NCBI RefSeq assembly: GCF_028330965.1
Contig: NZ_JAQMUB010000067.1
Location: forward strand, 1 to 64,000
From: Oscillatoria sp. CS-180
GTDB lineage: Bacteria; Cyanobacteriota; Cyanobacteriia; Phormidesmidales; Phormidesmidaceae
Length of the DNA stretch: 64,000 nt
Direction of reading: 5' to 3'
Position numbers and translations under genes: made by a program. Positions 1-64,000 of the stretch are shown piece by piece (the stretch's first letter is position 1; each line of letters starts with the position of its first letter). The notes under the pieces were generated by a model. It was given only the letters and a program-made list of their open reading frames with translations. It was not told the DNA's origin and searched no databases.

Positions 1-107
1 ATTTTACCGTTCTCCCTTTCTCCTTTTTTCCTCAGGAACGTTGCAGAAAGTAATAGAATGTGAAGCTGTGATTACTTTCGCGTAGAGCAAAATCTATCCT
101 CGCAATC

Positions 108-794
108 ATGACTAACGCTATAGACGATAAAACGGTCGTTCGTGAGTACTTCAACGCCACGGGATTTGATCGGTGGCGACGGATCTATGGCGATGGCAAA
201 GTTAATAAGGTGCAGCTTGATATCCGTAAAGGGCATCAGCAAACCATTGACACCCTGATGGATTGGTTGCGAGCAGAGGGCAACTTGCAGGGACTCTCAA
301 TCTGTGATGCGGGATGTGGCGTAGGCAGCTTGAGTATTCCTCTGGCACAAGCAGGGGCGATCGTCAATGCCAGCGATATCTCGCAGAAGATGGTAGGTGA
401 GGCCCAAGAGCGAGCCCAAGCCGTTTTGCCAGCTGACCGAATGCCCAACTTTCAGGCGTCTGATTTAGAGTCGCTATCCGGTCGGTATCACACGGTTATC
501 TGCCTGGATGTGTTGATTCATTATCCCCAGAGTAAAGCGGGCGACATGATCAAGCATCTTTCATCTCTGGCAGACTCTCGCGTCATTTTGAGCTTTGCCC
601 CTAAAACGCCCTTCTACAGCCTGCTCAAAAAGGTTGGAAGCTTTTTTCCTGGACCAAGCAAAGCAACTCGCGCTTATCTCCATGCAGAAAAGGACGTTGT
701 TGGCGTTCTAGAATCCTTGGGCTGGACAATCGAACGCAGAGCGATGACTAAAACTCAGTTCTATTTCTCGCGTCTGATAGAAGCAGTGCGATAG
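108..794 (+). CDS. chlM: Magnesium-protoporphyrin IX O-methyltransferase
   Basis: SAM-dependent enzyme that methylates the ring C propionate of Mg-protoporphyrin IX, the step after Mg chelation in chlorophyll synthesis; acts at the membrane/stroma-like cytosolic face. The 228 residues have the usual length for ChlM. The N-terminus holds the family-typical VREYFNATGFDRWRRIYG stretch (about residues 10-27), and the SAM-binding glycine motif CDAGCGVGSLSIPLA lies near residues 64-78, with an acidic residue (ASDIS) at the end of strand 2. The ATG at 108 is the first in-frame start and directly precedes the conserved N-terminus. It stands alone, with an ABC gene on the opposite strand downstream. 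Identification is by motif and whole-protein resemblance. Confidence 0.95.
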   Translation: MTNAIDDKTVVREYFNATGFDRWRRIYGDGKVNKVQLDIRKGHQQTIDTLMDWLRAEGNLQGLSICDAGCGVGSLSIPLAQAGAIVNASDISQKMVGEAQERAQAVLPADRMPNFQASDLESLSGRYHTVICLDVLIHYPQSKAGDMIKHLSSLADSRVILSFAPKTPFYSLLKKVGSFFPGPSKATRAYLHAEKDVVGVLESLGWTIERRAMTKTQFYFSRLIEAVR

Positions 795-923
795 CGGGAT
801 CAGGCTCTACCTGTACAACAACGCGACTGCTGGGGGGATTTCTAGGAAAGAATTGACTGCTGGTAGGTCTCATTAGCGCAGCGTCATGCACCACAGCCGG
901 GCATTTTTATCGTCAGAAATCTC

Positions 924-1952
924 CTAAGCATCTGTTGCCGCAGGCTCGCCACTCCCTTCCACCCGAGATTCCGTCGGGGTTTCTGATTCAGCCGCAGATT
1001 CGTCTATCGACTCTTCGGTCGTTAGATTGAGGAACACATCTTCAAGACTGACCCGATGGCGGCGTAGTTCACAGAGGCCAAACCCAGCCTGAACGATCGC
1101 CGCCGCGATCGCCTCACCATGATCCTTTCGAGTTGCCGTCACGATGAACTGATAGCGAGAATCTTTCTGGGACTTAGACGTTTCTAACTCCACTGAATTA
1201 ACGCCAGGGATGGCTTTAAGGGTACCTTGCACATTAGCAGGAGCACCACGCACCTCCACGCTGTAACCATAGCTGCTGGTGCCTGTCAGCTGACTCATCA
1301 GCGTATTCAACTTGCCTGCCGCTACGAGGTGCCCTTTGTTGATAATGGCAACGCGATCGCAAGTCGCATCGACTTCCGGCAGGATGTGCGTCGAAAGAAT
1401 AATCGTGTGATCCCCAGCCAGGCTACGAACCAGTTCTCGGACTTCACTGTTCTGTCGGGGATCAAGTCCTGAAGTCGGCTCATCCAGCACAATCACGTCT
1501 GGATCATGCACGATCGCTTGGGCAATGCCGACCCGCTGACGAAATCCTTTAGACAGCTTGCGAATCAGGACTGACCGCTTTTCGTCTAAGCCGCAGCGCC
1601 GAATAGAATGGCTGATGCGCTCGGGGCGATCGCCTGCCGCCACGCCTTTGATCCGCCCGACAAAGTTTAGGAAGCCCTCAACGGTCATATCGGGATAGAG
1701 CGGTGGACGTTCCGGCAAATAACCAATGTGCTGACGGACGGCCATAGACTCGGTATGAACGTCATAGTTAGCGACTTTGGCAGTACCGCTCGTGGCAGGC
1801 AAATACCCGGTCAGAATCCGCATAGTGGTGGTTTTGCCTGCGCCATTGGGTCCCAGAAAGCCTAGAATCTCTCCCGGTTCCGCTCTAAAGGAAACATCCT
1901 TCAGAGCGACTGTAGATCCATAGACCTTGTGCAAGTGATCGACTTCAATCAT
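924..1952 (-). CDS. ABC transporter ATP-binding protein (GldA/CcmA-like), orphan
   Basis: ATPase subunit of an ABC-2 type exporter. Walker A GPNGAGKTT is near residues 34-42, the signature LSKGFRQRVG near 133-142 and Walker B VIVLDEPTSGLDP near 152-164, followed by the switch His in STHILPEV. Residues 220-310 form the C-terminal extension common in gliding-motility GldA and multidrug ABC-2 ATPases, and the last 30 residues are a Glu/Ser/Thr-rich acidic tail. In most cyanobacteria this gene is followed by its ABC-2 permease and a GldG-like protein; here none is adjacent, so the membrane partner must be encoded elsewhere. Substrate unknown. Confidence 0.9.
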   Translation of the reverse strand: MIEVDHLHKVYGSTVALKDVSFRAEPGEILGFLGPNGAGKTTTMRILTGYLPATSGTAKVANYDVHTESMAVRQHIGYLPERPPLYPDMTVEGFLNFVGRIKGVAAGDRPERISHSIRRCGLDEKRSVLIRKLSKGFRQRVGIAQAIVHDPDVIVLDEPTSGLDPRQNSEVRELVRSLAGDHTIILSTHILPEVDATCDRVAIINKGHLVAAGKLNTLMSQLTGTSSYGYSVEVRGAPANVQGTLKAIPGVNSVELETSKSQKDSRYQFIVTATRKDHGEAIAAAIVQAGFGLCELRRHRVSLEDVFLNLTTEESIDESAAESETPTESRVEGSGEPAATDA

Positions 1953-2045
1953 AGGTAAGATGGCATCCCGTTATGACAGAGGCAAAAGGACAAAGATAGA
2001 AGAGTGACTCCAGTCTACGCCCATATCTTTGCATAACGATAAACC

Positions 2046-2540
2046 CTATTCTTCCACGGTCAGCGTGTAGTTGAATCGCTGCCCTTGGTTGTGAGCACCA
2101 ACCCAGACCCGATAAGTCCCTGCAGGCCAATTCTGACCACTAATCCGAGCATCCATATTGCTGCGACTGATGTCTTGACCACAGCGGATAGCGTTGTCAG
2201 TCGGGCCTTGGATGAGTAGCGTTGTGTCTTCGCCACTATCTACAGTCACCGTTAGGGTCGGAAAATCGCTTTCCAAAGTGAGAATGTGATCGGGATTAGT
2301 GTCAGCAAAACCAGCACAAAGATTGCCTTGGCTGTCACTATTGGCAATGCTGGAGAGTGAAAAAGACCCGACAATACTGCCGTCTACACTAGCTCCGGCT
2401 GGGGGATACGCCGATAGAGTAATGCCTTCGAAGTTGGCGGATTGAGCCAACGCTGAAGAAGCCCCTAAAAGCATTGCCATGCCGCCCAGAATAGATAGGG
2501 GGCGACGAAGCATGGAGTTGAGTTGAGTAATCATCGTCAT
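2046..2540 (-). CDS. Secreted beta-sandwich protein, PPC-like
   Basis: Small exported protein of unknown function. The start is placed at the ATG ending at 2540 (a second ATG two codons on is also possible, and GAGGG lies just upstream); an upstream in-frame extension lacks coding character. Residues 1-33 form a clear signal peptide: Arg-Arg, a hydrophobic core (LGGMAMLLGASSA), and cleavage after ALAQ. The mature part resembles a pre-peptidase C-terminal-like beta sandwich: repeated strand patterns, the TLTVTVDSGEDTTLLIQGP strand and the terminal WPAGTYRVWVGAHNQG...YTLTV pattern. Two cysteines could form a disulfide. It lies between genes of unrelated function and nothing in the context fixes a role. 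Confidence 0.65.
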   Translation of the reverse strand: MTMITQLNSMLRRPLSILGGMAMLLGASSALAQSANFEGITLSAYPPAGASVDGSIVGSFSLSSIANSDSQGNLCAGFADTNPDHILTLESDFPTLTVTVDSGEDTTLLIQGPTDNAIRCGQDISRSNMDARISGQNWPAGTYRVWVGAHNQGQRFNYTLTVEE

Positions 2541-2833
2541 AACCCTCGCGTGTTTGTCAGAAAATGTGTAGCAAAAGGTAGAAAGATAGAAACAGACAGC
2601 AGAGTTAATCCCTAACGGGCACAAATCTAACGTCCTTGATTGTCCTACCCAATGGCCACAACCGTACTCAGGAGGGAACAGAACGTCTAGCCTGTCCCTC
2701 GACCTCTCTATGGTGGTGTAAGTGTTGGCAGACGGGCCTCTGTATCAGTCACATTGTAAAGTGTCACCAAGTTGACAGAAATCGTCCCAGTACCACCGAG
2801 CGCCCCTGTTTATCTGAAGCAAGCGAAACAAAA

Positions 2834-2998
2834 ATGAGTTTGATCTTTACGCTGATTCTGATTGCGATCGCCTACTTAGTGACAGCCGTTATTGATGGGC
2901 TGCCGCATCTAGTCGGCTATCTCTTGCCTCCCACTCCACTTTGGCTAGTGGCCGCAGTGGTCGTCAGTATCGTCGCTTGGCTGATCAGCGAACCTTAA
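2834..2998 (+). CDS. Small two-helix membrane protein
   Basis: A 54-residue hydrophobic protein starting at the ATG at 2834 (MSLIFTLILIAIAYLVTA). The frame stays open upstream for 66 codons, but that part is Cys/Trp-rich, unlike a protein N-terminus, and overlaps the promoter side of the divergent gene. Two transmembrane segments are apparent, about residues 2-19 and 33-51, joined by a DGLPHLVGYLLPP loop. I do not recognise a family. Short membrane proteins of this kind are common in cyanobacteria. A reasonable ORF by composition, but translation is not proven. Confidence 0.5.
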   Translation: MSLIFTLILIAIAYLVTAVIDGLPHLVGYLLPPTPLWLVAAVVVSIVAWLISEP

Positions 2999-3203
2999 CA
3001 GTTTGGTCAAGATAGAGCGGACTGATGCCGTTGAATCCGGCTTCGGCCCTTAACCCTCAAATTGGGGGAAGCTGGATTCAACGGTCCCACAATTGAGGAA
3101 TGTCAGGAACCCTGCGTCAGTCCTAATAGACAATCTTTTAAGAAAAACTGCCCCTTTAAAGTCGACTCAACCTCTGTCCATGAGTGGACAGTTTAATGGA
3201 CAG

Positions 3204-3785
3204 TCACGATGATAGTTTCAGCGATCGCAATTTCGGCATGAGCTGGGCAAATGCCACGCCTCGATGACTGAGCCGATCTTTCTCCTCACGACTCATCTCA
3301 GCAAAAGTCTTGCCTACGGATGGCACGTAAAAAACTGGGTCGTAGCCAAATCCCCCAGTGCCGCTGGGCTGGTCGGCAATCTCACCGGGACAGGTCCCTT
3401 CGGTTTGCAGAGCAATCGTACCGTCTGGTTGCGATAGGGCGATCGCGCACACAAACTGAGCAGCTCGATTCGATACCTCTGATAGTTCTCGCAAGAGGCG
3501 CTCAATACGCTCGACATCTGTCCGTCCATAGCGAGCAGTGTAGAGACCAGGAGCACCGTTGAGGGCATCTACCATCAAGCCAGAGTCATCGGCGATCGCC
3601 CATTCTCCAGTTGCCTTTGCTACCTCAGAGGCCTTCAAACAGGCATTCTCCAAAAAAGTCGTGCCCGTTTCCTCCACATCAATTTCAGCAGGCTTTAGCG
3701 CTAACTCCCAATCCAAATCAGTTAAGTAGGTCTGCATCTCGTGGAGCTTGCCGGGGTTTCCAGTCGCAACGATGACGGTGGTCAT
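3204..3785 (-). CDS. rdgB: XTP/dITP diphosphatase (RdgB/HAM1 family)
   Basis: Hydrolyses non-canonical purine nucleoside triphosphates (dITP, XTP, ITP) to monophosphates, keeping them out of DNA and RNA. The N-terminal substrate loop VIVATGNPGKLHEM, the metal-binding ETGTTFLENA (about residues 43-52), the catalytic ADDSGLMVDAL (about 67-77) and the C-terminal GFGYDPVF (about 145-152) and SHRG motifs are all present and in family order. I take the ATG ending at 3785 (MTTVIVATGN) as the start; the ATG-like codon three codons further upstream adds only three residues. Downstream of the rplL terminator and therefore probably transcribed separately. Confidence 0.95.
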   Translation of the reverse strand: MTTVIVATGNPGKLHEMQTYLTDLDWELALKPAEIDVEETGTTFLENACLKASEVAKATGEWAIADDSGLMVDALNGAPGLYTARYGRTDVERIERLLRELSEVSNRAAQFVCAIALSQPDGTIALQTEGTCPGEIADQPSGTGGFGYDPVFYVPSVGKTFAEMSREEKDRLSHRGVAFAQLMPKLRSLKLSS

Positions 3786-3851
3786 AAAGCACATTCAAAG
3801 AATTATCAGTAGCTTGTATATCGTATATAACGGTTAGGGAAATCAAAGAAA

Positions 3852-3877
3852 CCCCCAGTCGGCGAACCGACCAGGGG
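3852..3877 (-). terminator. Intrinsic terminator after rplL
   Basis: On the minus strand, about 35 bases after the rplL stop, an 11-bp stem (CCCCTGGTCGG pairing with CCGACTGGGGG, two G-U pairs) closes a TTCG tetraloop and is followed by TTTCTTTGATTT. This is a strong rho-independent terminator ending the secE-nusG-rplKAJL transcription unit and separating it from rdgB. Confidence 0.85.
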
Positions 3878-3910
3878 AGTTGGAATCACGAAAAATACTA
3901 GAAGCAGAGG

Positions 3911-4318
3911 TTACTTGAGGCTGACCTTAGCGCCAGCATCTTCTAGCTGCTTCTTAGCATCTTCTGCATCGTCTTTGGAAACGCTTTCCTTGATAGCTTT
4001 AGGAGTGGATTCTACGATCTCCTTTGCTTCCTTCAGACCCAAACCAGTCAGACCACGGACTACCTTAAGGATGGCAATCTTCTTGTCAGCCGGGAACTCT
4101 TCCAGAACGACGTCGAATTCAGTCTTCTCTTCTTCAGGCTCAGCTTCAGCACCAGGAGCCGCACCCGGCATCATGCCGGGCATCATCATCATGCCGCCAC
4201 CGCCAGATGCCGACGCATCAACGCCAAAAGCGTCTTCAATCTGCTTAACCAATTCAGATGCTTCTAGCAAAGACAGCGTTTTCAGTTCTTCTAGAATTTG
4301 ATCGGTCTTCTCAGACAT
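3911..4318 (-). CDS. rplL: 50S ribosomal protein L7/L12
   Basis: Stalk protein of the large ribosomal subunit that recruits and stimulates translational GTPases. The N-terminal dimerisation/L10-binding helix (residues 1-35) is followed by a flexible hinge and the globular C-terminal domain with [32 protein letters not shown] and the terminal [14 protein letters not shown]. At 135 residues it is slightly longer than the E. coli form (121) because the hinge is expanded and unusually rich in Met, Gly, Pro and Ala ([18 protein letters not shown]). Last gene of the ribosomal operon, 56 bases after rplJ, and closed by a strong terminator. Confidence 0.98.
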
Positions 4319-4374
4319 GGGGTCTCTCCTATGTACAAATTACAAAACGGGTTGGAAAAAAGATGTCAGCAGGA

Positions 4375-4941
4375 CTAAGCAGCATCCTGCTCCTTTTCGG
4401 ATACGGCTTTGACGGCGCGTACTAACGATGCGGGAACTTCCTTGATACCCACAGCCAGCTTGGTGGGTACAGCGTTAGTGCCTACAGCCAGCTTGGTCGG
4501 AATCGCATTGATTGCTCCAGCAATCCGAGCAATAAGCTCTTCTTTGGTTGGCAGGTTGGTGATGGCTTCGAGGTCGTCGTTGTTAAGCGCTCGTCCCTCC
4601 ATCACGCCACCGCGAAGCTCAGTCTTCTTGGTGTCTTTCTGAAAACCTTTGTAGGCTTTGATCGCGCCACCCAAGTCCTCTTTGACGAGCAAGAAAGCTG
4701 ACGAGTCCTTGAGGAACTGCGTCATGGGCTTCCAGTTGTCGTCCTCTTCGACGGCAATCCGCATCAGCGTGTTTTTGGTCACTTTGCAGATAGCCCCTTT
4801 CTCGCGCAGGCGATTGCGCAAATCTGTGATGTCAGCCACAGATAAGCCCTTGTAGTCAATCACAAGGGCGAGTTGAGATTCGCTGAGCAACTCTTTCAGC
4901 TCTGTAACGATCTCCCGCTTATTTTCTAGTGTTCTACCCAT
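4375..4941 (-). CDS. rplJ: 50S ribosomal protein L10
   Basis: Forms the base of the ribosomal stalk, binding 23S rRNA and L7/L12 dimers. The start is the ATG at 4941 (MGRTLENKREIV), preceded by AGGAGG with an 11-base spacer; a GTG four codons upstream overlaps that Shine-Dalgarno and is unlikely. Family motifs: LVIDYKGLSVADITDLR, the KVTKNTLMRIA segment and LLVKEDLGGAIKAYKGF. The C-terminal part carries a short tandem duplication (AIPTKLAVG then AVPTKLAVG) in the linker that leads to the L12-binding helix, so the protein is somewhat longer than many L10s. Preceded by a leader with a terminator/antiterminator switch (5013-5107). Confidence 0.97.
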   Translation of the reverse strand: MGRTLENKREIVTELKELLSESQLALVIDYKGLSVADITDLRNRLREKGAICKVTKNTLMRIAVEEDDNWKPMTQFLKDSSAFLLVKEDLGGAIKAYKGFQKDTKKTELRGGVMEGRALNNDDLEAITNLPTKEELIARIAGAINAIPTKLAVGTNAVPTKLAVGIKEVPASLVRAVKAVSEKEQDAA

Positions 4942-5012
4942 ATTCGGTCTCACCTCCTCTTGGGTTAGGATCCACTCCTAAGCAAGCTTGATGGTCGCTG
5001 GAGCAGGCAGCT

Positions 5013-5037
5013 AAAAAGCCCCGGCAATGCCGAGGCT
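5013..5037 (-). terminator. Attenuator terminator in the rplJ leader
   Basis: Nine-base-pair stem with a three-base loop followed by TTTTT on the minus strand, between rplA and rplJ. It would stop part of the transcripts reading in from secE-nusG-rplK-rplA unless the alternative pairing with the upstream leader segment (5095-5107) forms. Confidence 0.75.
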
Positions 5038-5107
5038 TCAGGCCTTAAAACACAGCTTGTATCAACAGAGACAAGCAAGTGCTTCAAAAAGCGTCTGAAC
5101 CTCGGCA
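5013..5107 (-). promoter_or_regulatory. rplJL leader: mutually exclusive terminator/antiterminator
   Basis: In the minus-strand transcript between rplA and rplJ, a 9-bp hairpin (AGCCTCGGC, loop ATT, GCCGGGGCT; bases 5017-5037) is followed by five T residues: an intrinsic terminator about 75 bases before the rplJ start. Its 5' arm is also complementary to an upstream segment: TGCCGAGGTTCAG (complement of 5095-5107) pairs with CTGAAGCCTCGGCA (complement of 5028-5041) over 13 base pairs with one bulged base. The two folds exclude each other, the arrangement expected for an attenuator. Autoregulation of rplJL by L10 or L10-L12 through a leader is known in other bacteria; which ligand acts here is inference. 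Confidence 0.7.
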
Positions 5108-5197
5108 GGACTTATCAATGCCTGCTGTCTTCGGTTACTAATTCAATTGGGGGTTGATTTGAGTATCCGAGGCGTTTCCCCAGTGACAACAAAAAAC

Positions 5198-5914
5198 TTA
5201 AACTGCTTCCGCCACCTGATAGTCGCGCAAAGCACTAATATCGACTTCAATCGAAGGCCCCATTGTAGCAGAAACATACATAGTCCGCCAGTAGCGTCCC
5301 TTAGCGCCCGAAGGCTTATTGCGGTCAACACACTCTTGCAAAGCTTTGAGGTTGACTAGCAAATCCTGAGCGTCGAACTTGGTCTTGCCAAACAGGACAT
5401 GGACAATTCCAGCTTTATCCGCTCGAAACTCCAGCTTACCGGCCTTAAACTCATCGATCGCAGTGGGTAGATCAGTGGTGACGGTCCCCCCCTTTGGCGA
5501 AGGCATGAGACCACGAGGCCCCAGCAGACGACCTAACTTGGCAATCTTAGGCATCATGTCTGGCGTAGCAATCAGAACGTCGAAGTCCATCATGCCTTTC
5601 TGAATCTCGTCGATTAATTCTTCTGAACCGACGAGATCGGCTCCAGCATTAGACGCTTCTGAAACCCGCTCACCCCGAGCAATCACGGCAACTCGAACGT
5701 CTTGTCCCGTACCCTTAGGCAGAATCACCGTTGTTCTCAACTGCTGATCCGTATATTTGGGGTCAATACCCAAACGAATATGAGCCTCGGCAGATTCCTC
5801 AAACTTTGCAGTTGCCGTCTCTTTAAGTAGCGACAGCGCCTCTAACGGTTCGTAAGTTTTGTCAGCAACCTTCTCTTGCAGCTCTTTCAACCGCTTCGAT
5901 ACTTTCTTAGACAT
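5198..5914 (-). CDS. rplA: 50S ribosomal protein L1
   Basis: Protein of the L1 stalk of the large subunit; binds 23S rRNA near the E site and in many bacteria represses its own operon. The start is the ATG at 5914 ([16 protein letters not shown]), with AAGGAG ten bases upstream; an upstream in-frame extension overlaps the spacer and is not conserved in character. The 238 residues fit the family. Recognisable segments are [33 protein letters not shown], the [19 protein letters not shown] core and the C-terminal [13 protein letters not shown] strand. Lies 81 bases downstream of rplK in the operon. Confidence 0.98.
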
Positions 5915-5995
5915 TAAACGTAATCTCCTTGGGGTGCTAGCGAAGCCAAACTTCTTCCCCACTCAGTGAACTTGAACAAACGGATAATCAAGCGA

Positions 5996-6421
5996 TTAGT
6001 CAGCGACTGTTACACCCATATTGCGGGCAGTGCCCTCAACAATCCGCATCGCTGCCTCAATATCGTTTGCATTGAGGTCAGGCATTTTCGTCTCAGCAAT
6101 CTCTTTAATTTGGTCGCGAGTAATGGTACCCACCTTTTCTCGGTTAGGCTGTCCCGAACCTTTCTCAATGCCAATTGCTTTTTTAATGAGGACGGACGCG
6201 GGCGGCGTCTTGAGGATGAACGTAAAGCTTCGGTCCTCAAAAACCGAAATTTCTACTGGAACCACTAGACCGGCTTTATCAGCAGTTCTAGCGTTGTATT
6301 CCTTGCAGAACGCCATGATATTCACGCCATGCTGGCCCAAAGCAGGGCCAATCGGCGGTGCTGGGTTGGCTTTCCCCGCAGGGATCGCCAACTTAATCAG
6401 CGCAACAACCTTCTTTGCCAT
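5996..6421 (-). CDS. rplK: 50S ribosomal protein L11
   Basis: Component of the GTPase-associated centre, bound to the thiostrepton region of 23S rRNA and needed for stringent-factor activation in many bacteria. All 141 residues align by eye with the family: [27 protein letters not shown] at the N-terminal proline-rich hinge region (key residues Pro, Gly), and the C-terminal rRNA-binding domain with [17 protein letters not shown] and the terminal [10 protein letters not shown]. Its start follows the nusG stop by three bases, so the two are almost certainly co-transcribed and translationally coupled. Confidence 0.98.
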
Positions 6422-6424
6422 CGA

Positions 6425-7063
6425 TTAACTCTCTTTCTGTACCTGATTAAACTCCAACTCTACCGGGGTATCTCGCCCAAAGATGGATAGCAAAGCTTTC
6501 AGCTTACTACGCTCAGGGCTAACCTCGATAACCTCACCCTCAAAATCTTTGAAGGGACCCGACAAAACGGTGATACGATCGCCCGCTTCCATATCGACCT
6601 TGATGACGGGCTGCTGCTCTTGCGTCTGCTTAAAGATGCGCTCGACTTCGGCATGACTTAGCGGCATCGGTTTAACGTGCCCTCGTCCCCGTCCATAGGC
6701 ACGGCGCTGCTCAGCCCCCACAAAGTTGATCACGTGAGGGGTGTTTTTGATGACCTGCCAAGCTTCGTCATCCATGATCATGCGAATCAAGACGTAGCCT
6801 GGAAAGACCTTCTCTTCGACGTTCTGGTGAGTGCCGTCTTTGCGGACCTTCTTGACCGGGGTCTGAGGAATCTCAATTTGCAGCACTCGGTCTGCCACAT
6901 CCAAGGTCTGCAAGCGCTGCTCTAGGCTAGCTTTCACCTTTTTCTCACAGCCCGAAGCAACCTGCACGGTATACCATCGTGCAGAAGACTTCTTCGGCTG
7001 ATCATTTTGGTCATCCGCCGAGCCTAAATTATCGTCAGACTGAAACTCTGCTTCCGAAATCAT
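6425..7063 (-). CDS. nusG: Transcription termination/antitermination factor NusG
   Basis: Universal transcription elongation factor binding RNA polymerase through its NGN domain and coupling it to ribosomes or Rho via its KOW domain. Residues 1-27 are an acidic/polar extension, typical of cyanobacteria; the NGN domain (about 28-135) begins ARWYTVQVASGCEKKVKASL and contains KVFPGYVLIRM and VINFVGAE; the KOW domain (about 155-210) has DRITVLSGPFKDFEGEVIEV. The start codon abuts the secE stop (7064). The order secE-nusG-rplK is conserved in bacteria. Confidence 0.97.
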   Translation of the reverse strand: MISEAEFQSDDNLGSADDQNDQPKKSSARWYTVQVASGCEKKVKASLEQRLQTLDVADRVLQIEIPQTPVKKVRKDGTHQNVEEKVFPGYVLIRMIMDDEAWQVIKNTPHVINFVGAEQRRAYGRGRGHVKPMPLSHAEVERIFKQTQEQQPVIKVDMEAGDRITVLSGPFKDFEGEVIEVSPERSKLKALLSIFGRDTPVELEFNQVQKES

Positions 7064-7318
7064 CTAAAACACCTGTCTAGACGCCCAGCCAAATAGCTGA
7101 TCAATCAAATAGATCAGCGTTGCCGAAAGACTTACCATCAAGATCACCGCCGCTGACTCGCTAATCAGCTGCTGCCGAGAGGGCCAAACAACCTTAGCCA
7201 ACTCTTCCTTGGTTCCTTTTAAGAAAGCAACCGCATTCACATTAGAGGCAGACTGAGTCGACGACGCCTCACGGTTGCTGCCCTTAGTGTCCTTTTTCTC
7301 AGCTTCTTTCTTCGCCAT
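7064..7318 (-). CDS. secE: Protein translocase subunit SecE
   Basis: Small essential subunit that clamps SecY in the SecYEG translocon. The start is the ATG at 7318 (MAKKEAEKKD), 84 residues; a five-codon upstream extension begins at a GTG and is less likely. A charged, disordered N-terminus is followed by the amphipathic helix FLKGTKEELAKVVWPSRQQL, with the family-defining KVVWPSR, and a single transmembrane helix (AVILMVSLSATLIYLIDQLF). First gene of the secE-nusG-rplK-rplA-rplJ-rplL unit. I looked for the tRNA-Trp often found upstream and did not find one. Confidence 0.95.
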   Translation of the reverse strand: MAKKEAEKKDTKGSNREASSTQSASNVNAVAFLKGTKEELAKVVWPSRQQLISESAAVILMVSLSATLIYLIDQLFGWASRQVF

Positions 7319-7799
7319 GCGATCGCCCCACAACTCTCCGAAATATCAACAACCTAAACTGAGTCAGCCTAGAAAGCCAATCTCAACTTTTCTCAGCGTG
7401 TTCCCCCAACCTTCAGAGTCCTGCTGAGAAAGTACGACTATCTCCATCTAGGCTAGCAGCGCCTGCTTGACCTGCTCCCAAAGATTCAAACCCAGATAGG
7501 ACGCTGGCAAAATAAAGAAATCGCGTCTCGACAGCAATCAGCTTTCGGTGCACATGTTCTAAAACCCAGTCTCATCGCAATTCATCACCTGAAAAGCTGA
7601 GGCTTTGTCTTACTTCTGAGGCTAAACACACGGTCTCCTAGAATACCACAAATTTCCTCAACAACAATTCACGGATGTAGGCCAGCGAATGAATTCTCGA
7701 TATCGCTAGGTATGAAAGTTTGAAAAGATATCTTTAGAATGATAAATTCGCCTAGTAACCCGTGGAAATGAACCCACTTCCACTGTTTCGAATAGTGAT
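7319..7799. other. Intergenic region between secE and the divergent SGNH gene
   Basis: About 480 bases without a supportable gene. It must hold the promoter of the secE ribosomal operon (leftward) and of the SGNH hydrolase (rightward). Reading both strands I see no tRNA and no ORF with coding character; the 7680-7760 part is AT-richer. No specific promoter boxes are called. Confidence 0.5.
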
Positions 7800-8507
7800 G
7801 TGAGCGAGAAATTATTCATGGTAGCGGCATCTCCTCTGACGCGATCGCGAGCCCTCAAAGAAGAGCGGGTAGAACAGCGAGTAGTTGCGATCGGAGATAG
7901 CTTGGTATACGGATACGGTGACCCTGAAGGTGGCGGCTGGGTAGAGCGATTACGTCGTCGCTGGCTGCAGCCCGAGACACCCGGTCACGCCATCTATAAT
8001 TTGGGTGTTCGTGGAGACACGGTACAGCGCGTTTCTCTGCGGCTGGTGCAAGAGTTTCAGACGCGCGGAGAATTCAGAAATCGTGTTCCTGATCGTCTGT
8101 TTTTATCGGTCGGCATGAATGACGCGGCTAGAGTCGGCAAGCCAACAGGCCGTCATCTCACAGACTTCGATACGTTTCAAGAGGAGATGCTGGAGCTGTT
8201 GGACGCCGCTTCTGCGCTGTGCCCTGTCGCCTTCATCGGCATGACCCCTGTCTTGGAAGAGCGGATGCCGTTCGCAGAGGTCCTGCATTACCGCCATCTC
8301 GATCAGTATCGATATAAAGAAGCGACGAGACAGCTATGTCGGCAAAAGAACATCCCTTATCTAGACATTTTTGATTTGTGGCTTAGTCGAGGAGATGCCT
8401 GGTGGCGATCGCGCATCTCAACCGATGGCCTGCACCCCAACGTTCTGGGTTATCGCTCACTGCTGGAAGAGGTCACGTGCTGGCAAACGTTTCAGGACTG
8501 GCTGTAG
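7800..8507 (+). CDS. SGNH/GDSL-type hydrolase
   Basis: Predicted serine esterase/lipase of the SGNH superfamily, likely cytosolic because no signal peptide is visible. Block I VAIGDSLVYGYG (near residues 28-39) supplies the nucleophile Ser, block II has GVRGDT (Gly), block III GMNDA (Asn), and block V DGLHPN (near 218-223) supplies the Asp and His. The ORF opens with GTG at 7800; an ATG seven codons in is an alternative start, and residues before block I are not diagnostic. The substrate cannot be told from sequence. Stand-alone gene. Confidence 0.85.
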   Translation: MSEKLFMVAASPLTRSRALKEERVEQRVVAIGDSLVYGYGDPEGGGWVERLRRRWLQPETPGHAIYNLGVRGDTVQRVSLRLVQEFQTRGEFRNRVPDRLFLSVGMNDAARVGKPTGRHLTDFDTFQEEMLELLDAASALCPVAFIGMTPVLEERMPFAEVLHYRHLDQYRYKEATRQLCRQKNIPYLDIFDLWLSRGDAWWRSRISTDGLHPNVLGYRSLLEEVTCWQTFQDWL

Positions 8508-8643
8508 TGAAAGGCAAACGGACGGACGGGTGGGGGGAATTTAGAAGCTACTTTGTCATTCAGCGTTAGTTGTTTTGCTTGAGTACGGTCTGGGCAATGG
8601 GGAAGAGGGAGTGAGGAGTAAGGGTGCTTGTTTACTGGCGCGC

Positions 8644-8732
8644 GACTATGACCGTCGCTAGTTTTGCTGGATCAAGACGGCGAGCGATCTGGCTATGCGT
8701 GAGCATCCGGATGCTGTTGGATGTATGAATCT
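8644..8732 (+). repeat. Dispersed repeat, copy A (diverged)
   Basis: About 90 bases resembling segments at 30507-30599 and 47309-47402. Shared blocks include ACCGTCGC.AGTT, AAGACGGCGAG, ATCTGGCTATG, GGATGCTGTTGG.T. The family is best preserved in copy C. All three copies lie between genes and have the same orientation in the window. This copy contains stop codons in the frame that is open in copy C, so it is not coding. Confidence 0.6.
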
Positions 8733-8744
8733 AGAGGGCAGTGG

Positions 8745-8849
8745 TTAAGGCACTGAGGCGATCGCGGGGTCGGTCATGAGGAGCAGCCAGATCGCCGCTA
8801 GCACTAGCGCACCTGCAAGCTTGATAATCCTCCCGTATGGTTGCTTCAT
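8745..8849 (-). CDS. Possible 34-residue single-helix membrane peptide
   Basis: A short ORF on the minus strand within the 8508-8991 gap: MKQPYGRIIKLAG..., a hydrophobic segment of about 15 residues (ALVLAAIWLLL), then MTDPAIASVP and stop. GGCAGCAGA precedes the ATG, without a good Shine-Dalgarno. It has the positive-inside pattern of a small single-pass membrane protein or a signal peptide. No family recognised. Could be chance; listed because the surrounding gap otherwise holds only a repeat. Confidence 0.3.
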   Translation of the reverse strand: MKQPYGRIIKLAGALVLAAIWLLLMTDPAIASVP

Positions 8850-8991
8850 TCTGCTGCCTTCGGCTCTCACCTACGCGATCGCTAACGGTTTAGGAATGCA
8901 TGAATTTTAAGTTCTCACTTTTGAGTTTTGAATGATTGAGTCATTGGCGAATCCAAAGCTCAACGTTGATACTTAAATAAGTTCCCGTTCC

Positions 8992-10392
8992 CTAGTCCTC
9001 TTCAGGAGCGACGATCAGCCAGTCTCGTCCAACTCGAATGGTTAGCTCTGATTGCAGATCACCCGTGGAATCAGCGACCACCCGTCCAACTTCTAGAATA
9101 GACGCGACAATGCCTGCACTGCGCAGATCCCCACGCTGGGCAACAACCTGAGTTCGCTGAATTTCACTTGACCAGTCAGAAATGGTATACACGTTTTGAA
9201 ACCCTTCCTGGCGCAGATATTGGGCAACGTCACCGGCAACCTGCGGCTCACCGGAAGCATTTTGAACCGCGATGGGAATGCTGGTGATCGTTTGATCATC
9301 ACGACTGGTCAGCAAAGCCACGTCGTCAAGTTGGAAAAAGCGATTCATGATGCCTTGCGTTGCACTAGGATCTAGAACCCAGTAGCTAGCAATGTACTCA
9401 TCTGGCGTGCTAAAACGCCCTGGCAGCATCACCATCTGTAGATCATTGGGTTCAATCTCCATTCCCATATTTGCCAAAGCTAACGTTTCTTCCAGAGTCA
9501 AATTCGTATCGACATACTGCATCATGACTCGCATGACCTGCGGTAAGCGAGGAATCACCGTCGGATGCGTCAGCCGTTCTCGGAGAGCCTTCATGAGAAT
9601 TTGCTGGCGCTGCACTCGGCCAATGTCGCCAATGCTGTCACCCCGATAGCGAGCAAACTGTTCGGCCTGATCGCCATTCAGCGTTTGCCAGCCCTCGTCC
9701 AAATTAATGTTGAGACCTTGAGTTTCATCCGTGTAGACCATGCGGTGAGGCACCCTGACCTCGACGCCGCCCAGCAAATCCACCAGTTCCCGTAGCGCAC
9801 CGGTGCTGACACGCACGTAGCGGTCAATAGGAACCGGTCCCAGATTGGTCTGAATCGTCTGAGCCACCAGCTCCGGGCCACCCGCCAAGTTGGCGTGATT
9901 AATCTTCGCTACGCCCTCACCCGGAATATCGACCTGGGTGTCTCGTGGAATAGACAGTAAGTTGACCGTGCTGTCTTCTGGGTTAATTCGCACTATCAGA
10001 ATCGTGTCAGAGCGACCAGAAAACAGGGTGTCGGCGTCCTCATCACCCGGTTCAGGAATATCGACGCCCATGACTAAGATATTGACAGGGCGGGTCACCT
10101 GATAGCGAAAACCGGACTGCCAGAGTTCACCCAGATTGAGAGGCTCAGCTGCTTTGTGAGCAAGCCATCCCGGCAGAGGAACTGAGGTCGCAAACAGAGC
10201 ACCGCCCAAGGCTGAGGCGATCGCAGTTCCTGTAAAAGCGACTGTCCAGCCCAGGCGGCGCAGCCAAGGCATGACCTGATTCGAGAACCCGTTTGGCGTT
10301 TGAGGAGCATTGATTGGAGTAGACTGAGTAGCCGTCTGCTCAAGAGGTGCAGAGCGAAACTTATTAGGTGGGGGTTCTACAGACGGCGACAT
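8992..10392 (-). CDS. LytR-CpsA-Psr (LCP) family cell-envelope ligase
   Basis: Membrane enzyme of the family that transfers undecaprenyl-phosphate-linked glycopolymers onto peptidoglycan. A disordered Pro/Gln-rich N-terminus (about 1-45) is followed by one transmembrane helix (GWTVAFTGTAIASALGGALFA). The LCP catalytic domain (about 90-320) has VNILVMGVDIPE, SDTILIVRINPE, LLSIPRDTQV with the conserved Arg, and KINHANLAGG; the later RQQILMKALRERL helix is also typical. The C-terminal 90 residues form a LytR_C domain (IPIAVQNASGEPQVAGDV). Which polymer is attached is unknown; the polysaccharide precursor gene manC lies divergently next door. Confidence 0.92.
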   Translation of the reverse strand: MSPSVEPPPNKFRSAPLEQTATQSTPINAPQTPNGFSNQVMPWLRRLGWTVAFTGTAIASALGGALFATSVPLPGWLAHKAAEPLNLGELWQSGFRYQVTRPVNILVMGVDIPEPGDEDADTLFSGRSDTILIVRINPEDSTVNLLSIPRDTQVDIPGEGVAKINHANLAGGPELVAQTIQTNLGPVPIDRYVRVSTGALRELVDLLGGVEVRVPHRMVYTDETQGLNINLDEGWQTLNGDQAEQFARYRGDSIGDIGRVQRQQILMKALRERLTHPTVIPRLPQVMRVMMQYVDTNLTLEETLALANMGMEIEPNDLQMVMLPGRFSTPDEYIASYWVLDPSATQGIMNRFFQLDDVALLTSRDDQTITSIPIAVQNASGEPQVAGDVAQYLRQEGFQNVYTISDWSSEIQRTQVVAQRGDLRSAGIVASILEVGRVVADSTGDLQSELTIRVGRDWLIVAPEED

Positions 10393-10582
10393 GTATCCTC
10401 ACACGACATAAGACGGTTCCTGGGGATGGTAGGTCTCATTTTGCACTCCCATGTAGGAAGCCCAAAAACGACACTCTCCAAACGGGTTTTTGCGAATATA
10501 AACAAAAGATTACGGCGATTATATCTTGCTTTTCTCAAGCTTTGGGTACGATAAGGCGGACAGTATTTGGAGTGTCAGCCCC

Positions 10583-11647
10583 ATGTCCCAAACGGTAATT
10601 CCAGTCATTTTGGCAGGCGGAAAAGGCGAACGATTTTGGCCTGTCAGCCGTCGTCAGCACCCTAAACAATTTTTATGTTTGGACGGTAGCGGCCTCAGCT
10701 TATTACAGTCCACAGCAAAACGTCTCCTTCCTCTGGCAGGAAATTGGGAGTCGCTTTGGGTCATTACCGCAGCTCATTTAGCAGACGGTATCCGATCGCA
10801 ACTGCCACAACTGCCTGACAGCAATTTGCTTATTGAGCCTGAAGGAAAAGATACCGCTCCCGCAGTAGCTTGGGCTACATTAGAAGTCGCAAAACGGCAT
10901 GGCGACTCAGCGATCGCAGGTTTTTTTCCCGCCGATCATTGGATTGCCGATGAGGACGCCTACCGCGATACGCTGAAAGCCGCTGCTGAGTTAGCCATTG
11001 AGAAATCGGCGATCGCCACCCTGGGAATTACCCCCACGTTTCCAGCGACCGGCTATGGCTACATTGAGCAGGGCGATGCTATTGGCAGCTTTGGCAATCT
11101 CCCCGCTTACACAGTGGCTCGGTTTACTGAGAAGCCCGATCAAACCACAGCACAAGACTTCATCGCGAGCGGTCGCTTCAGCTGGAACAGCGGCATGTTC
11201 ATCTTTCCTGCCGCGATTATGCTGCAAGAGCTAGATACCCATGCTTCAGAAATCATGGTGCCCCTCAGAGCCAAAGGGGTGGATGCCTATTCATCATTAA
11301 ATAAGCTCAGCATCGACTATGCCGTGATGGAGAAAACGGACAAAGCCTGCGTCATGCCTGTTTCCTTTGGCTGGGACGACTTGGGCGATTGGAATGCCGT
11401 TGAGCGTCTGCTGAAGTCACCAGAACAACCCAACGTAGAGATGGCGCAGCACTTGGGCTTAGGCACCACAGGCAGCGTAATCTACACCTCGGACGAGGAT
11501 GAGGTCGTGGTCACCATTGGTCTAGAAGACGTGGTTGTGGTGCGCGATGGCAAAGCCACGCTGGTTGTCCACAAAAGCCGTACTCAAGATATTAAAAAAG
11601 CAGTTAAAGCCCTGGGTGCCAATCCCAACTTCCAAAAACTTCTATAG
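10583..11647 (+). CDS. manC: Mannose-1-phosphate guanylyltransferase
   Basis: Makes GDP-mannose from mannose-1-phosphate and GTP for polysaccharide and glycoconjugate synthesis. The start is the ATG at 10583 (MSQTVIPVILAGGKGERFWP); the upstream in-frame extension is not plausible. The nucleotidyltransferase signature ILAGGKGERFWPVSR is at residues 8-22, followed by PKQFLCLDG, the acidic LLIEPEGKDTAPAVAWA, and FTEKPD. About 354 residues correspond to the single-domain GMP enzyme without a phosphomannose isomerase half. Divergently transcribed from the LCP gene, consistent with but not proof of a shared role in envelope polysaccharide. Confidence 0.92.
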   Translation: MSQTVIPVILAGGKGERFWPVSRRQHPKQFLCLDGSGLSLLQSTAKRLLPLAGNWESLWVITAAHLADGIRSQLPQLPDSNLLIEPEGKDTAPAVAWATLEVAKRHGDSAIAGFFPADHWIADEDAYRDTLKAAAELAIEKSAIATLGITPTFPATGYGYIEQGDAIGSFGNLPAYTVARFTEKPDQTTAQDFIASGRFSWNSGMFIFPAAIMLQELDTHASEIMVPLRAKGVDAYSSLNKLSIDYAVMEKTDKACVMPVSFGWDDLGDWNAVERLLKSPEQPNVEMAQHLGLGTTGSVIYTSDEDEVVVTIGLEDVVVVRDGKATLVVHKSRTQDIKKAVKALGANPNFQKLL

Positions 11648-11943
11648 CAGTTGATTTATTTAGGGGTCTAGGATTCTAGTCCCCCGACACTTCCTAAGAC
11701 TGACTCAGTCGATAGGATTGATATTTAGCAATGCTTGATACTAAGCTACGTCACTGTATCTGCTACTTATTCATAAACCGACAATAAGAGGCTTACGCAA
11801 ACAGGTCTCTAGTCTCCTAGAGCTAGCGTGAGATGGGCCTGCCCATCCTATGCGGATGCCTGCTGTACTTACAGCACAGTCTGCGGAAGTGCTCAGAGTT
11901 TTGAACGGGTTTAGAATACACAGCTCCGATACGTTGAAGGCGA

Positions 11944-12885
11944 ATGCGGGTAGAACAGCTTGAATCATTCTTATTGGTTTCCGAGACGGGAAGCTTCCAA
12001 CAGGCTGCCAAACGGTGTGGTGTCACGCAATCCACCATCAGCCGCCAGATTCAAGCATTAGAGGCTGAACTGGATGCGCCCTTATTGCACCGAGCGGCAC
12101 AGGTTAAACTCACCGTGGCGGGCGAAGCTTTGCTGCCTAAGGCCCGCCGCATCTGCCAGGACTGGCGCCAGGCCACCCGAGACATTGCCGACCTGATGGC
12201 TGGCAAGCAGCCCGAACTTTGCGTCGCGGCGATTCAGTCGGTCTGCTCATACTTGCTGCCGCCCGTGCTGAAGCAGTTTTGCCAAAACTATTCCCACGTG
12301 CAGTTGCGGGTCACAGCCCTGGGGAGCGATCGCTCCCTGAAAGTCCTGCGAGACGGACTCGTTGACGTGGCGATCGTGATGGACAATGAGCGCCTCACTG
12401 CCAGCCCTGACATGGCTGTCCAGCCGCTGTATGAAGAACCCGTCGAGGTTTTGATGGCAGCCAATCATCCGCTCACTCAGTTTGAACAGGTGCCGTGGGC
12501 CGAGCTAGCACACTATCCCCAGGTAATGTTTAAAGACGGCTATGGGATGCAGCGCTTAGTGCAGACCCAGTTTGAGCGCAGTGGCGGAGAGCTGCAAACC
12601 GCTGTGGAATTGAATACGCTGGATGCCTTCCGGGGCGTTGTTCGTGAAGGAAACTTGACGGCGTTGCTGCCCCAATCAGCTCTCGCCGAAAGCTTCAACG
12701 ATCCAACCCTAGCCATCCGACCCACAGAAGCCCCCAGCCTCACACGCAGGGTCGTACTAGTCACCACGTCAGATCGCTTAAATATTCCTGTCATCAAAAG
12801 CTTTTGCCAGCTTGTTTTAGAACGAGGTGCCGTCTTTTTGCCCCATCGCGATCTCCCTGAACTTCTATCTGCCAAAAGCATCTAA
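11944..12885 (+). CDS. LysR-family transcriptional regulator
   Basis: DNA-binding regulator of 313 residues. The N-terminal winged HTH (residues 1-65) has the family pattern MRVEQLESFLLVSETGSF, AAKRCGVTQSTISRQIQALE; the effector-binding domain follows from about residue 85 (ELCVAAIQSVCSYLLPPVL). The effector and targets cannot be deduced. The TrpD2-like gene starts five bases after the stop, so the two probably form an operon. The ATG at 11944 is well placed for the conserved N-terminus. Confidence 0.92.
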   Translation: MRVEQLESFLLVSETGSFQQAAKRCGVTQSTISRQIQALEAELDAPLLHRAAQVKLTVAGEALLPKARRICQDWRQATRDIADLMAGKQPELCVAAIQSVCSYLLPPVLKQFCQNYSHVQLRVTALGSDRSLKVLRDGLVDVAIVMDNERLTASPDMAVQPLYEEPVEVLMAANHPLTQFEQVPWAELAHYPQVMFKDGYGMQRLVQTQFERSGGELQTAVELNTLDAFRGVVREGNLTALLPQSALAESFNDPTLAIRPTEAPSLTRRVVLVTTSDRLNIPVIKSFCQLVLERGAVFLPHRDLPELLSAKSI

Positions 12886-12890
12886 TTCCA

Positions 12891-13946
12891 ATGAGCCAAG
12901 CATTTCGAGCACTCCTTAAAAAAGTCGGCAGTGGACAGCACACCTCAGCCGTTTTGACCCGTGAAGAGGCTGCTGAGGCTGCTCGATTGATGCTGTCTGA
13001 AGAAGCGACTCCGGCTCAAATCGGAGCCTTTATGATTGCCCATCGCATCAAACGTCCCCATTTCACAGAGCTAGCAGGCTTCTTAGATACCTATGCCAAA
13101 GTCGGGCCACTGCTGCGCCCCATCGCCGCCGATTATCCGGCGATCGTGTTTGGACTGCCCTATGATGGCCGATCGCGCACCGCCCCTGCCCAACCGCTCG
13201 TAGCGCTAATGCTTTCAGCCATGGGCTGCCCAGTGCTGCTCCACGGCGGCGAACGAATGCCCACCAAATATGGCCTGCCCCTAATTGCCATTTGGCAATC
13301 TTTGGGAATCGACTGGACTGGACTATCCCTAGAAGCCATTCAGTCCATCTTTCAGCAAACCTACCAGGGCTATCTGCACCTGCCCGACCATTTTCCGTCC
13401 GCTCAAACGCTGGTGCCCTATCGCGAGCAGATTGGCAAACGTCCACCCCAGGCGACCCTAGAACTGATGTGGTGTCCTTATGGAGGGGACTGCCGCGTCA
13501 TGGTGGGCTACGTTCATCCCCCCACGGAGAATCTGGCAAAAGGAGCCTTAACCACTATTGGCGTACCCCACTTCAGCACCGTTAAAGGACTGGAAGGCAG
13601 CCCCGATCTGCCTCGTGCTCGGGCCGCCATCATTGGCGTATTCGGTCCGGATAGCGAAGAACGTCTCATTCTTCACGCCCGCGACTATGGTTTGGGCGAC
13701 AGCAAAGAAGTCGACCTAGACTCCGAATTGGACTACCTAACCCTGCTGCAAGAAACCCTATCCGGCACCACCACGCCCCTCACACCCATTGCCCTCTGGA
13801 ACGGCGGCTTCTACCTTTGGCATAGCGGCGTAGCAGACAGTTTGGAACAAGGCATCGATAAAGCTAAGGGCCTCTTGCAGAGCGATCGCCTGCTCCAACA
13901 AATCTCCCTCATCAAAGACGCGATCGCTCACTACCGCCATAAATAA
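12891..13946 (+). CDS. Anthranilate phosphoribosyltransferase-like protein (TrpD2/YbiB type)
   Basis: 351 residues with the fold and order of TrpD: an N-terminal helical domain (REEAAEAARLMLSEEATPAQIGAFMIAHRIK) and an alpha/beta domain with PLVALMLSAMGCPVLLHGG. The TrpD catalytic glycine-rich KGTGGDG and the SGSADVLEALG-type motifs are not seen in recognisable form; instead FGLPYDGRSRTAP occupies that position. It therefore fits the TrpD2/YbiB group, which in other bacteria bind nucleic acid rather than making phosphoribosyl-anthranilate. Directly downstream of the LysR gene. I would not assign it to tryptophan synthesis. Confidence 0.8.
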   Translation: MSQAFRALLKKVGSGQHTSAVLTREEAAEAARLMLSEEATPAQIGAFMIAHRIKRPHFTELAGFLDTYAKVGPLLRPIAADYPAIVFGLPYDGRSRTAPAQPLVALMLSAMGCPVLLHGGERMPTKYGLPLIAIWQSLGIDWTGLSLEAIQSIFQQTYQGYLHLPDHFPSAQTLVPYREQIGKRPPQATLELMWCPYGGDCRVMVGYVHPPTENLAKGALTTIGVPHFSTVKGLEGSPDLPRARAAIIGVFGPDSEERLILHARDYGLGDSKEVDLDSELDYLTLLQETLSGTTTPLTPIALWNGGFYLWHSGVADSLEQGIDKAKGLLQSDRLLQQISLIKDAIAHYRHK

Positions 13947-14062
13947 AGCGTTTGCGGTCGATTCGTAATCTCCGTCCTGCGACCGAAACAATTTTCCCTG
14001 TGATATCGAGGTCAGCCAGATAGAATAGGAAAACCTATTTGTTTCACAAACCCTTAAATTTT

Positions 14063-15154
14063 ATGTCCGTTCTGGCCGCGATCGCTGTCATAGCCCTACT
14101 CATCTTTGTTCACGAGTCCGGTCATTTCCTGGCGGCTCGTTTCCAAGGAATCCACGTCAACCGCTTCTCCATCGGTTTTGGGCCGATTCTTTGGAAATAT
14201 CAGGGACCCGAGACAGAATATGCCCTGAGAGCGATTCCGCTGGGGGGCTTTGTTGGGTTTCCTGACGACGATCCAGAAAGCGACATTCCACCACAAGACC
14301 CCGATTTATTGAAAAATCGGCCTGTTTTGGATCGGGCGATCGTTATTAGTGCGGGCGTCATTGCGAACCTGCTGTTTGCCTATCTAGTGTTTGTGGCTCA
14401 GTTTGCATCCGTTGGCGTGCCCCAAGCCTTCAATCCAGAGCCGGGCATTCTCATCCCACAAATCATTTCCGAGAGTTCTCCAGCAGCTGAGGCGGGCATT
14501 CGTCCCGGAGACGTCATTTTGTCTGCTGATAGCCTCGACTTCAACGCCGAGGAAAACACGGTTCAAGATTTAGTCGACCTGATTCAGAACAATCCTGAGC
14601 GCCCCATCGATTTGATGGTTCAGCGCAACGATGAACTATTGGATCTAACGGTGACTCCTGAACTGGCACCCAACGGTAAGTCCGTTATCGGCGTTCAGCT
14701 CCAGCGCAATGGCGAATTACAGTATCGCCGCGCCAACACCGTCTTTGAAATATTTGGCTTAGCCGCTCAAGAGTTTCAGGGCATGTTCATACAGACCGTG
14801 CAAGGGTTTGCGGCGCTGATCACCAACTTCTCTCAGATGGCGAGTCAGGTTGCCGGACCGGTGAGAATCGTCGAGCAGGGAGCCGACCTGGCTTCCTCCA
14901 ACGCGGCGACGCTGTTTCCCTTCACCGCCATCATCAGCATCAACCTCGCCATCATCAACATCCTGCCGCTGCCGGCCTTGGACGGTGGTCAGCTGGCCTT
15001 TTTGCTGATTGAAGCCCTGCGAGGCAGACCGCTGCCAGAGCGCTTGCAGGAAAACGTCATGCAGACAGGACTCGTGCTGCTGCTGGGCTTGGGCGTCTTT
15101 CTAATCGTGCGAGATACCTCTCAGCTGGAAATCTTTCAGGATCTGCTGCAGTGA
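14063..15154 (+). CDS. rseP: Site-2 zinc metalloprotease RseP/MmpA family
   Basis: Intramembrane protease that cleaves membrane anchors of anti-sigma factors and remnant signal peptides. The start is the ATG at 14063 (MSVLAAIAVIALLIFVHESGH); a TTG eight codons upstream is less likely. The zinc motif HESGH (about residues 17-21) lies in the first membrane helix, a single PDZ domain (about 125-205, PQIISESSPAAEAGIRPGDVI) follows, and the second metal site is LPALDGGQLAF near residue 305. The final helices are present. The nth gene overlaps its last four bases, indicating co-transcription. Confidence 0.95.
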   Translation: MSVLAAIAVIALLIFVHESGHFLAARFQGIHVNRFSIGFGPILWKYQGPETEYALRAIPLGGFVGFPDDDPESDIPPQDPDLLKNRPVLDRAIVISAGVIANLLFAYLVFVAQFASVGVPQAFNPEPGILIPQIISESSPAAEAGIRPGDVILSADSLDFNAEENTVQDLVDLIQNNPERPIDLMVQRNDELLDLTVTPELAPNGKSVIGVQLQRNGELQYRRANTVFEIFGLAAQEFQGMFIQTVQGFAALITNFSQMASQVAGPVRIVEQGADLASSNAATLFPFTAIISINLAIINILPLPALDGGQLAFLLIEALRGRPLPERLQENVMQTGLVLLLGLGVFLIVRDTSQLEIFQDLLQ

Positions 15155-15804
15155 GTCCGCGCCGTAAGCTGCCGCCGACTAAGAAGCGGGCCTTGGAAGT
15201 TCTGGCCCGCCTAAAAAACCTATATCCCGACGCTACTTGCTCGCTGGACTATGAAACCCCTGTACAGCTATTAGTGGCAACCATTTTGTCAGCCCAGTGC
15301 ACTGATGAGCGAGTCAACAAGGTGACACCGGCCCTGTTCGCGCGGTTTCCAGATGCTCCATCGTTTGCGGAGGCAGACGTGGCGGACATCGAAGCGCTGG
15401 TGAAGTCAACAGGCTTTTTCCGCAACAAGGCGAAGAATATTCAGGGAGCCTGCCGCAAGATTGTGACAGACTTCGGGGGTGAGGTGCCGCAAACGATGGA
15501 GGAGCTGACCAGCCTGCCAGGAGCCGCCCGCAAAACCGCCAACGTGGTACTTGCTCACGCCTTTGGCATCAATGCTGGCGTCACCGTCGATACCCACGTC
15601 AAACGCCTGAGCAATCGTTTAGGCTTCACTCAACATACCGACCCGCGCAAAATTGAACCCGACCTAATGAAGCTGCTGCCCCAGCCCGACTGGGAAAACT
15701 GGTCCATCCGGCTGATCTATCACGGACGAGCCGTCTGTAATGCTCGCAAACCCGCGTGCGATCGCTGCCAACTCGCCGACCTCTGCCCCTCCGCCCAGGG
15801 CTAA
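15151..15804 (+). CDS. nth: Endonuclease III (DNA glycosylase/AP lyase)
   Basis: Base-excision repair enzyme that removes oxidised pyrimidines and cleaves abasic sites. It contains the helix-hairpin-helix (LPGAARKTANVVLAHAFG, about residues 115-132) with the catalytic Lys context, the Asp in VDTHVKR (about 141-147), and a C-terminal [4Fe-4S] motif with Cys spacing C-X6-C-X2-C-X5-C (CNARKPACDRC...C). The HHH motif reads LPGAARKTAN rather than the usual LPGVGRKTAN. The GTG start at 15151 overlaps the rseP stop by four bases. Confidence 0.95.
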   Translation: MSPRRKLPPTKKRALEVLARLKNLYPDATCSLDYETPVQLLVATILSAQCTDERVNKVTPALFARFPDAPSFAEADVADIEALVKSTGFFRNKAKNIQGACRKIVTDFGGEVPQTMEELTSLPGAARKTANVVLAHAFGINAGVTVDTHVKRLSNRLGFTQHTDPRKIEPDLMKLLPQPDWENWSIRLIYHGRAVCNARKPACDRCQLADLCPSAQG

Positions 15805-15904
15805 ATTAACCCGAGTTCGGGATCAGACTATCAAGGGCGTAACAGAAGCGTTTAAGGGCTAAACCCCCTCCGCCGGAGTTCGTAGGACGGGGCGGGCCTT
15901 TTCG

Positions 15905-15942
15905 AGGGTTTAAACCCTCCCCGGAGGGGAAACGGGTTTTTC
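15905..15942 (+). terminator. Possible terminator downstream of nth
   Basis: A GC-rich inverted repeat (AAACCCTCCCCGGAGGGGAAACGGGTTTTTC) 100 bases after nth ends in a T run. The region from 15840 has several further CCCTCC/GGAGGG blocks, so alternative folds exist. The stem loop is tight and the call is tentative. Confidence 0.4.
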
Positions 15943-15990
15943 TTTAGCGTTAGACAGCCATAGTCAGATGGCTATGGCTGTCTTTGAACG

Positions 15991-16227
15991 TTACGGCAAG
16001 GTCCGTCTGCGGGTCATGACGCTAATGTACTCACCGCTGCGGCCTGTGGGCAAAGGATCGCTCCAAGCCGTTCTATCGCAATACCCCAGCGCTGCCAAAC
16101 GCATCATCACCGCAATGAGAGCGGCGTAGTCGCCCAGTAGAATGTGCCGCACCGTCTCTTGATTAAAAGACGGCAGGTTAAACGCAGAAGAGACCGGAGC
16201 CTCTTCACCAGCATTCGATTGAAACAT
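15991..16227 (-). CDS. Conserved cyanobacterial small protein of unknown function
   Basis: 78 residues. The central segment VRHILLGDYAALIAVMMRLAALGY followed by W.DPLPTGRSGEYISVMTRR matches a pattern I know from many small hypothetical cyanobacterial proteins: a helix pair, then an LPTG.PGE.m.ilt.R ending. No catalytic motif or membrane segment is present. The ATG ends at 16227; weak upstream signals. Stands alone between nth and the large STAND genes, followed by repeat-rich spacer. Confidence 0.65.
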   Translation of the reverse strand: MFQSNAGEEAPVSSAFNLPSFNQETVRHILLGDYAALIAVMMRLAALGYCDRTAWSDPLPTGRSGEYISVMTRRRTLP

Positions 16228-16780
16228 GACGGGTTATCTCCGTTTTCGTCTTAGGAAAACGGGGAACACTCCAGCTCCCTATGAGAATAAGTTGCCCAGG
16301 ATTTCCTACAGCGCCGCCAACGCCCGCTAGAACGGGCTTCGATGACCCTAGTAGAATTCCACACAACTACAGCAAGCCTGCATAGTGCAGACTCCAATGC
16401 AGTTGGCAAATTACCTCGTGTAGCGGTAGGACAAGACAGTCGGAATACAATGACTCCAGGCGTCTCGACTTACCTAGCTTAAGTTCGGGATGTTCAGGGG
16501 ATTTGAGAGGTCGCACCCTCTCTCTTCCCCGCCTGAAACCATTCCCCGCAAGCTACACCCTACAAGAAGCCGGGCAGGAGTTCAACCGTAGTCGCCCACC
16601 AACATTACTTTCCCCTCCAGGGAGGGGCTAACAGGGTAGGTCCTCCAGGGAAAGGCTAACAAGGTAAGTCATCTTAGAAGAGGTTGATAGGGTGAAGATC
16701 CCCAAACCGGCAGTACAGATTCATGCTCGACAAAAAAGCAGTGTCCCTCTACACGACTATTGATAATGACCCATTTCCTA
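16228..16780. other. Gene-free spacer with short GGAGGGG-type repeats
   Basis: About 550 bases with no ORF of coding character on either strand. Between 16610 and 16670 there is an imperfect tandem repeat: TCCAGGGAGGGGCTAACAGGGTAGG then TCCAGGGAAAGGCTAACAAGGTAAG, a motif type often scattered in cyanobacterial spacers. Nothing else is called. Confidence 0.5.
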
Positions 16781-19700
16781 TCACTCTTTACCCAAAAGAG
16801 TCTGTCCTACTTCCTGAAAAGAGGGCCTCAGCCCACTGACTTCCTCGCTACTACTCTGCTGCTCCAGAAAATCTTCGTAGTCGTCAGGATAGGGTAAATT
16901 CGAGCAGGTACGACGGTATGACTCATCACCCAAATAGCGCTGCCATTCCAAAATAGTGAGATTACGAGTGAGTCGTTGGCATGCCTGAGCAATCAGATCT
17001 TCAGGATATGTATAGCGAACTTGGGCCGTAGCATCCCAACTGGCGGTTGCTACCCGCTTGCCATCGGGGCTAAAGGCCACTGATTGAACACCGCTATCAT
17101 GATTTAGACGAGCCAGTTCCACACCGCTGTCGGCGTCCCATACCCGCGCCGCAGCATCGAGACTGGCAGTAGCTACCCGCTCGCCATCGGGACTAAAGGT
17201 CACTGATTGGACAACGTCATCATGGTTGAGGCGGGCCACTTCTGTACCACTGGCCACATCCCATACCCGCGCCGTAGCATCAAAACTGGCAGTGGCTACC
17301 CGCTCACCATCGGGGCTAAAGGCCACTGATTGAACACCGCTATCATGATTTAGACGAACCAGTTCCACACCGCTGTCGACGTCCCAAATCCTTGCTGTAG
17401 CGTCACCACTAGCAGTGGCTACACGCTCACCATTGGGGCTAAAGGTCACTGCTTGGACAACGTCATCGTGGTTAAGGCGGGCCAGTTCCATACCATTGAA
17501 GGCATCCCATAGCCGTGCAGTTTTATCAAGACTGGCAGTAGCTACCTGCTTTCCATCAGGACTAAAGGCCACTGCTTGGACATCAAAATCATGGTTAAGA
17601 CGAGCCAATTCTGTACCGCTAAACGCATCCCATACCCGCGCTGTATCATCCAAACTGGCAGTGACCACTCGTTCTCCATCGGGGCTAAAGGTCACTGCTT
17701 GGACAAAACTATCATGATTTAAGCGAGCCAGTTCTGTACCACTGGCCGCATCCCAAATCCTTGCTGTAGCGTCACCACTAGCAGTGGCTACCCGCTCGCC
17801 ATCGGGGCTAAAGGCCACCGCCTGGACAACGCTATCATGATTTAGACGAACTAGTTCTGTGTCACTATTAGCGTTCCAGACCCGTGCAGTGTCATCGAAA
17901 CTGGCAGTGGCAACTTGCTCGCCATTGGGGCTAAAGGTCACTGCCTGGACAACGCTATCATGATCTAGACGAGCCATTTCAGTACTACTATTAGCGTTCC
18001 AGACCCGTGCAGTGTCATCGAAACTGGCAGTGGCAACTTGCTCGCCATCAGGGCTAAAGGTCACTGCTTGAACAGCACTGCCATGGTTGAGGCGAGCCAA
18101 TTCCGTACCAATGACGGCGTTCCAGACTCGTGCTGTAGCGTCCCCACTAGCAGTAGCTACTCGCTCTCCGTCAAGGCTAAAGACAACCGATTGAACAATA
18201 CCATCATGGTTGAGGCGGACCAGTTCTGCACCACTGACAACGTTCCATACCCGTGCTGTATTATCAAGACTGGTAGTAGCTACTCGTTCTCCATTAGGGC
18301 TGAAGGCAACCGATTGGACGGCGCTACCGTGGTTAAGACGAGCTAGTTCTGTCCCATCAGTAGCATCCCATATCCGCGCCGTAGCATCTCCACTAGCAGT
18401 AGCTACTTGCTCTCCATCAGGGCTGAAGGCAACCGATTGGACAGCGCTACCATGGCTAAGACGAGCTAGTTCTGTTCCATCAGTAGCATCCCATATCCGC
18501 GCCGTAGCATCTCCACTAGCAGTAGCTACTCGCTCTCCATCAGGGCTGAAGGCAACCGATTGGACAGCTTTCTCATGGTTAAGACGAGCCAGTTCTATAC
18601 CGTTGACAGAATTCCATATCCGCGCTGTGGCGTCCCAACTAGCAGTAGCTACTCGCTCTCCATCAGGGCTGAAGGCGATCGCTCGCACTTCAGAGGTGTG
18701 TTCTCCCAAAGCAATTCCCTGGGTTCCCAGTTGAATACTCAATTCATAGCGACCAATTTCTTGTGCTTTGTACGAACTAACAACAATTTCATAGTCACCA
18801 GTAGTAGGTAAAACAATATTCGCACCTGAATTCCAACCATCTAACCCATCGTCATCTGAGGCTATAAGCTGCCCCTCTTCGTTTAACAAATAGAGATATG
18901 TATCGAAATCATTGCTTTTAAGCTTAATGAATATCCGTTGCCCAGCCTCCCCGAATAACTTGTGAATGGCAAAATACCGCTCTTCAGATAGAGTTTCATC
19001 TGATAGTTTATTTTCGACGTGTTGATCCAGGTATTGACTTGTCTCCAGTTGACCTGAAAACTGCTGAATAGTGAGTGGATTAGCAGCAATATCGGCTAAC
19101 CTTTGCACAACCGCTAGACCATCGTTACTGATTGAAACCACTGCTGAGCTATCAGCACTAAACTTCAAAGTATTGACATTACTAGCATGGTTATAGATGA
19201 GACGAGTCTCTTCGGTTCTCAAATTCTGTAGAGTGATGGTCCCGTCATCGTTACCCATAGCTAGGTAACGACCATCAGGACTGAACGTTATGGAAGAAGC
19301 ATCTTTATAAAGAGCTAGTTGAGGAGCTAGCAGAGTATAGTGTCTCAATGCAGCATCTGCACTCCCTATAGAAATCGTTTCCTCAACAGCCAGAAAACGT
19401 TGAATTGCCTCCACTGCTAAAAGAATACTGGCAGGTAGTAAGTTGCCTCTCAGACGTCGAGTAGAGTCTGCCTGAGCTGCTAACTGTCTTGCTAAGGCGA
19501 TTTGCTGCTGCTTCTCAGCGCGCAGGGTTGCTTTTTCCGCGCTTTCGGTAGCTGCTTCAGCAACAATACGCCCCTCCTCTGCATCTTTCCTAGCCGCTGC
19601 CTCTGCTAGTCGGGCCTGCTCCGCACCAAGCCGCTGCTGTTCCGCAATTCGTCTCTGTTCCGCCTCTGAAAGACGGGCTATTTCTGCCTGCTGTTGCTGG

Positions 19701-21181
19701 GCTTCGGCTTGTTGTCGCTGTTCCTCAGCCTGTTGTGTTGCTATCTCAGCTTCCTGCTGCCGCTGTTCTGCAAGCTGCTGCTGTTTCTCAGCTTCGTCTA
19801 AAGCTACTTCCGCATTGCGAGCCTCTGCTTCAGCTCTTTGGGCTTCAGCTTCAGCTCTTGCAGCTTCGCCCTCAGCCCGATCGCGCTCCTCCTCAACATC
19901 CTCTAACGCAGCAGTCGCCCGTCCCCGCTCCCACAGCGCCCAAGTCATCAGCCCCCCCATTAACCCCATCAGTACAACGCTGGCGGCAATGGCTCCCTGC
20001 AAGCGCTTAATCCGCTTACGCCAGTTAACGGGTAAATTCTCCCGAATCCATTCCCCATCAAACACCGTGGCATAGATGTCGTTCCGTACCCGCAGCGTCC
20101 GATCCGCATCCTGCTTCACAATGCCCGACAGCTTCAGGTGCGATTTGATCGGCGATTGCTCCTCATCCTCAATCAGCCGACGTTTTCGCCAAATATCTCT
20201 ATAGGTCGTCAGCACGGCGTAAAGGTCGGGCGCCCGCTGGGTGAGCATATCGCGGACAAACTGCAAGTTGTTGTCGCGGTTGGCCATCGTACCGAAGAAG
20301 GTGGCGGCAACGATGTGGTCAATATCGTTGTTGGTTATTCGTCGTTCGTTATGGGTTATAGGCTGTAGGTTATGGGTTTCTGCCGATTTCTGATTTCTAA
20401 CTTCCAGCCCCTGGTTTCTGATGTCTTCGGTGACGGCTTGGCACAGGCGCTGGGTTAAGTAGGGGTGACCGCTGGTCCACTGCAATATTTGGGTCAGGAC
20501 CTGTTGGGCGTCGGGGTCGGGTAGGCCGAGGCCAGCGGCGAGGGGGGCGGCGTCTTGGGGGGTGAAGTCGGTAAGATCTACTCGCTGGCCGACGTTGAAG
20601 GGGGTGCGGCGAGAATCGCGGATCAGGTCAGCGGGGGTGGCGACGCCGATGAGGACGAAGGACAAGCGATGGAATTCGGGATTTTGGGCGCGGTCTGTGT
20701 AGAAGTAGCGCAGGGCGATAAAGAAGTCGTCGGTGAAGTCGAGGCTGAGGGTGGTGTCAATTTCGTCAATAAAGACCACCACGGGGCCGTCGATTTCGGT
20801 CAGCACCACCTCTTTGAAAAAGCGAGTGAGGCGTTGGGCAAACCCCAGATGGGCGCGGTCTTCCCACCAGTCCAGCAGGTCGGTATCCAGATCGAGCTGT
20901 TCTTCGATCTCGGTGAGCAGCCCCAAGTACCATTCTTCTTGAGAAACGCTAGCGCCAATGGGCTGGAGGTCAACGATCGCCGTACAAACATCCTCGTCCC
21001 GCAACTGCTCCGCCGTTCGCACCATCAGGCTGGACTTCCCCATCTGTCGCGGCGTCAGCACATAGGCAAAGGTGCGGCTGCGACAAAGCTCTAGCAGTTG
21101 CTGATCCGCCTGCCGAGGAATGTAAAGGCCGCTGCCGGCTTGCACGGTACCGCCGACGGTGTAGATGCTTTGCTGTGCCAT
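16781..21181 (-). CDS. AAA-like STAND NTPase with coiled coil, inserted PPC domain and WD40 repeats
   Basis: 1466 residues. Residues 1-370 are an AAA-like (AAA_35 type) NTPase: Walker A in TPRQMGKSSLMV (about 42-53), Walker B VVFIDEID (about 133-140). A transmembrane helix (about 388-408) is followed by a long Ala/Glu/Gln-rich coiled coil (about 412-590). Two degenerate WD-like units (about 645-720) precede an inserted pre-peptidase C-terminal (PPC)-like beta sandwich (about 725-822: FIKLKSNDFDTYLYLLNEEG, SDDDGLDGW, LPTTGDYEIVVSS). Then come 14 WD40 repeats of 41 residues (about 826-1390), enough for two seven-bladed propellers, and a 75-residue tail. The family joins ATP-driven switching to ligand sensing by repeats, often in conflict or signalling systems; function here is inference. 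The neighbour (21358-23208) has the same NTPase type plus TIR. Confidence 0.88.
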   Translation of the reverse strand: MAQQSIYTVGGTVQAGSGLYIPRQADQQLLELCRSRTFAYVLTPRQMGKSSLMVRTAEQLRDEDVCTAIVDLQPIGASVSQEEWYLGLLTEIEEQLDLDTDLLDWWEDRAHLGFAQRLTRFFKEVVLTEIDGPVVVFIDEIDTTLSLDFTDDFFIALRYFYTDRAQNPEFHRLSFVLIGVATPADLIRDSRRTPFNVGQRVDLTDFTPQDAAPLAAGLGLPDPDAQQVLTQILQWTSGHPYLTQRLCQAVTEDIRNQGLEVRNQKSAETHNLQPITHNERRITNNDIDHIVAATFFGTMANRDNNLQFVRDMLTQRAPDLYAVLTTYRDIWRKRRLIEDEEQSPIKSHLKLSGIVKQDADRTLRVRNDIYATVFDGEWIRENLPVNWRKRIKRLQGAIAASVVLMGLMGGLMTWALWERGRATAALEDVEEERDRAEGEAARAEAEAQRAEAEARNAEVALDEAEKQQQLAEQRQQEAEIATQQAEEQRQQAEAQQQQAEIARLSEAEQRRIAEQQRLGAEQARLAEAAARKDAEEGRIVAEAATESAEKATLRAEKQQQIALARQLAAQADSTRRLRGNLLPASILLAVEAIQRFLAVEETISIGSADAALRHYTLLAPQLALYKDASSITFSPDGRYLAMGNDDGTITLQNLRTEETRLIYNHASNVNTLKFSADSSAVVSISNDGLAVVQRLADIAANPLTIQQFSGQLETSQYLDQHVENKLSDETLSEERYFAIHKLFGEAGQRIFIKLKSNDFDTYLYLLNEEGQLIASDDDGLDGWNSGANIVLPTTGDYEIVVSSYKAQEIGRYELSIQLGTQGIALGEHTSEVRAIAFSPDGERVATASWDATARIWNSVNGIELARLNHEKAVQSVAFSPDGERVATASGDATARIWDATDGTELARLSHGSAVQSVAFSPDGEQVATASGDATARIWDATDGTELARLNHGSAVQSVAFSPNGERVATTSLDNTARVWNVVSGAELVRLNHDGIVQSVVFSLDGERVATASGDATARVWNAVIGTELARLNHGSAVQAVTFSPDGEQVATASFDDTARVWNANSSTEMARLDHDSVVQAVTFSPNGEQVATASFDDTARVWNANSDTELVRLNHDSVVQAVAFSPDGERVATASGDATARIWDAASGTELARLNHDSFVQAVTFSPDGERVVTASLDDTARVWDAFSGTELARLNHDFDVQAVAFSPDGKQVATASLDKTARLWDAFNGMELARLNHDDVVQAVTFSPNGERVATASGDATARIWDVDSGVELVRLNHDSGVQSVAFSPDGERVATASFDATARVWDVASGTEVARLNHDDVVQSVTFSPDGERVATASLDAAARVWDADSGVELARLNHDSGVQSVAFSPDGKRVATASWDATAQVRYTYPEDLIAQACQRLTRNLTILEWQRYLGDESYRRTCSNLPYPDDYEDFLEQQSSSEEVSGLRPSFQEVGQTLLGKE
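17010..18710 (-). repeat. Fourteen 123-bp in-frame tandem repeats (WD40 blades)
   Basis: The DNA encoding the 14 C-terminal WD40 units repeats every 123 bases with high identity, for example the blocks encoding VQSVAFSPDGERVATASGDAT. Variation concentrates at a few codons: the three after LNH (EKA, GSA, DGI, DSV, DSF, DFD, DDV, DSG) and the residue before D in ATAS.D (W, G, L, F). This is the pattern of recent amplification with diversification of exposed loop positions. Confidence 0.85.
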
Positions 21182-21204
21182 GGGGGGTTAGGGGGTGGTT
21201 GGGT

Positions 21205-21302
21205 GATGGGATGATGGAGTTTTGAATTTTGAGTTTTGAGTTTTGAATTCCTTAAAGTTGAGAACTCAAAACTGAGAACTCAAAACTAAGAACTGAGAAC
21301 TT
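21205..21302. repeat. AACTCAAAACT repeats forming an imperfect hairpin
   Basis: The spacer between the two STAND genes carries TTTTGAGTTTTGAGTTTTGAATTC and, after a short loop, GAGAACTCAAAACTGAGAACTCAAAACT. The arms are complementary over about 20 bases with mismatches. The same AACTCAAAACT unit recurs at 8905-8925, 29480-29505 and 35018-35048. It may act as a terminator or be a simple cyanobacterial heptamer-type repeat. Confidence 0.55.
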
Positions 21303-21357
21303 CTTTACTTGCGCATAGCCTTCGAATTGATCGTTCATATCTGTAACCCAAAATTCC

Positions 21358-23208
21358 TCAGCCTAAATGCTGCTGAAAATATTGCTCATAGAGCTGACAC
21401 CGGGGTAAAACTTCAACGCCGTTGCTGCTGCTGCGCTGGACGAGTCCTGCGCCTCGGAGCCGGAAAAAGACGCGCTCGTCGGCGCAGGTGTGGGTGTGGA
21501 TGACCTGGAGGAAGCCCTGCACCAGTTCGGGTTTGTCGTACATGCGAAAGAGGTGATAGCGCAAATGATCGCCGAAGGGACCGCGCTCTTTGTCGGCCTG
21601 ATCAAACAGGTCGTGGGTGCTCAGGGTTCCGGTGACCACCAGGTAAAGGGCTTTGCGGACTAGGTAGGGATGTCCATTGACAAGATCCATCAGGCGCTGA
21701 AGTTCCGACGCAGTGAGGGGATCGCCGTGGCGCTGGTTGAGGTCAGCCACCTGAGCAAAGTCAAAATCGGTGAGTTCGATGATTTGTCCCACATTAAAGG
21801 GGGACTGGTTGAGGTTGTCGATCAGCTGGTAGGGTTCGGTGGAGGTCACCAGGGCGAGGTCAAGCTGTTTCCAGGCGGGTTTAGTAGCGCGGTTGTTGTG
21901 CCAGCTCCGCAACATGCCAAAGAAATCGGACCGAAACTCCGTGTCAAACATGGTCTCCACTTCGTCCATCGCTAGCACGAGGGGAGCCGCTAGGGTGGGC
22001 AGCAGGTACCTGCCAACGTAGCGAGTGCAGCGCTGGGTGTTGCTGAGACGCCGTTTCCAGTACTCATCCACCTGATCCTCCAAGTCCAGCTCATCCGTGA
22101 GCCAGGCACAGAACTCGGGGAAAAACGTGTCGGGGTCGGTCAGCGAGGCCTGATCAAACAGTTGAAAGTCCAGAAAGGCCACCCGTTTCCCCTGCTCATG
22201 GGCTGTGCTCATCACCTGATTGAGCAAGGAACTCTTGCCCATCTGCCGAGGCCCTTTGATGGTAATGGTGACGCCCTGCTGCTGAATCGTGCTCTGGGCA
22301 ATCTGGTCAAACGATCGCGCCACATAAAACTGAGACTCCGGAGCCATCGTCCCCTCCGGTAGCTCTAGCGGCAGCGCCTGACGCGAGGACCGGGGTTGAG
22401 CCGAGGGGGTCGGGCGCGGCACGGCGACGGGTTTAGGAGCCTGAATAATTTGGGCTTTGTCGGCAGGCGTTGCCAGGGGCAGGGTGCCGCCTGTGAGGGC
22501 CTGCCGAAGCTCCTCTAAAAGACGCGGCGTGTCCGCCGGGGATTCCCAAAAGGCCCACTGAATCGGATCGAGATACACGCTGAGGGGATACTGGAACGGC
22601 TCTCGGTAAGCTAGCCGCACGGGCAGAATTTGGGGATGGCCGTGAGTCCGGGCAAACTCGTGGGCCATCTGCACTTCCCGCTGCACCATCTCGCTGCTCA
22701 CGGCGGGTTCCGACAGCAGCACAATTAGCGCTTCTGCCTGCTGAATTTCGTTGCGAATCTGCTCCACCCAGTTCGCCCCCACCGTCATCTGCTGATCAAT
22801 GAACACGGTGTATTGCTCACCCAACGCCTCACGCAGAGACAGCGCCAGGGGTTCATCTGGTTCCATTTCTCGCTTGTAGCTGATCACAAGACGGCCTAGC
22901 GAAGTCTCTATGCTGCTGACAGGAACCGGATCTTTATCCGATGCTGAAGGACGCGGCAGGTCCGGAACGTAGTCCACTAGCAGCTCATAAACCGCCACCA
23001 AACCACAACCGCCCTGCCCTTCGGCCCAACCTAGCAGCTCCCCCGTGCGCGTTCCCTGTTGTGTTTGAGCGGGAGAGACAATGCCCGCTGGAGGATTCAG
23101 CGCAAAGAGGATTTCGTCAAAATGAGCCGCAGGTAGCCCCTGCAAAGCCCGATAGAGCCGCAGCCGCTCAGCGCGATCGCCCTTGTTGTTTCTGGCTTTT
23201 GCAGGCAT
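21358..23208 (-). CDS. EAD-like / TIR / AAA-like STAND protein
   Basis: 616 residues from the ATG at 23208 (MPAKARNNKGDR); the longer frame upstream lacks coding character. Residues 12-80 (LYRALQGLPAAHFDEILFAL, ...LLGWAEGQGGCGL) look like a cyanobacterial effector-associated adaptor domain. Residues 105-240 are a TIR domain: VISYKREMEPDEPLALSLRE, FIDQQM, and SSEMVQREVQMA, where Glu178 sits where TIR NADases carry their catalytic Glu. A Pro-rich linker leads to an AAA-like NTPase (285-616) with Walker A GPRQMGKSSLL (319-329) and Walker B LVLAMDEVE (410-418). TIR-STAND proteins in bacteria often deplete NAD+ after activation; that activity is inferred here. Same strand as and upstream of the WD40 protein, sharing its NTPase type. 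Confidence 0.85.
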   Translation of the reverse strand: MPAKARNNKGDRAERLRLYRALQGLPAAHFDEILFALNPPAGIVSPAQTQQGTRTGELLGWAEGQGGCGLVAVYELLVDYVPDLPRPSASDKDPVPVSSIETSLGRLVISYKREMEPDEPLALSLREALGEQYTVFIDQQMTVGANWVEQIRNEIQQAEALIVLLSEPAVSSEMVQREVQMAHEFARTHGHPQILPVRLAYREPFQYPLSVYLDPIQWAFWESPADTPRLLEELRQALTGGTLPLATPADKAQIIQAPKPVAVPRPTPSAQPRSSRQALPLELPEGTMAPESQFYVARSFDQIAQSTIQQQGVTITIKGPRQMGKSSLLNQVMSTAHEQGKRVAFLDFQLFDQASLTDPDTFFPEFCAWLTDELDLEDQVDEYWKRRLSNTQRCTRYVGRYLLPTLAAPLVLAMDEVETMFDTEFRSDFFGMLRSWHNNRATKPAWKQLDLALVTSTEPYQLIDNLNQSPFNVGQIIELTDFDFAQVADLNQRHGDPLTASELQRLMDLVNGHPYLVRKALYLVVTGTLSTHDLFDQADKERGPFGDHLRYHLFRMYDKPELVQGFLQVIHTHTCADERVFFRLRGAGLVQRSSSNGVEVLPRCQLYEQYFQQHLG

Positions 23209-23479
23209 GGATAATGGAGGCCCATGAAGGCAGGACGCTTTTCTCCGTCCATCATAGGTGAAGTTACGGAGACGGTCAGCCGCATAACGCGATGGAGATA
23301 TTAAAAAAATGTGCCATTGAGGTCGCAGTCCCTCAATGTCTGATCCCTTAGGCAACAGTCGGTCTAAGCGTCAGTTGACAAGGCTTCTGACTGCTGTTTG
23401 CAATGGAATACAAGGCAATTGCTCGGCTTCGTTAAAGCGGGGACTGGAGGAAAATATTGATTGATGACGCCTTAGAGGA

Positions 23480-24856
23480 CTAAAGCAATAACTCCGGTTT
23501 GACGGGTAAAACGACGGTGACCTCGGTGCCTTGGTTGGGAGTGCTCTGGAGGTGAATGTCGCCGTGGTGGTTCTCGACGATGACTTTAGCGATCGCCAAC
23601 CCCAATCCCGATCCGGTGGCGGCGGAACGCTGGCGAGCCGGGTCAGCCCGATAGAAGCGATCGAACACGTGGGGCAGCGCTTCCTTGGCAATCCCCATCC
23701 CGTTGTCCTTCACCTTAATCTGGATCGCTGGCAGACTCTGGAGACGGCCTTCAGCAAAGCTGACCACAACGTCACCGTGGTCGGGGGTATATTGCAGACT
23801 GTTGCTAATTAGATTGGTGAATAGACGGGTCAGCTGATCGGCATCTCCCAACACAGTCCAGGTGGCCTGTGCCGTTGCTGTTCCCGGATCATCGACTAGG
23901 GCCAGCAGGACGTTCTCGCAGGCTTGGCATGTGAGCGAGATCGCCTTGTTATCAGCAATGGCACTCTGCTCCTCAATCACGTCTGCTAGCAGCAGCGGCA
24001 AATCGACGGGTTCTTCCTTCAGAGGGGCTAACCCCCCCTCCTGCCGAGCTAAGAACAGCAAATCATCAACCAACCGACCCAGACGACGAGTCAGCCGCTC
24101 AATCACGTGGAGATGCTGCTGTTGAGCCTCCTCGTCCGTGTCCAGTTCCGCCAGCGCCACCTGCACATTGGTCTGAATGACCGCAATGGGATTCCTTAAC
24201 TCATGGGAGGCGTCCGCTGTGAACTGCTTAAGCTGATGGTAAGAGTCCCGTACCGGGGCGATCGCAATGCCCGACAGCAGCCAGCCCACCGTCGCCACGG
24301 CTGCCACCATCAGACTGATGCCCAACGACAGGTCTTGCAGTAGCTGACGACTGGGTTTCGTCACCTCAAACCAGGGATGACTGACCCGCAAATAGCCCAA
24401 AATCTGGTTGCCCGCCACCACTCGTTCCGTGACCTGACGCACCACCTGCTGATCACTGACATGCACCGTTTCCCCCGAAGGATTAACCTTAATGGCTAGA
24501 TCAAGCGGCTCTGAAAGTGTAGACCACAGCAGCTTTCCCGTTGGACTGAACCATTCCAAATCAATGTGGTCGTCTTCGTTCGTGGGGGCGCTGTCTCGAA
24601 AGCTAGCTTCAATATTGACCCGCATCGGCGGCTCTACCATGCCGATGGCCGTCAGCACACGATCGCCCACCGCCCCACCTGGTTCGATGACTAGCGATCG
24701 CTGCACAATCTCCACCACGTGGTTGAGGGTGTCATCCACTCGCTCCACCAGCGTCGTGCGAACGTACCAGTAAACCCCGCTGGCAAACACCAACAGCACC
24801 ACCGCGGTTACCGTTGTGTACCAGAGGGCTAAGCGTCTGCGAGTTGTTTGAAACAT
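23480..24856 (-). CDS. Membrane sensor histidine kinase
   Basis: Two-component sensor of 458 residues. Start at the ATG ending at 24856 (a TTG precedes it). TM1 is about residues 13-33, a periplasmic sensor domain about 34-175, TM2 about 177-200. The HisKA domain has FTADASHELRNPIAVIQ with the phospho-acceptor His218, and the HATPase domain has the N box (LFTNLISNSLQYT), G1 (VKDNGMGI), F box (FDRFYR) and G2 (GSGLGLAIAK). No response regulator is adjacent, so the partner is elsewhere. The HEAT-repeat gene lies 55 bases upstream on the same strand and may share its transcript. Input signal unknown. Confidence 0.93.
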   Translation of the reverse strand: MFQTTRRRLALWYTTVTAVVLLVFASGVYWYVRTTLVERVDDTLNHVVEIVQRSLVIEPGGAVGDRVLTAIGMVEPPMRVNIEASFRDSAPTNEDDHIDLEWFSPTGKLLWSTLSEPLDLAIKVNPSGETVHVSDQQVVRQVTERVVAGNQILGYLRVSHPWFEVTKPSRQLLQDLSLGISLMVAAVATVGWLLSGIAIAPVRDSYHQLKQFTADASHELRNPIAVIQTNVQVALAELDTDEEAQQQHLHVIERLTRRLGRLVDDLLFLARQEGGLAPLKEEPVDLPLLLADVIEEQSAIADNKAISLTCQACENVLLALVDDPGTATAQATWTVLGDADQLTRLFTNLISNSLQYTPDHGDVVVSFAEGRLQSLPAIQIKVKDNGMGIAKEALPHVFDRFYRADPARQRSAATGSGLGLAIAKVIVENHHGDIHLQSTPNQGTEVTVVLPVKPELLL

Positions 24857-24911
24857 CAAGGGGTTGGGGATGAAGATGCTTCAATTGTGCCTTGACGCGG
24901 TGGGGTTGAGC

Positions 24912-25586
24912 TTAGCGATCGTGATCGTGGAGGCGTTGCAGAGAAATGCGAGCGGCTTGAGCAACTTGGGGGTGGGCATCTCGCTCTAAAAAGCGCAGGG
25001 CCGATTCAGTCTTAGGAGCAGGCAGATGGCCCAACGCTTCCGCCAATCGTTGACGCACCAGCCAATCTTCAGACTGGGCAAAGTTGAGAATATCTTCCAC
25101 AGCGCTAACGTCGCCAATCTCACCGATCGCGGCGATCGCGGCCTGCTGAATGACGACCTCCTCACACTGCAAAGCTTCTACGAGGACGTCATGGGCACGG
25201 GGGTCCTTGAGATTGCCCAGCGCCACTGCGGCACTGAAGCGCACCAGCCAATCCGTATCCTCATAAAAGGCCCGCACAAGGACTTCAAACGCCCGGGGAT
25301 CTTCCAAATAGCCCAAAGCACCCGCTGCATCCGCCCGAATACCATAGTCGGGATCAGTTTCAACCAGCTTCACGAGAATGTCGTAAGTTTCCTCGTCCGG
25401 CTTTAGCCCCATCGCAAACACAGCCATCGATCGCACCTGCAGATTGGAATCATTGATCACTTTTCTCACGAGAGGAGCTGCTGTCTCAGCCTCAACGTTC
25501 CGCAGCATAGCCAGTGCCAACATGCGGTCTCTAGAACTCTCGCTCTCCAGCTGTGTAGAAATGTTTTCAAGATCCAGGGATGTCAT
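24912..25586 (-). CDS. HEAT-repeat protein
   Basis: 224 residues composed of about six HEAT-like helical repeats of roughly 31 residues (for example VRSMAVFAMGLKPDEETYDIL, IRADAAGALGYLEDPRAFEVL, VRFSAAVALGNLKDPRAHDVL). The pattern is shared by phycobilin lyase-like and NblB-like proteins of cyanobacteria, but the bilin-lyase family features are not distinct enough to assign chromophore attachment. No membrane segment or signal peptide. It could be a scaffold. Upstream of and possibly co-transcribed with the histidine kinase. Confidence 0.85.
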   Translation of the reverse strand: MTSLDLENISTQLESESSRDRMLALAMLRNVEAETAAPLVRKVINDSNLQVRSMAVFAMGLKPDEETYDILVKLVETDPDYGIRADAAGALGYLEDPRAFEVLVRAFYEDTDWLVRFSAAVALGNLKDPRAHDVLVEALQCEEVVIQQAAIAAIGEIGDVSAVEDILNFAQSEDWLVRQRLAEALGHLPAPKTESALRFLERDAHPQVAQAARISLQRLHDHDR

Positions 25587-25813
25587 AATTCAGTCCAATT
25601 TTCACAAAACTTTACTTTGTTGTATTCATAGTAACGGTTTTTCTGGAAAGTCTGCTAACCGCCAAAGGATGATATTCGAAAACGCCTTCACCCCTCCTCA
25701 GCGTCAGCTGACAGCTTTGCGCCAACAGATTTGCTTAGACATGAAATAAGACTGTCGGTAAACTGCGATAACCTCAGGCGGCTGGGTTAAGTAATCTGAT
25801 ATACAAGGCAGCT

Positions 25814-26491
25814 ATGGCAGGAGATCTTAACTTGGGGACCGAACGATCGCATCCCACCAACCTACTGCGTTGGTGGCATCAATATCAGGCACAGATGCTG
25901 AATCAGGAAACTGACTTCATTCGCAATGGTCTGCTGCAAGAGATTATCGCGCTCCGTCGCCGCTTGGAGATTGACTGTCAGGCTCAATCCCAATCCGAGG
26001 TGGACTGCGAAGCTCACTTAGCGGCTATCAATCGGTTCTATGCTTTGGTGGAAGATTTTTGCGATCGCCTACAGTCCCCTTATCTGCAAGAGTCTCTGCC
26101 ACTGGCATTACAGCATGTGATCCAGCCTTGGCAAGATCGGCTAAACCTAAACCTTGAACTACCCAGCGTTTGGAGTTTGGAGCAAGTTGAGCACACGCGG
26201 CTCCTAGTGCTGCTGGTGAAAACGCTGCTTCAGCAACTGCTAGAAGCGGAGGAATTACCACAAACCCTGACCCTGAGTTTAGAGGAGCAAGGCAACGTCA
26301 AATGTTTGACCCTATCGGCAGACTACGCGACCTTACGCCCGCCATCTTTTTGGCCATCCCTCCGGCGATCGCTCAGTCCCTTTCTACAGACTTTTCAGCT
26401 TTTTACCCAAGGCGACTGTCAGGAGGTGGTCCAGCCTGATTCGTTGTCCCTAAAATTATCCTGGGCCATTCCTGTACTAGCTGATTCATAG
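25814..26491 (+). CDS. Degenerate HisKA_3-like signalling protein
   Basis: 225 residues. The segment NQETDFIRNGLLQEIIALRRRLE resembles the dimerisation/phospho-acceptor helix of NarX/DesK-type kinases, but the usual His is replaced by Asn (IRNGLLQE). The second half (VWSLEQVEHTRLLVLLVKTLLQQLL...TLTLSLEEQG) resembles the start of an HATPase lobe, yet no N-box Asn, G1 or G2 glycine motifs are visible. It therefore probably lacks kinase activity and may be an inhibitor or adaptor of the response regulator encoded 12 bases downstream. Assignment is by pattern and position; not a recognised named family. Confidence 0.6.
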   Translation: MAGDLNLGTERSHPTNLLRWWHQYQAQMLNQETDFIRNGLLQEIIALRRRLEIDCQAQSQSEVDCEAHLAAINRFYALVEDFCDRLQSPYLQESLPLALQHVIQPWQDRLNLNLELPSVWSLEQVEHTRLLVLLVKTLLQQLLEAEELPQTLTLSLEEQGNVKCLTLSADYATLRPPSFWPSLRRSLSPFLQTFQLFTQGDCQEVVQPDSLSLKLSWAIPVLADS

Positions 26492-26503
26492 AGCGATAGA
26501 TCC

Positions 26504-27166
26504 ATGACTTCCCCCAATGACCCCTTAAAGCTCCTTGTTGTCGATGATCATGAAGCTGTTTTAGGCGGCACCGTCATGACCTTAGAGAAAGAGTATCCGC
26601 AAGCCACCATCCGCACGGCAGCCACCGCTCAGGCCGCCCAAGAGGAACTGGGCTACGGTGCTCCTGATCTGCTCATGATGGACTTGTCGATTCCTCAAAC
26701 CCCCGGCACAACGTCAGAAATTGAAGCGGGAATTGAGCTATTGCGATCAATCCTAGAGACTTATCCCGATCTCAATATTGTGGTGCAAAGTGCCCATGTG
26801 CGATCGCTGGTACGCCTCAAACCCGCCATTGATGCTCATCAAGCAGGTTTCACCATTGCCGACAAAAACCTGCCCATGAAAGAAATGCTCACCAAAGTCG
26901 ATTGGGCCCTCAAAGGACTGATCTACACCCCGCGTGACATGCGAGCCGGCATTGAAGTGAAGCCGGAATGGTTGGAAGTGCTGCGACTGGCCTTTAAAGA
27001 AGGATTGCAGGATAAGGCGATCGCCGAGAAGATGAACGTAGCCGAAAGAACCGTACGCCACTACTGGACCAAAGTACAGGATGCCCTGGAGGTGTATCCA
27101 GAAGCGGGCAAAAACATTCGCATTCAGACCGAAATCCGGGCGCGGGATGAAGGACTAATTGACTAG
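26504..27166 (+). CDS. LuxR/NarL-type response regulator
   Basis: Receiver domain (residues 1-135): LLVVDDHEAVLGGT with the acidic pocket, phospho-acceptor Asp in LLMMDLSIPQTPG (near residue 67), then VVQSAH and ADKNL with the conserved Lys. The C-terminal HTH has GLQDKAIAEKMNVAERTVRHYWTKVQDAL. Located between the degenerate kinase-like gene (12-base gap) and the CHASE2 kinase (31-base gap), so the three genes form a likely two-component operon. Targets unknown. Confidence 0.92.
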   Translation: MTSPNDPLKLLVVDDHEAVLGGTVMTLEKEYPQATIRTAATAQAAQEELGYGAPDLLMMDLSIPQTPGTTSEIEAGIELLRSILETYPDLNIVVQSAHVRSLVRLKPAIDAHQAGFTIADKNLPMKEMLTKVDWALKGLIYTPRDMRAGIEVKPEWLEVLRLAFKEGLQDKAIAEKMNVAERTVRHYWTKVQDALEVYPEAGKNIRIQTEIRARDEGLID

Positions 27167-27197
27167 CCAAGGATGACGGATGAATTAAGGAGACTAT

Positions 27198-29117
27198 GTG
27201 ACAAACTCCAACAACTCTTCCCAAATCTGGCAGACCATTTCTAGAGCAAGTTGGCAACGTCGCATCCTGCCAGGCGTCACCGTTATTGTGCTGATGCTGG
27301 CGCTGCGTGCTTTGGGGGCTTTCCAAGAGCTTGAGTGGAAAGCCCTCGATAGCTTTTTACGATGGCGTCCCGCCGAACCGACCGATAAGCGACTGCTGAT
27401 TGTCGGCATTGATGAGCAAGACATTCAGGCCGTCGGCACGTATCCCATTCCCGATGCCAACTTGGCAGCACTGATTACTCGGCTCAAGGAAGCTCGCCCC
27501 TATGCGATCGGCATCGATATCTATCGAGATTTTCCCGTCGAACCCGGCCACGCAGACCTCACTGAAATCCTGGCCGAGTCTTCACAGGTCTTCGGCATTG
27601 AAGCTATCCTCAGCGACACCGTGGCTCCACCGCCGCCACTGCCGCCTGAACAGGTCGGCTTTAACGATTTTCCAATCGATGCCGATGGCTTTGTTCGCCG
27701 CGCCTATTTAGGAGCCTTTCCCCCTGTCGGGCATCCCACGGCTGACGAGTTTCGGGTAGCTTTTCCGCTCGTCCTGGCTGAGGCGTACCTGGCTCAACAA
27801 GATCTCTTTCTCACCAACGGTCAACGGAATCCAGAGAACATGCAGTTTGGTGACACTGAGCTGATTCGGTTCTCTGCCAACTCCGGCAGCTATGTCGGCG
27901 TCAACGCCACCGGCATCCAAATGCTGGTCAATGTGCGGAGCGGTCCCTCCCCCTTTGAGCAAGTCTCGATGACCGACGTGTTGTCAGGACAGGTGGATGA
28001 GGCGCTGATTCGCGATCGCATCGTTTTAGTCGGCGTAACAGCCCTCAGCGTCAAAGACCAAATCAACTCTGCTGCCGCCAACACGCTTAATCCACGACAG
28101 CTTTACGGCGTTGAGATGCACGCCCATATCACGAGCCAAATTCTCAGTGCCGTGCTGGACGATCGCCCCTTAATTGTGGGCTGGGCTGAGGTCTGGGAAT
28201 ATCTATGGATAGTGCTGTGGGGGATTGTCGGCATGGTGCTGATTCGTTTCCTCACCCAGCCAGCCTGGTACCTGCTCTCAGTCGGGGTGATTGCGCTGGG
28301 GCTAGTCGGGCTGAGCCTGCTGCTGCTGTGGTGGTTTGGCTGGTGGATTCCCGTTATCCCGACTCTGATTGGATTCACCCTCAACGGACTGGTACTGCCC
28401 GGCTTCTATCTTTATGACCAGACCTTGCGATCGCGCATCACCGAACGGCAGCGCGTCATCGAAGAAACCTACGACGCTATTCACAATGGTCCCCTCCAAA
28501 CGCTGGCCCTCTTGCTCCGGCAAAAAGAAACGTTAGATCCTCAAGTCAACACCCAGCTCGCCGACTTGAACAAAGAACTCAGAACCGTCTACAACCGCTT
28601 ACAGCAAGAATCCCTGCCCCAAGACGATCAGCTTCAGCTCGGCAGTCAGCAAGTGGTGGACTTACGCAATGCTCTACATGAAGTTCTCTATGAAGTCTAC
28701 GTCGAAACCCTAAAGCGAGACTTTCCCGGCTTCGACAGTCTCAAGTTCAAGGTCATCAAATTTGAACCCCTGACAGAAACCAAACTGACTCCGGGCGATC
28801 GTCGCGCCATTTGTCGCCTTTTGGAAGAAATGCTCTGCAACATCGGGAAACACGCGGTCAATCCCAAGCGATTGACCATTTTTTGCGGCACGACCGAAAC
28901 GGACAACATTGTTCGTGTAGAAGACAATGGCAAAGGTAATCCCGATAATCTCCCCCTGCCACAATCAACCGCTTCCGCCACAGGTGGTCGCGGCACCCAG
29001 CAGGCCCAAGACCTGGCCCATCGCCTTGGCGGCACATTTCAGCGCAGCTTCGAAAAAAACGGCACCCACTGCGAACTTCGCTGGCCCCTACGCCGTCAGT
29101 TCTGGTGGAAACGCTAG
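27198..29117 (+). CDS. CHASE2-domain sensor histidine kinase
   Basis: 639 residues starting with GTG at 27198. After a cytosolic N-terminus and TM1 (about residues 22-40), an extracellular CHASE2 domain (about 45-330: RWRPAEPTDKRLLIVGIDE, IGIDIYRDFP, DRIVLVGVTA) is followed by three membrane helices (about 333-405). The kinase part is HisKA_3-like: ERQRVIEETYDAIHNGPLQ with acceptor His near 429, and a HATPase with EEMLCNIGKHA, VEDNGKG and GGRGTQQAQDLAHRLGG. Partner of the response regulator immediately upstream. CHASE2 kinases beside DUF928 genes are a common cyanobacterial arrangement. Confidence 0.93.
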   Translation: MTNSNNSSQIWQTISRASWQRRILPGVTVIVLMLALRALGAFQELEWKALDSFLRWRPAEPTDKRLLIVGIDEQDIQAVGTYPIPDANLAALITRLKEARPYAIGIDIYRDFPVEPGHADLTEILAESSQVFGIEAILSDTVAPPPPLPPEQVGFNDFPIDADGFVRRAYLGAFPPVGHPTADEFRVAFPLVLAEAYLAQQDLFLTNGQRNPENMQFGDTELIRFSANSGSYVGVNATGIQMLVNVRSGPSPFEQVSMTDVLSGQVDEALIRDRIVLVGVTALSVKDQINSAAANTLNPRQLYGVEMHAHITSQILSAVLDDRPLIVGWAEVWEYLWIVLWGIVGMVLIRFLTQPAWYLLSVGVIALGLVGLSLLLLWWFGWWIPVIPTLIGFTLNGLVLPGFYLYDQTLRSRITERQRVIEETYDAIHNGPLQTLALLLRQKETLDPQVNTQLADLNKELRTVYNRLQQESLPQDDQLQLGSQQVVDLRNALHEVLYEVYVETLKRDFPGFDSLKFKVIKFEPLTETKLTPGDRRAICRLLEEMLCNIGKHAVNPKRLTIFCGTTETDNIVRVEDNGKGNPDNLPLPQSTASATGGRGTQQAQDLAHRLGGTFQRSFEKNGTHCELRWPLRRQFWWKR

Positions 29118-29250
29118 ACGCTTTTCCCCTTTGCTGAAAACGGTAACCGGCTCAACCCTTAACCGCAATCTCGCTGTCTCAAACATCGGCTGTTTCTCAA
29201 ATCGAATGTCCTTATTGTGAAATCAATCCCCAGCAGCAGAGAGTCTACAG

Positions 29251-29469
29251 ATGAAAAGTACGCTATTGGACCTCCTTCAAATCGGTTTTCAGAAAGGGTT
29301 TCCGTTTTTATTGAATTTTCTAGATGATGCCTTGCTCTTTGGACTGAGTCGGATAGGCGTCAGTCTGCCCTGGTTGCAGTGGGTCAGTATGATCTTACTA
29401 ACGGCCACAATACTGTATTGGACCTTCCGCTTGATCCGCTTTGTATCTCGCCAATGTTCAGTAAGCTAA
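29251..29469 (+). CDS. Small membrane protein of unknown function
   Basis: 72 residues with a hydrophobic C-terminal helix (WLQWVSMILLTATILYWTF) and a moderately hydrophobic amphipathic N-terminal half. ACAGATG start without a strong Shine-Dalgarno. No family recognised. It lies between the CHASE2 kinase and DUF928 genes on the same strand. It could be a genuine small membrane protein or chance. Confidence 0.4.
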   Translation: MKSTLLDLLQIGFQKGFPFLLNFLDDALLFGLSRIGVSLPWLQWVSMILLTATILYWTFRLIRFVSRQCSVS

Positions 29470-29582
29470 TACCGCTACACAGAACTCAAAACTCAAAACT
29501 TAAAACTAAGGCAGATGGGCTTTCCTAGCATTCTGAATGGTGAGCATGTTTCTGCCGTGATGTACTCGTTCAGAGGTTAGCC

Positions 29583-30389
29583 ATGACTCTAAAAAAATCT
29601 GATAAGCGTTTTTACTTTTCTCGTTTAAAGCGGCAGGTCTCTCGTCTGGGTAGCGGCACGATCCTATTGCTTATTCTGGGAACCCCCAGTCTGGCGAATA
29701 GTTCCGTCAGCCAAGCCACTCGGTATTCGGGCACTAGCCTCAGCAGCGCGGTCAAAAGTCGAGCCTATGAACCCCCACCCGGCTCTCAAATATCGGGAAG
29801 TGGCACTCAGGGCGGTACCCGAGGCTGCGGTGGCGAAATGATTGCGATCGCCCCTCAATTTAGCGGCACCGGGCAATCCTTCTCGTCCCGTCCCACCTTT
29901 GTTTGGTACATGAACCCTGAACCTGTGGGGACACTGGAGTTCTATCTCTCGTCTCAAGCTGATGGCGAAAGTACGCTAATTGTGAGCGAAGAAGTTGAAA
30001 CCCAAGCGGGCTACATTGCTTATACGCTCCCGGACGGTGAAGACTTGACGGTCGGGGAAACCTACACCTGGCAGGCGATTCTCTACTGCGACGACGATAA
30101 AACCATGCCTGGGAAATGGATTTCTGCCGATATCACCATTGCCGACCCTCCCGCCGATGCCGTTCAGGCCGTCTCAGGCGATGACCTAACTCTTCAAGAT
30201 GCGATCGCCTACGCTGCTGCCGGCTATTGGTACGACGCCCTCGCGATTGTCTACAACGCTGACTCCCTCGAAGAAGAGCAATTTCGGCAGGACATGCTGC
30301 TCGATCTGGCCGATTTGGAAGCCGAATCCGACAATATTGTTGCGGCCCGTCGCAGCGATCGCCTCCGGAACCTGGCCGAAACTCCGTAG
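29583..30389 (+). CDS. DUF928-domain exported protein
   Basis: 268 residues. An N-terminal signal-like segment (LGSGTILLLILGTPSLA) is followed by the DUF928 domain (about 60-200) with its hallmark TRGCGGEMIAIAPQF, the SRPTFVWYMNP strand and GETYTWQAILYCDDD. The C-terminal 70 residues are helical and acidic (DALAIVYNADSLEEEQF). DUF928 proteins are frequent in cyanobacteria and often sit next to CHASE2 kinases, as here; function unknown. Confidence 0.85.
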   Translation: MTLKKSDKRFYFSRLKRQVSRLGSGTILLLILGTPSLANSSVSQATRYSGTSLSSAVKSRAYEPPPGSQISGSGTQGGTRGCGGEMIAIAPQFSGTGQSFSSRPTFVWYMNPEPVGTLEFYLSSQADGESTLIVSEEVETQAGYIAYTLPDGEDLTVGETYTWQAILYCDDDKTMPGKWISADITIADPPADAVQAVSGDDLTLQDAIAYAAAGYWYDALAIVYNADSLEEEQFRQDMLLDLADLEAESDNIVAARRSDRLRNLAETP

Positions 30390-30694
30390 CCTCAGTATCG
30401 CCAACGCAATCCAGCGACAGAGAACGCTAAAACCTAAGCTCAGCACTCAGATTGAGGATGACGATATGAGTGCTGCCATCCCTTTCCTTGCTGCCGGTTC
30501 CACCTGCCCTATAGCCGTCGCCAGTTCCGTGAAGACAGGCGGCGAGTCATCTGGCGATGCACTAAGTCCCCAGATGCTAATGGGTACAAAAGCCTAGAGA
30601 CTAAAGCTATTTTTCTGTATTCCGGCGATTATTTGCCCAAATTGCGTCAAATTTCTCTTAAGCTTTTTGGAGAAACGTCGTTAAGGAATCACCG
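30390..30694. other. Spacer holding dispersed repeat copy B
   Basis: About 305 bases. It contains a copy of the window's dispersed repeat (30507-30599). An ORF overlapping it (SVKTGGESSGDA...) is an artefact of that repeat. The last 60 bases should hold the promoter and ribosome-binding region of the FAD gene; TTAAGGAATC lies ten bases before its ATG. Confidence 0.5.
30507..30599 (+). repeat. Dispersed repeat, copy B
   Basis: Shares CCCT.TAGCCGT.GCCAGTTCCGT, then G.CATCTGGC.ATG, and GATG.TA.TGG.TAC with copy C (47309-47402), and aligns more distantly with copy A (8644-8732). Confidence 0.75.
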
Positions 30695-32767
30695 ATGCCT
30701 GGATTACGTCGCTTGGGTCGGGTTGGAGTTCTGCTAGGAACCTCAATCGCCCTTGTTTCTCCTGCTTTTGTAGAGCTCACCGCGATCGCTCAGGAGTCAT
30801 CTCAGTTCTTGGCTGCCCTGCCGCGAACACCCGATGAGGTTGTGGAATGTGATGTGTTGATTGTGGGGGGTGGTCTATCGGGCACGGCTGCCGCTTATCA
30901 AAGTCTCAAAGCGGGCCATACCGTTTGCTTAACAGAATTAACTGACTGGGTAGGAGGACAAATTTCCTCCCAGGGAACAACTGCCCTAGACGAGTCGCGG
31001 CGACAGCGGCAGCTCCTGTTCTATTCAGAGGGATACCGAGAGCTGCGCGATCGCGTCATGGAAAAATACGGGGAACTCAATCCCGGTCGTTGCTGGGTCA
31101 GTGCCTCCTGCTTTATGCCCTACGATGCCCACGCCCTCTTATTCGACATGTTAGAAGATGCAGCGGATCAAGGGGATGGTGAATTGAAGTGGTTCCCCTC
31201 CACGGTACCGAAAGACTTGGAATTTAGCGCCGACGGTCGCCAAATCACCAGCGTTGTCAGCATTCAGCACAGTCCTGCATCCGGTGCTCCTCCCCTCAAC
31301 ACTGAACCGCTATCTGCCACCATTGCAGACGCCTATCGCTACGAAGATTCGGCACGGTTCGACAAAACGATCATTCAGTTTGTGCCCCCCGCTGATGCTC
31401 CGGAAGGCCCAACAGACTGGTACGTCATTGAGGCTACCGAAACGGGTGAACTCATCGCCATGTCGGGGGTGCCCTATCGCCTCGGGCTAGATCCCAAAAC
31501 CTATCTCAATCCGTCCTCTCCCGTCACGGACAATGATCCTTACTGCACTCAGGGATTCACCTACACCTTTGCGATGGAAAAGACGGAGTCGCCGCAGCCG
31601 CAGCTCATCCCCAGCTATTACCTGCAATACGAGCCGTACTTCAGCTGGGAGCAGACCCGCGACTACAACGCTCAGGACTACTACGATTACGTCTTCACCT
31701 ATCGGCGTCTATATGCCGCCGATCCGGAGCGTGATGAAAGAATTGCTGGGGTGCCGCGTCCCCGTCCCGGCGATATCTCCATGCAGAACTGGACTTGGGG
31801 CAATGACTATCGTCCCGGTAATCCTGAGGACAATTTAATCTATACCGCTGAGCAGCTAGCGGAGCGAGGCCAGTTGGACCCGGGCGGCTGGATGGGTGGC
31901 CTCCGTCAGGAGTCCTTGAGGCGCGGCGAAGAAAATGCGCTGAGCTTCTACTACTGGTTCCTCATCGGCGCTACCGACTCACAGCTCGACGACAGCCTTA
32001 AGGAACCCACGCCAAACAGTCGCCTGTTGCAGGGGTATGATTCCCCCATGGGCACTGCCCACGGACTCTCAAAATTCCCCTACATTCGGGAAGGTCGGCG
32101 TATTGTGGGGCGTCCGTCCTTCGGCTACGAAGACGGTTTTGAAATCAACGAGGTTGACTTCACTTGGATCGACTTCAGCGATCCGTTTTATCAAAACAAC
32201 CTTGACCCCGAAACCTATGAGGCGCTGCGGATCGAAGTGGCCGGACAAGGTGCGACCAGTGCCGTGCTCAATGAAACCCCGGCTGAAGATATTCCTCAGC
32301 GCCGTCGAGCCCGCATTTACCCCGATTCCATTGGCATTGCTCAGTATGCGATCGATTTTCATCCCTGCATGCTGGAGAATCCACCAGAGAAACCGGGCAA
32401 TATTGAACGTCCGGGTGTTCGTCAGGCCCATGGTCAGGCCTATCCCACTCAAATTCCGCTACGGGCACTCATTCCTCAGGGTGTAGACAATCTGTTGGTC
32501 ACCGGCAAGGGACTGGCGATGAGCACTATTGCAGCAGCAGCCTATCGAGTTCACTCCTATGAGTGGTCAGTTGGAGTCGGGGCAGCCGCCACCGCAGACT
32601 TTGCACTTCGCAATGGCATCTTGCCCTATGATTTGGTGGATAATCTCCCCACTTTGGACCCGCTGATGTACGAGTTGAGACGGGAAATCGAGGCGAGTGG
32701 TAACCCGACTCAGTTCCCGGGCACCTCTATCTTCAACGAAGATTGGGAAGACTGGCGTCCTTGGTAA
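30695..32767 (+). CDS. FAD-dependent oxidoreductase, exported
   Basis: 690 residues. The N-terminus carries a signal-like segment (VGVLLGTSIALVSPAFVELTAIA). The FAD-binding Rossmann motif VLIVGGGLSGTAAAYQSLKAG is near residues 53-72, with TELTDWVGGQ following. The C-terminal part has LLVTGKGLAMSTIAAAAYRVHS, typical of the FAD_oxidored family (pfam12831). Substrate unknown; members of this group occur in the periplasm of many cyanobacteria. Directly followed by a HAD phosphatase gene. Confidence 0.85.
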   Translation: MPGLRRLGRVGVLLGTSIALVSPAFVELTAIAQESSQFLAALPRTPDEVVECDVLIVGGGLSGTAAAYQSLKAGHTVCLTELTDWVGGQISSQGTTALDESRRQRQLLFYSEGYRELRDRVMEKYGELNPGRCWVSASCFMPYDAHALLFDMLEDAADQGDGELKWFPSTVPKDLEFSADGRQITSVVSIQHSPASGAPPLNTEPLSATIADAYRYEDSARFDKTIIQFVPPADAPEGPTDWYVIEATETGELIAMSGVPYRLGLDPKTYLNPSSPVTDNDPYCTQGFTYTFAMEKTESPQPQLIPSYYLQYEPYFSWEQTRDYNAQDYYDYVFTYRRLYAADPERDERIAGVPRPRPGDISMQNWTWGNDYRPGNPEDNLIYTAEQLAERGQLDPGGWMGGLRQESLRRGEENALSFYYWFLIGATDSQLDDSLKEPTPNSRLLQGYDSPMGTAHGLSKFPYIREGRRIVGRPSFGYEDGFEINEVDFTWIDFSDPFYQNNLDPETYEALRIEVAGQGATSAVLNETPAEDIPQRRRARIYPDSIGIAQYAIDFHPCMLENPPEKPGNIERPGVRQAHGQAYPTQIPLRALIPQGVDNLLVTGKGLAMSTIAAAAYRVHSYEWSVGVGAAATADFALRNGILPYDLVDNLPTLDPLMYELRREIEASGNPTQFPGTSIFNEDWEDWRPW

Positions 32768-32774
32768 AGCAGCT

Positions 32775-33404
32775 TTGTCCAACCTCTTGTTTGACTTTGA
32801 TGGCACGATCGCGGACAGCTTATCCGTAATTGTGGCCATCACCAATCAATTAGCCCCTGAGTTTGGCTATCGACCTACGCCATTGGCCGAAGTTGATGCT
32901 TTGAAGGGGCTAACACCTCGTCAACTCATTCGCTATTCCGGCATTCCGGTTCTCAAAATTCCGGCGCTGCTGCGACGCCTCAGGCAGGAATTGCGGCAGC
33001 AGAGTATTCAAATTCCCCCATGCTCAGGCATGCCTGAAGTGATTCAGCAGCTGCGCCAAGATGGGCATTTCTTAGCCATCGTGACCTCCAACACACCCGA
33101 AGTCGTTTGGGCGTTTCTGGCTACCTATGGACTCGAACACTGTTTTGCCAGCGTCGATGGGGGTGGCACGTTGTTTCGCAAAGGCCGACTCATCGCCCAG
33201 TGTTTAGAACGTCATCAGCTCCTTTCCACTGAAACCGCTTATGTCGGTGATGAAGTCCGAGATATTGCGGCAGCCCGCTCTGCGGCAGTGCAAGCCGTTT
33301 CAGTCACGTGGGGCTTCAATAGCCGAACCGCATTGGTAGCTGCCAATCCTGATCAGTTAGCAGATGATCCAAAAGCGTTGCGAGCGATCGCAGATGCGAT
33401 ATAG
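32775..33404 (+). CDS. HAD-family phosphatase (phosphoglycolate phosphatase-like)
   Basis: HAD-IA hydrolase. Motif I NLLFDFDGTIADS lies at the extreme N-terminus, motif II TSNTP, motif III Lys in the FRKGRL region, and motif IV YVGDEVRDIAAARSA. No ATG precedes motif I: I choose TTG at 32775, seven bases after the preceding stop. A GTG at 32697 inside the FAD gene is also possible, so the true start is uncertain. Acts on small phosphate monoesters; specificity not deducible. Part of a tight plus-strand cluster with the FAD and ParA genes. Confidence 0.82.
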   Translation: MSNLLFDFDGTIADSLSVIVAITNQLAPEFGYRPTPLAEVDALKGLTPRQLIRYSGIPVLKIPALLRRLRQELRQQSIQIPPCSGMPEVIQQLRQDGHFLAIVTSNTPEVVWAFLATYGLEHCFASVDGGGTLFRKGRLIAQCLERHQLLSTETAYVGDEVRDIAAARSAAVQAVSVTWGFNSRTALVAANPDQLADDPKALRAIADAI

Positions 33405-33418
33405 TCAACCTGTCATGA

Positions 33419-34854
<1,436 letters not shown>

Positions 34855-35181
34855 GCTTTCTGAAACGCCACCCCAACAGTGCCACTGAGACTTTGACCGA
34901 TTTCTGCCTAACAGATAGATTCTGAGGGAGTAAGTGCAGGATATCGTGCTCATGCAGCTGTCAGATCTACAGTTTTAGAGCAGTTGACCGGCCTGTTGCG
35001 TAAGTTTTCTGACATTCACAACTCAAAATGGAAAACTCAAAACTAATTTGAGCATTTATGCTGTGGTAAGGGAAGCATCAGTAAAGGAAACAACTGGCAG
35101 CTAGCACCGTCAGAATTTTTACGGACGAAAGCCATTTGCCATGAACGGGTTCTGGTCTCCAGAAGCAACTGATTTACCTCT
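34855..35181. other. Spacer before the O-antigen ligase gene
   Basis: About 330 bases; only short AACTCAAAA-type repeats (35018-35048) are seen. No gene or obvious terminator. The final 60 bases precede the next ATG without a clear Shine-Dalgarno. Confidence 0.5.
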
Positions 35182-36546
35182 ATGCAAACAAGTCAGCAGT
35201 TTTCAAAAACGTTATCTGCTCCCCCTGCTCCTTCCCCCAGCTATCAAGCACTCCTCGATCCAGGTCTAATCGACAGAGCGATCGCGGTCCTGGGGATCCT
35301 GCACTCCACGGCAACTTTGTCCAGCTTCTTTTCAGGCGTTGGCATTCCGGGTGTAGCAGAAACCTTGATTCGATATCTGCTGCCCGTCATGATCGCCTTT
35401 CGTCTAGCAGCTCGTTACAAAGCAACCGTTCGCGTTTTGCAGTCAGATATCTTCCTGCTGATTTTTCACGCGATCGTCTTCGTCTCCTTCGCCTGGTCCA
35501 TCAATCCACAACTCACGATCTTGGGCCTGCGAAGCGAATACATTCAGGGAGTTTTGATTGCGCTATTCCTAGCAACCCGGTTTTCGCTGGCACAACAGGT
35601 GCGGCTGATCACAGTAGCGATGGGCATTACAGCTCTAATTAGTTTGGCCTTTGCGATCGGGGTTCCCTCCATCGGCATTCACCAAGACGTCACCCACGCA
35701 GGCGCTTGGAAAGGCATCTTCGGACACAAGAACTATTTTTCCACTGGGATGACGACGTGTTCAGCCGTTTGCCTGGTGCAGGTGCTTGATTCCAAAGAGC
35801 GAAAGCCGTGGATCTTAGCTTTACTAGGCTTATGCGTTGCACTCCTGTTCCTGTCCACCTCTAAAACGGGGCAGGTGCTTTTAATCATGGTCATCTCTTT
35901 TGTGTTTCTCTACCGTCGCTATCGCTGGCGGGGGATGAAAACACTACTGATTCTCTATCTCGGCGTGGTGGTCGCAACCTGTAGCATCCTGTTTGTGTAT
36001 ACCGCATGGGATCAAATTTTCATTGGCATTGGTCGAGATCCAACCCTTTCAGGTCGCACCCTGATTTGGGACGTGTTGAGACAGTCCTTTATTCCCAACA
36101 AGGCTCTATTAGGGTATGGCAGAAGTGCATTTTGGACTTCCGAGGCCGCCATTGCCGTCTTTGTGGGCAGCATCAATTTTGTCCCCACCCACGCTCATAA
36201 CGGTTGGTATGACCTCGTCCTAGACGTAGGATTTATCGGGCTCTTTTTCTACGGACTGAGTTCAATTCAGGCTTGGGTTAGAGCGTTTAAGCTGGCGTAC
36301 GTCTCCGACAGTGCTGCAAGCATTTGGCCGATCGCCTTCTTCACCATCATGTATGTCAACAACTACACCGAAAGCTTGATGACCTATTTAATCAACTTTC
36401 TGTGGATTATTTATATGGCAACCTGTTGGTCTTTGAGAGAAGCCCTAATGCGCGAAACCATGCACCAAGAGGAATTGGATGAGGAGAAAGAAACCCTACT
36501 AAAGGGCGTGGATGTTCACAAAAACGGTCATATCAAGCGAGCATAG
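35182..36546 (+). CDS. O-antigen ligase/polymerase (WaaL/Wzy)-like membrane protein
   Basis: 454 residues with about 11-12 transmembrane helices and a large periplasmic loop (about 255-330). The Wzy_C/WaaL family hallmarks are the FGHKNYFSTGM stretch (about residues 181-191), the SGRTLIWDVLRQSF segment (about 289-302) and PTHAHNGWYDLVLDVGFIG (about 334-352) with the conserved His. Polymerises or ligates lipid-linked oligosaccharide. The cytosolic tail is Glu/Lys-rich. No sugar-transfer genes are adjacent. ATG start; single gene. Confidence 0.88.
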   Translation: MQTSQQFSKTLSAPPAPSPSYQALLDPGLIDRAIAVLGILHSTATLSSFFSGVGIPGVAETLIRYLLPVMIAFRLAARYKATVRVLQSDIFLLIFHAIVFVSFAWSINPQLTILGLRSEYIQGVLIALFLATRFSLAQQVRLITVAMGITALISLAFAIGVPSIGIHQDVTHAGAWKGIFGHKNYFSTGMTTCSAVCLVQVLDSKERKPWILALLGLCVALLFLSTSKTGQVLLIMVISFVFLYRRYRWRGMKTLLILYLGVVVATCSILFVYTAWDQIFIGIGRDPTLSGRTLIWDVLRQSFIPNKALLGYGRSAFWTSEAAIAVFVGSINFVPTHAHNGWYDLVLDVGFIGLFFYGLSSIQAWVRAFKLAYVSDSAASIWPIAFFTIMYVNNYTESLMTYLINFLWIIYMATCWSLREALMRETMHQEELDEEKETLLKGVDVHKNGHIKRA

Positions 36547-36822
36547 CGATCGCAAACGGAAATTCAGATGTATAAGCTGACGTTGAGGATCCGATACCCA
36601 TTAGTTCCCCTGACTTGGTTCCGTCTATGTTGTTAGAGGGCTAGCAGTTCCTCGCAGTTGATTATGCCAGAGCAAGGCAAGATGTTTTGGTTGTTGAGGC
36701 GCGAAATCTGTCGGTAATAGGTTAGGACTAGGTTTCGAAGGAGATCAGACGTGTTAGCCATCCTGCCTGAAGTCCAACCTCTGATGCCACAATAGAATGA
36801 GACTTTTGAGGAGATGAGCAAG

Positions 36823-37047
36823 ATGACGCTACAAGAGCTAATGCAAGAGGCTCAACGTTTGAGTTGGCAAGAGCAGTTTCATCTAGCGGCGCGTCTGCTC
36901 CAGTGGGCCGAGGCCAAGATGCCCGAAGCCATTGAGCAACCAGACTATCAAGACAGCTCGCTAGTGACATCTGCGGCGAAAGTTTCTGAACCTTCTTTTG
37001 CTTTAGTCTGGAATAACCCAGAGGATGATGCCTATGATGACCTGTGA
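36823..37047 (+). CDS. Small antitoxin (partner of a MazF/PemK-like toxin)
   Basis: About 75 residues starting MTLQELMQEAQRLSWQEQFHLA and ending VWNNPEDDAYDDL, the typical form of a cyanobacterial MazE-like antitoxin: an N-terminal helical segment and a C-terminal acidic tail. GAGGAG lies nine bases before the second ATG (36823), making that a better start than the ATG at 36814. The following toxin gene overlaps its last bases (start 37034 or 37037). The toxin frame is broken (see 37034-37373), so the antitoxin may be a leftover. Confidence 0.75.
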   Translation: MTLQELMQEAQRLSWQEQFHLAARLLQWAEAKMPEAIEQPDYQDSSLVTSAAKVSEPSFALVWNNPEDDAYDDL

Positions 37048-37373
37048 GTTTGGCGAAGTAGTAGGTTCCGTTTCCTTTCACCCACCAAAATACTCAGAAG
37101 AAACGGCCCTCGGTCGTCATCAGCTCAAGTGAGTACAACGTATCTCGTCCGGACCTGATTCTGATTGCTGTGACGAGTCAAGTAAAAACACCTCTGTTAT
37201 TCAGGGAAATGATGATTTCTGACTGGCAAGGAGCGGGGTTATTAAAGCTGTCTGTGATTAAACCTGTCATCACCACGATTCAGGAAGATGTGGTGATCAA
37301 AAAGCTTGGTAAGCTCAACTCAACAGATTCGCATTCTCTTATGGAGCTGCTAGTTTTTTTACTGAAGCCTTGA
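37034..37373 (+). pseudogene. MazF/PemK-like toxin with a frameshift
   Basis: Two frames together encode a whole MazF/PemK-type endoribonuclease. The first reads MMTCEFGEVV from 37034, overlapping the antitoxin by 14 bases; at 37064 a change of one base relative to a multiple of three moves the reading to a second frame that begins VPFPFTHQNTQKKRPSVVIS (37065 on) and ends GAGLLKLSVIKPVITTI...LLKP at 37373. The expected family text is VVLVPFPFT, so the lesion is a loss of two bases or gain of one. Family hallmarks KKRP.VV, RPDLILIAVTSQ and DWQGAGLLKLSVIKP are all present. A sequencing error, a pseudogene or a programmed shift are possible; a recent pseudogene is likeliest. Confidence 0.82.
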
Positions 37374-37693
37374 TTTCACAAGCCATCGGTAGTTTTTCCG
37401 CTGCTCTAAAGTGCCAGTATGCGGAGCAGGCCATATATGGAGTTAGGCGATCGCGACTCCGGAGTTATGAATATTGATCACGCCAGAGTAGAGAGTGGTG
37501 TTTAGAGTAAGGAGGAGGGTGGTCATTGACGTAGTCGCCTCAGAGGAGCTACCAATCCCTTAGAACTATTCCTCGCTGGATTAAAACTTAGGAGAGGCAA
37601 AGCGAAGCGTGCCCATAGTTGTAGGATATTGAGTAATGACGGGCATGAGTTAAGCACATTAGCCCTTGCTACTTTTACCAATCGGAAAGGGGA
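37374..37693. other. Spacer between two toxin-antitoxin loci
   Basis: About 320 bases without a gene. AAAGGGG before the MNT start is a ribosome-binding site. Nothing else is recognised. Confidence 0.45.
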
Positions 37694-38038
37694 ATGACGT
37701 CAGAGAGCAAATATCCAGCTGTCAGTCAAGCACTTCTAGCAGAAGTGGTGAGCCGTATTCGGGCAACTGGAGATCCACTCAAAGTTGTTCTGTTTGGATC
37801 TCAGGCCAGAGGTGACACCCATGCTGAAAGCGACTTAGACTTATTAGTTGTGGAAGAGTCAGATTTGCCGCGCTTTAAGCGATCGCCACGCTACTACAAA
37901 GCTCTCATGGGTGTCTTTCCCAACAAAGATATTACTGTCTGGACACCGACTGAAATTCAAGAATGGTCAGCGGTGCCCAATGCTTTCATCACGACTGCTT
38001 TGAGAGAAGGCAAAGTTTTATATGAAAAACCAGCGTGA
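37694..38038 (+). CDS. MNT-domain nucleotidyltransferase (antitoxin)
   Basis: 114-residue minimal nucleotidyltransferase: VVLFGSQARGDTHAESDLDLLVV carries the GSxARG and the two catalytic Asp of the MNT fold (residues 32-54). It is the antitoxin half of HEPN/MNT (type VII) systems, which can add AMP units to the HEPN partner. AAAGGGG precedes the ATG. Overlaps the HEPN gene start by 17 bases. Confidence 0.88.
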   Translation: MTSESKYPAVSQALLAEVVSRIRATGDPLKVVLFGSQARGDTHAESDLDLLVVEESDLPRFKRSPRYYKALMGVFPNKDITVWTPTEIQEWSAVPNAFITTALREGKVLYEKPA

Positions 38039-38408
38039 TTTAGCGACAGGCTGGTTTCGTAAGGGCGATAGCGATTTGACGACAGCCCAACTTGTGTTGG
38101 CCTCAGATGGGCCTTATGACACTGCTTGCTACCACGCTCAACAAGCCGCTGAAAAGTACTTAAAAGGGTTTCTTGCATATAGAGGTATGGCGATACCTCG
38201 CATCCATGACTTGCTGGAACTGAATCAACTTTGTGTCAATGCTGCCAAAACCTGGTTGGTGAAGGTCGATAACCTAGCGGAACTCATGCCCTATGCGGTG
38301 GAATCACGCTATGATTTGGAGTTTTTTCCCGATCAGGAAACCGCATCTGAGGCCCTTGACTTGGCCCAACAGGTGAAGGTGGCTGTTTTGAATGCTATCC
38401 CCCCATAA
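38022..38408 (+). CDS. HEPN-domain protein (toxin partner of MNT)
   Basis: 128 residues with a HEPN four-helix pattern: DLATGWFRKGDSDLTTAQLVL, ACYHAQQAAEKYLKGFLAYRG and PRIHDLLELNQLC. The strict R-X4-6-H motif of HepT-type RNases is not visible, and the Arg/His spacing (RGMAIPRIH) is longer, so it belongs to the pfam05168-like branch and RNase activity is uncertain. The 17-base overlap with the MNT gene shows they are one operon. Confidence 0.85.
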   Translation: MKNQRDLATGWFRKGDSDLTTAQLVLASDGPYDTACYHAQQAAEKYLKGFLAYRGMAIPRIHDLLELNQLCVNAAKTWLVKVDNLAELMPYAVESRYDLEFFPDQETASEALDLAQQVKVAVLNAIPP

Positions 38409-38658
38409 GAAGAACCGAATGATGAACCCTGAAGCCGGAAATCTTGATCAGATCGCCAGAGAATACGGCAAATAGTGGAACAGCGAGTCAGAATACCGGA
38501 GAAGATTTTGATTATCCCAGAACACGGAAAGGTGCTTAGGGATTTGCCCGAAAACAAATCCTCATCAACCGGATCAAGATGCAGCAGTGACATCAGGATA
38601 GAGTATCTCTGGTCAAGCCTGGAGGTGTTGACGTCAGCATGTTTACGAGTCAAGATGA

Positions 38659-38910
38659 AGGGTCGGATCTACGCAGTTGGTGTGCACGACCACGCGGTTG
38701 GAAGCGGATATTAATGAAGCGCTGCTGCCTCTCTGCATGGATGAGAAGATCACCAAGGAGGTGTGGTTTGAAGCGGCGTATCAGTATCTCGTGGAGCATC
38801 CCAAGGCGATGAAGGTGGTGAATGGGATGGCGAAGGATCGGTATCAAAGGCGGAAGCGAGCAGCGGATTTAAGGAAGTTGGAAACGATGCAGAAGCGGTT
38901 AAAGGGGTAG
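38659..38910 (+). pseudogene. C-terminal gene fragment, DNA-binding-like
   Basis: The frame reads STQLVCTTTRLEADINEALL then LCMDEKITKEVWFEAAYQYL and ends with a basic helical stretch (DRYQRRKRAADLRKLETMQKRL). The TTRLEADINEAL start resembles a ribbon-helix-helix protein. No convincing start codon: the frame is open from 38659 with only TTG or GTG near 38677. I read it as the decayed remainder of a mobile-element accessory gene. The 38411-38658 stretch before it shows no gene. Confidence 0.45.
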
Positions 38911-39153
38911 CCAATGTGCAACCTGCATACTGAGCGTGTTTAGCGCACACTACAATTGCATTTTCCAATGACAGGGGTTGGGCTCATTCCCGAGCAGGAA
39001 GAGGCGTTTAGTTTGTTGAGGCGTGATCACGAGCGGATCTAATCTACCCTGTTTAGTATCTCTAAAAGCAGCTGGGGTTGTGTTACTACCTGCCTAACCC
39101 AAATTTTTAAGGCATCGATGCTCACAATATTTCGTTGCCTCTAGGTGATTTTG

Positions 39154-42100
39154 ATGAGGTTCGGTTTTAATAGAGCAGAATCCCAGGATCTGAATGCGAT
39201 GAGTTCTGAATCACCAAATCCTATCTCAGGCGAGACAGTTAAACAAACTACTGAGGCAGTTGCCAACTTTATCCGCTGGATAGCAGAGCTGATCCGCCAG
39301 CGCAACTTGTTCATGCTGCTAGTGCTTACAGGAGTCGTGTTGAGCTTAGCGGGACTATTCTTTCGTGAAACTTTAAGCCACTGGCTTCCAGAAGAACAAC
39401 AAGATTCAATTTGGGCAAGTGTAAGTCTTATTGCCATCCTGATGTTCACTGGAGCATTGATTGTGGCAGTTGTAACGATGCCACGACGTATTCGACATAA
39501 TACTGTTGAAGTAGTAGAGCGTAAAGCAATTAAAGGCTTACGACCTTTTAATGAGGAAGACGCTGAGATTTTCAGGCGATTACAGCGCAATCATGCTCTG
39601 AGAGAGTGTCTGGAAGCAATCACTAGCCCTCATTTCCGGATTGGCGTTTTAATAGGTGAGTCCGGTTCCGGTAAGACTTCGTTTCTGCAAGCTGGACTTC
39701 TACCTCAATTAAATCAAGTTTCGAAAAGTTATCGAGGAATCTATGTTCGCTTTTCCGATCAAGAACCGATTGAAACTATCAGACGTTCTATCTCAGAACA
39801 GCTAGAGATTCCAATGGATTGGCTAGTCTCAATGTCTTCAGGTTCTCGCGAGATTTTAACGATCCTACAGCAAGCAACAGAGGCAACTGAAATGCCTGTT
39901 CTGCTGATTTTTGATCAATTTGAGCAATTCTTTGCACATTTTCCCCGAAAGCCTGATCGAGCTGAGTTTATTCAGGCTTTGGCAGCCTGGTATCAGTATC
40001 CCAAATCCCTCGCCGTCAAAATTTTGGTGAGCATTCGCTCTGATTTGTACTACCAACTTTACGAAGTACAGGAGGCATTAGGTTACTCTTTGGGGCCACA
40101 GGACATAGTGCATCTTGAGAAGTTCGAACCTGAAGCAGCCGTTCACATACTAGAAGTTATCGCAGAAACGGAAAATCTCCGCTTTGATCGTCGCTTTGTA
40201 GTTGATTTAGCAACTGAAGAATTAGTAAATTCAGAAGGTGGTCTAATCTCTCCAGTTGATTTGCAAATCCTAGCTTGGATGATTGAGCGTCAGAAGACTT
40301 CTGAGATGAGAGCATTTAATCGAGAAGCGTTTCAAAAATTTGGAGGAGTCGAAGGACTCTTAACTCGCTATTTAGATCGTACTCTGGCGACATTAGCATT
40401 GCCTGCCAAACGTCAGGCAGTTGTAAAAGTTTTACTTCAGCTAACCGATTTAGAGCGTCAAGTTCGAGCGGAGGTTCAAACTCTGCCTGATTTACAAAGG
40501 CAACTCCAAGGTGATGTAAAGGCTCAAGATGTTGAGGATGCTGTCCACTGGCTTGTTCTCAGCAGTGTGAGATTGATTACTCCTGTTGAGCGTCAGCAAC
40601 AGTATGGATATGAACTTGCTCATGAGAGGCTTATACCCGCTCTTATGAGGCAGATAGGACAAGAACTTACCTCAGCAGACAAAGCAAGGAGACTTTTAGA
40701 TCGTAGGGTTAATGAATGGCTTGGCAGTAATTGTTCCTCTAGATATCTATTAAATTGGTCAGAACTGCGCTTGCTTGCTAGGAATCGTTCTTATGTCATT
40801 TTTGGAGCAAAGCGCTTACAGAAGGAGAAACTAATACGCTTGAGTCGCCAAAGACTTCGTCGATTTGGAATTTTTATAACTACTTCATTCGTAGCGCTAC
40901 TGTTGGCATTGAACTGGCTTCTATTTGTTCCCCAGGGCCAAATTCAAGTTGTACGTTGGGTTTTATCCTTAGCATTGACTCAGGCATCGGATGAATATAT
41001 TGCAAACATCGGTTTGGCAATTGGAAAAGACGGTAACTGGTCAAGAGCTTTGAGGGTAGCTGATCAAAATATTCGTAGTGAGGCGGTCAAAGCTGATTTC
41101 CTCAAAGAAGTTAGTCTTATTGCCCCAAGGTTAGAAACAAGCCAGTCTCAACTAGTCTTACAAAGAATACTTCACTATGCAGAGGCAATTACAGAAAGCA
41201 AATCAAAAGCCATTACATTAAGCAATATTGCCAACATAGCAGGGCAACTAGAAGATAGGGAAATAGCTCAGCAGGCTCTCTCGAAGGCTATAGCGGTCAC
41301 TGAGTCAATTGAAGAGAATGTGCAAAAGGCTAATACTTTAGGTAATGTCGCTAGCATAGCGGGGCAACTAGAAGATAGGGAAATAGCTCAACAGGCTCTC
41401 TTGAAGGCTATGGCGGTCACTGAGTCAATTGAAGAGAATGTGCAAAAGGCTAATACTTTAGGTAATGTCGCCAGCACAGCGGGGCAACTAGAAGACAAAG
41501 AAATAGCTCAGCAAGCTCTTTCACAAGCAATAGATACTATTGAATCTATCAACGAAGACGAAGCCAACACGGAGGAAGCTTGGCGAACATCGTATGCTTT
41601 GAATTCAATCACAGATACGGCTGCACTAATAAAAGATGTAGAAGTACTTCAAAATGTTCTCTTAAAAACTTTATCAGCTACTACTCATATCACTGATGAG
41701 CGGGAAAAATCCTATGCTTTAAGTCGTATCGCATATGTAGCTGGCCGGGTAGAAAATGTGGAAGTAGCTGAGCAAATTCTTGAGCAAACACTTTTCATTG
41801 CCGAATCCATGTCTAGTAATAAGCAAAAAGCTTATGCAGCTGAGGACATTGTGGACGCTATTGGTAGGCTAGGACATTCTTCAGAGAATACAAAAAGGCT
41901 ATTGAATTACTCGCTAGAGTTAGTTCGAGAACATAATCTCTATTACATTATTAGGGAGGTTGCCATTGGATTTGCTCGATTAGATTACTGGCAAAGTACC
42001 ATGAGAACATTAATAACAGGACCGACTTGGTTTGACTATGACGATGTTCTAGTATTGTGGGCAGAAAAGAAAAATCCAAATTTGATTCCTGGGGCAGTAG

Positions 42101-42528
42101 TTCTAGACGCAGTCGTTTCCAAGCTCGATTCAAATCAATACAGATTGAATTTAACAGTTAAAAGTCCCGACGTTGGCTGTGAACAGCGTACAGATTGGGT
42201 GGAACTCATAACGCCTCAAGGCAATTTACTTCATCGGCAGTTAATCTCTGAAATCAACGATTATGAGAAACCATTTGAAGTAAACAGTAATCTTCCTGTT
42301 AACCTTGCACCAGACCAATCTATTTATATCCGCGCTCACCTTCACCTTGATTCCCGATCTAACGGCTCGCAAACTTTTGTTCCACAAATCGAACAACTAT
42401 CACCTTATGCAGACCACGCGATGTTTGGTAGCCCAGACGAAGGCTTTCATGCTGTGCGAATATATCCAGAGTTTGCTATGAGTGTTGCTGACCAAGAACC
42501 TCAACCTACAGCTTGTCAAAGACAGTAG
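39154..42528 (+). CDS. Membrane nSTAND NTPase with helical repeats and a C-terminal beta domain
   Basis: About 1124 residues. The ATG at 39154 has AGGTGA just upstream; an ATG at 39199 is also possible. Two N-terminal TM helices (about 54-73 and 88-110) lead to a novel STAND (nSTAND1-type) NTPase introduced by KGLRPFNEEDAEIFRRLQR, with Walker A GESGSGKTSF (about 168-177) and Walker B PVLLIFDQFEQFF (about 248-260). A third TM helix (about 570-590) precedes helical repeats of 40 residues (about 670-930; units IAGQLEDREIAQQALSKA) and a C-terminal beta-sandwich-like part (about 975-1115). The DNA is AT-richer than its flanks and lies in an accessory region, suggesting acquisition. Role unknown; related NTPases serve in immune signalling. 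Confidence 0.83.
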   Translation: MRFGFNRAESQDLNAMSSESPNPISGETVKQTTEAVANFIRWIAELIRQRNLFMLLVLTGVVLSLAGLFFRETLSHWLPEEQQDSIWASVSLIAILMFTGALIVAVVTMPRRIRHNTVEVVERKAIKGLRPFNEEDAEIFRRLQRNHALRECLEAITSPHFRIGVLIGESGSGKTSFLQAGLLPQLNQVSKSYRGIYVRFSDQEPIETIRRSISEQLEIPMDWLVSMSSGSREILTILQQATEATEMPVLLIFDQFEQFFAHFPRKPDRAEFIQALAAWYQYPKSLAVKILVSIRSDLYYQLYEVQEALGYSLGPQDIVHLEKFEPEAAVHILEVIAETENLRFDRRFVVDLATEELVNSEGGLISPVDLQILAWMIERQKTSEMRAFNREAFQKFGGVEGLLTRYLDRTLATLALPAKRQAVVKVLLQLTDLERQVRAEVQTLPDLQRQLQGDVKAQDVEDAVHWLVLSSVRLITPVERQQQYGYELAHERLIPALMRQIGQELTSADKARRLLDRRVNEWLGSNCSSRYLLNWSELRLLARNRSYVIFGAKRLQKEKLIRLSRQRLRRFGIFITTSFVALLLALNWLLFVPQGQIQVVRWVLSLALTQASDEYIANIGLAIGKDGNWSRALRVADQNIRSEAVKADFLKEVSLIAPRLETSQSQLVLQRILHYAEAITESKSKAITLSNIANIAGQLEDREIAQQALSKAIAVTESIEENVQKANTLGNVASIAGQLEDREIAQQALLKAMAVTESIEENVQKANTLGNVASTAGQLEDKEIAQQALSQAIDTIESINEDEANTEEAWRTSYALNSITDTAALIKDVEVLQNVLLKTLSATTHITDEREKSYALSRIAYVAGRVENVEVAEQILEQTLFIAESMSSNKQKAYAAEDIVDAIGRLGHSSENTKRLLNYSLELVREHNLYYIIREVAIGFARLDYWQSTMRTLITGPTWFDYDDVLVLWAEKKNPNLIPGAVVLDAVVSKLDSNQYRLNLTVKSPDVGCEQRTDWVELITPQGNLLHRQLISEINDYEKPFEVNSNLPVNLAPDQSIYIRAHLHLDSRSNGSQTFVPQIEQLSPYADHAMFGSPDEGFHAVRIYPEFAMSVADQEPQPTACQRQ
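41221..41510 (+). repeat. 120-bp in-frame direct repeats
   Basis: Within the nSTAND gene, 41221-41340 and 41341-41460 are nearly identical 120-base units and a third diverging unit starts at 41461. They encode the 40-residue helical repeats. High identity means a recent duplication. Confidence 0.85.
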
Positions 42529-42886
42529 TCATTATTGAGCTACTTTCAGCGGGTTGGAAATTGTCGTCGTCGCTGCTAATTTCATTTTAGGTACCTATCC
42601 ATAATTTTAGCGCGGCAGGATCTATCAATTTTTAGCCTGTTTCAATTTTCTGGAAAGCAATTACCACAAAGTTTTCCCCAGTCAATCAGCTTTTCAATGG
42701 AGGTACCGCACTTCCTCAAAGCTGCTTTGCACCTATAAGTGACATACAGCCGCAGAAACTGAGATTTCTCTAATCCTTATTTAGTAATTTTCTGAATGAG
42801 AGAGCGATCCGTTGCGAGCAAACACTTTAGAGTGTTTCTAAAAGCTAGAACCAGTTAGTAATGCTTCGGTATCTCAATGGATTTTG
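42529..42886. other. Gene-free spacer
   Basis: About 360 bases between convergent genes (nSTAND and Uma2). No ORF of coding character, tRNA or clear terminator was seen. Confidence 0.45.
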
Positions 42887-43492
42887 CTAAGCTTCTTCAG
42901 CCGCTAAAACCTGCTCCACCGTCAACTCCAACTCCGGAAACGTCAGACACGGTACCGTCTCCCCCTCCACATATTCTGCCTTCCGATAAACCCCATCCTC
43001 CAGCATCAGCACAATCACCTTCTTCCCCTTCCCCCGCTGACAATACTTCGCTGGAATCTGCCCCCGGTAATCCACAATCCAGAACTCCGGCACCTGTAGC
43101 GCCTCATACTCCTCCTGCTTCTCCACCAAGTCCGTACTCCAGTTGCCAGAGGCAATCTCCACGATCATTCGAGGCACGCTGCGAATCCCTGGTTGTCGAT
43201 CCTCCCGTCGGGTTGCAGGCCGGTCAATCACCGCCACATCAGGGCGGCGGCCCCTCGTGTTGTCAATCATCAACGCATTCCGCTTTCGCACCGAGTACCG
43301 CAGCTTCATGCGCCGATACTGCAGTTCAAACATAAACGAGAGGAATTCTAAAATCTCTTCATGCCAATCATCCGGCTCCGGCATGAGCACCAGCCTCCCA
43401 TCGACCAGTTCAAATTCATTCAGTTCATTGCCATCCTCAACGTCAATGAACGTTTCAAACGTGAGGTCTCGCGTGACAGCCGGAATCATCAT
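42887..43492 (-). CDS. Uma2-family (PD-(D/E)XK-like) endonuclease
   Basis: 201 residues. Uma2 pattern: FELVDGRLVLMPEPDDWHEEIL at the N-terminus, then PDVAVIDRP, PRMIVEIASGNWSTD..KQEEYEALQVPEFWIVDY with the Asp/Glu residues of a restriction-like nuclease core. These genes are very numerous in cyanobacterial genomes and tend to lie in accessory regions; biological role unclear. Confidence 0.88.
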   Translation of the reverse strand: MMIPAVTRDLTFETFIDVEDGNELNEFELVDGRLVLMPEPDDWHEEILEFLSFMFELQYRRMKLRYSVRKRNALMIDNTRGRRPDVAVIDRPATRREDRQPGIRSVPRMIVEIASGNWSTDLVEKQEEYEALQVPEFWIVDYRGQIPAKYCQRGKGKKVIVLMLEDGVYRKAEYVEGETVPCLTFPELELTVEQVLAAEEA

Positions 43493-43717
43493 GGCATTTT
43501 CGATCAGTCCGTAGTGGCGTCAGCCTATCAACCCATCTGGCCACCTGGGCACAGAAAGGGACATCAATCTGCTGTCATTCTAATCCATCCTTTTTCAGCC
43601 CATAACTGCCGCAGCTCACGCAGCTCGATGAGGACTGTGGCTTCAGAGGCAACGCTCCTTGGGTCGAGCCTGCGTCTTAGAATGAGAGGCAAGAAAATTC
43701 ACTTTTTTCAGGCCGTC

Positions 43718-43987
43718 ATGCAAGTGTTTCTCACGCCAGAGCTTGAACAACTCATCCACCATCAAATTGCCATGGGGAAATATCAGTCTGCCTTAGAGGT
43801 CATCACCGCTGGCTTGCACCTGCTCGAACAACAAGACGGCATTTACGAAGGGCGACTGATGGAACTTCAGCAGGATGCTCAAATCGGACAGGAGGCTGTT
43901 CAACGGGAAGAAGTTTTAGAAGGTCCCATCGCAATGAATCAAATTAGAGAAAACCTGCAACTACGTCACGCCATATCCGAATCTTGA
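43718..43987 (+). CDS. Orphan ParD-like antitoxin
   Basis: 89 residues from the ATG at 43718 (MQVFLTPELEQLIHHQIAMG). The N-terminus is a ribbon-helix-helix of the ParD/CC2985 type: LTPELEQLIHHQIAMGKYQSALEVITAGL. The frame is open further upstream but that part is not convincing. A ParE/RelE toxin normally follows; here the next 180 bases hold no such gene, so it is an orphan or has lost its partner. Confidence 0.75.
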   Translation: MQVFLTPELEQLIHHQIAMGKYQSALEVITAGLHLLEQQDGIYEGRLMELQQDAQIGQEAVQREEVLEGPIAMNQIRENLQLRHAISES

Positions 43988-44016
43988 CGCCTTGCTCTTA
44001 TTTCCCCTACCGCTTC

Positions 44017-44250
44017 AGTAGACACGGTAGACAACGGTAGACGCTTGGTGGACAGCCAACCTACTGCCCAAAATCCATAACCTGTAAGCTTTTCAAGCAT
44101 TTCGGTAGACAAGTAGAAACTTTCTAGAGGCTCTCCAGAGTTAAAACTTGTCTACTTGTCTACCGTTTCCCTATAGCCCATAACCGTCAATGCTTTCAGC
44201 GGTAGACACCCTGTCTACCGTTGCCTCAGATCTGTCTACCGCGTCTACCG
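44017..44250. repeat. Cluster of GTAGAC / GTCTAC repeats
   Basis: About ten copies of GGTAGAC or its complement GTCTACC occur in 230 bases (for example 44018, 44026, 44036, 44104, 44148, 44156, 44201, 44213, 44235, 44243), in both orientations; two more lie near 45012 and 45036. Part overlaps the C-terminus of the 44171 pseudogene, whose end repeats Val-Asp pairs (ATVDAVDRSEATVDRV). They may be iterons or relics of a repetitive protein tail. Confidence 0.6.
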
Positions 44251-44570
44251 TCGCTCGCCACTGCAACCGATTTCCCACCCCACAGGTCTCCCCATACCCC
44301 ATCGCCTCTAACTCTCGAAAGTGCGATCGAATCACCTCCGCACTCGCCTTCCGTAAGCTGCGCTCATAATTGCGGACATCCTTTGCCCGCAGCCACCCTC
44401 GCACCCGCGAAAGCTGAATCAGCTTCATATAAACCGACTCTAGGGCTCCGTCTACCGAGTCACCCTCTGCATACAGCAGCTTCACCTGACTCATAAACCA
44501 GCGCGCCAACTTGAATGCCTCGCTCCGGCTGTTGGGATTGAATGCGGGCGATCGCACTGGGCAAACTCAT
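44171..44570 (-). pseudogene. 3' remnant of a mobile-element replication-type gene
   Basis: The readable frame (GTG at 44557) gives FKLARWFMSQVKLLYAEGDS, then LSRVRGWLRAKDVRNYERSL and IRSHFRELEAMGYGETCG, ending in a tail of repeated Val-Asp. I associate this ending with DUF3987-type plasmid/phage proteins of cyanobacteria, but only from memory of the pattern. The other frame begins ATG at 44570 with MSLPSAIARIQSQ, which looks like the preceding text of the same protein, so a frameshift plus loss of the 5' end is likely. Confidence 0.5.
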
Positions 44571-44877
44571 GTCGGCCCCACAGGTCTTCATATCCGTTTT
44601 GCTAAAGGCGGCAACTGTAATTCGTCCCGTAACAGTTGCAGACCATTTACGAGCGCATAGCGATCGCTGACAAGCTCATTAAGATAGTTATGGTAAGCGT
44701 TGCGCTCCATCCCAAAACTAACGCCAAGTTACCAAAACCGCCTAATTCTAGCTGCCGTTGGAGCCGCATCAAAGGGTGTAGACATAGAGATAATCCGCAG
44801 GTTGCTGCCTTAATAATGCCAAAGGCAATCAATAGGCTTTCGTCAAAAATGACCTTGCGCCATGATCTTAAAAGAAT

Positions 44878-44947
44878 TGGGATGAAAGGATTCGAACCTC
44901 CGGCCCCTTCGTCCCGAACGAAGTTCAGAAGTTCTGCTAATCCCCAC
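44878..44947 (-). pseudogene. Degenerate tRNA-Pro copy
   Basis: The 3' half (acceptor strand, T arm, anticodon arm with TTCGGGA) matches the intact tRNA-Pro(CGG) at 45892-45965 with two differences over about 49 bases. The 5' half is damaged: the D arm is shortened to about GCAGAACTTCTGA without the conserved GG loop, and the acceptor stem GTGGGGAT no longer pairs well. It should not make a functional tRNA. Such a copy near an intact tRNA can mark an integration site. Confidence 0.75.
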
Positions 44948-45152
44948 TGCGCCTCAATTATAGCGATTCTCAATAGGGCGCTCTACCAGATTCCTGCCAA
45001 ATACCTGGTCCGGTCTACCATTTCTTCGTCTCAGATGGGTCTACTGAACTTTAGACACCGTCAAAAAGAATTAAAAAAGCAGCACCGGCGATGCCAAATC
45101 AGACATTTAGCTGTCCGTTAAGATAATCAATATCTCAATCTGCTGACCCAAG

Positions 45153-45740
45153 ATGCCTACGACAACTCAGCGGCTGACTCTCAATGACTACCTAACTTAT
45201 GACGACGGTACCGACACGACGTATGAACTCGTCAACGGAGAGCTTGTCCCGATAACCCTTGGCATGGGACTGCATGGTGAGATTGCCGATTTTATCAATA
45301 CCTGCTTTCGTAATGAAATCAAGCGGCTAGGGCGAGATTGGGTTTCCAAGCAAATGGTCATTGGCATTCAATCTCCACGAGGCGATCGATGGGACACCGT
45401 TCGCATTCCCGATGTGGTTGTCTTGCCTCTGAATCAGTGGAAAGAGCTGCAAAACCGTGAAGCCGTTATCCAACTCAATGAGCCTCCACCATTACTGGTT
45501 GTAGAAGTCGTCAGCGAGTCCACCAAGGGAGTCGACTATCGTGCTAAGCGAGCTGAGTATAGCGTTCTTGATATCCCTGAATACTGGATAGTTGACCCAC
45601 TTTCTGCAAAAGTTACTGTACTCATACTCACTGAAGGCTGGTATGACGCGACTGAATTTAGCCGCAGTGATAGCGTACAGTCGCCCACCTTTCCTGAACT
45701 TAGGCTAACCGTAGAAACGATTCTGAAAGGCGATTTGTAA
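45153..45740 (+). CDS. Uma2-family endonuclease
   Basis: 195 residues starting [19 protein letters not shown]. Uma2 hallmarks: [40 protein letters not shown] and YWIVDPL, supplying the acidic and Lys residues of a PD-(D/E)XK core. It lies between the degenerate and the intact tRNA-Pro gene, i.e. inside the possible remnant of an integrated element. Confidence 0.9.
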
Positions 45741-45891
45741 GGTTACGGCAAACCATCTGCTTCTTTAAGAATCAAAGAACCAAACAGCGCTGCAAATACT
45801 GCAACTTATAGGTGCAACAGTCATTGTGAAAGCATCATCAAAAGGTTGATGCGTAAGCCACAAGGCGCTTCAGCAGTAGAGTTTAGAAGAA

Positions 45892-45965
45892 TCGGGATGA
45901 GAGGATTCGAACCTCCGGCCCCTTCGTCCCGAACGAAGTGCGCTACCAAGCTGCGCTACATCCCG
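45892..45965 (-). tRNA. tRNA-Pro (anticodon CGG)
   Basis: Minus-strand sequence starts CGGGATG, ends CATCCCGA and folds as a complete cloverleaf: acceptor pair CGGGATG/CATCCCG, D arm GCGC..GCGC with GG in the loop, anticodon stem CTTCG/CGAAG with loop TTCGGGA (anticodon CGG), and T arm with GGTTCGAATCC. 74 nt, with no encoded CCA. Reads proline CCG codons. Confidence 0.95.
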
Positions 45966-46100
45966 CTGTAGTCATTGCCTACCCTAGCATAGCTGAGCGA
46001 TCGCCGCTCCCCCTGCCGCTGCACAACTTTACCGACTGTAAAAACAGCGTGTGTCTTCTGTTAGGGTTTGAAGGTTTCCGCAGCACCAAACTCAGAGTCC

Positions 46101-47177
46101 ATGCTCGTAAATCTGGCCTACCTGCTTCACAAGCCTACAGGGACCACCAACTATGCGCTGAACCTGCTGCCTTTTTTATCTCAGTTGGATCCTTGCTTTT
46201 TGGCGACTGAAGCGAGTGGGCTAACTGAGTATTATCCTGTAGCAGATAACATGACGGCTGAGTTGGGTATGAAGGGGCACCTGCGGCGGCTGTTATGGAC
46301 CCAGTTTCAGCTGCCACGGATTTATCGTCAGCAAACGAGGCAGGGCGCAGCAGCCCCACTGCTGTTTTCCCCAATCGCAGAAGCACCGCTTTTCTCAAAC
46401 TGTCGCTTCATTGTGACGATTCACGATTTGATTCCGCTGCGGTTTCCTGACATTTCCCGATCGCTCACTGGGCTGCATCGGGTCTATGTGCCCCAGGTTT
46501 TGCGAGCAGCGGCACATGTCATCTGTAATTCTCAGGCCACAGCGGATGATGTGATGGCGTTTTATGGATTGAGTAGCCGCAAGATAGCGCCGATTCCACT
46601 GGCCCACGATGCAGAGCACTTTCGGCCCTTAGCGTTGGAGCGTCAGAATTACTTTCTGATATTGGGACGCCATGCACCCTATAAAAATGTCGCGATCGCC
46701 CTCCAAGCCTTTGCCCAGCTTCCCAACCCTAGTCACTATGAGCTGTGGATAGCCGGCCCGTCTGATAAGCGATATACCCCAGAACTACAGCGACAAGCAG
46801 AGGCATTGGGGATTGTGGACCAGGTGAGATTTCTAGATTATGTGGCCTATGAGCAGCTGCCCATCTTGCTCAATCAGGCATTGGCGCTCATTTTTCCGAG
46901 TTTATGGGAAGGGTTTGGTCTCCCCGTACTCGAAGCGATGGCTTGTGGCACTCCAGTGATCGCTTCCAATATCTCATCCATTCCAGAGGTGACGGGAGAA
47001 GCAGCGCTCTTGGTTTCTCCGACATCGCCTGATGAGATGACGGATGCAATGGCACAGGTCGCCCGCGATCGCACACTTTGGGACCAACTCAGCGAAGCCG
47101 GTTTGAAGCGCTCCGCTCAATTCAGCTGGGAAAATACTGGGCAAGCAACTATCAGTTTGCTCAGGTCGTACCTTTAG
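46101..47177 (+). CDS. Glycosyltransferase family 4-type (group 1)
   Basis: 358 residues from the ATG at 46101 ([19 protein letters not shown]); a TTG 11 codons upstream is less likely. GT-B fold: the N-terminal part has [10 protein letters not shown] and [15 protein letters not shown]; the C-terminal Glycos_transf_1 domain has [42 protein letters not shown] with the EX7E motif, and [13 protein letters not shown]. Transfers a sugar nucleotide to an unknown acceptor, probably for exopolysaccharide or glycolipid. Confidence 0.93.
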
Positions 47178-47308
47178 CATTTTGATTGGACTCAAATGCA
47201 GACCGCAACATCTAGCTTGCAAAATTGTGAAACGAGCTGTTGCGATCGCCCGTCTTGCTCAAAAGTCGTATTCAATACAGTATTTCGTCGCTGCTCTTGG
47301 TTTTGTTG

Positions 47309-47402
47309 GCCCTGTAGCCGTTGCCAGTTCCGTTAGGACAAGACGGGAAGGCATCTGGCTATGGGCAAGGACCTGGATGTTATTGGATACGCAAGCCTAC
47401 AA
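47309..47402 (+). repeat. Dispersed repeat, copy C
   Basis: The best preserved of three copies. Block order: CCCTGTAGCCGTTGCCAGTTCCGT, AGACGGGAAGGCATCTGGCTATG, then ACCTGGATGTTATTGGATAC. The open frame across it (VAVASSVRTRREGIW...) recurs in this repeat family as a spurious ORF. It lies between the glycosyltransferase and the end of the NOS gene. Confidence 0.75.
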
Positions 47403-47466
47403 GCTTAAACAGCTAAAGCTGTATCCAAGCGGGTATGCTGACTTGACGTTATACGACACCCTCCAT

Positions 47467-50400
47467 CTAGAGATTGGCTAGCCATTTTTCAGCACGAGCA
47501 TAGTTGTCTTTCTTAACCTGCTTGATGGCCTGTTCGAAGTTTAGAGTGACACCCCAGACATCCGTAGAGAAGCGCTTTTCTTGCTTCATGCGATCAAAGA
47601 ATTCAACCGCCTCAACGTGGGAGAGTCCGCCTTCAGTTTTGGCAATCTGCATAAATACATCAAACACGTTATCTGCCATGCGGGCATCGCCGCAAACGTA
47701 GTAGTGACATTGTGGATGGCTGAGCTGCTGCCAGAGGACTGCTGCCTGCTGCTGCATTAGGGTCTGCACATACACCTTTTGCTCGGTCAGACGTGAGAAA
47801 GCCACCTGCAGATTACTGAGTACGCCTTGTTCTAGCCAAGACTTGAGCTGCGCTTCGTAGAGGAAGTCGCTGTGGTTGCGGCAGCCAAAGTAAAGTGTGG
47901 CGTCACCCAGCTGGACACCCATGTTTTGCAAATGCTCCCGGTGCTGAAGAAAGGCGAGCAAGGGAGAGATGCCCGTGCCCGGACCAACCATTAGCAACGG
48001 TGCTGTGGGGTCAGTTGGGGGACGAAAGTCAGAGGTGCGGGTATCAAGGCAAACGCGATCGCCCGCTGTCAGCCCTGCCAAATAGTTAGAACACAACCCC
48101 TGCCGAGTTTTACCAGTATCAGTTTTGATTTGGAGCACCCCGACAGTAATTTGAATTTTGCCGGGGTGCAGTTGCGGGCAGGAAGAAATGGAATAGAGAC
48201 GGGGCTTGAGCCGGGGCAATAATTCCAGCAGCATTTCTAGAGTGATTTGGGCTGAGGGAAACTCCTCGAAGAGATCGACGATGGTCATGAAGCAGTCCTG
48301 GAGCTTTTTGCGAAGGGCAACGTTTTCGGCGCGATCGCTCTCCAGCGCAAGAATTTCCAACCAGGTCGCCAGACGCACTTTGTCTGCGGTACTGGTTGCC
48401 GCTCCATGCAGAGCCGTCAGCAAGTCACGGAAGGGGTCATGCAGCGCTAAATCAATAACTTCAGTTAGCACCTGACGCACCGTTGTCGGTCCCGCGACGG
48501 GAGGTTCGTCTTCCAGTTCTGTGCCGTCTGGCATCACATACCGAGCAGTAAAAACTGCTTCCGGGTCAACGCCAAGACGACGACATAGCCGCACTACTAG
48601 ATCTGCTGGATTGTTAGGATGCACAGCTACATGGTCGCCAGTCTCGTACTGCAGCTCAGCATTGGCAATGTCGAACATCAGACAACGGGTAGAGCGACTG
48701 CCCGGAATGACTTCTTTGAGCAGTTCACGATTGGAGAGGAGGGGAACGGCAATAGGACGATGGGAGTTTGGGGCACTAGGGGGCTGAGCGTCCAGATACG
48801 TAACGGTAAGCTTTGGAAGAGATTGGGGACTAGCGCTAGTATCATCGGCTCCCAAAACGCGGGAGACCAAGCCTGACCACTGCTTGAAGGTATCGGCTTG
48901 ACCTTTGATCTCGTCGCCTTTGTGCAGCGGAACAATGGGATTCGCTCCAGCTTTGGCTAGGGCTTTGTCTAGGGCAACGCCTGCGGCGCAGAAGTGTTCG
49001 TAAATCGTACTGCCAATGCCGAGAACAGAATAGTTGAGTCCTTGTAAGGCACCCCGTGGCTGCTGTTTCAGCCATTGCATAAATGACTTAGCGTTGCCGG
49101 GCATATCCCCATTTCCAAAGGTCGAGGTGACGACTAGCAACAGCTTTTCTGAAGCCAAATGAGCAGTGTTGTATTCATCTAAGCCCATGACTTTAGGGCG
49201 ATAGGCCACGAATTGGCGGGCAGCACGGCGAGCAAACCCTTCGGCGGTTCCCGTTTCAGAGCCGTAGAGAATCAGAATGCGATCGCTGCGGTCCTCATTC
49301 TCATCCGCCGCCTGAATAAACTGCTCTAAGTCGAGGTCAGCTTCTACGGCCCAGCGATCAGCAGCGTGGTGATAGGCTGGCTCCAGATAAAAATCACGCA
49401 TTTGGTGATGCCAAACCGGACAGGCACTGCCGCCTGCCGGGGGCATGACCCAGCCATAATCAGCGGGGCACTCGCGCCCAGACTTCTTCTCTCGCAAGTC
49501 GTGGGTAAGAAACTGCTGCGCGGCGGACTGGTGATCGACCATCGTCACCTTCGCTTTCTGGAACGAGTGAATCACCGCTACGTTCATTTCTAAGGCGACG
49601 CGATCGCGCCACAAGGTTGCTTCAGTGCTGGTGTCCAAGCCCAGCAGCTTGGCAACGTCTTCCATTTTGTCGTAGCGCCACTCCTCCAGAAAATCACGGG
49701 CAATTTCGGTGCCCATGTACCAGCCATTGAAAGGAATGCAGGCATAGGTGATGCCGCCAATGTCCATGCGGAAGTTGCTGATAGCGGGAACAGCATACCA
49801 GCGTAGACCCAAGTCCTTAAAGCCAGCTAAGGTAGGGTGCTCGATTTCGACTTCTAGAATGTCCTCTTTTTGAAACTCGTAGAGCTTTGGTTCTTTTCCG
49901 GGCACCTCAATCACCAAGGGCAGAATGTCGTACGGGGTGCGAGGTTCCGGCGGCTGCCAGCCCATTTTTTCAGTGATTGCTTGGGTCACTCCCAAGTTGG
50001 CGGCGTCCCCTAGAATGCTGCCGTCGGGCATTTCGTAGGCGGCATAACGAATCAGCTGCGGATTCCAGATGCGGGGTCCCCAGCGTTCTTGAGGCAGTTT
50101 GGGTCGAAAGGCGGTCATGGTGATCTGGATGTTGCCGCCGTTAGTAGCCAGTCGTAAGTGTTCTTCCAATTCCCGGAACATATCGTCAGGGTCAGTGATA
50201 TGCCGACAGTCGCGCACCACTAAGTTCTGCCACTGGATCCGCCCTACGCATTTGGAAGCGTTGCGCCAGGAGACCTGTGCTCCATAGGCCAGTTCCTCGT
50301 AGGTGTGAGTGTAGGTGCCCGTGGCCTGCACTTCCGCTTGAATGTCCTGCCAGCGCTGTTCTCGATCAGACTCTTCCCAAGCTTGCTCATCAGAGATCGT

Positions 50401-51858
50401 GGTTAAGAATTCTTTGGCCTTCTTCAGCAGCCGTTCTTCATTCAGCTTGGGTAGCTTAATTACATTGCTGACTCGGTCGATCAGCGTTCGCCATGCCTGC
50501 CGCAGATCATCGTCAAAGTCAGGCACATACTTTTCAAACAGGATCAGCATCACGTCAGAGATAGCACCGTAAGCAAAGGACGGCACGCCCGCGTTCCCGT
50601 GGATACGCCCCAGATGCCGTAGCTCGATGAGTAGGCGCTCAGCATCCCCTTCAGACAGACAGATAAAGAGAAATTCTAGGGACTGTAGTAGATGGGTCGA
50701 TAGGTAATTCATATCGGCCCGACCAAAGATGGGCAACACCTGAGGATACTTTGCAAAAAGCGTTTGATAGAACTCTATCCCCATCTCATTCTTGCGATCG
50801 CCAATGTACTGCCAGGACGCCGCCATACGCTGAACGATGTCTGGAGAAAGGGCGGCATCGTAGCGATCGCGCGCCGCCACCATACCTGTGATCACATGGG
50901 TATTGAAAAACTTGTAGAGAGCCGATCCCTCCCCCTTGGCGAGATTATCGCGATCGTAGTCCTCCAGATAGGGGATCTGGGGTAGCATCCACATCCACAC
51001 CTGCCGCGCCTTCAGCCAGTGGCGCGGCTTCAGGCCAATGTCCGCAAAGAGGTTGCCATAGTCTTCCACCGTATCGAAGCTGTCCCCTTTTTCAATAGGC
51101 ACTCCCATCATCGGCTCCCACACAACAGCTTCGGTGTGTGGACAGAGCTGCCGCACACAGCAGTCAAACAGCTCAAAAAAGTAGTCTGGTATGGTATTGA
51201 GCGCCTCACCAAGCAGAGATTCTAGCTCGGGGACCTCCAACAGAAGACGTTTGAAGAACGTCTCCATCTGCAGTTCTTTCCAAGCTCGCAGTTTGTTCCA
51301 CACGTCCTTGACAATGACGGCTTCTGGCATAGAAAGAGGAATCGCTTCGGGCAGTTTCACCGGAACATCGTCTTCAACACTGAGTGGGGGGCGCTTACGG
51401 TTCGTCTGCGTGGTCGCCAAACTCAAAGAAACCGCTTCGTTTTGAATAGCGGAACTGCTTTGGGTCAGGCGAGCCTTCAGCTTTAGATTCGGGGCTATTG
51501 CCCAGGTGGTGATAGGGCATTCAACATCAATACTGCGCTCATCCCTAAACAGTCCGGCGGTGGAAAATTCAACAGTGTCAGCCTCTTGCCAAGGTTCCCC
51601 AAGTCCTCCCTGGCGATAAAGTAGCGTTAGCGCAATGGTGCAGTCCCCAGAATGTTTGATATCTACTAACCAGTTGGGCTGCAGCCGGGTCATGAGGTTC
51701 TTGTCTAGCCTCAGCCTGCCTTCACCATAGATGGTTACTCGGCACTTGTACTTGAATTCGCCAGTTTCAGGGACATCAATTGCGCTCACCTCGACGATAC
51801 GAACAACGGAATCGGAGGTTGGTTGCGCGTTCGAGCGGCTAGATTCTGATAAGACCAT
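47467..51858 (-). CDS. nos: Nitric oxide synthase with tandem globin-like N-terminal region and fused reductase
   Basis: 1463 residues. Residues 1-150 are beta-rich, of unknown fold. Residues 180-335 look globin-like but diverged; 338-470 are a clearer globin (LRHLGRIHG, proximal His near 420). The NOS oxygenase (about 500-830) has the heme Cys motif [14 protein letters not shown] (Cys537), [16 protein letters not shown] with the arginine-binding Glu718, VTMVDHQSA, and VMPPAGG...CPVWHHQM of the pterin/dimer region. The short acidic linker (832-860) has no basic calmodulin-type helix. The FMN domain starts [12 protein letters not shown] (about 863), without an autoinhibitory insert; FAD (RLYSISSC, about 1220) and NADPH ([11 protein letters not shown], about 1290) domains follow. 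NOS makes NO and citrulline from arginine. Length and order match the known globin-NOS of Synechococcus PCC 7335; the globin may turn NO into nitrate. Confidence 0.95.
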
Positions 51859-52060
51859 ACGTTTATTAGGGGATTAACCGCCCTTAGAATATTCGACGGA
51901 TAGCGTTGAAGAGTTTGAATATACAAGAAATTTTTTAAGGATACTGGGTTGGTTTAAGCAATCAAAGCTGCGGTTTTGGGTAACTCGATTCGTCGAGCGC
52001 TTTATCCCCAAGAGTTTCGACAAAAATTTAATGATTGAAATCAGCAATATACGTCCAAGC

Positions 52061-53668
52061 TTAGTCAGAAGTAGCGTCGTCAATTGCGATACTGCCCTCG
52101 TTTAGGGCAGACATTAACGGCAGGACGACATGGAAGGTGCTGCCGCCGCCGACTACACTTTCGGCCCAAATTTGTCCTTGGTGCTGCTGGACGATCTGAC
52201 GGCAAATCGCTAGCCCTAGCCCCGTTCCGCCTTTTGCCCGAGCATCTGACGTATCGACTTGTTGGAAGCGCTCAAAGATCAGAGTTAGTTTTTCTGCTGG
52301 AATGCCGCGACCCTGATCTCGAACCGTGATGTGCAGAGTAGAAGAGGGGTCGGTCGATCGGTGAAGCTGGGGGTTTGGGATTTGGGGTTGACCTTCTACG
52401 GTCTGATGGTCCTCAACGTTTTCCAGCTGTGCACTCATGTAGACTGTGCCTCCAGCAGATGAGAACTTGATAGCGTTGCTGAGGAGGTTGGTGAGTAGTT
52501 GCTGAATGCGATCGCCATCCACCCACAACTGGACATCGGCAGGCTCAACAATAAGCGTCACTTGGGCTGCTTGAGCCATGGTTTGCATGACGGTTTTGGC
52601 CTGTTGAAATAAATAGGGCAGGTCACAGAGCTTAGGCTGGAGGGTAAGGGTACCGGACTTCATCCGCTCCAGATCGAGGATGTCGTTGACCAAACGGACC
52701 AGGCGTTCAGCATTGTTGATAGCCATGTCGATCATCTGCTGCCCCTGAGCAGTGAGGCTGCCGAGTTGCCCAGTACCAAGCAGATCCAAAGCACCAATCA
52801 TGGAGTTCATGGGGGTTTTGAGTTCATGGCTAACGAGGGAAATGAACTCATTTTCAAGGCGCTTGCGTTCGGTAATGTCGTTGGCGATCGCTAAGGCACA
52901 TCGATAGCCCTGTAGCTCGATTTCCTCAACCGAAAGAAGAACCGTTCGCACATGGCCCGATTTAGTCCGCAGATCAAATTCCCAGTTGTGAAGTGCGCCT
53001 GACTGTTCTAGCCGCTCCCGCCTCTCGCGATAGCGATTCATATCCAGTCCGAGATTGAGTTCGTCCACTCGAAACCCAATGACTTCACCCCGACTGTAAC
53101 CGCTAAGTTTCAGAAAGCTGGGGTTGACTTCTAGGAATCGCCCACCCTCTAAGGTCGTGATGGTGATGGGACTAGGGCTAGACCGAAAGGCCTTGCTGAA
53201 GGTTTCTTGAGCTTGTCGGCGATCGCGAATTTCCTGCTCTAGGCGCACGTTTTGGGCCTGAAGTTGACGGCGCAAGCGGCAGATTTGCAGATGCGTTTCA
53301 ATGCGGGCAATAACCTCCTCCACCTGAAACGGTTTAGTGACAAAGTCAACCCCGCCGACTTTAAAGGCTCGGACTTTATCGAGCGTTTCACCTAGAGCGC
53401 TAATGAAAATGACGGGGATGTCACGGGTGATGTCTTCAGCCTTGAGTCGTTCGCAGACTTCGTACCCCCCCATTTCGGGCATGTTGATGTCTAACAAAAT
53501 TAGGTCCGGCGGTGCCGCCTGGGCAGCCCGCAGCGCAGTCTTTCCTTTAGTGACACTGCGGACCTTGTAGTGCCGATCCGTTAGCAGCTGAGACAGGAGC
53601 TGCAAATTCTCTGGCGTATCGTCGATCGCCAGAATATCCGCTTGGTAAGTTCGTGGCCTGTCCATCAT
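52061..53668 (-). CDS. REC-PAS sensor histidine kinase
   Basis: 535 residues. An N-terminal receiver (about 10-125: DILAIDDTPENLQLLSQLL, LILLDINMPEMGGYEVCERL with acceptor Asp, VTKPFQ with Lys), a short coiled coil, a PAS domain (about 160-275), HisKA (EFISLVSHELKTPMNSMIG) and HATPase (LLTNLLSNAIKFS, VRDQGRGI, GTGLGLAICRQIV). The receiver is nearly identical to that of the adjacent cyclase gene, which shows duplication. Its start overlaps the cyclase stop by four bases (ATGA). Third gene of a three-gene operon. Its stop is 202 bases from the NOS start on the same strand. Confidence 0.93.
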   Translation of the reverse strand: MMDRPRTYQADILAIDDTPENLQLLSQLLTDRHYKVRSVTKGKTALRAAQAAPPDLILLDINMPEMGGYEVCERLKAEDITRDIPVIFISALGETLDKVRAFKVGGVDFVTKPFQVEEVIARIETHLQICRLRRQLQAQNVRLEQEIRDRRQAQETFSKAFRSSPSPITITTLEGGRFLEVNPSFLKLSGYSRGEVIGFRVDELNLGLDMNRYRERRERLEQSGALHNWEFDLRTKSGHVRTVLLSVEEIELQGYRCALAIANDITERKRLENEFISLVSHELKTPMNSMIGALDLLGTGQLGSLTAQGQQMIDMAINNAERLVRLVNDILDLERMKSGTLTLQPKLCDLPYLFQQAKTVMQTMAQAAQVTLIVEPADVQLWVDGDRIQQLLTNLLSNAIKFSSAGGTVYMSAQLENVEDHQTVEGQPQIPNPQLHRSTDPSSTLHITVRDQGRGIPAEKLTLIFERFQQVDTSDARAKGGTGLGLAICRQIVQQHQGQIWAESVVGGGSTFHVVLPLMSALNEGSIAIDDATSD

Positions 53669-54783
53669 AATTGTAGGCGTCCCTCTAGCCAGTAGGTTCG
53701 CATTTCCGTTCGACCTTTGATGCGAATGGGTCCCCGGGGTGTGAAGCGGTAGCGATCATGCAGGTGTTGATGCAGCGCTTCAGTGACCTGAATCCGCCCG
53801 GGTTCGCCCTGAGATTCCATGCGGCTGGCGAGGTTTACTGCATCACCCCATAGATCGTAGGAGAATTTTTTAATTCCAATGACCCCCGCCACAACGGGCC
53901 CAGTATCGACACCGATGCGGAGACTGAAAGGACTGCCGTCGTCGCGATGATAGCGGCGAATTGTCTGCTGCATATCCAGAGCCATGTCAGCAACAGCCGC
54001 TACGGGATCTGTCATCGGATTAGGCAAACCGCCCACAACCATGTAGGCATCACCAATGGTTTTAATCTTTTCCAGCTGATGTTTCTCAACTAGCTGGTCA
54101 AATTCAGAAAAGATCAGATTTAACAGATCGACCAGCTTGGTAGGGGGAATCGCCGCAGACAGTCCCGTAAAATCGACAATATCCGCAAACAAGATGGTGG
54201 CTGCCTCAAATCGATAGGCGATCGCCCGATGGTTTTGCTTAAGCTGCTCTGCAATCGGCTGGGGTAGGATGTTGAGCAACAGCTTTTCCGATTTTTCTCG
54301 TTCCTGCTCTAATGCCTGCTCAGCCTTGAGGCGATCGCGAATCTCTTGCTGAAGCTGTTCATTTTGAGTTTGTAACTGTTGCCGCAGAGCACGTAGCTGT
54401 AAGTGCGTTTTAATTCGAGCGAGAACCTCTTCGACTTGAAAAGGCTTGGTCACAAAGTCCACTCCGCCGACTTCAAAAGCCTTGATCTTGTCAACCGTTT
54501 CACCTGATGCACTGATAAAGATGACCGGAATTTCGCGCGTGCGCTCATCTGCTCTCAGCCTTTCGCAGACCTCGTATCCCCCCATTTCTGGCATGTTGAT
54601 ATCCAGCAAAATCAGGTCGGGGGGTGCTGCTTGAGCCGCTCGAATGGCCGTTGTTCCCTTAGTGACACTACGGACTTTGTAGTGACGATCCGTCAGTAAC
54701 TGAGAAAGTAGTTGCAGGTTTTCGGGTGTATCGTCAATCGCCAAGATATCGGCCCGATAGGGTCTAGCTGCTGAATCAGTCAC
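53665..54783 (-). CDS. REC-fused class III adenylate cyclase
   Basis: 372 residues. Receiver (about 10-125) with the Asp motif LILLDINMPEMGG, a signalling helix (LEQEREKSEKLLLNILPQPIAEQL) common before cyclases, and a class III catalytic domain (about 190-370): metal Asp in LFADIVDFTGLS and in DTGPVVAG; the substrate-specifying Lys in KIKTIGDAYM and Asp in YDLWGDAVNLA favour ATP over GTP; the transition-state Arg is in ASRMESQGEP. It makes cAMP when phosphorylated, by inference from the domain plan. GTG start overlapping the upstream kinase gene by eight bases. Confidence 0.93.
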   Translation of the reverse strand: MTDSAARPYRADILAIDDTPENLQLLSQLLTDRHYKVRSVTKGTTAIRAAQAAPPDLILLDINMPEMGGYEVCERLRADERTREIPVIFISASGETVDKIKAFEVGGVDFVTKPFQVEEVLARIKTHLQLRALRQQLQTQNEQLQQEIRDRLKAEQALEQEREKSEKLLLNILPQPIAEQLKQNHRAIAYRFEAATILFADIVDFTGLSAAIPPTKLVDLLNLIFSEFDQLVEKHQLEKIKTIGDAYMVVGGLPNPMTDPVAAVADMALDMQQTIRRYHRDDGSPFSLRIGVDTGPVVAGVIGIKKFSYDLWGDAVNLASRMESQGEPGRIQVTEALHQHLHDRYRFTPRGPIRIKGRTEMRTYWLEGRLQL

Positions 54784-57700
54784 CGCAGGAAGTCTCCGTC
54801 AGGTTAATTAGGGTATCAAAGTCAAGCTGCGTAATCAGACGGTTAAGCTGCTGCTTGAGCATGTCTTGGTTCTCTGGTAGCTGGGCTAAGAGCGATCGCA
54901 GCCAGTCAGCATCCGCCTGAATTGCTCCCTGATGAAAGGTCCGTTTCCAATCATCCGGCAGATCTTGAAGGTCATCTACTGCAAGCAAACGACTGTCCAC
55001 CGGTGCTGGTGAATCATGGTCTTGAACAGGAGCCGTCACCTCGAACTGCACACCCAGATGGTCTGCCATTTTACGAAAAATCTCAGCTGCATAGAACGGC
55101 TTGTGTACAAAATCGTCACATCCGGCAGCCAGTATGTTCTGGTGCTGATCCTCGAAGGCACTGGCCGTGAGGGCGATGATTTTGGTAGAGGAGAGTGAGG
55201 GAGTAGGGGAATGGGAGAATGGGGTTTGCGTTTCGGCCCCCTCCTGTCTCCTAACTGCTGACGTCTGGCTTGGGTCGGCTTCTAATGCGCGAATTCTGCG
55301 CGTTGCTTCGTAGCCGTCCATAACGGGCATTCGCATGTCCATCCAGATCAGATGGGGTTGCCAGGTTTGCCATTGGGTTAAGGCATCCTGTCCATTGATG
55401 GCGGCGTGGGTTTCGAAGCCGACGGATTGGAGCAGTTGAATCAGGGGGGCGCGATTTTCAGGGCGATCATCAACAACGAGAACACGATATTGAGGCTGGT
55501 CAGGAGCTAGGCGCTGGATTGTTTGATGGGCTGAGAAGAAGCTGCTTTCTGAGGGATTAGTGATTTGGACGTCTAGGGCAAAGGTAAACGTTGTGCCCTC
55601 GCCAACGGCAGTAAGGACGTCGATGTTGCCACCCATGAGCTGAACAAACTGATGGGTAATGGCAAGCCCCAAACCACTGCCGCCTTCACCCGGAACATGA
55701 TGGAGAGCCTGCACGAAGGGCTGGAAGAGGAACGGCACCATGTCGTCAGGGATACCGGGACCCGTATCGGCGATCGCGAATCTAATTTTTGTCGCGGCAG
55801 CGAAGTGAGCTGCTGCATCCACGGCTGGAGAATCCAGGTCTACCGAGAGACTGACTTGTCCTGTTTGAGTAAATTTAATCGCATTTCCAAGCAGGTTGAT
55901 GAGGACCTGCCGCAGCTTGCCTTCATCGCACGCGATGTAGTGAGGGACGTTGTCAGCAATTTCAAAGGACAGCGCTAGCCCTTTGCTAACAGCTTGAATC
56001 TGAAACATGCTCTGCAGGGTATTCAACAGATCATGGAAGTCAAAGGGTTTATTGTTCAGCGTAATGGAACCAGCTTCAATCTTGGACATCTCCAAAACAT
56101 CGTTAATTAAGTCCAAAAGATGTTTGCCGCTGGTGTTGATAACGTTCAGAGCCTGCTGCTGCTGTGCCGAGAGTCCATCGTCTCGGACCATAAGCTGAGT
56201 GAACCCCAAAATGGCATTCATTGGGGTTCGTAACTCATGGCTCATGTTGGCCAAAAACTGACTCTTGGCCCGGTTAGCCGTTTCTGCCGCTTCTTTTGCC
56301 TGGTAAAGCTCGGTGGCGGTGCGCTGCCGCTCGATCGCGATGCCTGCCAAATGAGCAGCCGTGCCAAAAATCTGCCAGTCTTCAGTAGAGGGAGATTTAG
56401 CGCGATCAAAGGTCATAGCAAATGTCCCCAACACAGCGCCCTGAGAGGCCAAAATGGGCGTTGACCAGCAGCTACGAATATTGCATTCTTGAGCAATTTG
56501 CCGAATATTAGCCCAAAGCGGATCGGTCAGCGTGTCAGTCACAATGACGGGAACCTTGTGATAGGCCGCAGCGCCACAGCTAGCCGAAAAAGGCCCAATT
56601 TCGAGACCGTTCAAGGCCCGCGTGTAGCTTTCTGGCAGGCTCGGCGCAATAGCGTTGTACAGCCGTTGTTCGGTTTCGTCCAGAAACAAGATGGAGGCTC
56701 CGCTACAGTGCGCCAATTGTTCGAAGGTGCTGATTAGCAAAGTTAGTGTTTCGTCGAGGGGGCCATCGGCGGCAATTAATTCCAAAATTTGGGTTTGGCT
56801 GCTCAACAACCGTTCGGCTCTTTTGCGGTCTGTAAAATCTTCTCCAATTCCCAACAGATGAGTGATGTTACCTTGTCCGTCTCGCAAAGGCATTTTGATA
56901 CTGCGAATGAAGAGGTGCTCACCTGTGGTAGGCCGAAAGAGTTCTCTGGAGGTTTCAATCAGCTGCCCCTGCTGAACAACGTCCAAATCATCTTGACGAT
57001 GGATATCGGCGATCTCAGGAGGGAGCAAGTCATAGTCGTTTCTTCCCAATCCGGCAGCAGGTGAGAAGCCCATGATGCGCTCAGCGTTTTTATTGATTAA
57101 CTCGTAGCGGAAGTCGTTTTGAACGTTCTTACTAAAAACAGTCAGGGGCAAATTATCAATAAACGTGTGAAGGAACTGTTGAGATTGCAGCAGGTTTTTC
57201 TCAAGCTGGCGGCGCTTGGTAACATCCACGCCTACCGAAAGAACGCCGACGGTTTCTCCGGCTTCATCCAAAATAGGCTTATTGGACCAGTTGATCCAAA
57301 CCCGGCGACCGTCTTTGCAGCGACCCTCGTTTTCATTAAAGAGGTAGTTTTCGGGATGGACGAAGAGATTCGCTAGAAAAACTCTCAGATCTCGTCCTGT
57401 TGTTTCAATCGACGGAATAAACGTTTCAGTAACGTGGCAGCCCATCATTTCTTCTAAGGAGTAGCCGAAGAACTGCTGGCCATAATCGTTCATGAACAGA
57501 ACGTTGCCTTCCACATCGGACTTAACGATGATTGAATTAGCCGTTTCAACCAACAAACGATAGTCTTTTTCTCGCTGTCGTAAGGCTTCTTCTGTCTGCC
57601 TGCGTTCACTGACATCCGTCATGACAAACTCAATGCAGCTTTCGTTTTCATTGATTTGTAGTGAAAGCCAAACCCAGATGCGATGCCCGTCTCGGTGATA

Positions 57701-59245
57701 AAGCTCTAGCTCAAAGTTGTGTACGCCATCGCGATCGCGCAGCTGATTCACAACGCGACTGCGATCGCTCAAGTCCACGTAGAACGAGAGACTGGATACT
57801 CGGTTAATGAGTTCGTTGGGGGAGTCGTAGCCCATGATGTCAGCAAACCGCTGATTGGCTTCAAGAATGAGGCCGTCAGCAATGCGAGAACGCCCCATAC
57901 CGGCTTGAGAGTTCTCGAAAATGGTGCGATACTTCGCTTCTCGTTGTCGTAGGGCTAACTCGGTCTGCTGTCGTTCCAATTCAGCACTGATCCGAGCGGC
58001 AAAAATGTGGAGAAAGAGTTCGCGATCAGAATCAAATTTCAATTCATCTCGATTCAGGATGGCGATTAGGCCGATCACTTCGTTGGTGGAACTCGTGAGC
58101 GGAACGCCTAAGTAGCAATCTAGCTGTTCGATCGCTAATGAGGAATCTCCAGGAAAGGGCTCAGTTAAATTCTCTGCAAAAAACATCGCGTTTTCGACAA
58201 CGACCCGCTCGCAGGGTGTGTCTGTCAGGTCGTACTCAAAATTGTCGCGAATCTGCCCGTCCACATAAAACGAGAGCGTGCTAACCCGACGGTTCTGAGG
58301 CGATTTTAATTTGCCAATAAGAACCCCATCTACTTTCAGAAGCGTTGCAATGTGGCCAATACAGGACCGAAAAAATTCTTCTCCAGTGTAGGACGCTGTC
58401 CCGGCCACTAGCTCTTGCAGTGCTCGTTCGCGCTGTTTGCGGTCGTCGATCGCGTGGGTCACGACGACAATGACGGGATCCCCACTGCTATCGTGCGATC
58501 GCGCCAGGCTTGCACTTTGCCAGACCCAGCGGCCATCTTTGTGACGAGAGCGAAATTCAATCTCATCGTGCTGGCGTCCACTGGTTAACACCTGATAGAA
58601 AATGGCATCGCACAGCAGCAGATCATCGGGATGGACAAAGGCAGCATAGGGGCGATTTTGGGTTTCGTGGGGCGGAAATCCGATCAGGTTATTGAGGTTA
58701 GGCGAGGCATAGCGGATGTCACCCATTGGACCAATTAAAAGGATGGCATGATTGGCCTGTTCTACAATGCGGCGAAACTTTTCCTCACTTTGGCGCAGCG
58801 CTGCTTCGGCACGATGCCGTTCGGTGATGTCGCGATAGCTCCACACGCGGCCTATGATTGCACCATTCAGCCTTTGCGGTTGGGAATAGCGCTCAAAGAT
58901 GCGGCCATCTTGCAGCGCAATCTGGTCAGACACGATCGCGTCGGGGGTGCGATCAAACAGCTCCAAAACACGGGCTTCAAATCCCTGGGGATCCGTTGTC
59001 TGATTCGCTAGATACCGAAATCGTGTGAGGGGTTCCGCATCCGGTGCTACCATTTCAGGCGACAGATTCCACATGTGTAGAAATTTTTGGTTATACCCTA
59101 AGACCTGACCGTCGCGATTCACCACAAAGAGACCATCAGCAGTGGACTCAAAGGTAGCTTGAAGCAGTGATAAGGCCGCTTCGCGATCGCAGGAAAATAG
59201 CCGATGAGACTCACAATCACCGCTGTATTCTTCCTGCTGACTCAT
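54776..59245 (-). CDS. Multi-PAS/GAF hybrid histidine kinase
   Basis: 1489 residues from the ATG at 59245 ([22 protein letters not shown] upstream); a longer TTG-started form is possible. Order: PAS (about 30-145), PAS (150-270), GAF (275-435), PAS (440-555), PAS (560-680), PAS (690-820), GAF (830-985), HisKA ([23 protein letters not shown], about 1010), HATPase ([32 protein letters not shown]), REC ([28 protein letters not shown], about 1275-1400). The REC holds a 30-residue low-complexity insertion (about 1345-1372). The final 80 residues are helical. No membrane segments, so a cytosolic multi-signal sensor. First gene of the operon with the cyclase and REC-PAS kinase. Confidence 0.93.
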   Translation of the reverse strand: [1489 protein letters not shown]

Positions 59246-59518
59246 TGCTGTCGCGTTCCTTTCGACCCGATGGTTTACAAATGGCTCAACCGTATCGGTC
59301 AATCGAGAAGATCTGGGGAAGGGATAAGAACCGATGGTTAGAGTCGGAGCGAGGTCACCTGACTCCGACTAATATGTTTTATGAGAACTGCTGATGCAGC
59401 ACTGTCTCTTAACTGTCTGAAAGCGGCGATCGCACCGTATTACAGTTAAGACCTATCTGAGCAAAGGTCATCGAGACAGTGGCGATGATCATTTTTTGTC
59501 AAAGGGTATCAAGCAACT

Positions 59519-60619
59519 ATGCACATTGGGCTACCGAAGGAAATCAAGGACCAGGAATTTCGTGTTGGATTGACCCCTGCCAGTGTCAAAGCACTCTGCG
59601 CTCAGGGACACAAAGTGGTCGTTGAAAAAGGAGCAGGCGTAGGTGCTGGGTTTACAGACGACGAGTATGACGCTGTAGGGGCATCTCTAGTGGGCGATGC
59701 GGAAACGGCCTGGGCACAGAAGCTGGTAGTCAAAGTCAAAGAACCCCAGCCTTCTGAATATGCCTATTTTCGGAAAGACTTGCTGCTCTTTACGTATCTG
59801 CATTTAGCGGCTGAGCGGACTCTGACAGAGGCGCTGCTCAAAAGCGGGATGAGTGCGATCGCCTATGAAACCGTAATGACCGCAGATGGTCGACTACCGC
59901 TCCTCACCCCAATGAGCATCATTGCTGGGCGATTGTCAGTGCAGTTTGGTGCTCGCTATTTAGAGAAACAGCAGGGCGGAAGAGGCGTCCTGCTAGGTGG
60001 CGTTCCGGGGGTTCAGCCGGGTCAAGTTGTGATTTTAGGAGGCGGCATCGTCGGCACAGAAGCGGCTCGTATTGCGATTGGCATGGGTGCCCAAGTGCAA
60101 ATCCTGGACATCAGCGTTGATCGCCTCTCCTATCTAGAGACCCTCTTCGGTTCCCGAGCGGAGCTACTGTACAGCACAGCCGCGCAAATTGAGCGGGTCG
60201 TTCCCAAGGCCGACTTGCTGATTGGGGCCGTATTGGTTCCCGGTCGCAAAGCCCCAACGCTGGTGAATCGAGAGTTGGTAGCGCAAATGCATCCCGGTTC
60301 GGTCATTATCGATGTCGCCGTTGATCAGGGGGGCTGTATCGCAACCCTCCGCCCTACCTCTCACAGTAAGCCAACCTATATTGAGGCCGGAGTCGTTCAC
60401 TTCGGCGTTCCCAACATGCCCGGTGCCGCTCCCTGGACGGCGACTCAAGCTCTGAACAACAGTACCCTGCCTTACGTTCTCAAGCTTGCGAATCAAGGAC
60501 TGGACGCGCTCAAAGACGATCCGGCCCTGGCGCAAGGTCTCAATGTCGCTGATGGCAAAATCGTCTATCCCGCTGTCCAAGACGTTTTCCCTGATTTGGG
60601 TCAACCTGTCCTTAACTAG
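59519..60619 (+). CDS. ald: Alanine dehydrogenase
   Basis: NAD-dependent enzyme interconverting alanine and pyruvate plus ammonia. 366 residues. N-terminal MHIGLPKEIKDQEFRVGLTP, with the Arg and Lys substrate residues; VVVEKGAGVGAGFTDDEY; catalytic Lys in KVKEPQPSEY; NAD motif VVILGGGIVGTEAARIA (about 170-186); VIIDVAVDQGGCIAT with the catalytic Asp; and VHFGVPNMPGAAP. ATG at 59519 with an AAAGGGT site. Divergent from the hybrid kinase operon. Confidence 0.97.
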   Translation: MHIGLPKEIKDQEFRVGLTPASVKALCAQGHKVVVEKGAGVGAGFTDDEYDAVGASLVGDAETAWAQKLVVKVKEPQPSEYAYFRKDLLLFTYLHLAAERTLTEALLKSGMSAIAYETVMTADGRLPLLTPMSIIAGRLSVQFGARYLEKQQGGRGVLLGGVPGVQPGQVVILGGGIVGTEAARIAIGMGAQVQILDISVDRLSYLETLFGSRAELLYSTAAQIERVVPKADLLIGAVLVPGRKAPTLVNRELVAQMHPGSVIIDVAVDQGGCIATLRPTSHSKPTYIEAGVVHFGVPNMPGAAPWTATQALNNSTLPYVLKLANQGLDALKDDPALAQGLNVADGKIVYPAVQDVFPDLGQPVLN

Positions 60620-60677
60620 CATGAGTTGTTTATGGGGCACGATATATCGCGTCGCTACGCGGTTGTGGTGGTGTGGT

Positions 60678-61043
60678 CTAGCCTTGGCTCAATTCGACGA
60701 TATTGCCGTCTGAATCTTGCGTAAACAGGGCAGCTCGACCGGATGAACTCATCTGAATGGGATGACCACGTTCGCTGAGACGGGCTTTGATGGGGCCTAA
60801 ATCATCAACCTGAAACGCGAGATGAGGATTGCGGCCCCATTTGTCAGGGCGGGGACAAGGGGCTTGCCAATCATCAAACTGCATGATGTGGATTTGAAAG
60901 TCACCCACCTGGAACCAAAGCCCTGGAAATTTGAGCGATCGCGGCACCAACTCTAGACCTAAAACATCCCGATAGAATTCCTTGGCGGTTTCTAAATCAC
61001 GAACCAGCAAAGCGACATGGAGCGATCGCACAATCGTCGCCAT
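60678..61043 (-). CDS. VOC-family (glyoxalase-like) protein
   Basis: 121 residues from the ATG at 61043 (MATIVRSLHVALLVRD), with GGAGG upstream; a further upstream extension overlaps the next gene and is unlikely. VOC fold: first module HVALLVRDLETAKEFYRDVLGLEL, second LAFQVDDLGPIKARL and ALFTQDSDGNIVELSQ. The metal-ligand positions His (residue 9), His in FQIHIMQ and Glu in NIVELSQ are present. Function unknown; not classical glyoxalase I. Confidence 0.85.
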   Translation of the reverse strand: MATIVRSLHVALLVRDLETAKEFYRDVLGLELVPRSLKFPGLWFQVGDFQIHIMQFDDWQAPCPRPDKWGRNPHLAFQVDDLGPIKARLSERGHPIQMSSSGRAALFTQDSDGNIVELSQG

Positions 61044-61071
61044 AACGTCCCCTCCTACAAGCAGTTTGCGC

Positions 61072-62226
61072 TTAACGAACTTCAATGCTGGCTAGCTGAG
61101 CGCCTTGATAATAGTGGCCCAAAATTTGACGATAGGAGTAGCCCTGTTGCGCCATATTGTGGGCGCCCCACTGACTCATGCCAATACCATGCCCATAGCC
61201 GCGTCCGTTGATTTGAACCTGATCGCCTGAAACGGCTATGGAAAATAGTGTACTGCGCAAATTGAGCACACTGCGCAGGTCATTTCCAGTCATCACCAGG
61301 GTGCCGCGATCGCCCTCCATGCGAATCTCCTGGATGCGTCCTCGGGGCGTCGTCCGCTGTGGCGTAGCGCTAACCAACCGCCCTACATCTGGCATCATCA
61401 GGCTCAACTCATCTACTGAAAACGACTGTGCCCACTCAAACACAGGTGCGCCGTAGTCATAGTCTTGCACTCCGCGCAGATAGGGAATGGGGCTGCTCCA
61501 AACATCCTCAACGTTTTCGGTATGCCCCCCAGAAGAAGAGTGGAAAACCGCTTCAATGACGTGCCCGTTATACACCAACACTTGATGGCGGGTTCCGTCT
61601 ACGGCTGCTTGAGTGCTGTAGGCTTCTTCTTCTAGCCCCTTATACACTTGCCAAGTGGTGGTGGTGCCCACGTCGTAGTGGGGTTGACGCCCCCGCTGAC
61701 GCCGATATAGCACATAAGAACGAGCCGCAACAGCCTGCGCCTTTAGGGCTTCCAACGGCCAACTGGTCGGCATCTCGCCGCCAACGACACTATACAGGTA
61801 GTATTCCAAATCCACATAGTTGATTGCCGTGACGCCGCTGCCGCTAGCGGTCACCAGCACACGTCCGCGATACCAGCGATCGCCAATAAAGACAAAGCCC
61901 CCTGCACTAGGCTCAACCCAGAATGATTGTCCTAACGTGTCGCCAATCTGAACTTGGGAACCTTGAGCCGAAATGGTGAGCGATCGACCCTCTGGTACCT
62001 GAGCAATGGACTGCCCCTGCTGATTTCGAACAACCCCTGTATTGGATGTGCCGACGAGAACCTGAGGTTCATTTTCGCGAATCGCAACCCGCAGCTCTAG
62101 AGCCAGAGCAGGCAGTCCCCAAATCACCCATAAAAAGAGGGCTAGTCCGCCTGTTGGTAGGAATTTCCAAAACCTAAGCAAGCTTTGCCGATTTAGAGAG
62201 TTGGAACTCACGAGGGAATGGGCCAT
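61072..62226 (-). CDS. SpoIID/LytB-domain protein
   Basis: 384 residues. The N-terminal hydrophobic stretch (FLPTGGLALFLWVIWGLPALA) is a signal peptide or anchor. The SpoIID domain (about 125-380) has NYVDLEYYLYSVVGGEMPTSWPLEALKAQAVAARSYVL with the catalytic-type Glu, FHSSSGGHTENVEDVW, and RGYGHGIGMSQWGAHNMAQQG. Family members act as lytic transglycosylases on denuded glycan in spore formers; in cyanobacteria the role is unknown. Close to a cell-wall amidase gene. Confidence 0.88.
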   Translation of the reverse strand: MAHSLVSSNSLNRQSLLRFWKFLPTGGLALFLWVIWGLPALALELRVAIRENEPQVLVGTSNTGVVRNQQGQSIAQVPEGRSLTISAQGSQVQIGDTLGQSFWVEPSAGGFVFIGDRWYRGRVLVTASGSGVTAINYVDLEYYLYSVVGGEMPTSWPLEALKAQAVAARSYVLYRRQRGRQPHYDVGTTTTWQVYKGLEEEAYSTQAAVDGTRHQVLVYNGHVIEAVFHSSSGGHTENVEDVWSSPIPYLRGVQDYDYGAPVFEWAQSFSVDELSLMMPDVGRLVSATPQRTTPRGRIQEIRMEGDRGTLVMTGNDLRSVLNLRSTLFSIAVSGDQVQINGRGYGHGIGMSQWGAHNMAQQGYSYRQILGHYYQGAQLASIEVR

Positions 62227-62582
62227 TATCTGAATCTTCTAAACAAGCAATGCAACAAACGACTCGCTTGGCTAAAGCCAACAGCTAGATGTAGACAGAT
62301 CAGCCAATTAAGACTTTGAGACAAAAATTTTGTCAACCTTCACTCAAACCCTCCTTCACCTGACCATCCCGACTGTCCGATAAAAACCTGAGGTTGACCT
62401 GTCTTACACAGATTGCTAAGCCAGGCCAAAAGCTTTGCTGCCTGCGCCTAAACGGTTGTCACCCCAAACCAGACACCAAGATAGCACCGGATGCTGAACA
62501 TGAAACATCTTGATCCCAAAGGAACCTCAATCAGATTGCCCATAGACGCTATTGGCCTATCCATCGTTTTTCTGCCCTTTCT
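62227..62582. other. Spacer between the SpoIID-like and amidase genes
   Basis: About 355 bases with no gene seen. Both neighbours read leftward, so it holds the promoter of the SpoIID-like gene and the end of the amidase gene. Confidence 0.45.
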
Positions 62583-63938
62583 CTAGAGCAGACCTGCCGA
62601 CTCATACAAACGCCGCAATATTGCCATGATTTTCTCCCCGTACAGGGGGTCTGCATCCCATCGACCGCTGAGATCGGTGATCAACGGTGCGACCCCACGC
62701 CGAACGAGACGAAATCGTGGATCGGCAACCCGCTGGGCCAGCGGCTCCGTACTGCCATAGGCTTTGAGATGTTGAATATGGGCCTGCACGCCAATCCGTT
62801 GAGTATCAAACGAGACGGCACCGTCATCGCCGGAAACAGCCCCAATTCCCCCAAAGTTGTTGCTCTCAGGACGTAGGCTGCCCAAAAATCTGAGGTAAGA
62901 GGTCTCCAAACACATCTGGCAGAAGGCTAAGTCGTGGTTGACCCCTTCCGTCTCTCCCTCCTCGCGATAAAAACGAGGCAGATCTTTATAAGGCTGCACA
63001 GCATTTTCGTTGTTGGCCTTAAGAAACATCAGCATCTGAATATCAGAGGTGACACCTTTACCCATAATGCGCTGAAGCTGATCAGAGCAAATGGGTAGGG
63101 CATTGATGGTTTTGAGCGTAACGCTGCGGGTGGTTGCATCCCAGCCAACGGAAACGTTGTACTCCCGCAGATCAATTGCCTTGATGTAGACCACCCCTCG
63201 ATATCGAATCCGTCGAACCTCTGGGTCCTGAACCACATTGACGTCTAGCTGATCAGCCAGATCGATAGGAATATAGGCGTTGTTGTTGATAATGATGCCT
63301 TTTTCGTCATAAAGACCGGTATTGACCTTGATATTGACCTCTGGAAAACTGCGTATCGTTTCCGCTGCGTTTCCAGCCACTGCACGACTCCAAGACGCCA
63401 CCCCATCGGCAATACCTAGCGCAATATCTCGGCGTCGATTCTGAATGAGTCCCAGATCATCGGGGTTCGTTAGATAGCCTACCTCCATAAACAGAGAGGG
63501 GCATCCCAAACGACGGGTGAAATCCAGATTGCCGACGCCCGTTGTAGTGTCAGGTTTAGCCCCTCGGCTAGGCAATTGGGGAACGCGACGGAGTAGGGCC
63601 AGCAGCAAAAGTTCCGCGTGAGATTTTCTAACTTCGTTGTTGGCAATGTAGAAAACGCTAGCCCCCCGTGCTCCAGGACTTGTGGCTGCTCCGGCATGGA
63701 TTTCAAGTGCGACGTCGTCTCGTTGGCAGCGAGAGTTGATCCATCGTAGAGTCTGCTCGCGGCTGAGGTCGTCGGGCACTGAAAGTACCTCAAAGCCTCG
63801 CGATCGCAGCTCTGGCACCACCAAATCCCGAATCCGAATCATCTCAGCAGATTCGGACGTACCCGGCACCGTAACCCCCATATCGAGTGCTCCGTCCTCA
63901 AGACCGCCGTGACCTGCCGAAATCAATATCTTTCCCAT
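62583..63938 (-). CDS. N-acetylmuramoyl-L-alanine amidase fused to a glucosaminidase-like domain
   Basis: 451 residues from the ATG at 63938 (MGKILISAGHGGLED). Amidase_3 domain (about 1-185) with the zinc ligands in AGHGG, the second His in LEIHAGA, and the catalytic Glu in FMEVGYLTNPDD; then a copper-amine-oxidase-N-like domain (about 200-275: NNNAYIPIDLADQL, GWDATTRSVTLK); then a glucosaminidase-like domain (about 285-451: CQMCLETSYLRFLGS, NNFGGIGA). The amidase cleaves the stem peptide from glycan and the C-terminal part would cut the glycan. No signal peptide is apparent, which is odd for a wall enzyme. Confidence 0.9.
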   Translation of the reverse strand: MGKILISAGHGGLEDGALDMGVTVPGTSESAEMIRIRDLVVPELRSRGFEVLSVPDDLSREQTLRWINSRCQRDDVALEIHAGAATSPGARGASVFYIANNEVRKSHAELLLLALLRRVPQLPSRGAKPDTTTGVGNLDFTRRLGCPSLFMEVGYLTNPDDLGLIQNRRRDIALGIADGVASWSRAVAGNAAETIRSFPEVNIKVNTGLYDEKGIIINNNAYIPIDLADQLDVNVVQDPEVRRIRYRGVVYIKAIDLREYNVSVGWDATTRSVTLKTINALPICSDQLQRIMGKGVTSDIQMLMFLKANNENAVQPYKDLPRFYREEGETEGVNHDLAFCQMCLETSYLRFLGSLRPESNNFGGIGAVSGDDGAVSFDTQRIGVQAHIQHLKAYGSTEPLAQRVADPRFRLVRRGVAPLITDLSGRWDADPLYGEKIMAILRRLYESAGLL

Positions 63939-64000
63939 AGTCGATGCCAAGCGCCCCTTGAGACAGTTGAATTCTAGGAAAGGATACCGTCAATCTTGGA

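Follow-up and report, generated by a model that had tools for sequence, protein, structure and literature searches.

A stretch of 64,000 nucleotides from Oscillatoria sp. CS-180 (the window) had been predicted to carry a gene for a complete animal-type nitric oxide synthase (NOS) with globin-like domains in front of the oxygenase. This raised the question of what kind of NOS the gene encodes, what the parts in front of the oxygenase are and how the enzyme and its relatives might be controlled.

Domain structure and relation to syNOS

The open reading frame was found at exactly 47467-51858 on the minus strand (a strand that the original prediction had not given), and all features of the gene below are on that strand; it starts with ATG, has 1463 codons and is intact. 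A Pfam scan of the protein gave five domains, each above its curated cut-off, in the order Globin (residues 362-467, E = 2.1e-07), NO_synthase (PF02898; 474-836, at 49351..50439; 501.5 bits, E = 1.6e-150), Flavodoxin_1 (PF00258, the FMN domain; 863-994, at 48877..49272; E = 3.7e-31), FAD_binding_1 (1032-1259, E = 2.1e-43) and NAD_binding_1 (1290-1398, E = 1.7e-14), the last two (PF00667 and PF00175) forming a FAD/NADPH reductase (FNR) over residues 1032-1398 (47665..48765). Given the score of the NO_synthase match, chance is excluded, and the predicted succession of a complete oxygenase and reductase was borne out. No other NO_synthase match was present in the genome sequence as assembled. The oxygenase has Cys537 (50248..50250) as heme thiolate ligand and a GWYMGTE motif at 712-718, in which Glu718 is presumably the substrate glutamate; the globin detected by Pfam has Phe378 at CD1 and His420 (50599..50601) at F8, the position of the proximal heme ligand.

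When the protein was searched against the PDB, five cryo-EM entries of the NOS of Synechococcus sp. PCC 7335 (syNOS; 9Q05, 9Q06, 9Q0X, 9Q0Y and 9Q15) ranked first with 2562 bits, the alignment spanning residues 6-1463 against syNOS 5-1468, and the next different protein was full-length nNOS (596 bits, 1.4e-177). The equivalents of Cys537 and His420 are syNOS Cys539 and His422, and a C-terminal tail (residues 1435-1463, at 47470..47556) aligned to syNOS 1440-1468. A locus in G134, a genome of the same family, encodes a protein of 1468 residues, the length of 9q05, to which it is identical in all columns compared (about 950 of 1468), and because of this identity and equal length we took it to be syNOS. 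Aligned with it over 1461 residues, the window protein shows 73.2% identity and is colinear from end to end, and the two formed one clade with SH-aLRT 100 in trees of residues 469-1435 and of residues 14-411. The gene is thus very probably the syNOS ortholog of a host in the same family as Synechococcus PCC 7335.

The chain of syNOS begins with a C2 domain that responds to Ca2+ (residues 1-134), a pseudoglobin that carries no heme (179-339) and a heme globin that acts as an NO dioxygenase (340-473), followed by oxygenase, flavodoxin, FNR and a two-helix tail, and the structure was solved by cryo-EM (9Q05 and others; PMC12922734). The window protein has the same six domains in the same order. 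Residues 1-150 had originally been described as having no recognisable fold; by homology to syNOS, residues from about 1 to 134 (51457..51858) are assigned to a C2 domain, with 47.9% identity over residues 14-134. An AlphaFold2 model of residues 1-475 (24 sequences, mean pLDDT 76.8) predicted eight strands at 17-135 followed by two helical domains, which is consistent with that assignment, and an unrecognised N-terminal fold was rejected on the combined evidence of syNOS homology, model strands and the published structure (PMC12922734). Pfam detects only the second of the two globin folds, and the model supported both: in searches with Foldseek and VIA-align syNOS chains ranked first (E = 5.5e-43), and the two globins together superposed on the syNOS cryo-EM chain over 281 residues within 178-475 with an rmsd of 2.0 and Z of 32.6. 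The prediction of tandem globin folds, the first of them diverged and without heme, agrees with these results and with the heme-free pseudoglobin of syNOS (PMC12922734). The first globin, which by homology to the syNOS chain would be a globin-like helical domain of residues from about 179 to 335, extends in the model helices and the alignment to 9q0y_B over about 177-335 (50854..51330), is 84.0% identical to syNOS over 179-334 and is not expected to bind heme. The second, the heme globin (about 338-468, at 50455..50847), matched Hell's Gate globin I (3s1i_A; Z 18.2, rmsd 2.0, 130 residues aligned). Over the whole of 1-475 the rmsd to syNOS rose to 12.5-13.2 because the domains are placed differently in the model. 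The structural alignment to 9q05 starts at residue 15, and it probed the C2 part very little.

Taken together, the protein has the features of a syNOS-type globin-NOS: an N-terminal C2 domain, a pseudoglobin between C2 and heme globin, a globin with Phe CD1 and His F8, an oxygenase with thiolate Cys and substrate Glu, and flavodoxin, FNR and tail in one chain. Its domains, their order, most of its catalytic and interface residues and its homology to syNOS are established. Both the biochemistry and the structure of such a fusion are already known from syNOS, at 73% identity, and the window gene itself is not new: it belongs with the ordinary syNOS orthologs, though its differences are informative.

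Globin-NOS fusions had been thought to occur in very few cyanobacteria, a view that is outdated. A scan of named genomes gave relatives at 32 loci, spread over 31 genomes because L022 and L033 share one, with best-segment identities of 57-69%. NOS of any kind is still uncommon: in a sample of the class, 18/388 genomes had a match. Eight of these were of the globin type, including the window's own, three of them broken (G293, G059 and G212); two were of an EF-hand/BFD type (G336 and G277); five were short oxygenase-only frames (the G127 frame reaches a contig end, and the Pfam scan covered the G007 frame only); one was a broken oxygenase-only frame (G342) and two (G366 and G099) were too short or weak to class. 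An alignment of 29 members was built from the window protein, L054 (the syNOS locus of G134), L057 and the 26 of the 32 loci that were full length in one frame, one of which (L032) starts late, at about residue 42. The loci left out were partial and near contig ends (L022 and L033), had one in-frame stop each (L026 and L029) or had frame breaks (L027 and L031). The thiolate Cys is present in 29/29 members and the F8 His in 25/29, and among the long domains the oxygenase is under the strongest constraint, with 175 of 379 columns invariant. The pseudoglobin appeared at first to be far more conserved than the heme globin (56/156 against 25/134 invariant columns); this was rejected, given that four rows with EF-hands lower the globin count, and with the remaining 25 members the numbers were 58 and 43, a mild difference.

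Regulatory residues and proposed mechanism

Positions named in the syNOS papers were mapped onto the window protein and most were kept. These include the basic patch of the C2 domain (K36, K38 and R82), the C2-oxygenase pairs R58/E521 and R108/E566, the oxygenase residues Q492, E521, E566, N573, C537 and W713, F378, H420 and R380 in the globin, T951, D982 and K985 in the flavodoxin and W1435, N1452, Y1453 and R1455 in the tail.

Some positions set the window protein apart from syNOS. The published tail lock of syNOS is Lys987/Glu1454 (PMC12922734) and the equivalent pair is Lys985/Lys1449, so the tail lock contact cannot be the same as in syNOS. The syNOS residue is itself the exception, the position being Gln in 27/29 members, Lys in the window protein and Glu in syNOS only. 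Glu1169 of the acidic FNR helix, an acidic partner of C2 in syNOS (PMC12922734), is Glu in 28 of the 29 members and Ala1164 in the window protein, and the C2 domain has Asp28 where syNOS has Gly. A further difference separates the two proteins from all others: at positions 85 and 92 of the C2 loop Asp is found in 27/29 members, and Gly and Glu occur only in the window protein and syNOS. The syNOS C2 domain is described as being without the usual Ca2+-binding Asp residues (PMC12922734), and the loop of the other 27 members is richer in acid, so that Asp 85 and 92 could be Ca2+ ligands there. Given that the C2 domain is only 48% identical to that of syNOS, its Ca2+ affinity may differ. The lack of these two Asp residues, confined to this pair among the 29 members, and the Lys1449/Glu1454/Gln contrast appear to be new.

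We infer every activity and movement of the window protein from syNOS, for which the C2 movement, the block of FMN docking and the route from FNR to globin have been described (PMC12922734). The protein would most likely be a dimer in which electrons pass from NADPH via FAD and FMN across to the partner subunit, where the oxygenase heme receives them and arginine would be oxidised to NO and citrulline. Without Ca2+ the N-terminal C2 domain would cover the FMN docking face of the oxygenase, and with Ca2+ it would shift to the heme globin and free NO synthesis. In the state without this shift the FNR could reduce the heme globin, which would turn NO into nitrate, and the pseudoglobin would act as a structural bridge at the oxygenase dimer. 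The most likely physiological role suggested by the syNOS papers is the conversion of arginine nitrogen to NO and nitrate under Ca2+ control; according to PMC6104048, syNOS enables E. coli to grow with arginine as its only source of nitrogen. A pterin cofactor would be compatible with the three PTPS matches in the window's genome, although PTPS does not point to BH4 in particular. As a second example beside syNOS at 73% identity, the gene is useful for finding out how much of the published Ca2+ switch applies generally. Two contrasts lend themselves to testing: the tail lock, with Lys1449 in place of Glu1454, and the C2 loop poor in acidic residues that only these two of the 29 members have.

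EF-hand pairs in the globin of related proteins

The interest of the system lies in the family more than in the window gene. In L021, L022, L025, L012 and L028 the globin contains an EF-hand pair (EF-hand_7, E = 3e-12 to 1e-10 in 5/5 proteins scanned). In the four of these that are in the alignment (L021, L025, L012 and L028) the pair replaces the F helix and the F8 His is absent, and all 25 other rows have that His; L022, outside the alignment, shares 95% identity with L021 across the 203 residues of the globin. Of 29 genomes from the genus of L021, four matched the EF-hand globin over its full length, all of them with the insert, and 13 more matched the EF-hand stretch only, in other frames.

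The distribution of the insert depended on the part of the protein from which the tree was built. With residues 469-1435 the EF-hand members fell in two places, requiring two changes, with support for the parting fork of 93 on one side and 99 on the other; with residues 14-411, without L022, they fell in one place, requiring one change. L012 is close to L002 in the pseudoglobin (92% identity) and the oxygenase (88-98%). Over residues 335-412 it is 55% identical to L002 and 83% to L021, and over 427-468 it is again nearer to L002 (69.0%) than to L021 (59.5%). The part nearer to L021 is 335-426; a swap of the whole globin was not borne out, and a stretch of about 335-426 seems to have recombined between NOS genes. 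A model of the L021 EF-hand globin had a mean pLDDT of 51.4, from 18 sequences, too low for any structural conclusion; judged from the loss of the heme-binding helix and the presence of the EF-hands, the domain would be heme-free and could bind Ca2+.

There is about an even chance that the globin is an exchangeable control cassette of these enzymes. In five relatives the F helix and proximal His would have given way to an EF-hand pair, turning an NO-burning globin into a Ca2+ sensor without heme and giving these enzymes an internal, prokaryotic equivalent of calmodulin control; the stretch would have recombined between NOS genes. The window protein and syNOS would represent the heme-globin state with an acid-poor C2 loop, and the mechanism of syNOS may then be unusual in the family. 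The replacement of the heme-binding F helix by EF-hands and its apparent movement between NOS genes look new: no report of an EF-hand insert in a globin-NOS was found in the openly licensed PMC literature, where the search retrieved PMC7400543 on the reverse-order enzyme discussed below, a report elsewhere being possible, and EF-hands are mentioned neither in the main text of PMC12922734 nor in that of PMC6104048. If the EF-hand stretch works as read here, cyanobacterial NOS occurs in natural versions that have NO burning or EF-hand Ca2+ control at one and the same site of the chain, and the evolution of Ca2+ control of NOS would be directly testable.

Gene neighbourhood, other roles and known systems

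Upstream of the NOS gene and on the same strand lie genes for a response regulator-PAS-kinase (52061-53668, 202 bases off), a response regulator-guanylate cyclase (53665-54783) and a hybrid PAS/GAF kinase (54776-59302). This arrangement could point to a signalling module in which NO controls cGMP as in animals, and the cyclase frame has, beside its guanylate cyclase domain, a weak HNOBA match just under the cut-off (21.4 of 23.4 bits). However, G325, a genome of the same genus, has the same three genes together in a 19.9 kb stretch without a NOS match and no NOS match elsewhere in the genome, and the search used on this stretch recovered the window's NOS when it was added. Across the 36 loci compared, several of which had short flanks, clusters of neighbour proteins from at least 3 loci never contained a gene of the window or a neighbour of syNOS, and no H-NOX match was present in the window's genome. 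Given these three observations an operon or NO-cGMP link to the kinase and cyclase genes is not supported, and we consider such a module highly improbable. No cluster extended beyond 5 of the 36 loci; those of 4 and 5 loci were from Nostoc and Fortiea, and two clusters of 3 (L005/L010/L013 and L009/L011/L017) span genera at varying distances. Promoter and terminator searches gave 2 and 6 hits against 3.2 and 5.0 in shuffled sequences.

The globin-reductase half might instead carry the main role, with NO removal or redox chemistry dominant and NO synthesis minor, given that a globin with CD1 Phe and F8 His together with an FNR resembles flavohaemoglobin (PMC12922734) and that the oxygenase has Ile693, an Ile which PMC6104048 links with slower release of NO. 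The strong constraint on the oxygenase argues against this, as does the fact that five relatives retain NOS yet lost the heme-binding F helix, and we regard it as very unlikely. Somewhat less unlikely, though still doubtful, is that the host gained the gene recently and that the gene has hardly settled into a role there. NOS was found in 1/6 genomes of the genus and 2/63 of the family (the window's genome and G134), a pattern that repeated loss would also give. Against such an acquisition, the gene is close in composition to its surroundings, with a GC of 53.6% where the window has 51.8% and a GC3 of 0.593 where the kinase gene beside it has 0.578; its frame is intact, and its nearest relative in the tree comes from G134, the one other family genome with a NOS. 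A syNOS-type enzyme making NO and nitrate from arginine is the reading that we prefer.

Compared with syNOS, the window protein is five residues shorter (1463 against 1468) and has the catalytic and most regulatory residues in common with it. The label animal-type holds for part of the protein: the order oxygenase-flavodoxin-FNR-tail is shared with nNOS, eNOS and iNOS, whose oxygenases matched at 1e-100 to 1e-105. It fails for the calmodulin-binding linker of about 30 residues, in place of which a linker some 10 residues long (848-857) lines up with syNOS L2, and for the CxxxxC zinc motif before the oxygenase, residues 460-536 having no Cys and CxxxxC occurring only at 234 and 1384. It also fails for the heme-pocket Val (eNOS Val338), where the window protein has the bacterial Ile (Ile693); the syNOS residue is given as Ile695 in a legend and Ile698 in the text of PMC6104048. 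The C2 domain and globins are additions relative to animal NOS. Flavohaemoglobin (Hmp) shares a globin and an FNR, in principle able to oxidise NO, which in the window protein are split by the oxygenase and flavodoxin, and the NCBIfam flavohemoprotein model matched only the reductase part (34.5 bits against a cut-off of 432). The reverse-order EF-hand NOS of Microcoleus and Sorangium likewise combines NOS oxygenase, reductase and Ca2+ module in one chain but, as far as the consulted part of PMC7400543 describes it, has EF-hands, BFD [2Fe-2S] and FAD/NAD domains ahead of the oxygenase, an architecture absent from the window but resembled by L055 and L056.

EF-hand pair in the globin of related enzymes

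In five of the relatives of the window's nitric oxide synthase (NOS), the heme-binding F helix of the globin was replaced by a pair of EF-hands located at the same place in the domain (L021:9947-14602, L025:9947-14602, L022:103-3867, L012:2803-7440 and L028:5462-10165). Judging from the sequences, this EF-hand stretch of the globin has apparently been passed between NOS genes.

In Plectonema radiosum, the EF-type NOS is followed at a distance of roughly 850 bases by a gene whose product combines several EF-hands with an Erv1/Alr domain (L012:8292-10658). Frames of 797-813 aa that match EF-hands were present in many genomes of the EF-hand globin search and may or may not encode this protein.

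Pseudoglobin residues

The pseudoglobin, which is the diverged first globin of the window NOS (window 50854-51330, minus strand), contains a CxxxxC motif at residues 234-239 that is common to the window NOS and the Synechococcus sp. PCC 7335 enzyme (syNOS), and the second Cys is replaced by Gln or another residue in the other 16 rows of relatives compared. His280 of the pseudoglobin was invariant (29/29 aligned rows). According to PMC12922734, the pseudoglobin occupies the position where zinc binds in animal NOS; the paper reports no zinc site.

Fused and interrupted NOS genes of relatives, and further genes of the window

An LCIB_C_CA (PF18599) carbonic anhydrase domain follows NOS in frame in Planktothrix paucivesiculata PCC 9631 and UBA8803, and genome G212 carries a broken NOS copy with part of this domain; the loci with the extension or part of it are L017:9953-15151, L018:4088-9310 and L062:10201-12216. 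The NOS of Planktothrix PCC 11201 (L011) was without the domain. Among openly licensed papers, none was found joining nitric oxide synthase, LCIB, carbonic anhydrase and cyanobacteria. In Chroococcus sp. FPU101 (L026:9947-14377) a single in-frame stop separates the oxygenase from the flavodoxin (query residues 838 and 842, window NOS numbering), and this could represent a broken gene, a sequencing error or a split enzyme.

The window also encodes a TIR + AAA_35 protein (21358-23355, minus strand) and an nSTAND1-TPR protein of low GC content (42.5%; 39145-42528, plus strand), both of kinds frequent in defence.

Another cyanobacterial NOS type

Two loci (L055:7097-10759 and L056:6892-10539) encode a different cyanobacterial NOS type, in which EF-hands are followed by Fer2_BFD, FAD and NAD domains, with the oxygenase last. 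This architecture resembles the NOS type that PMC7400543 reports for Microcoleus and Sorangium.
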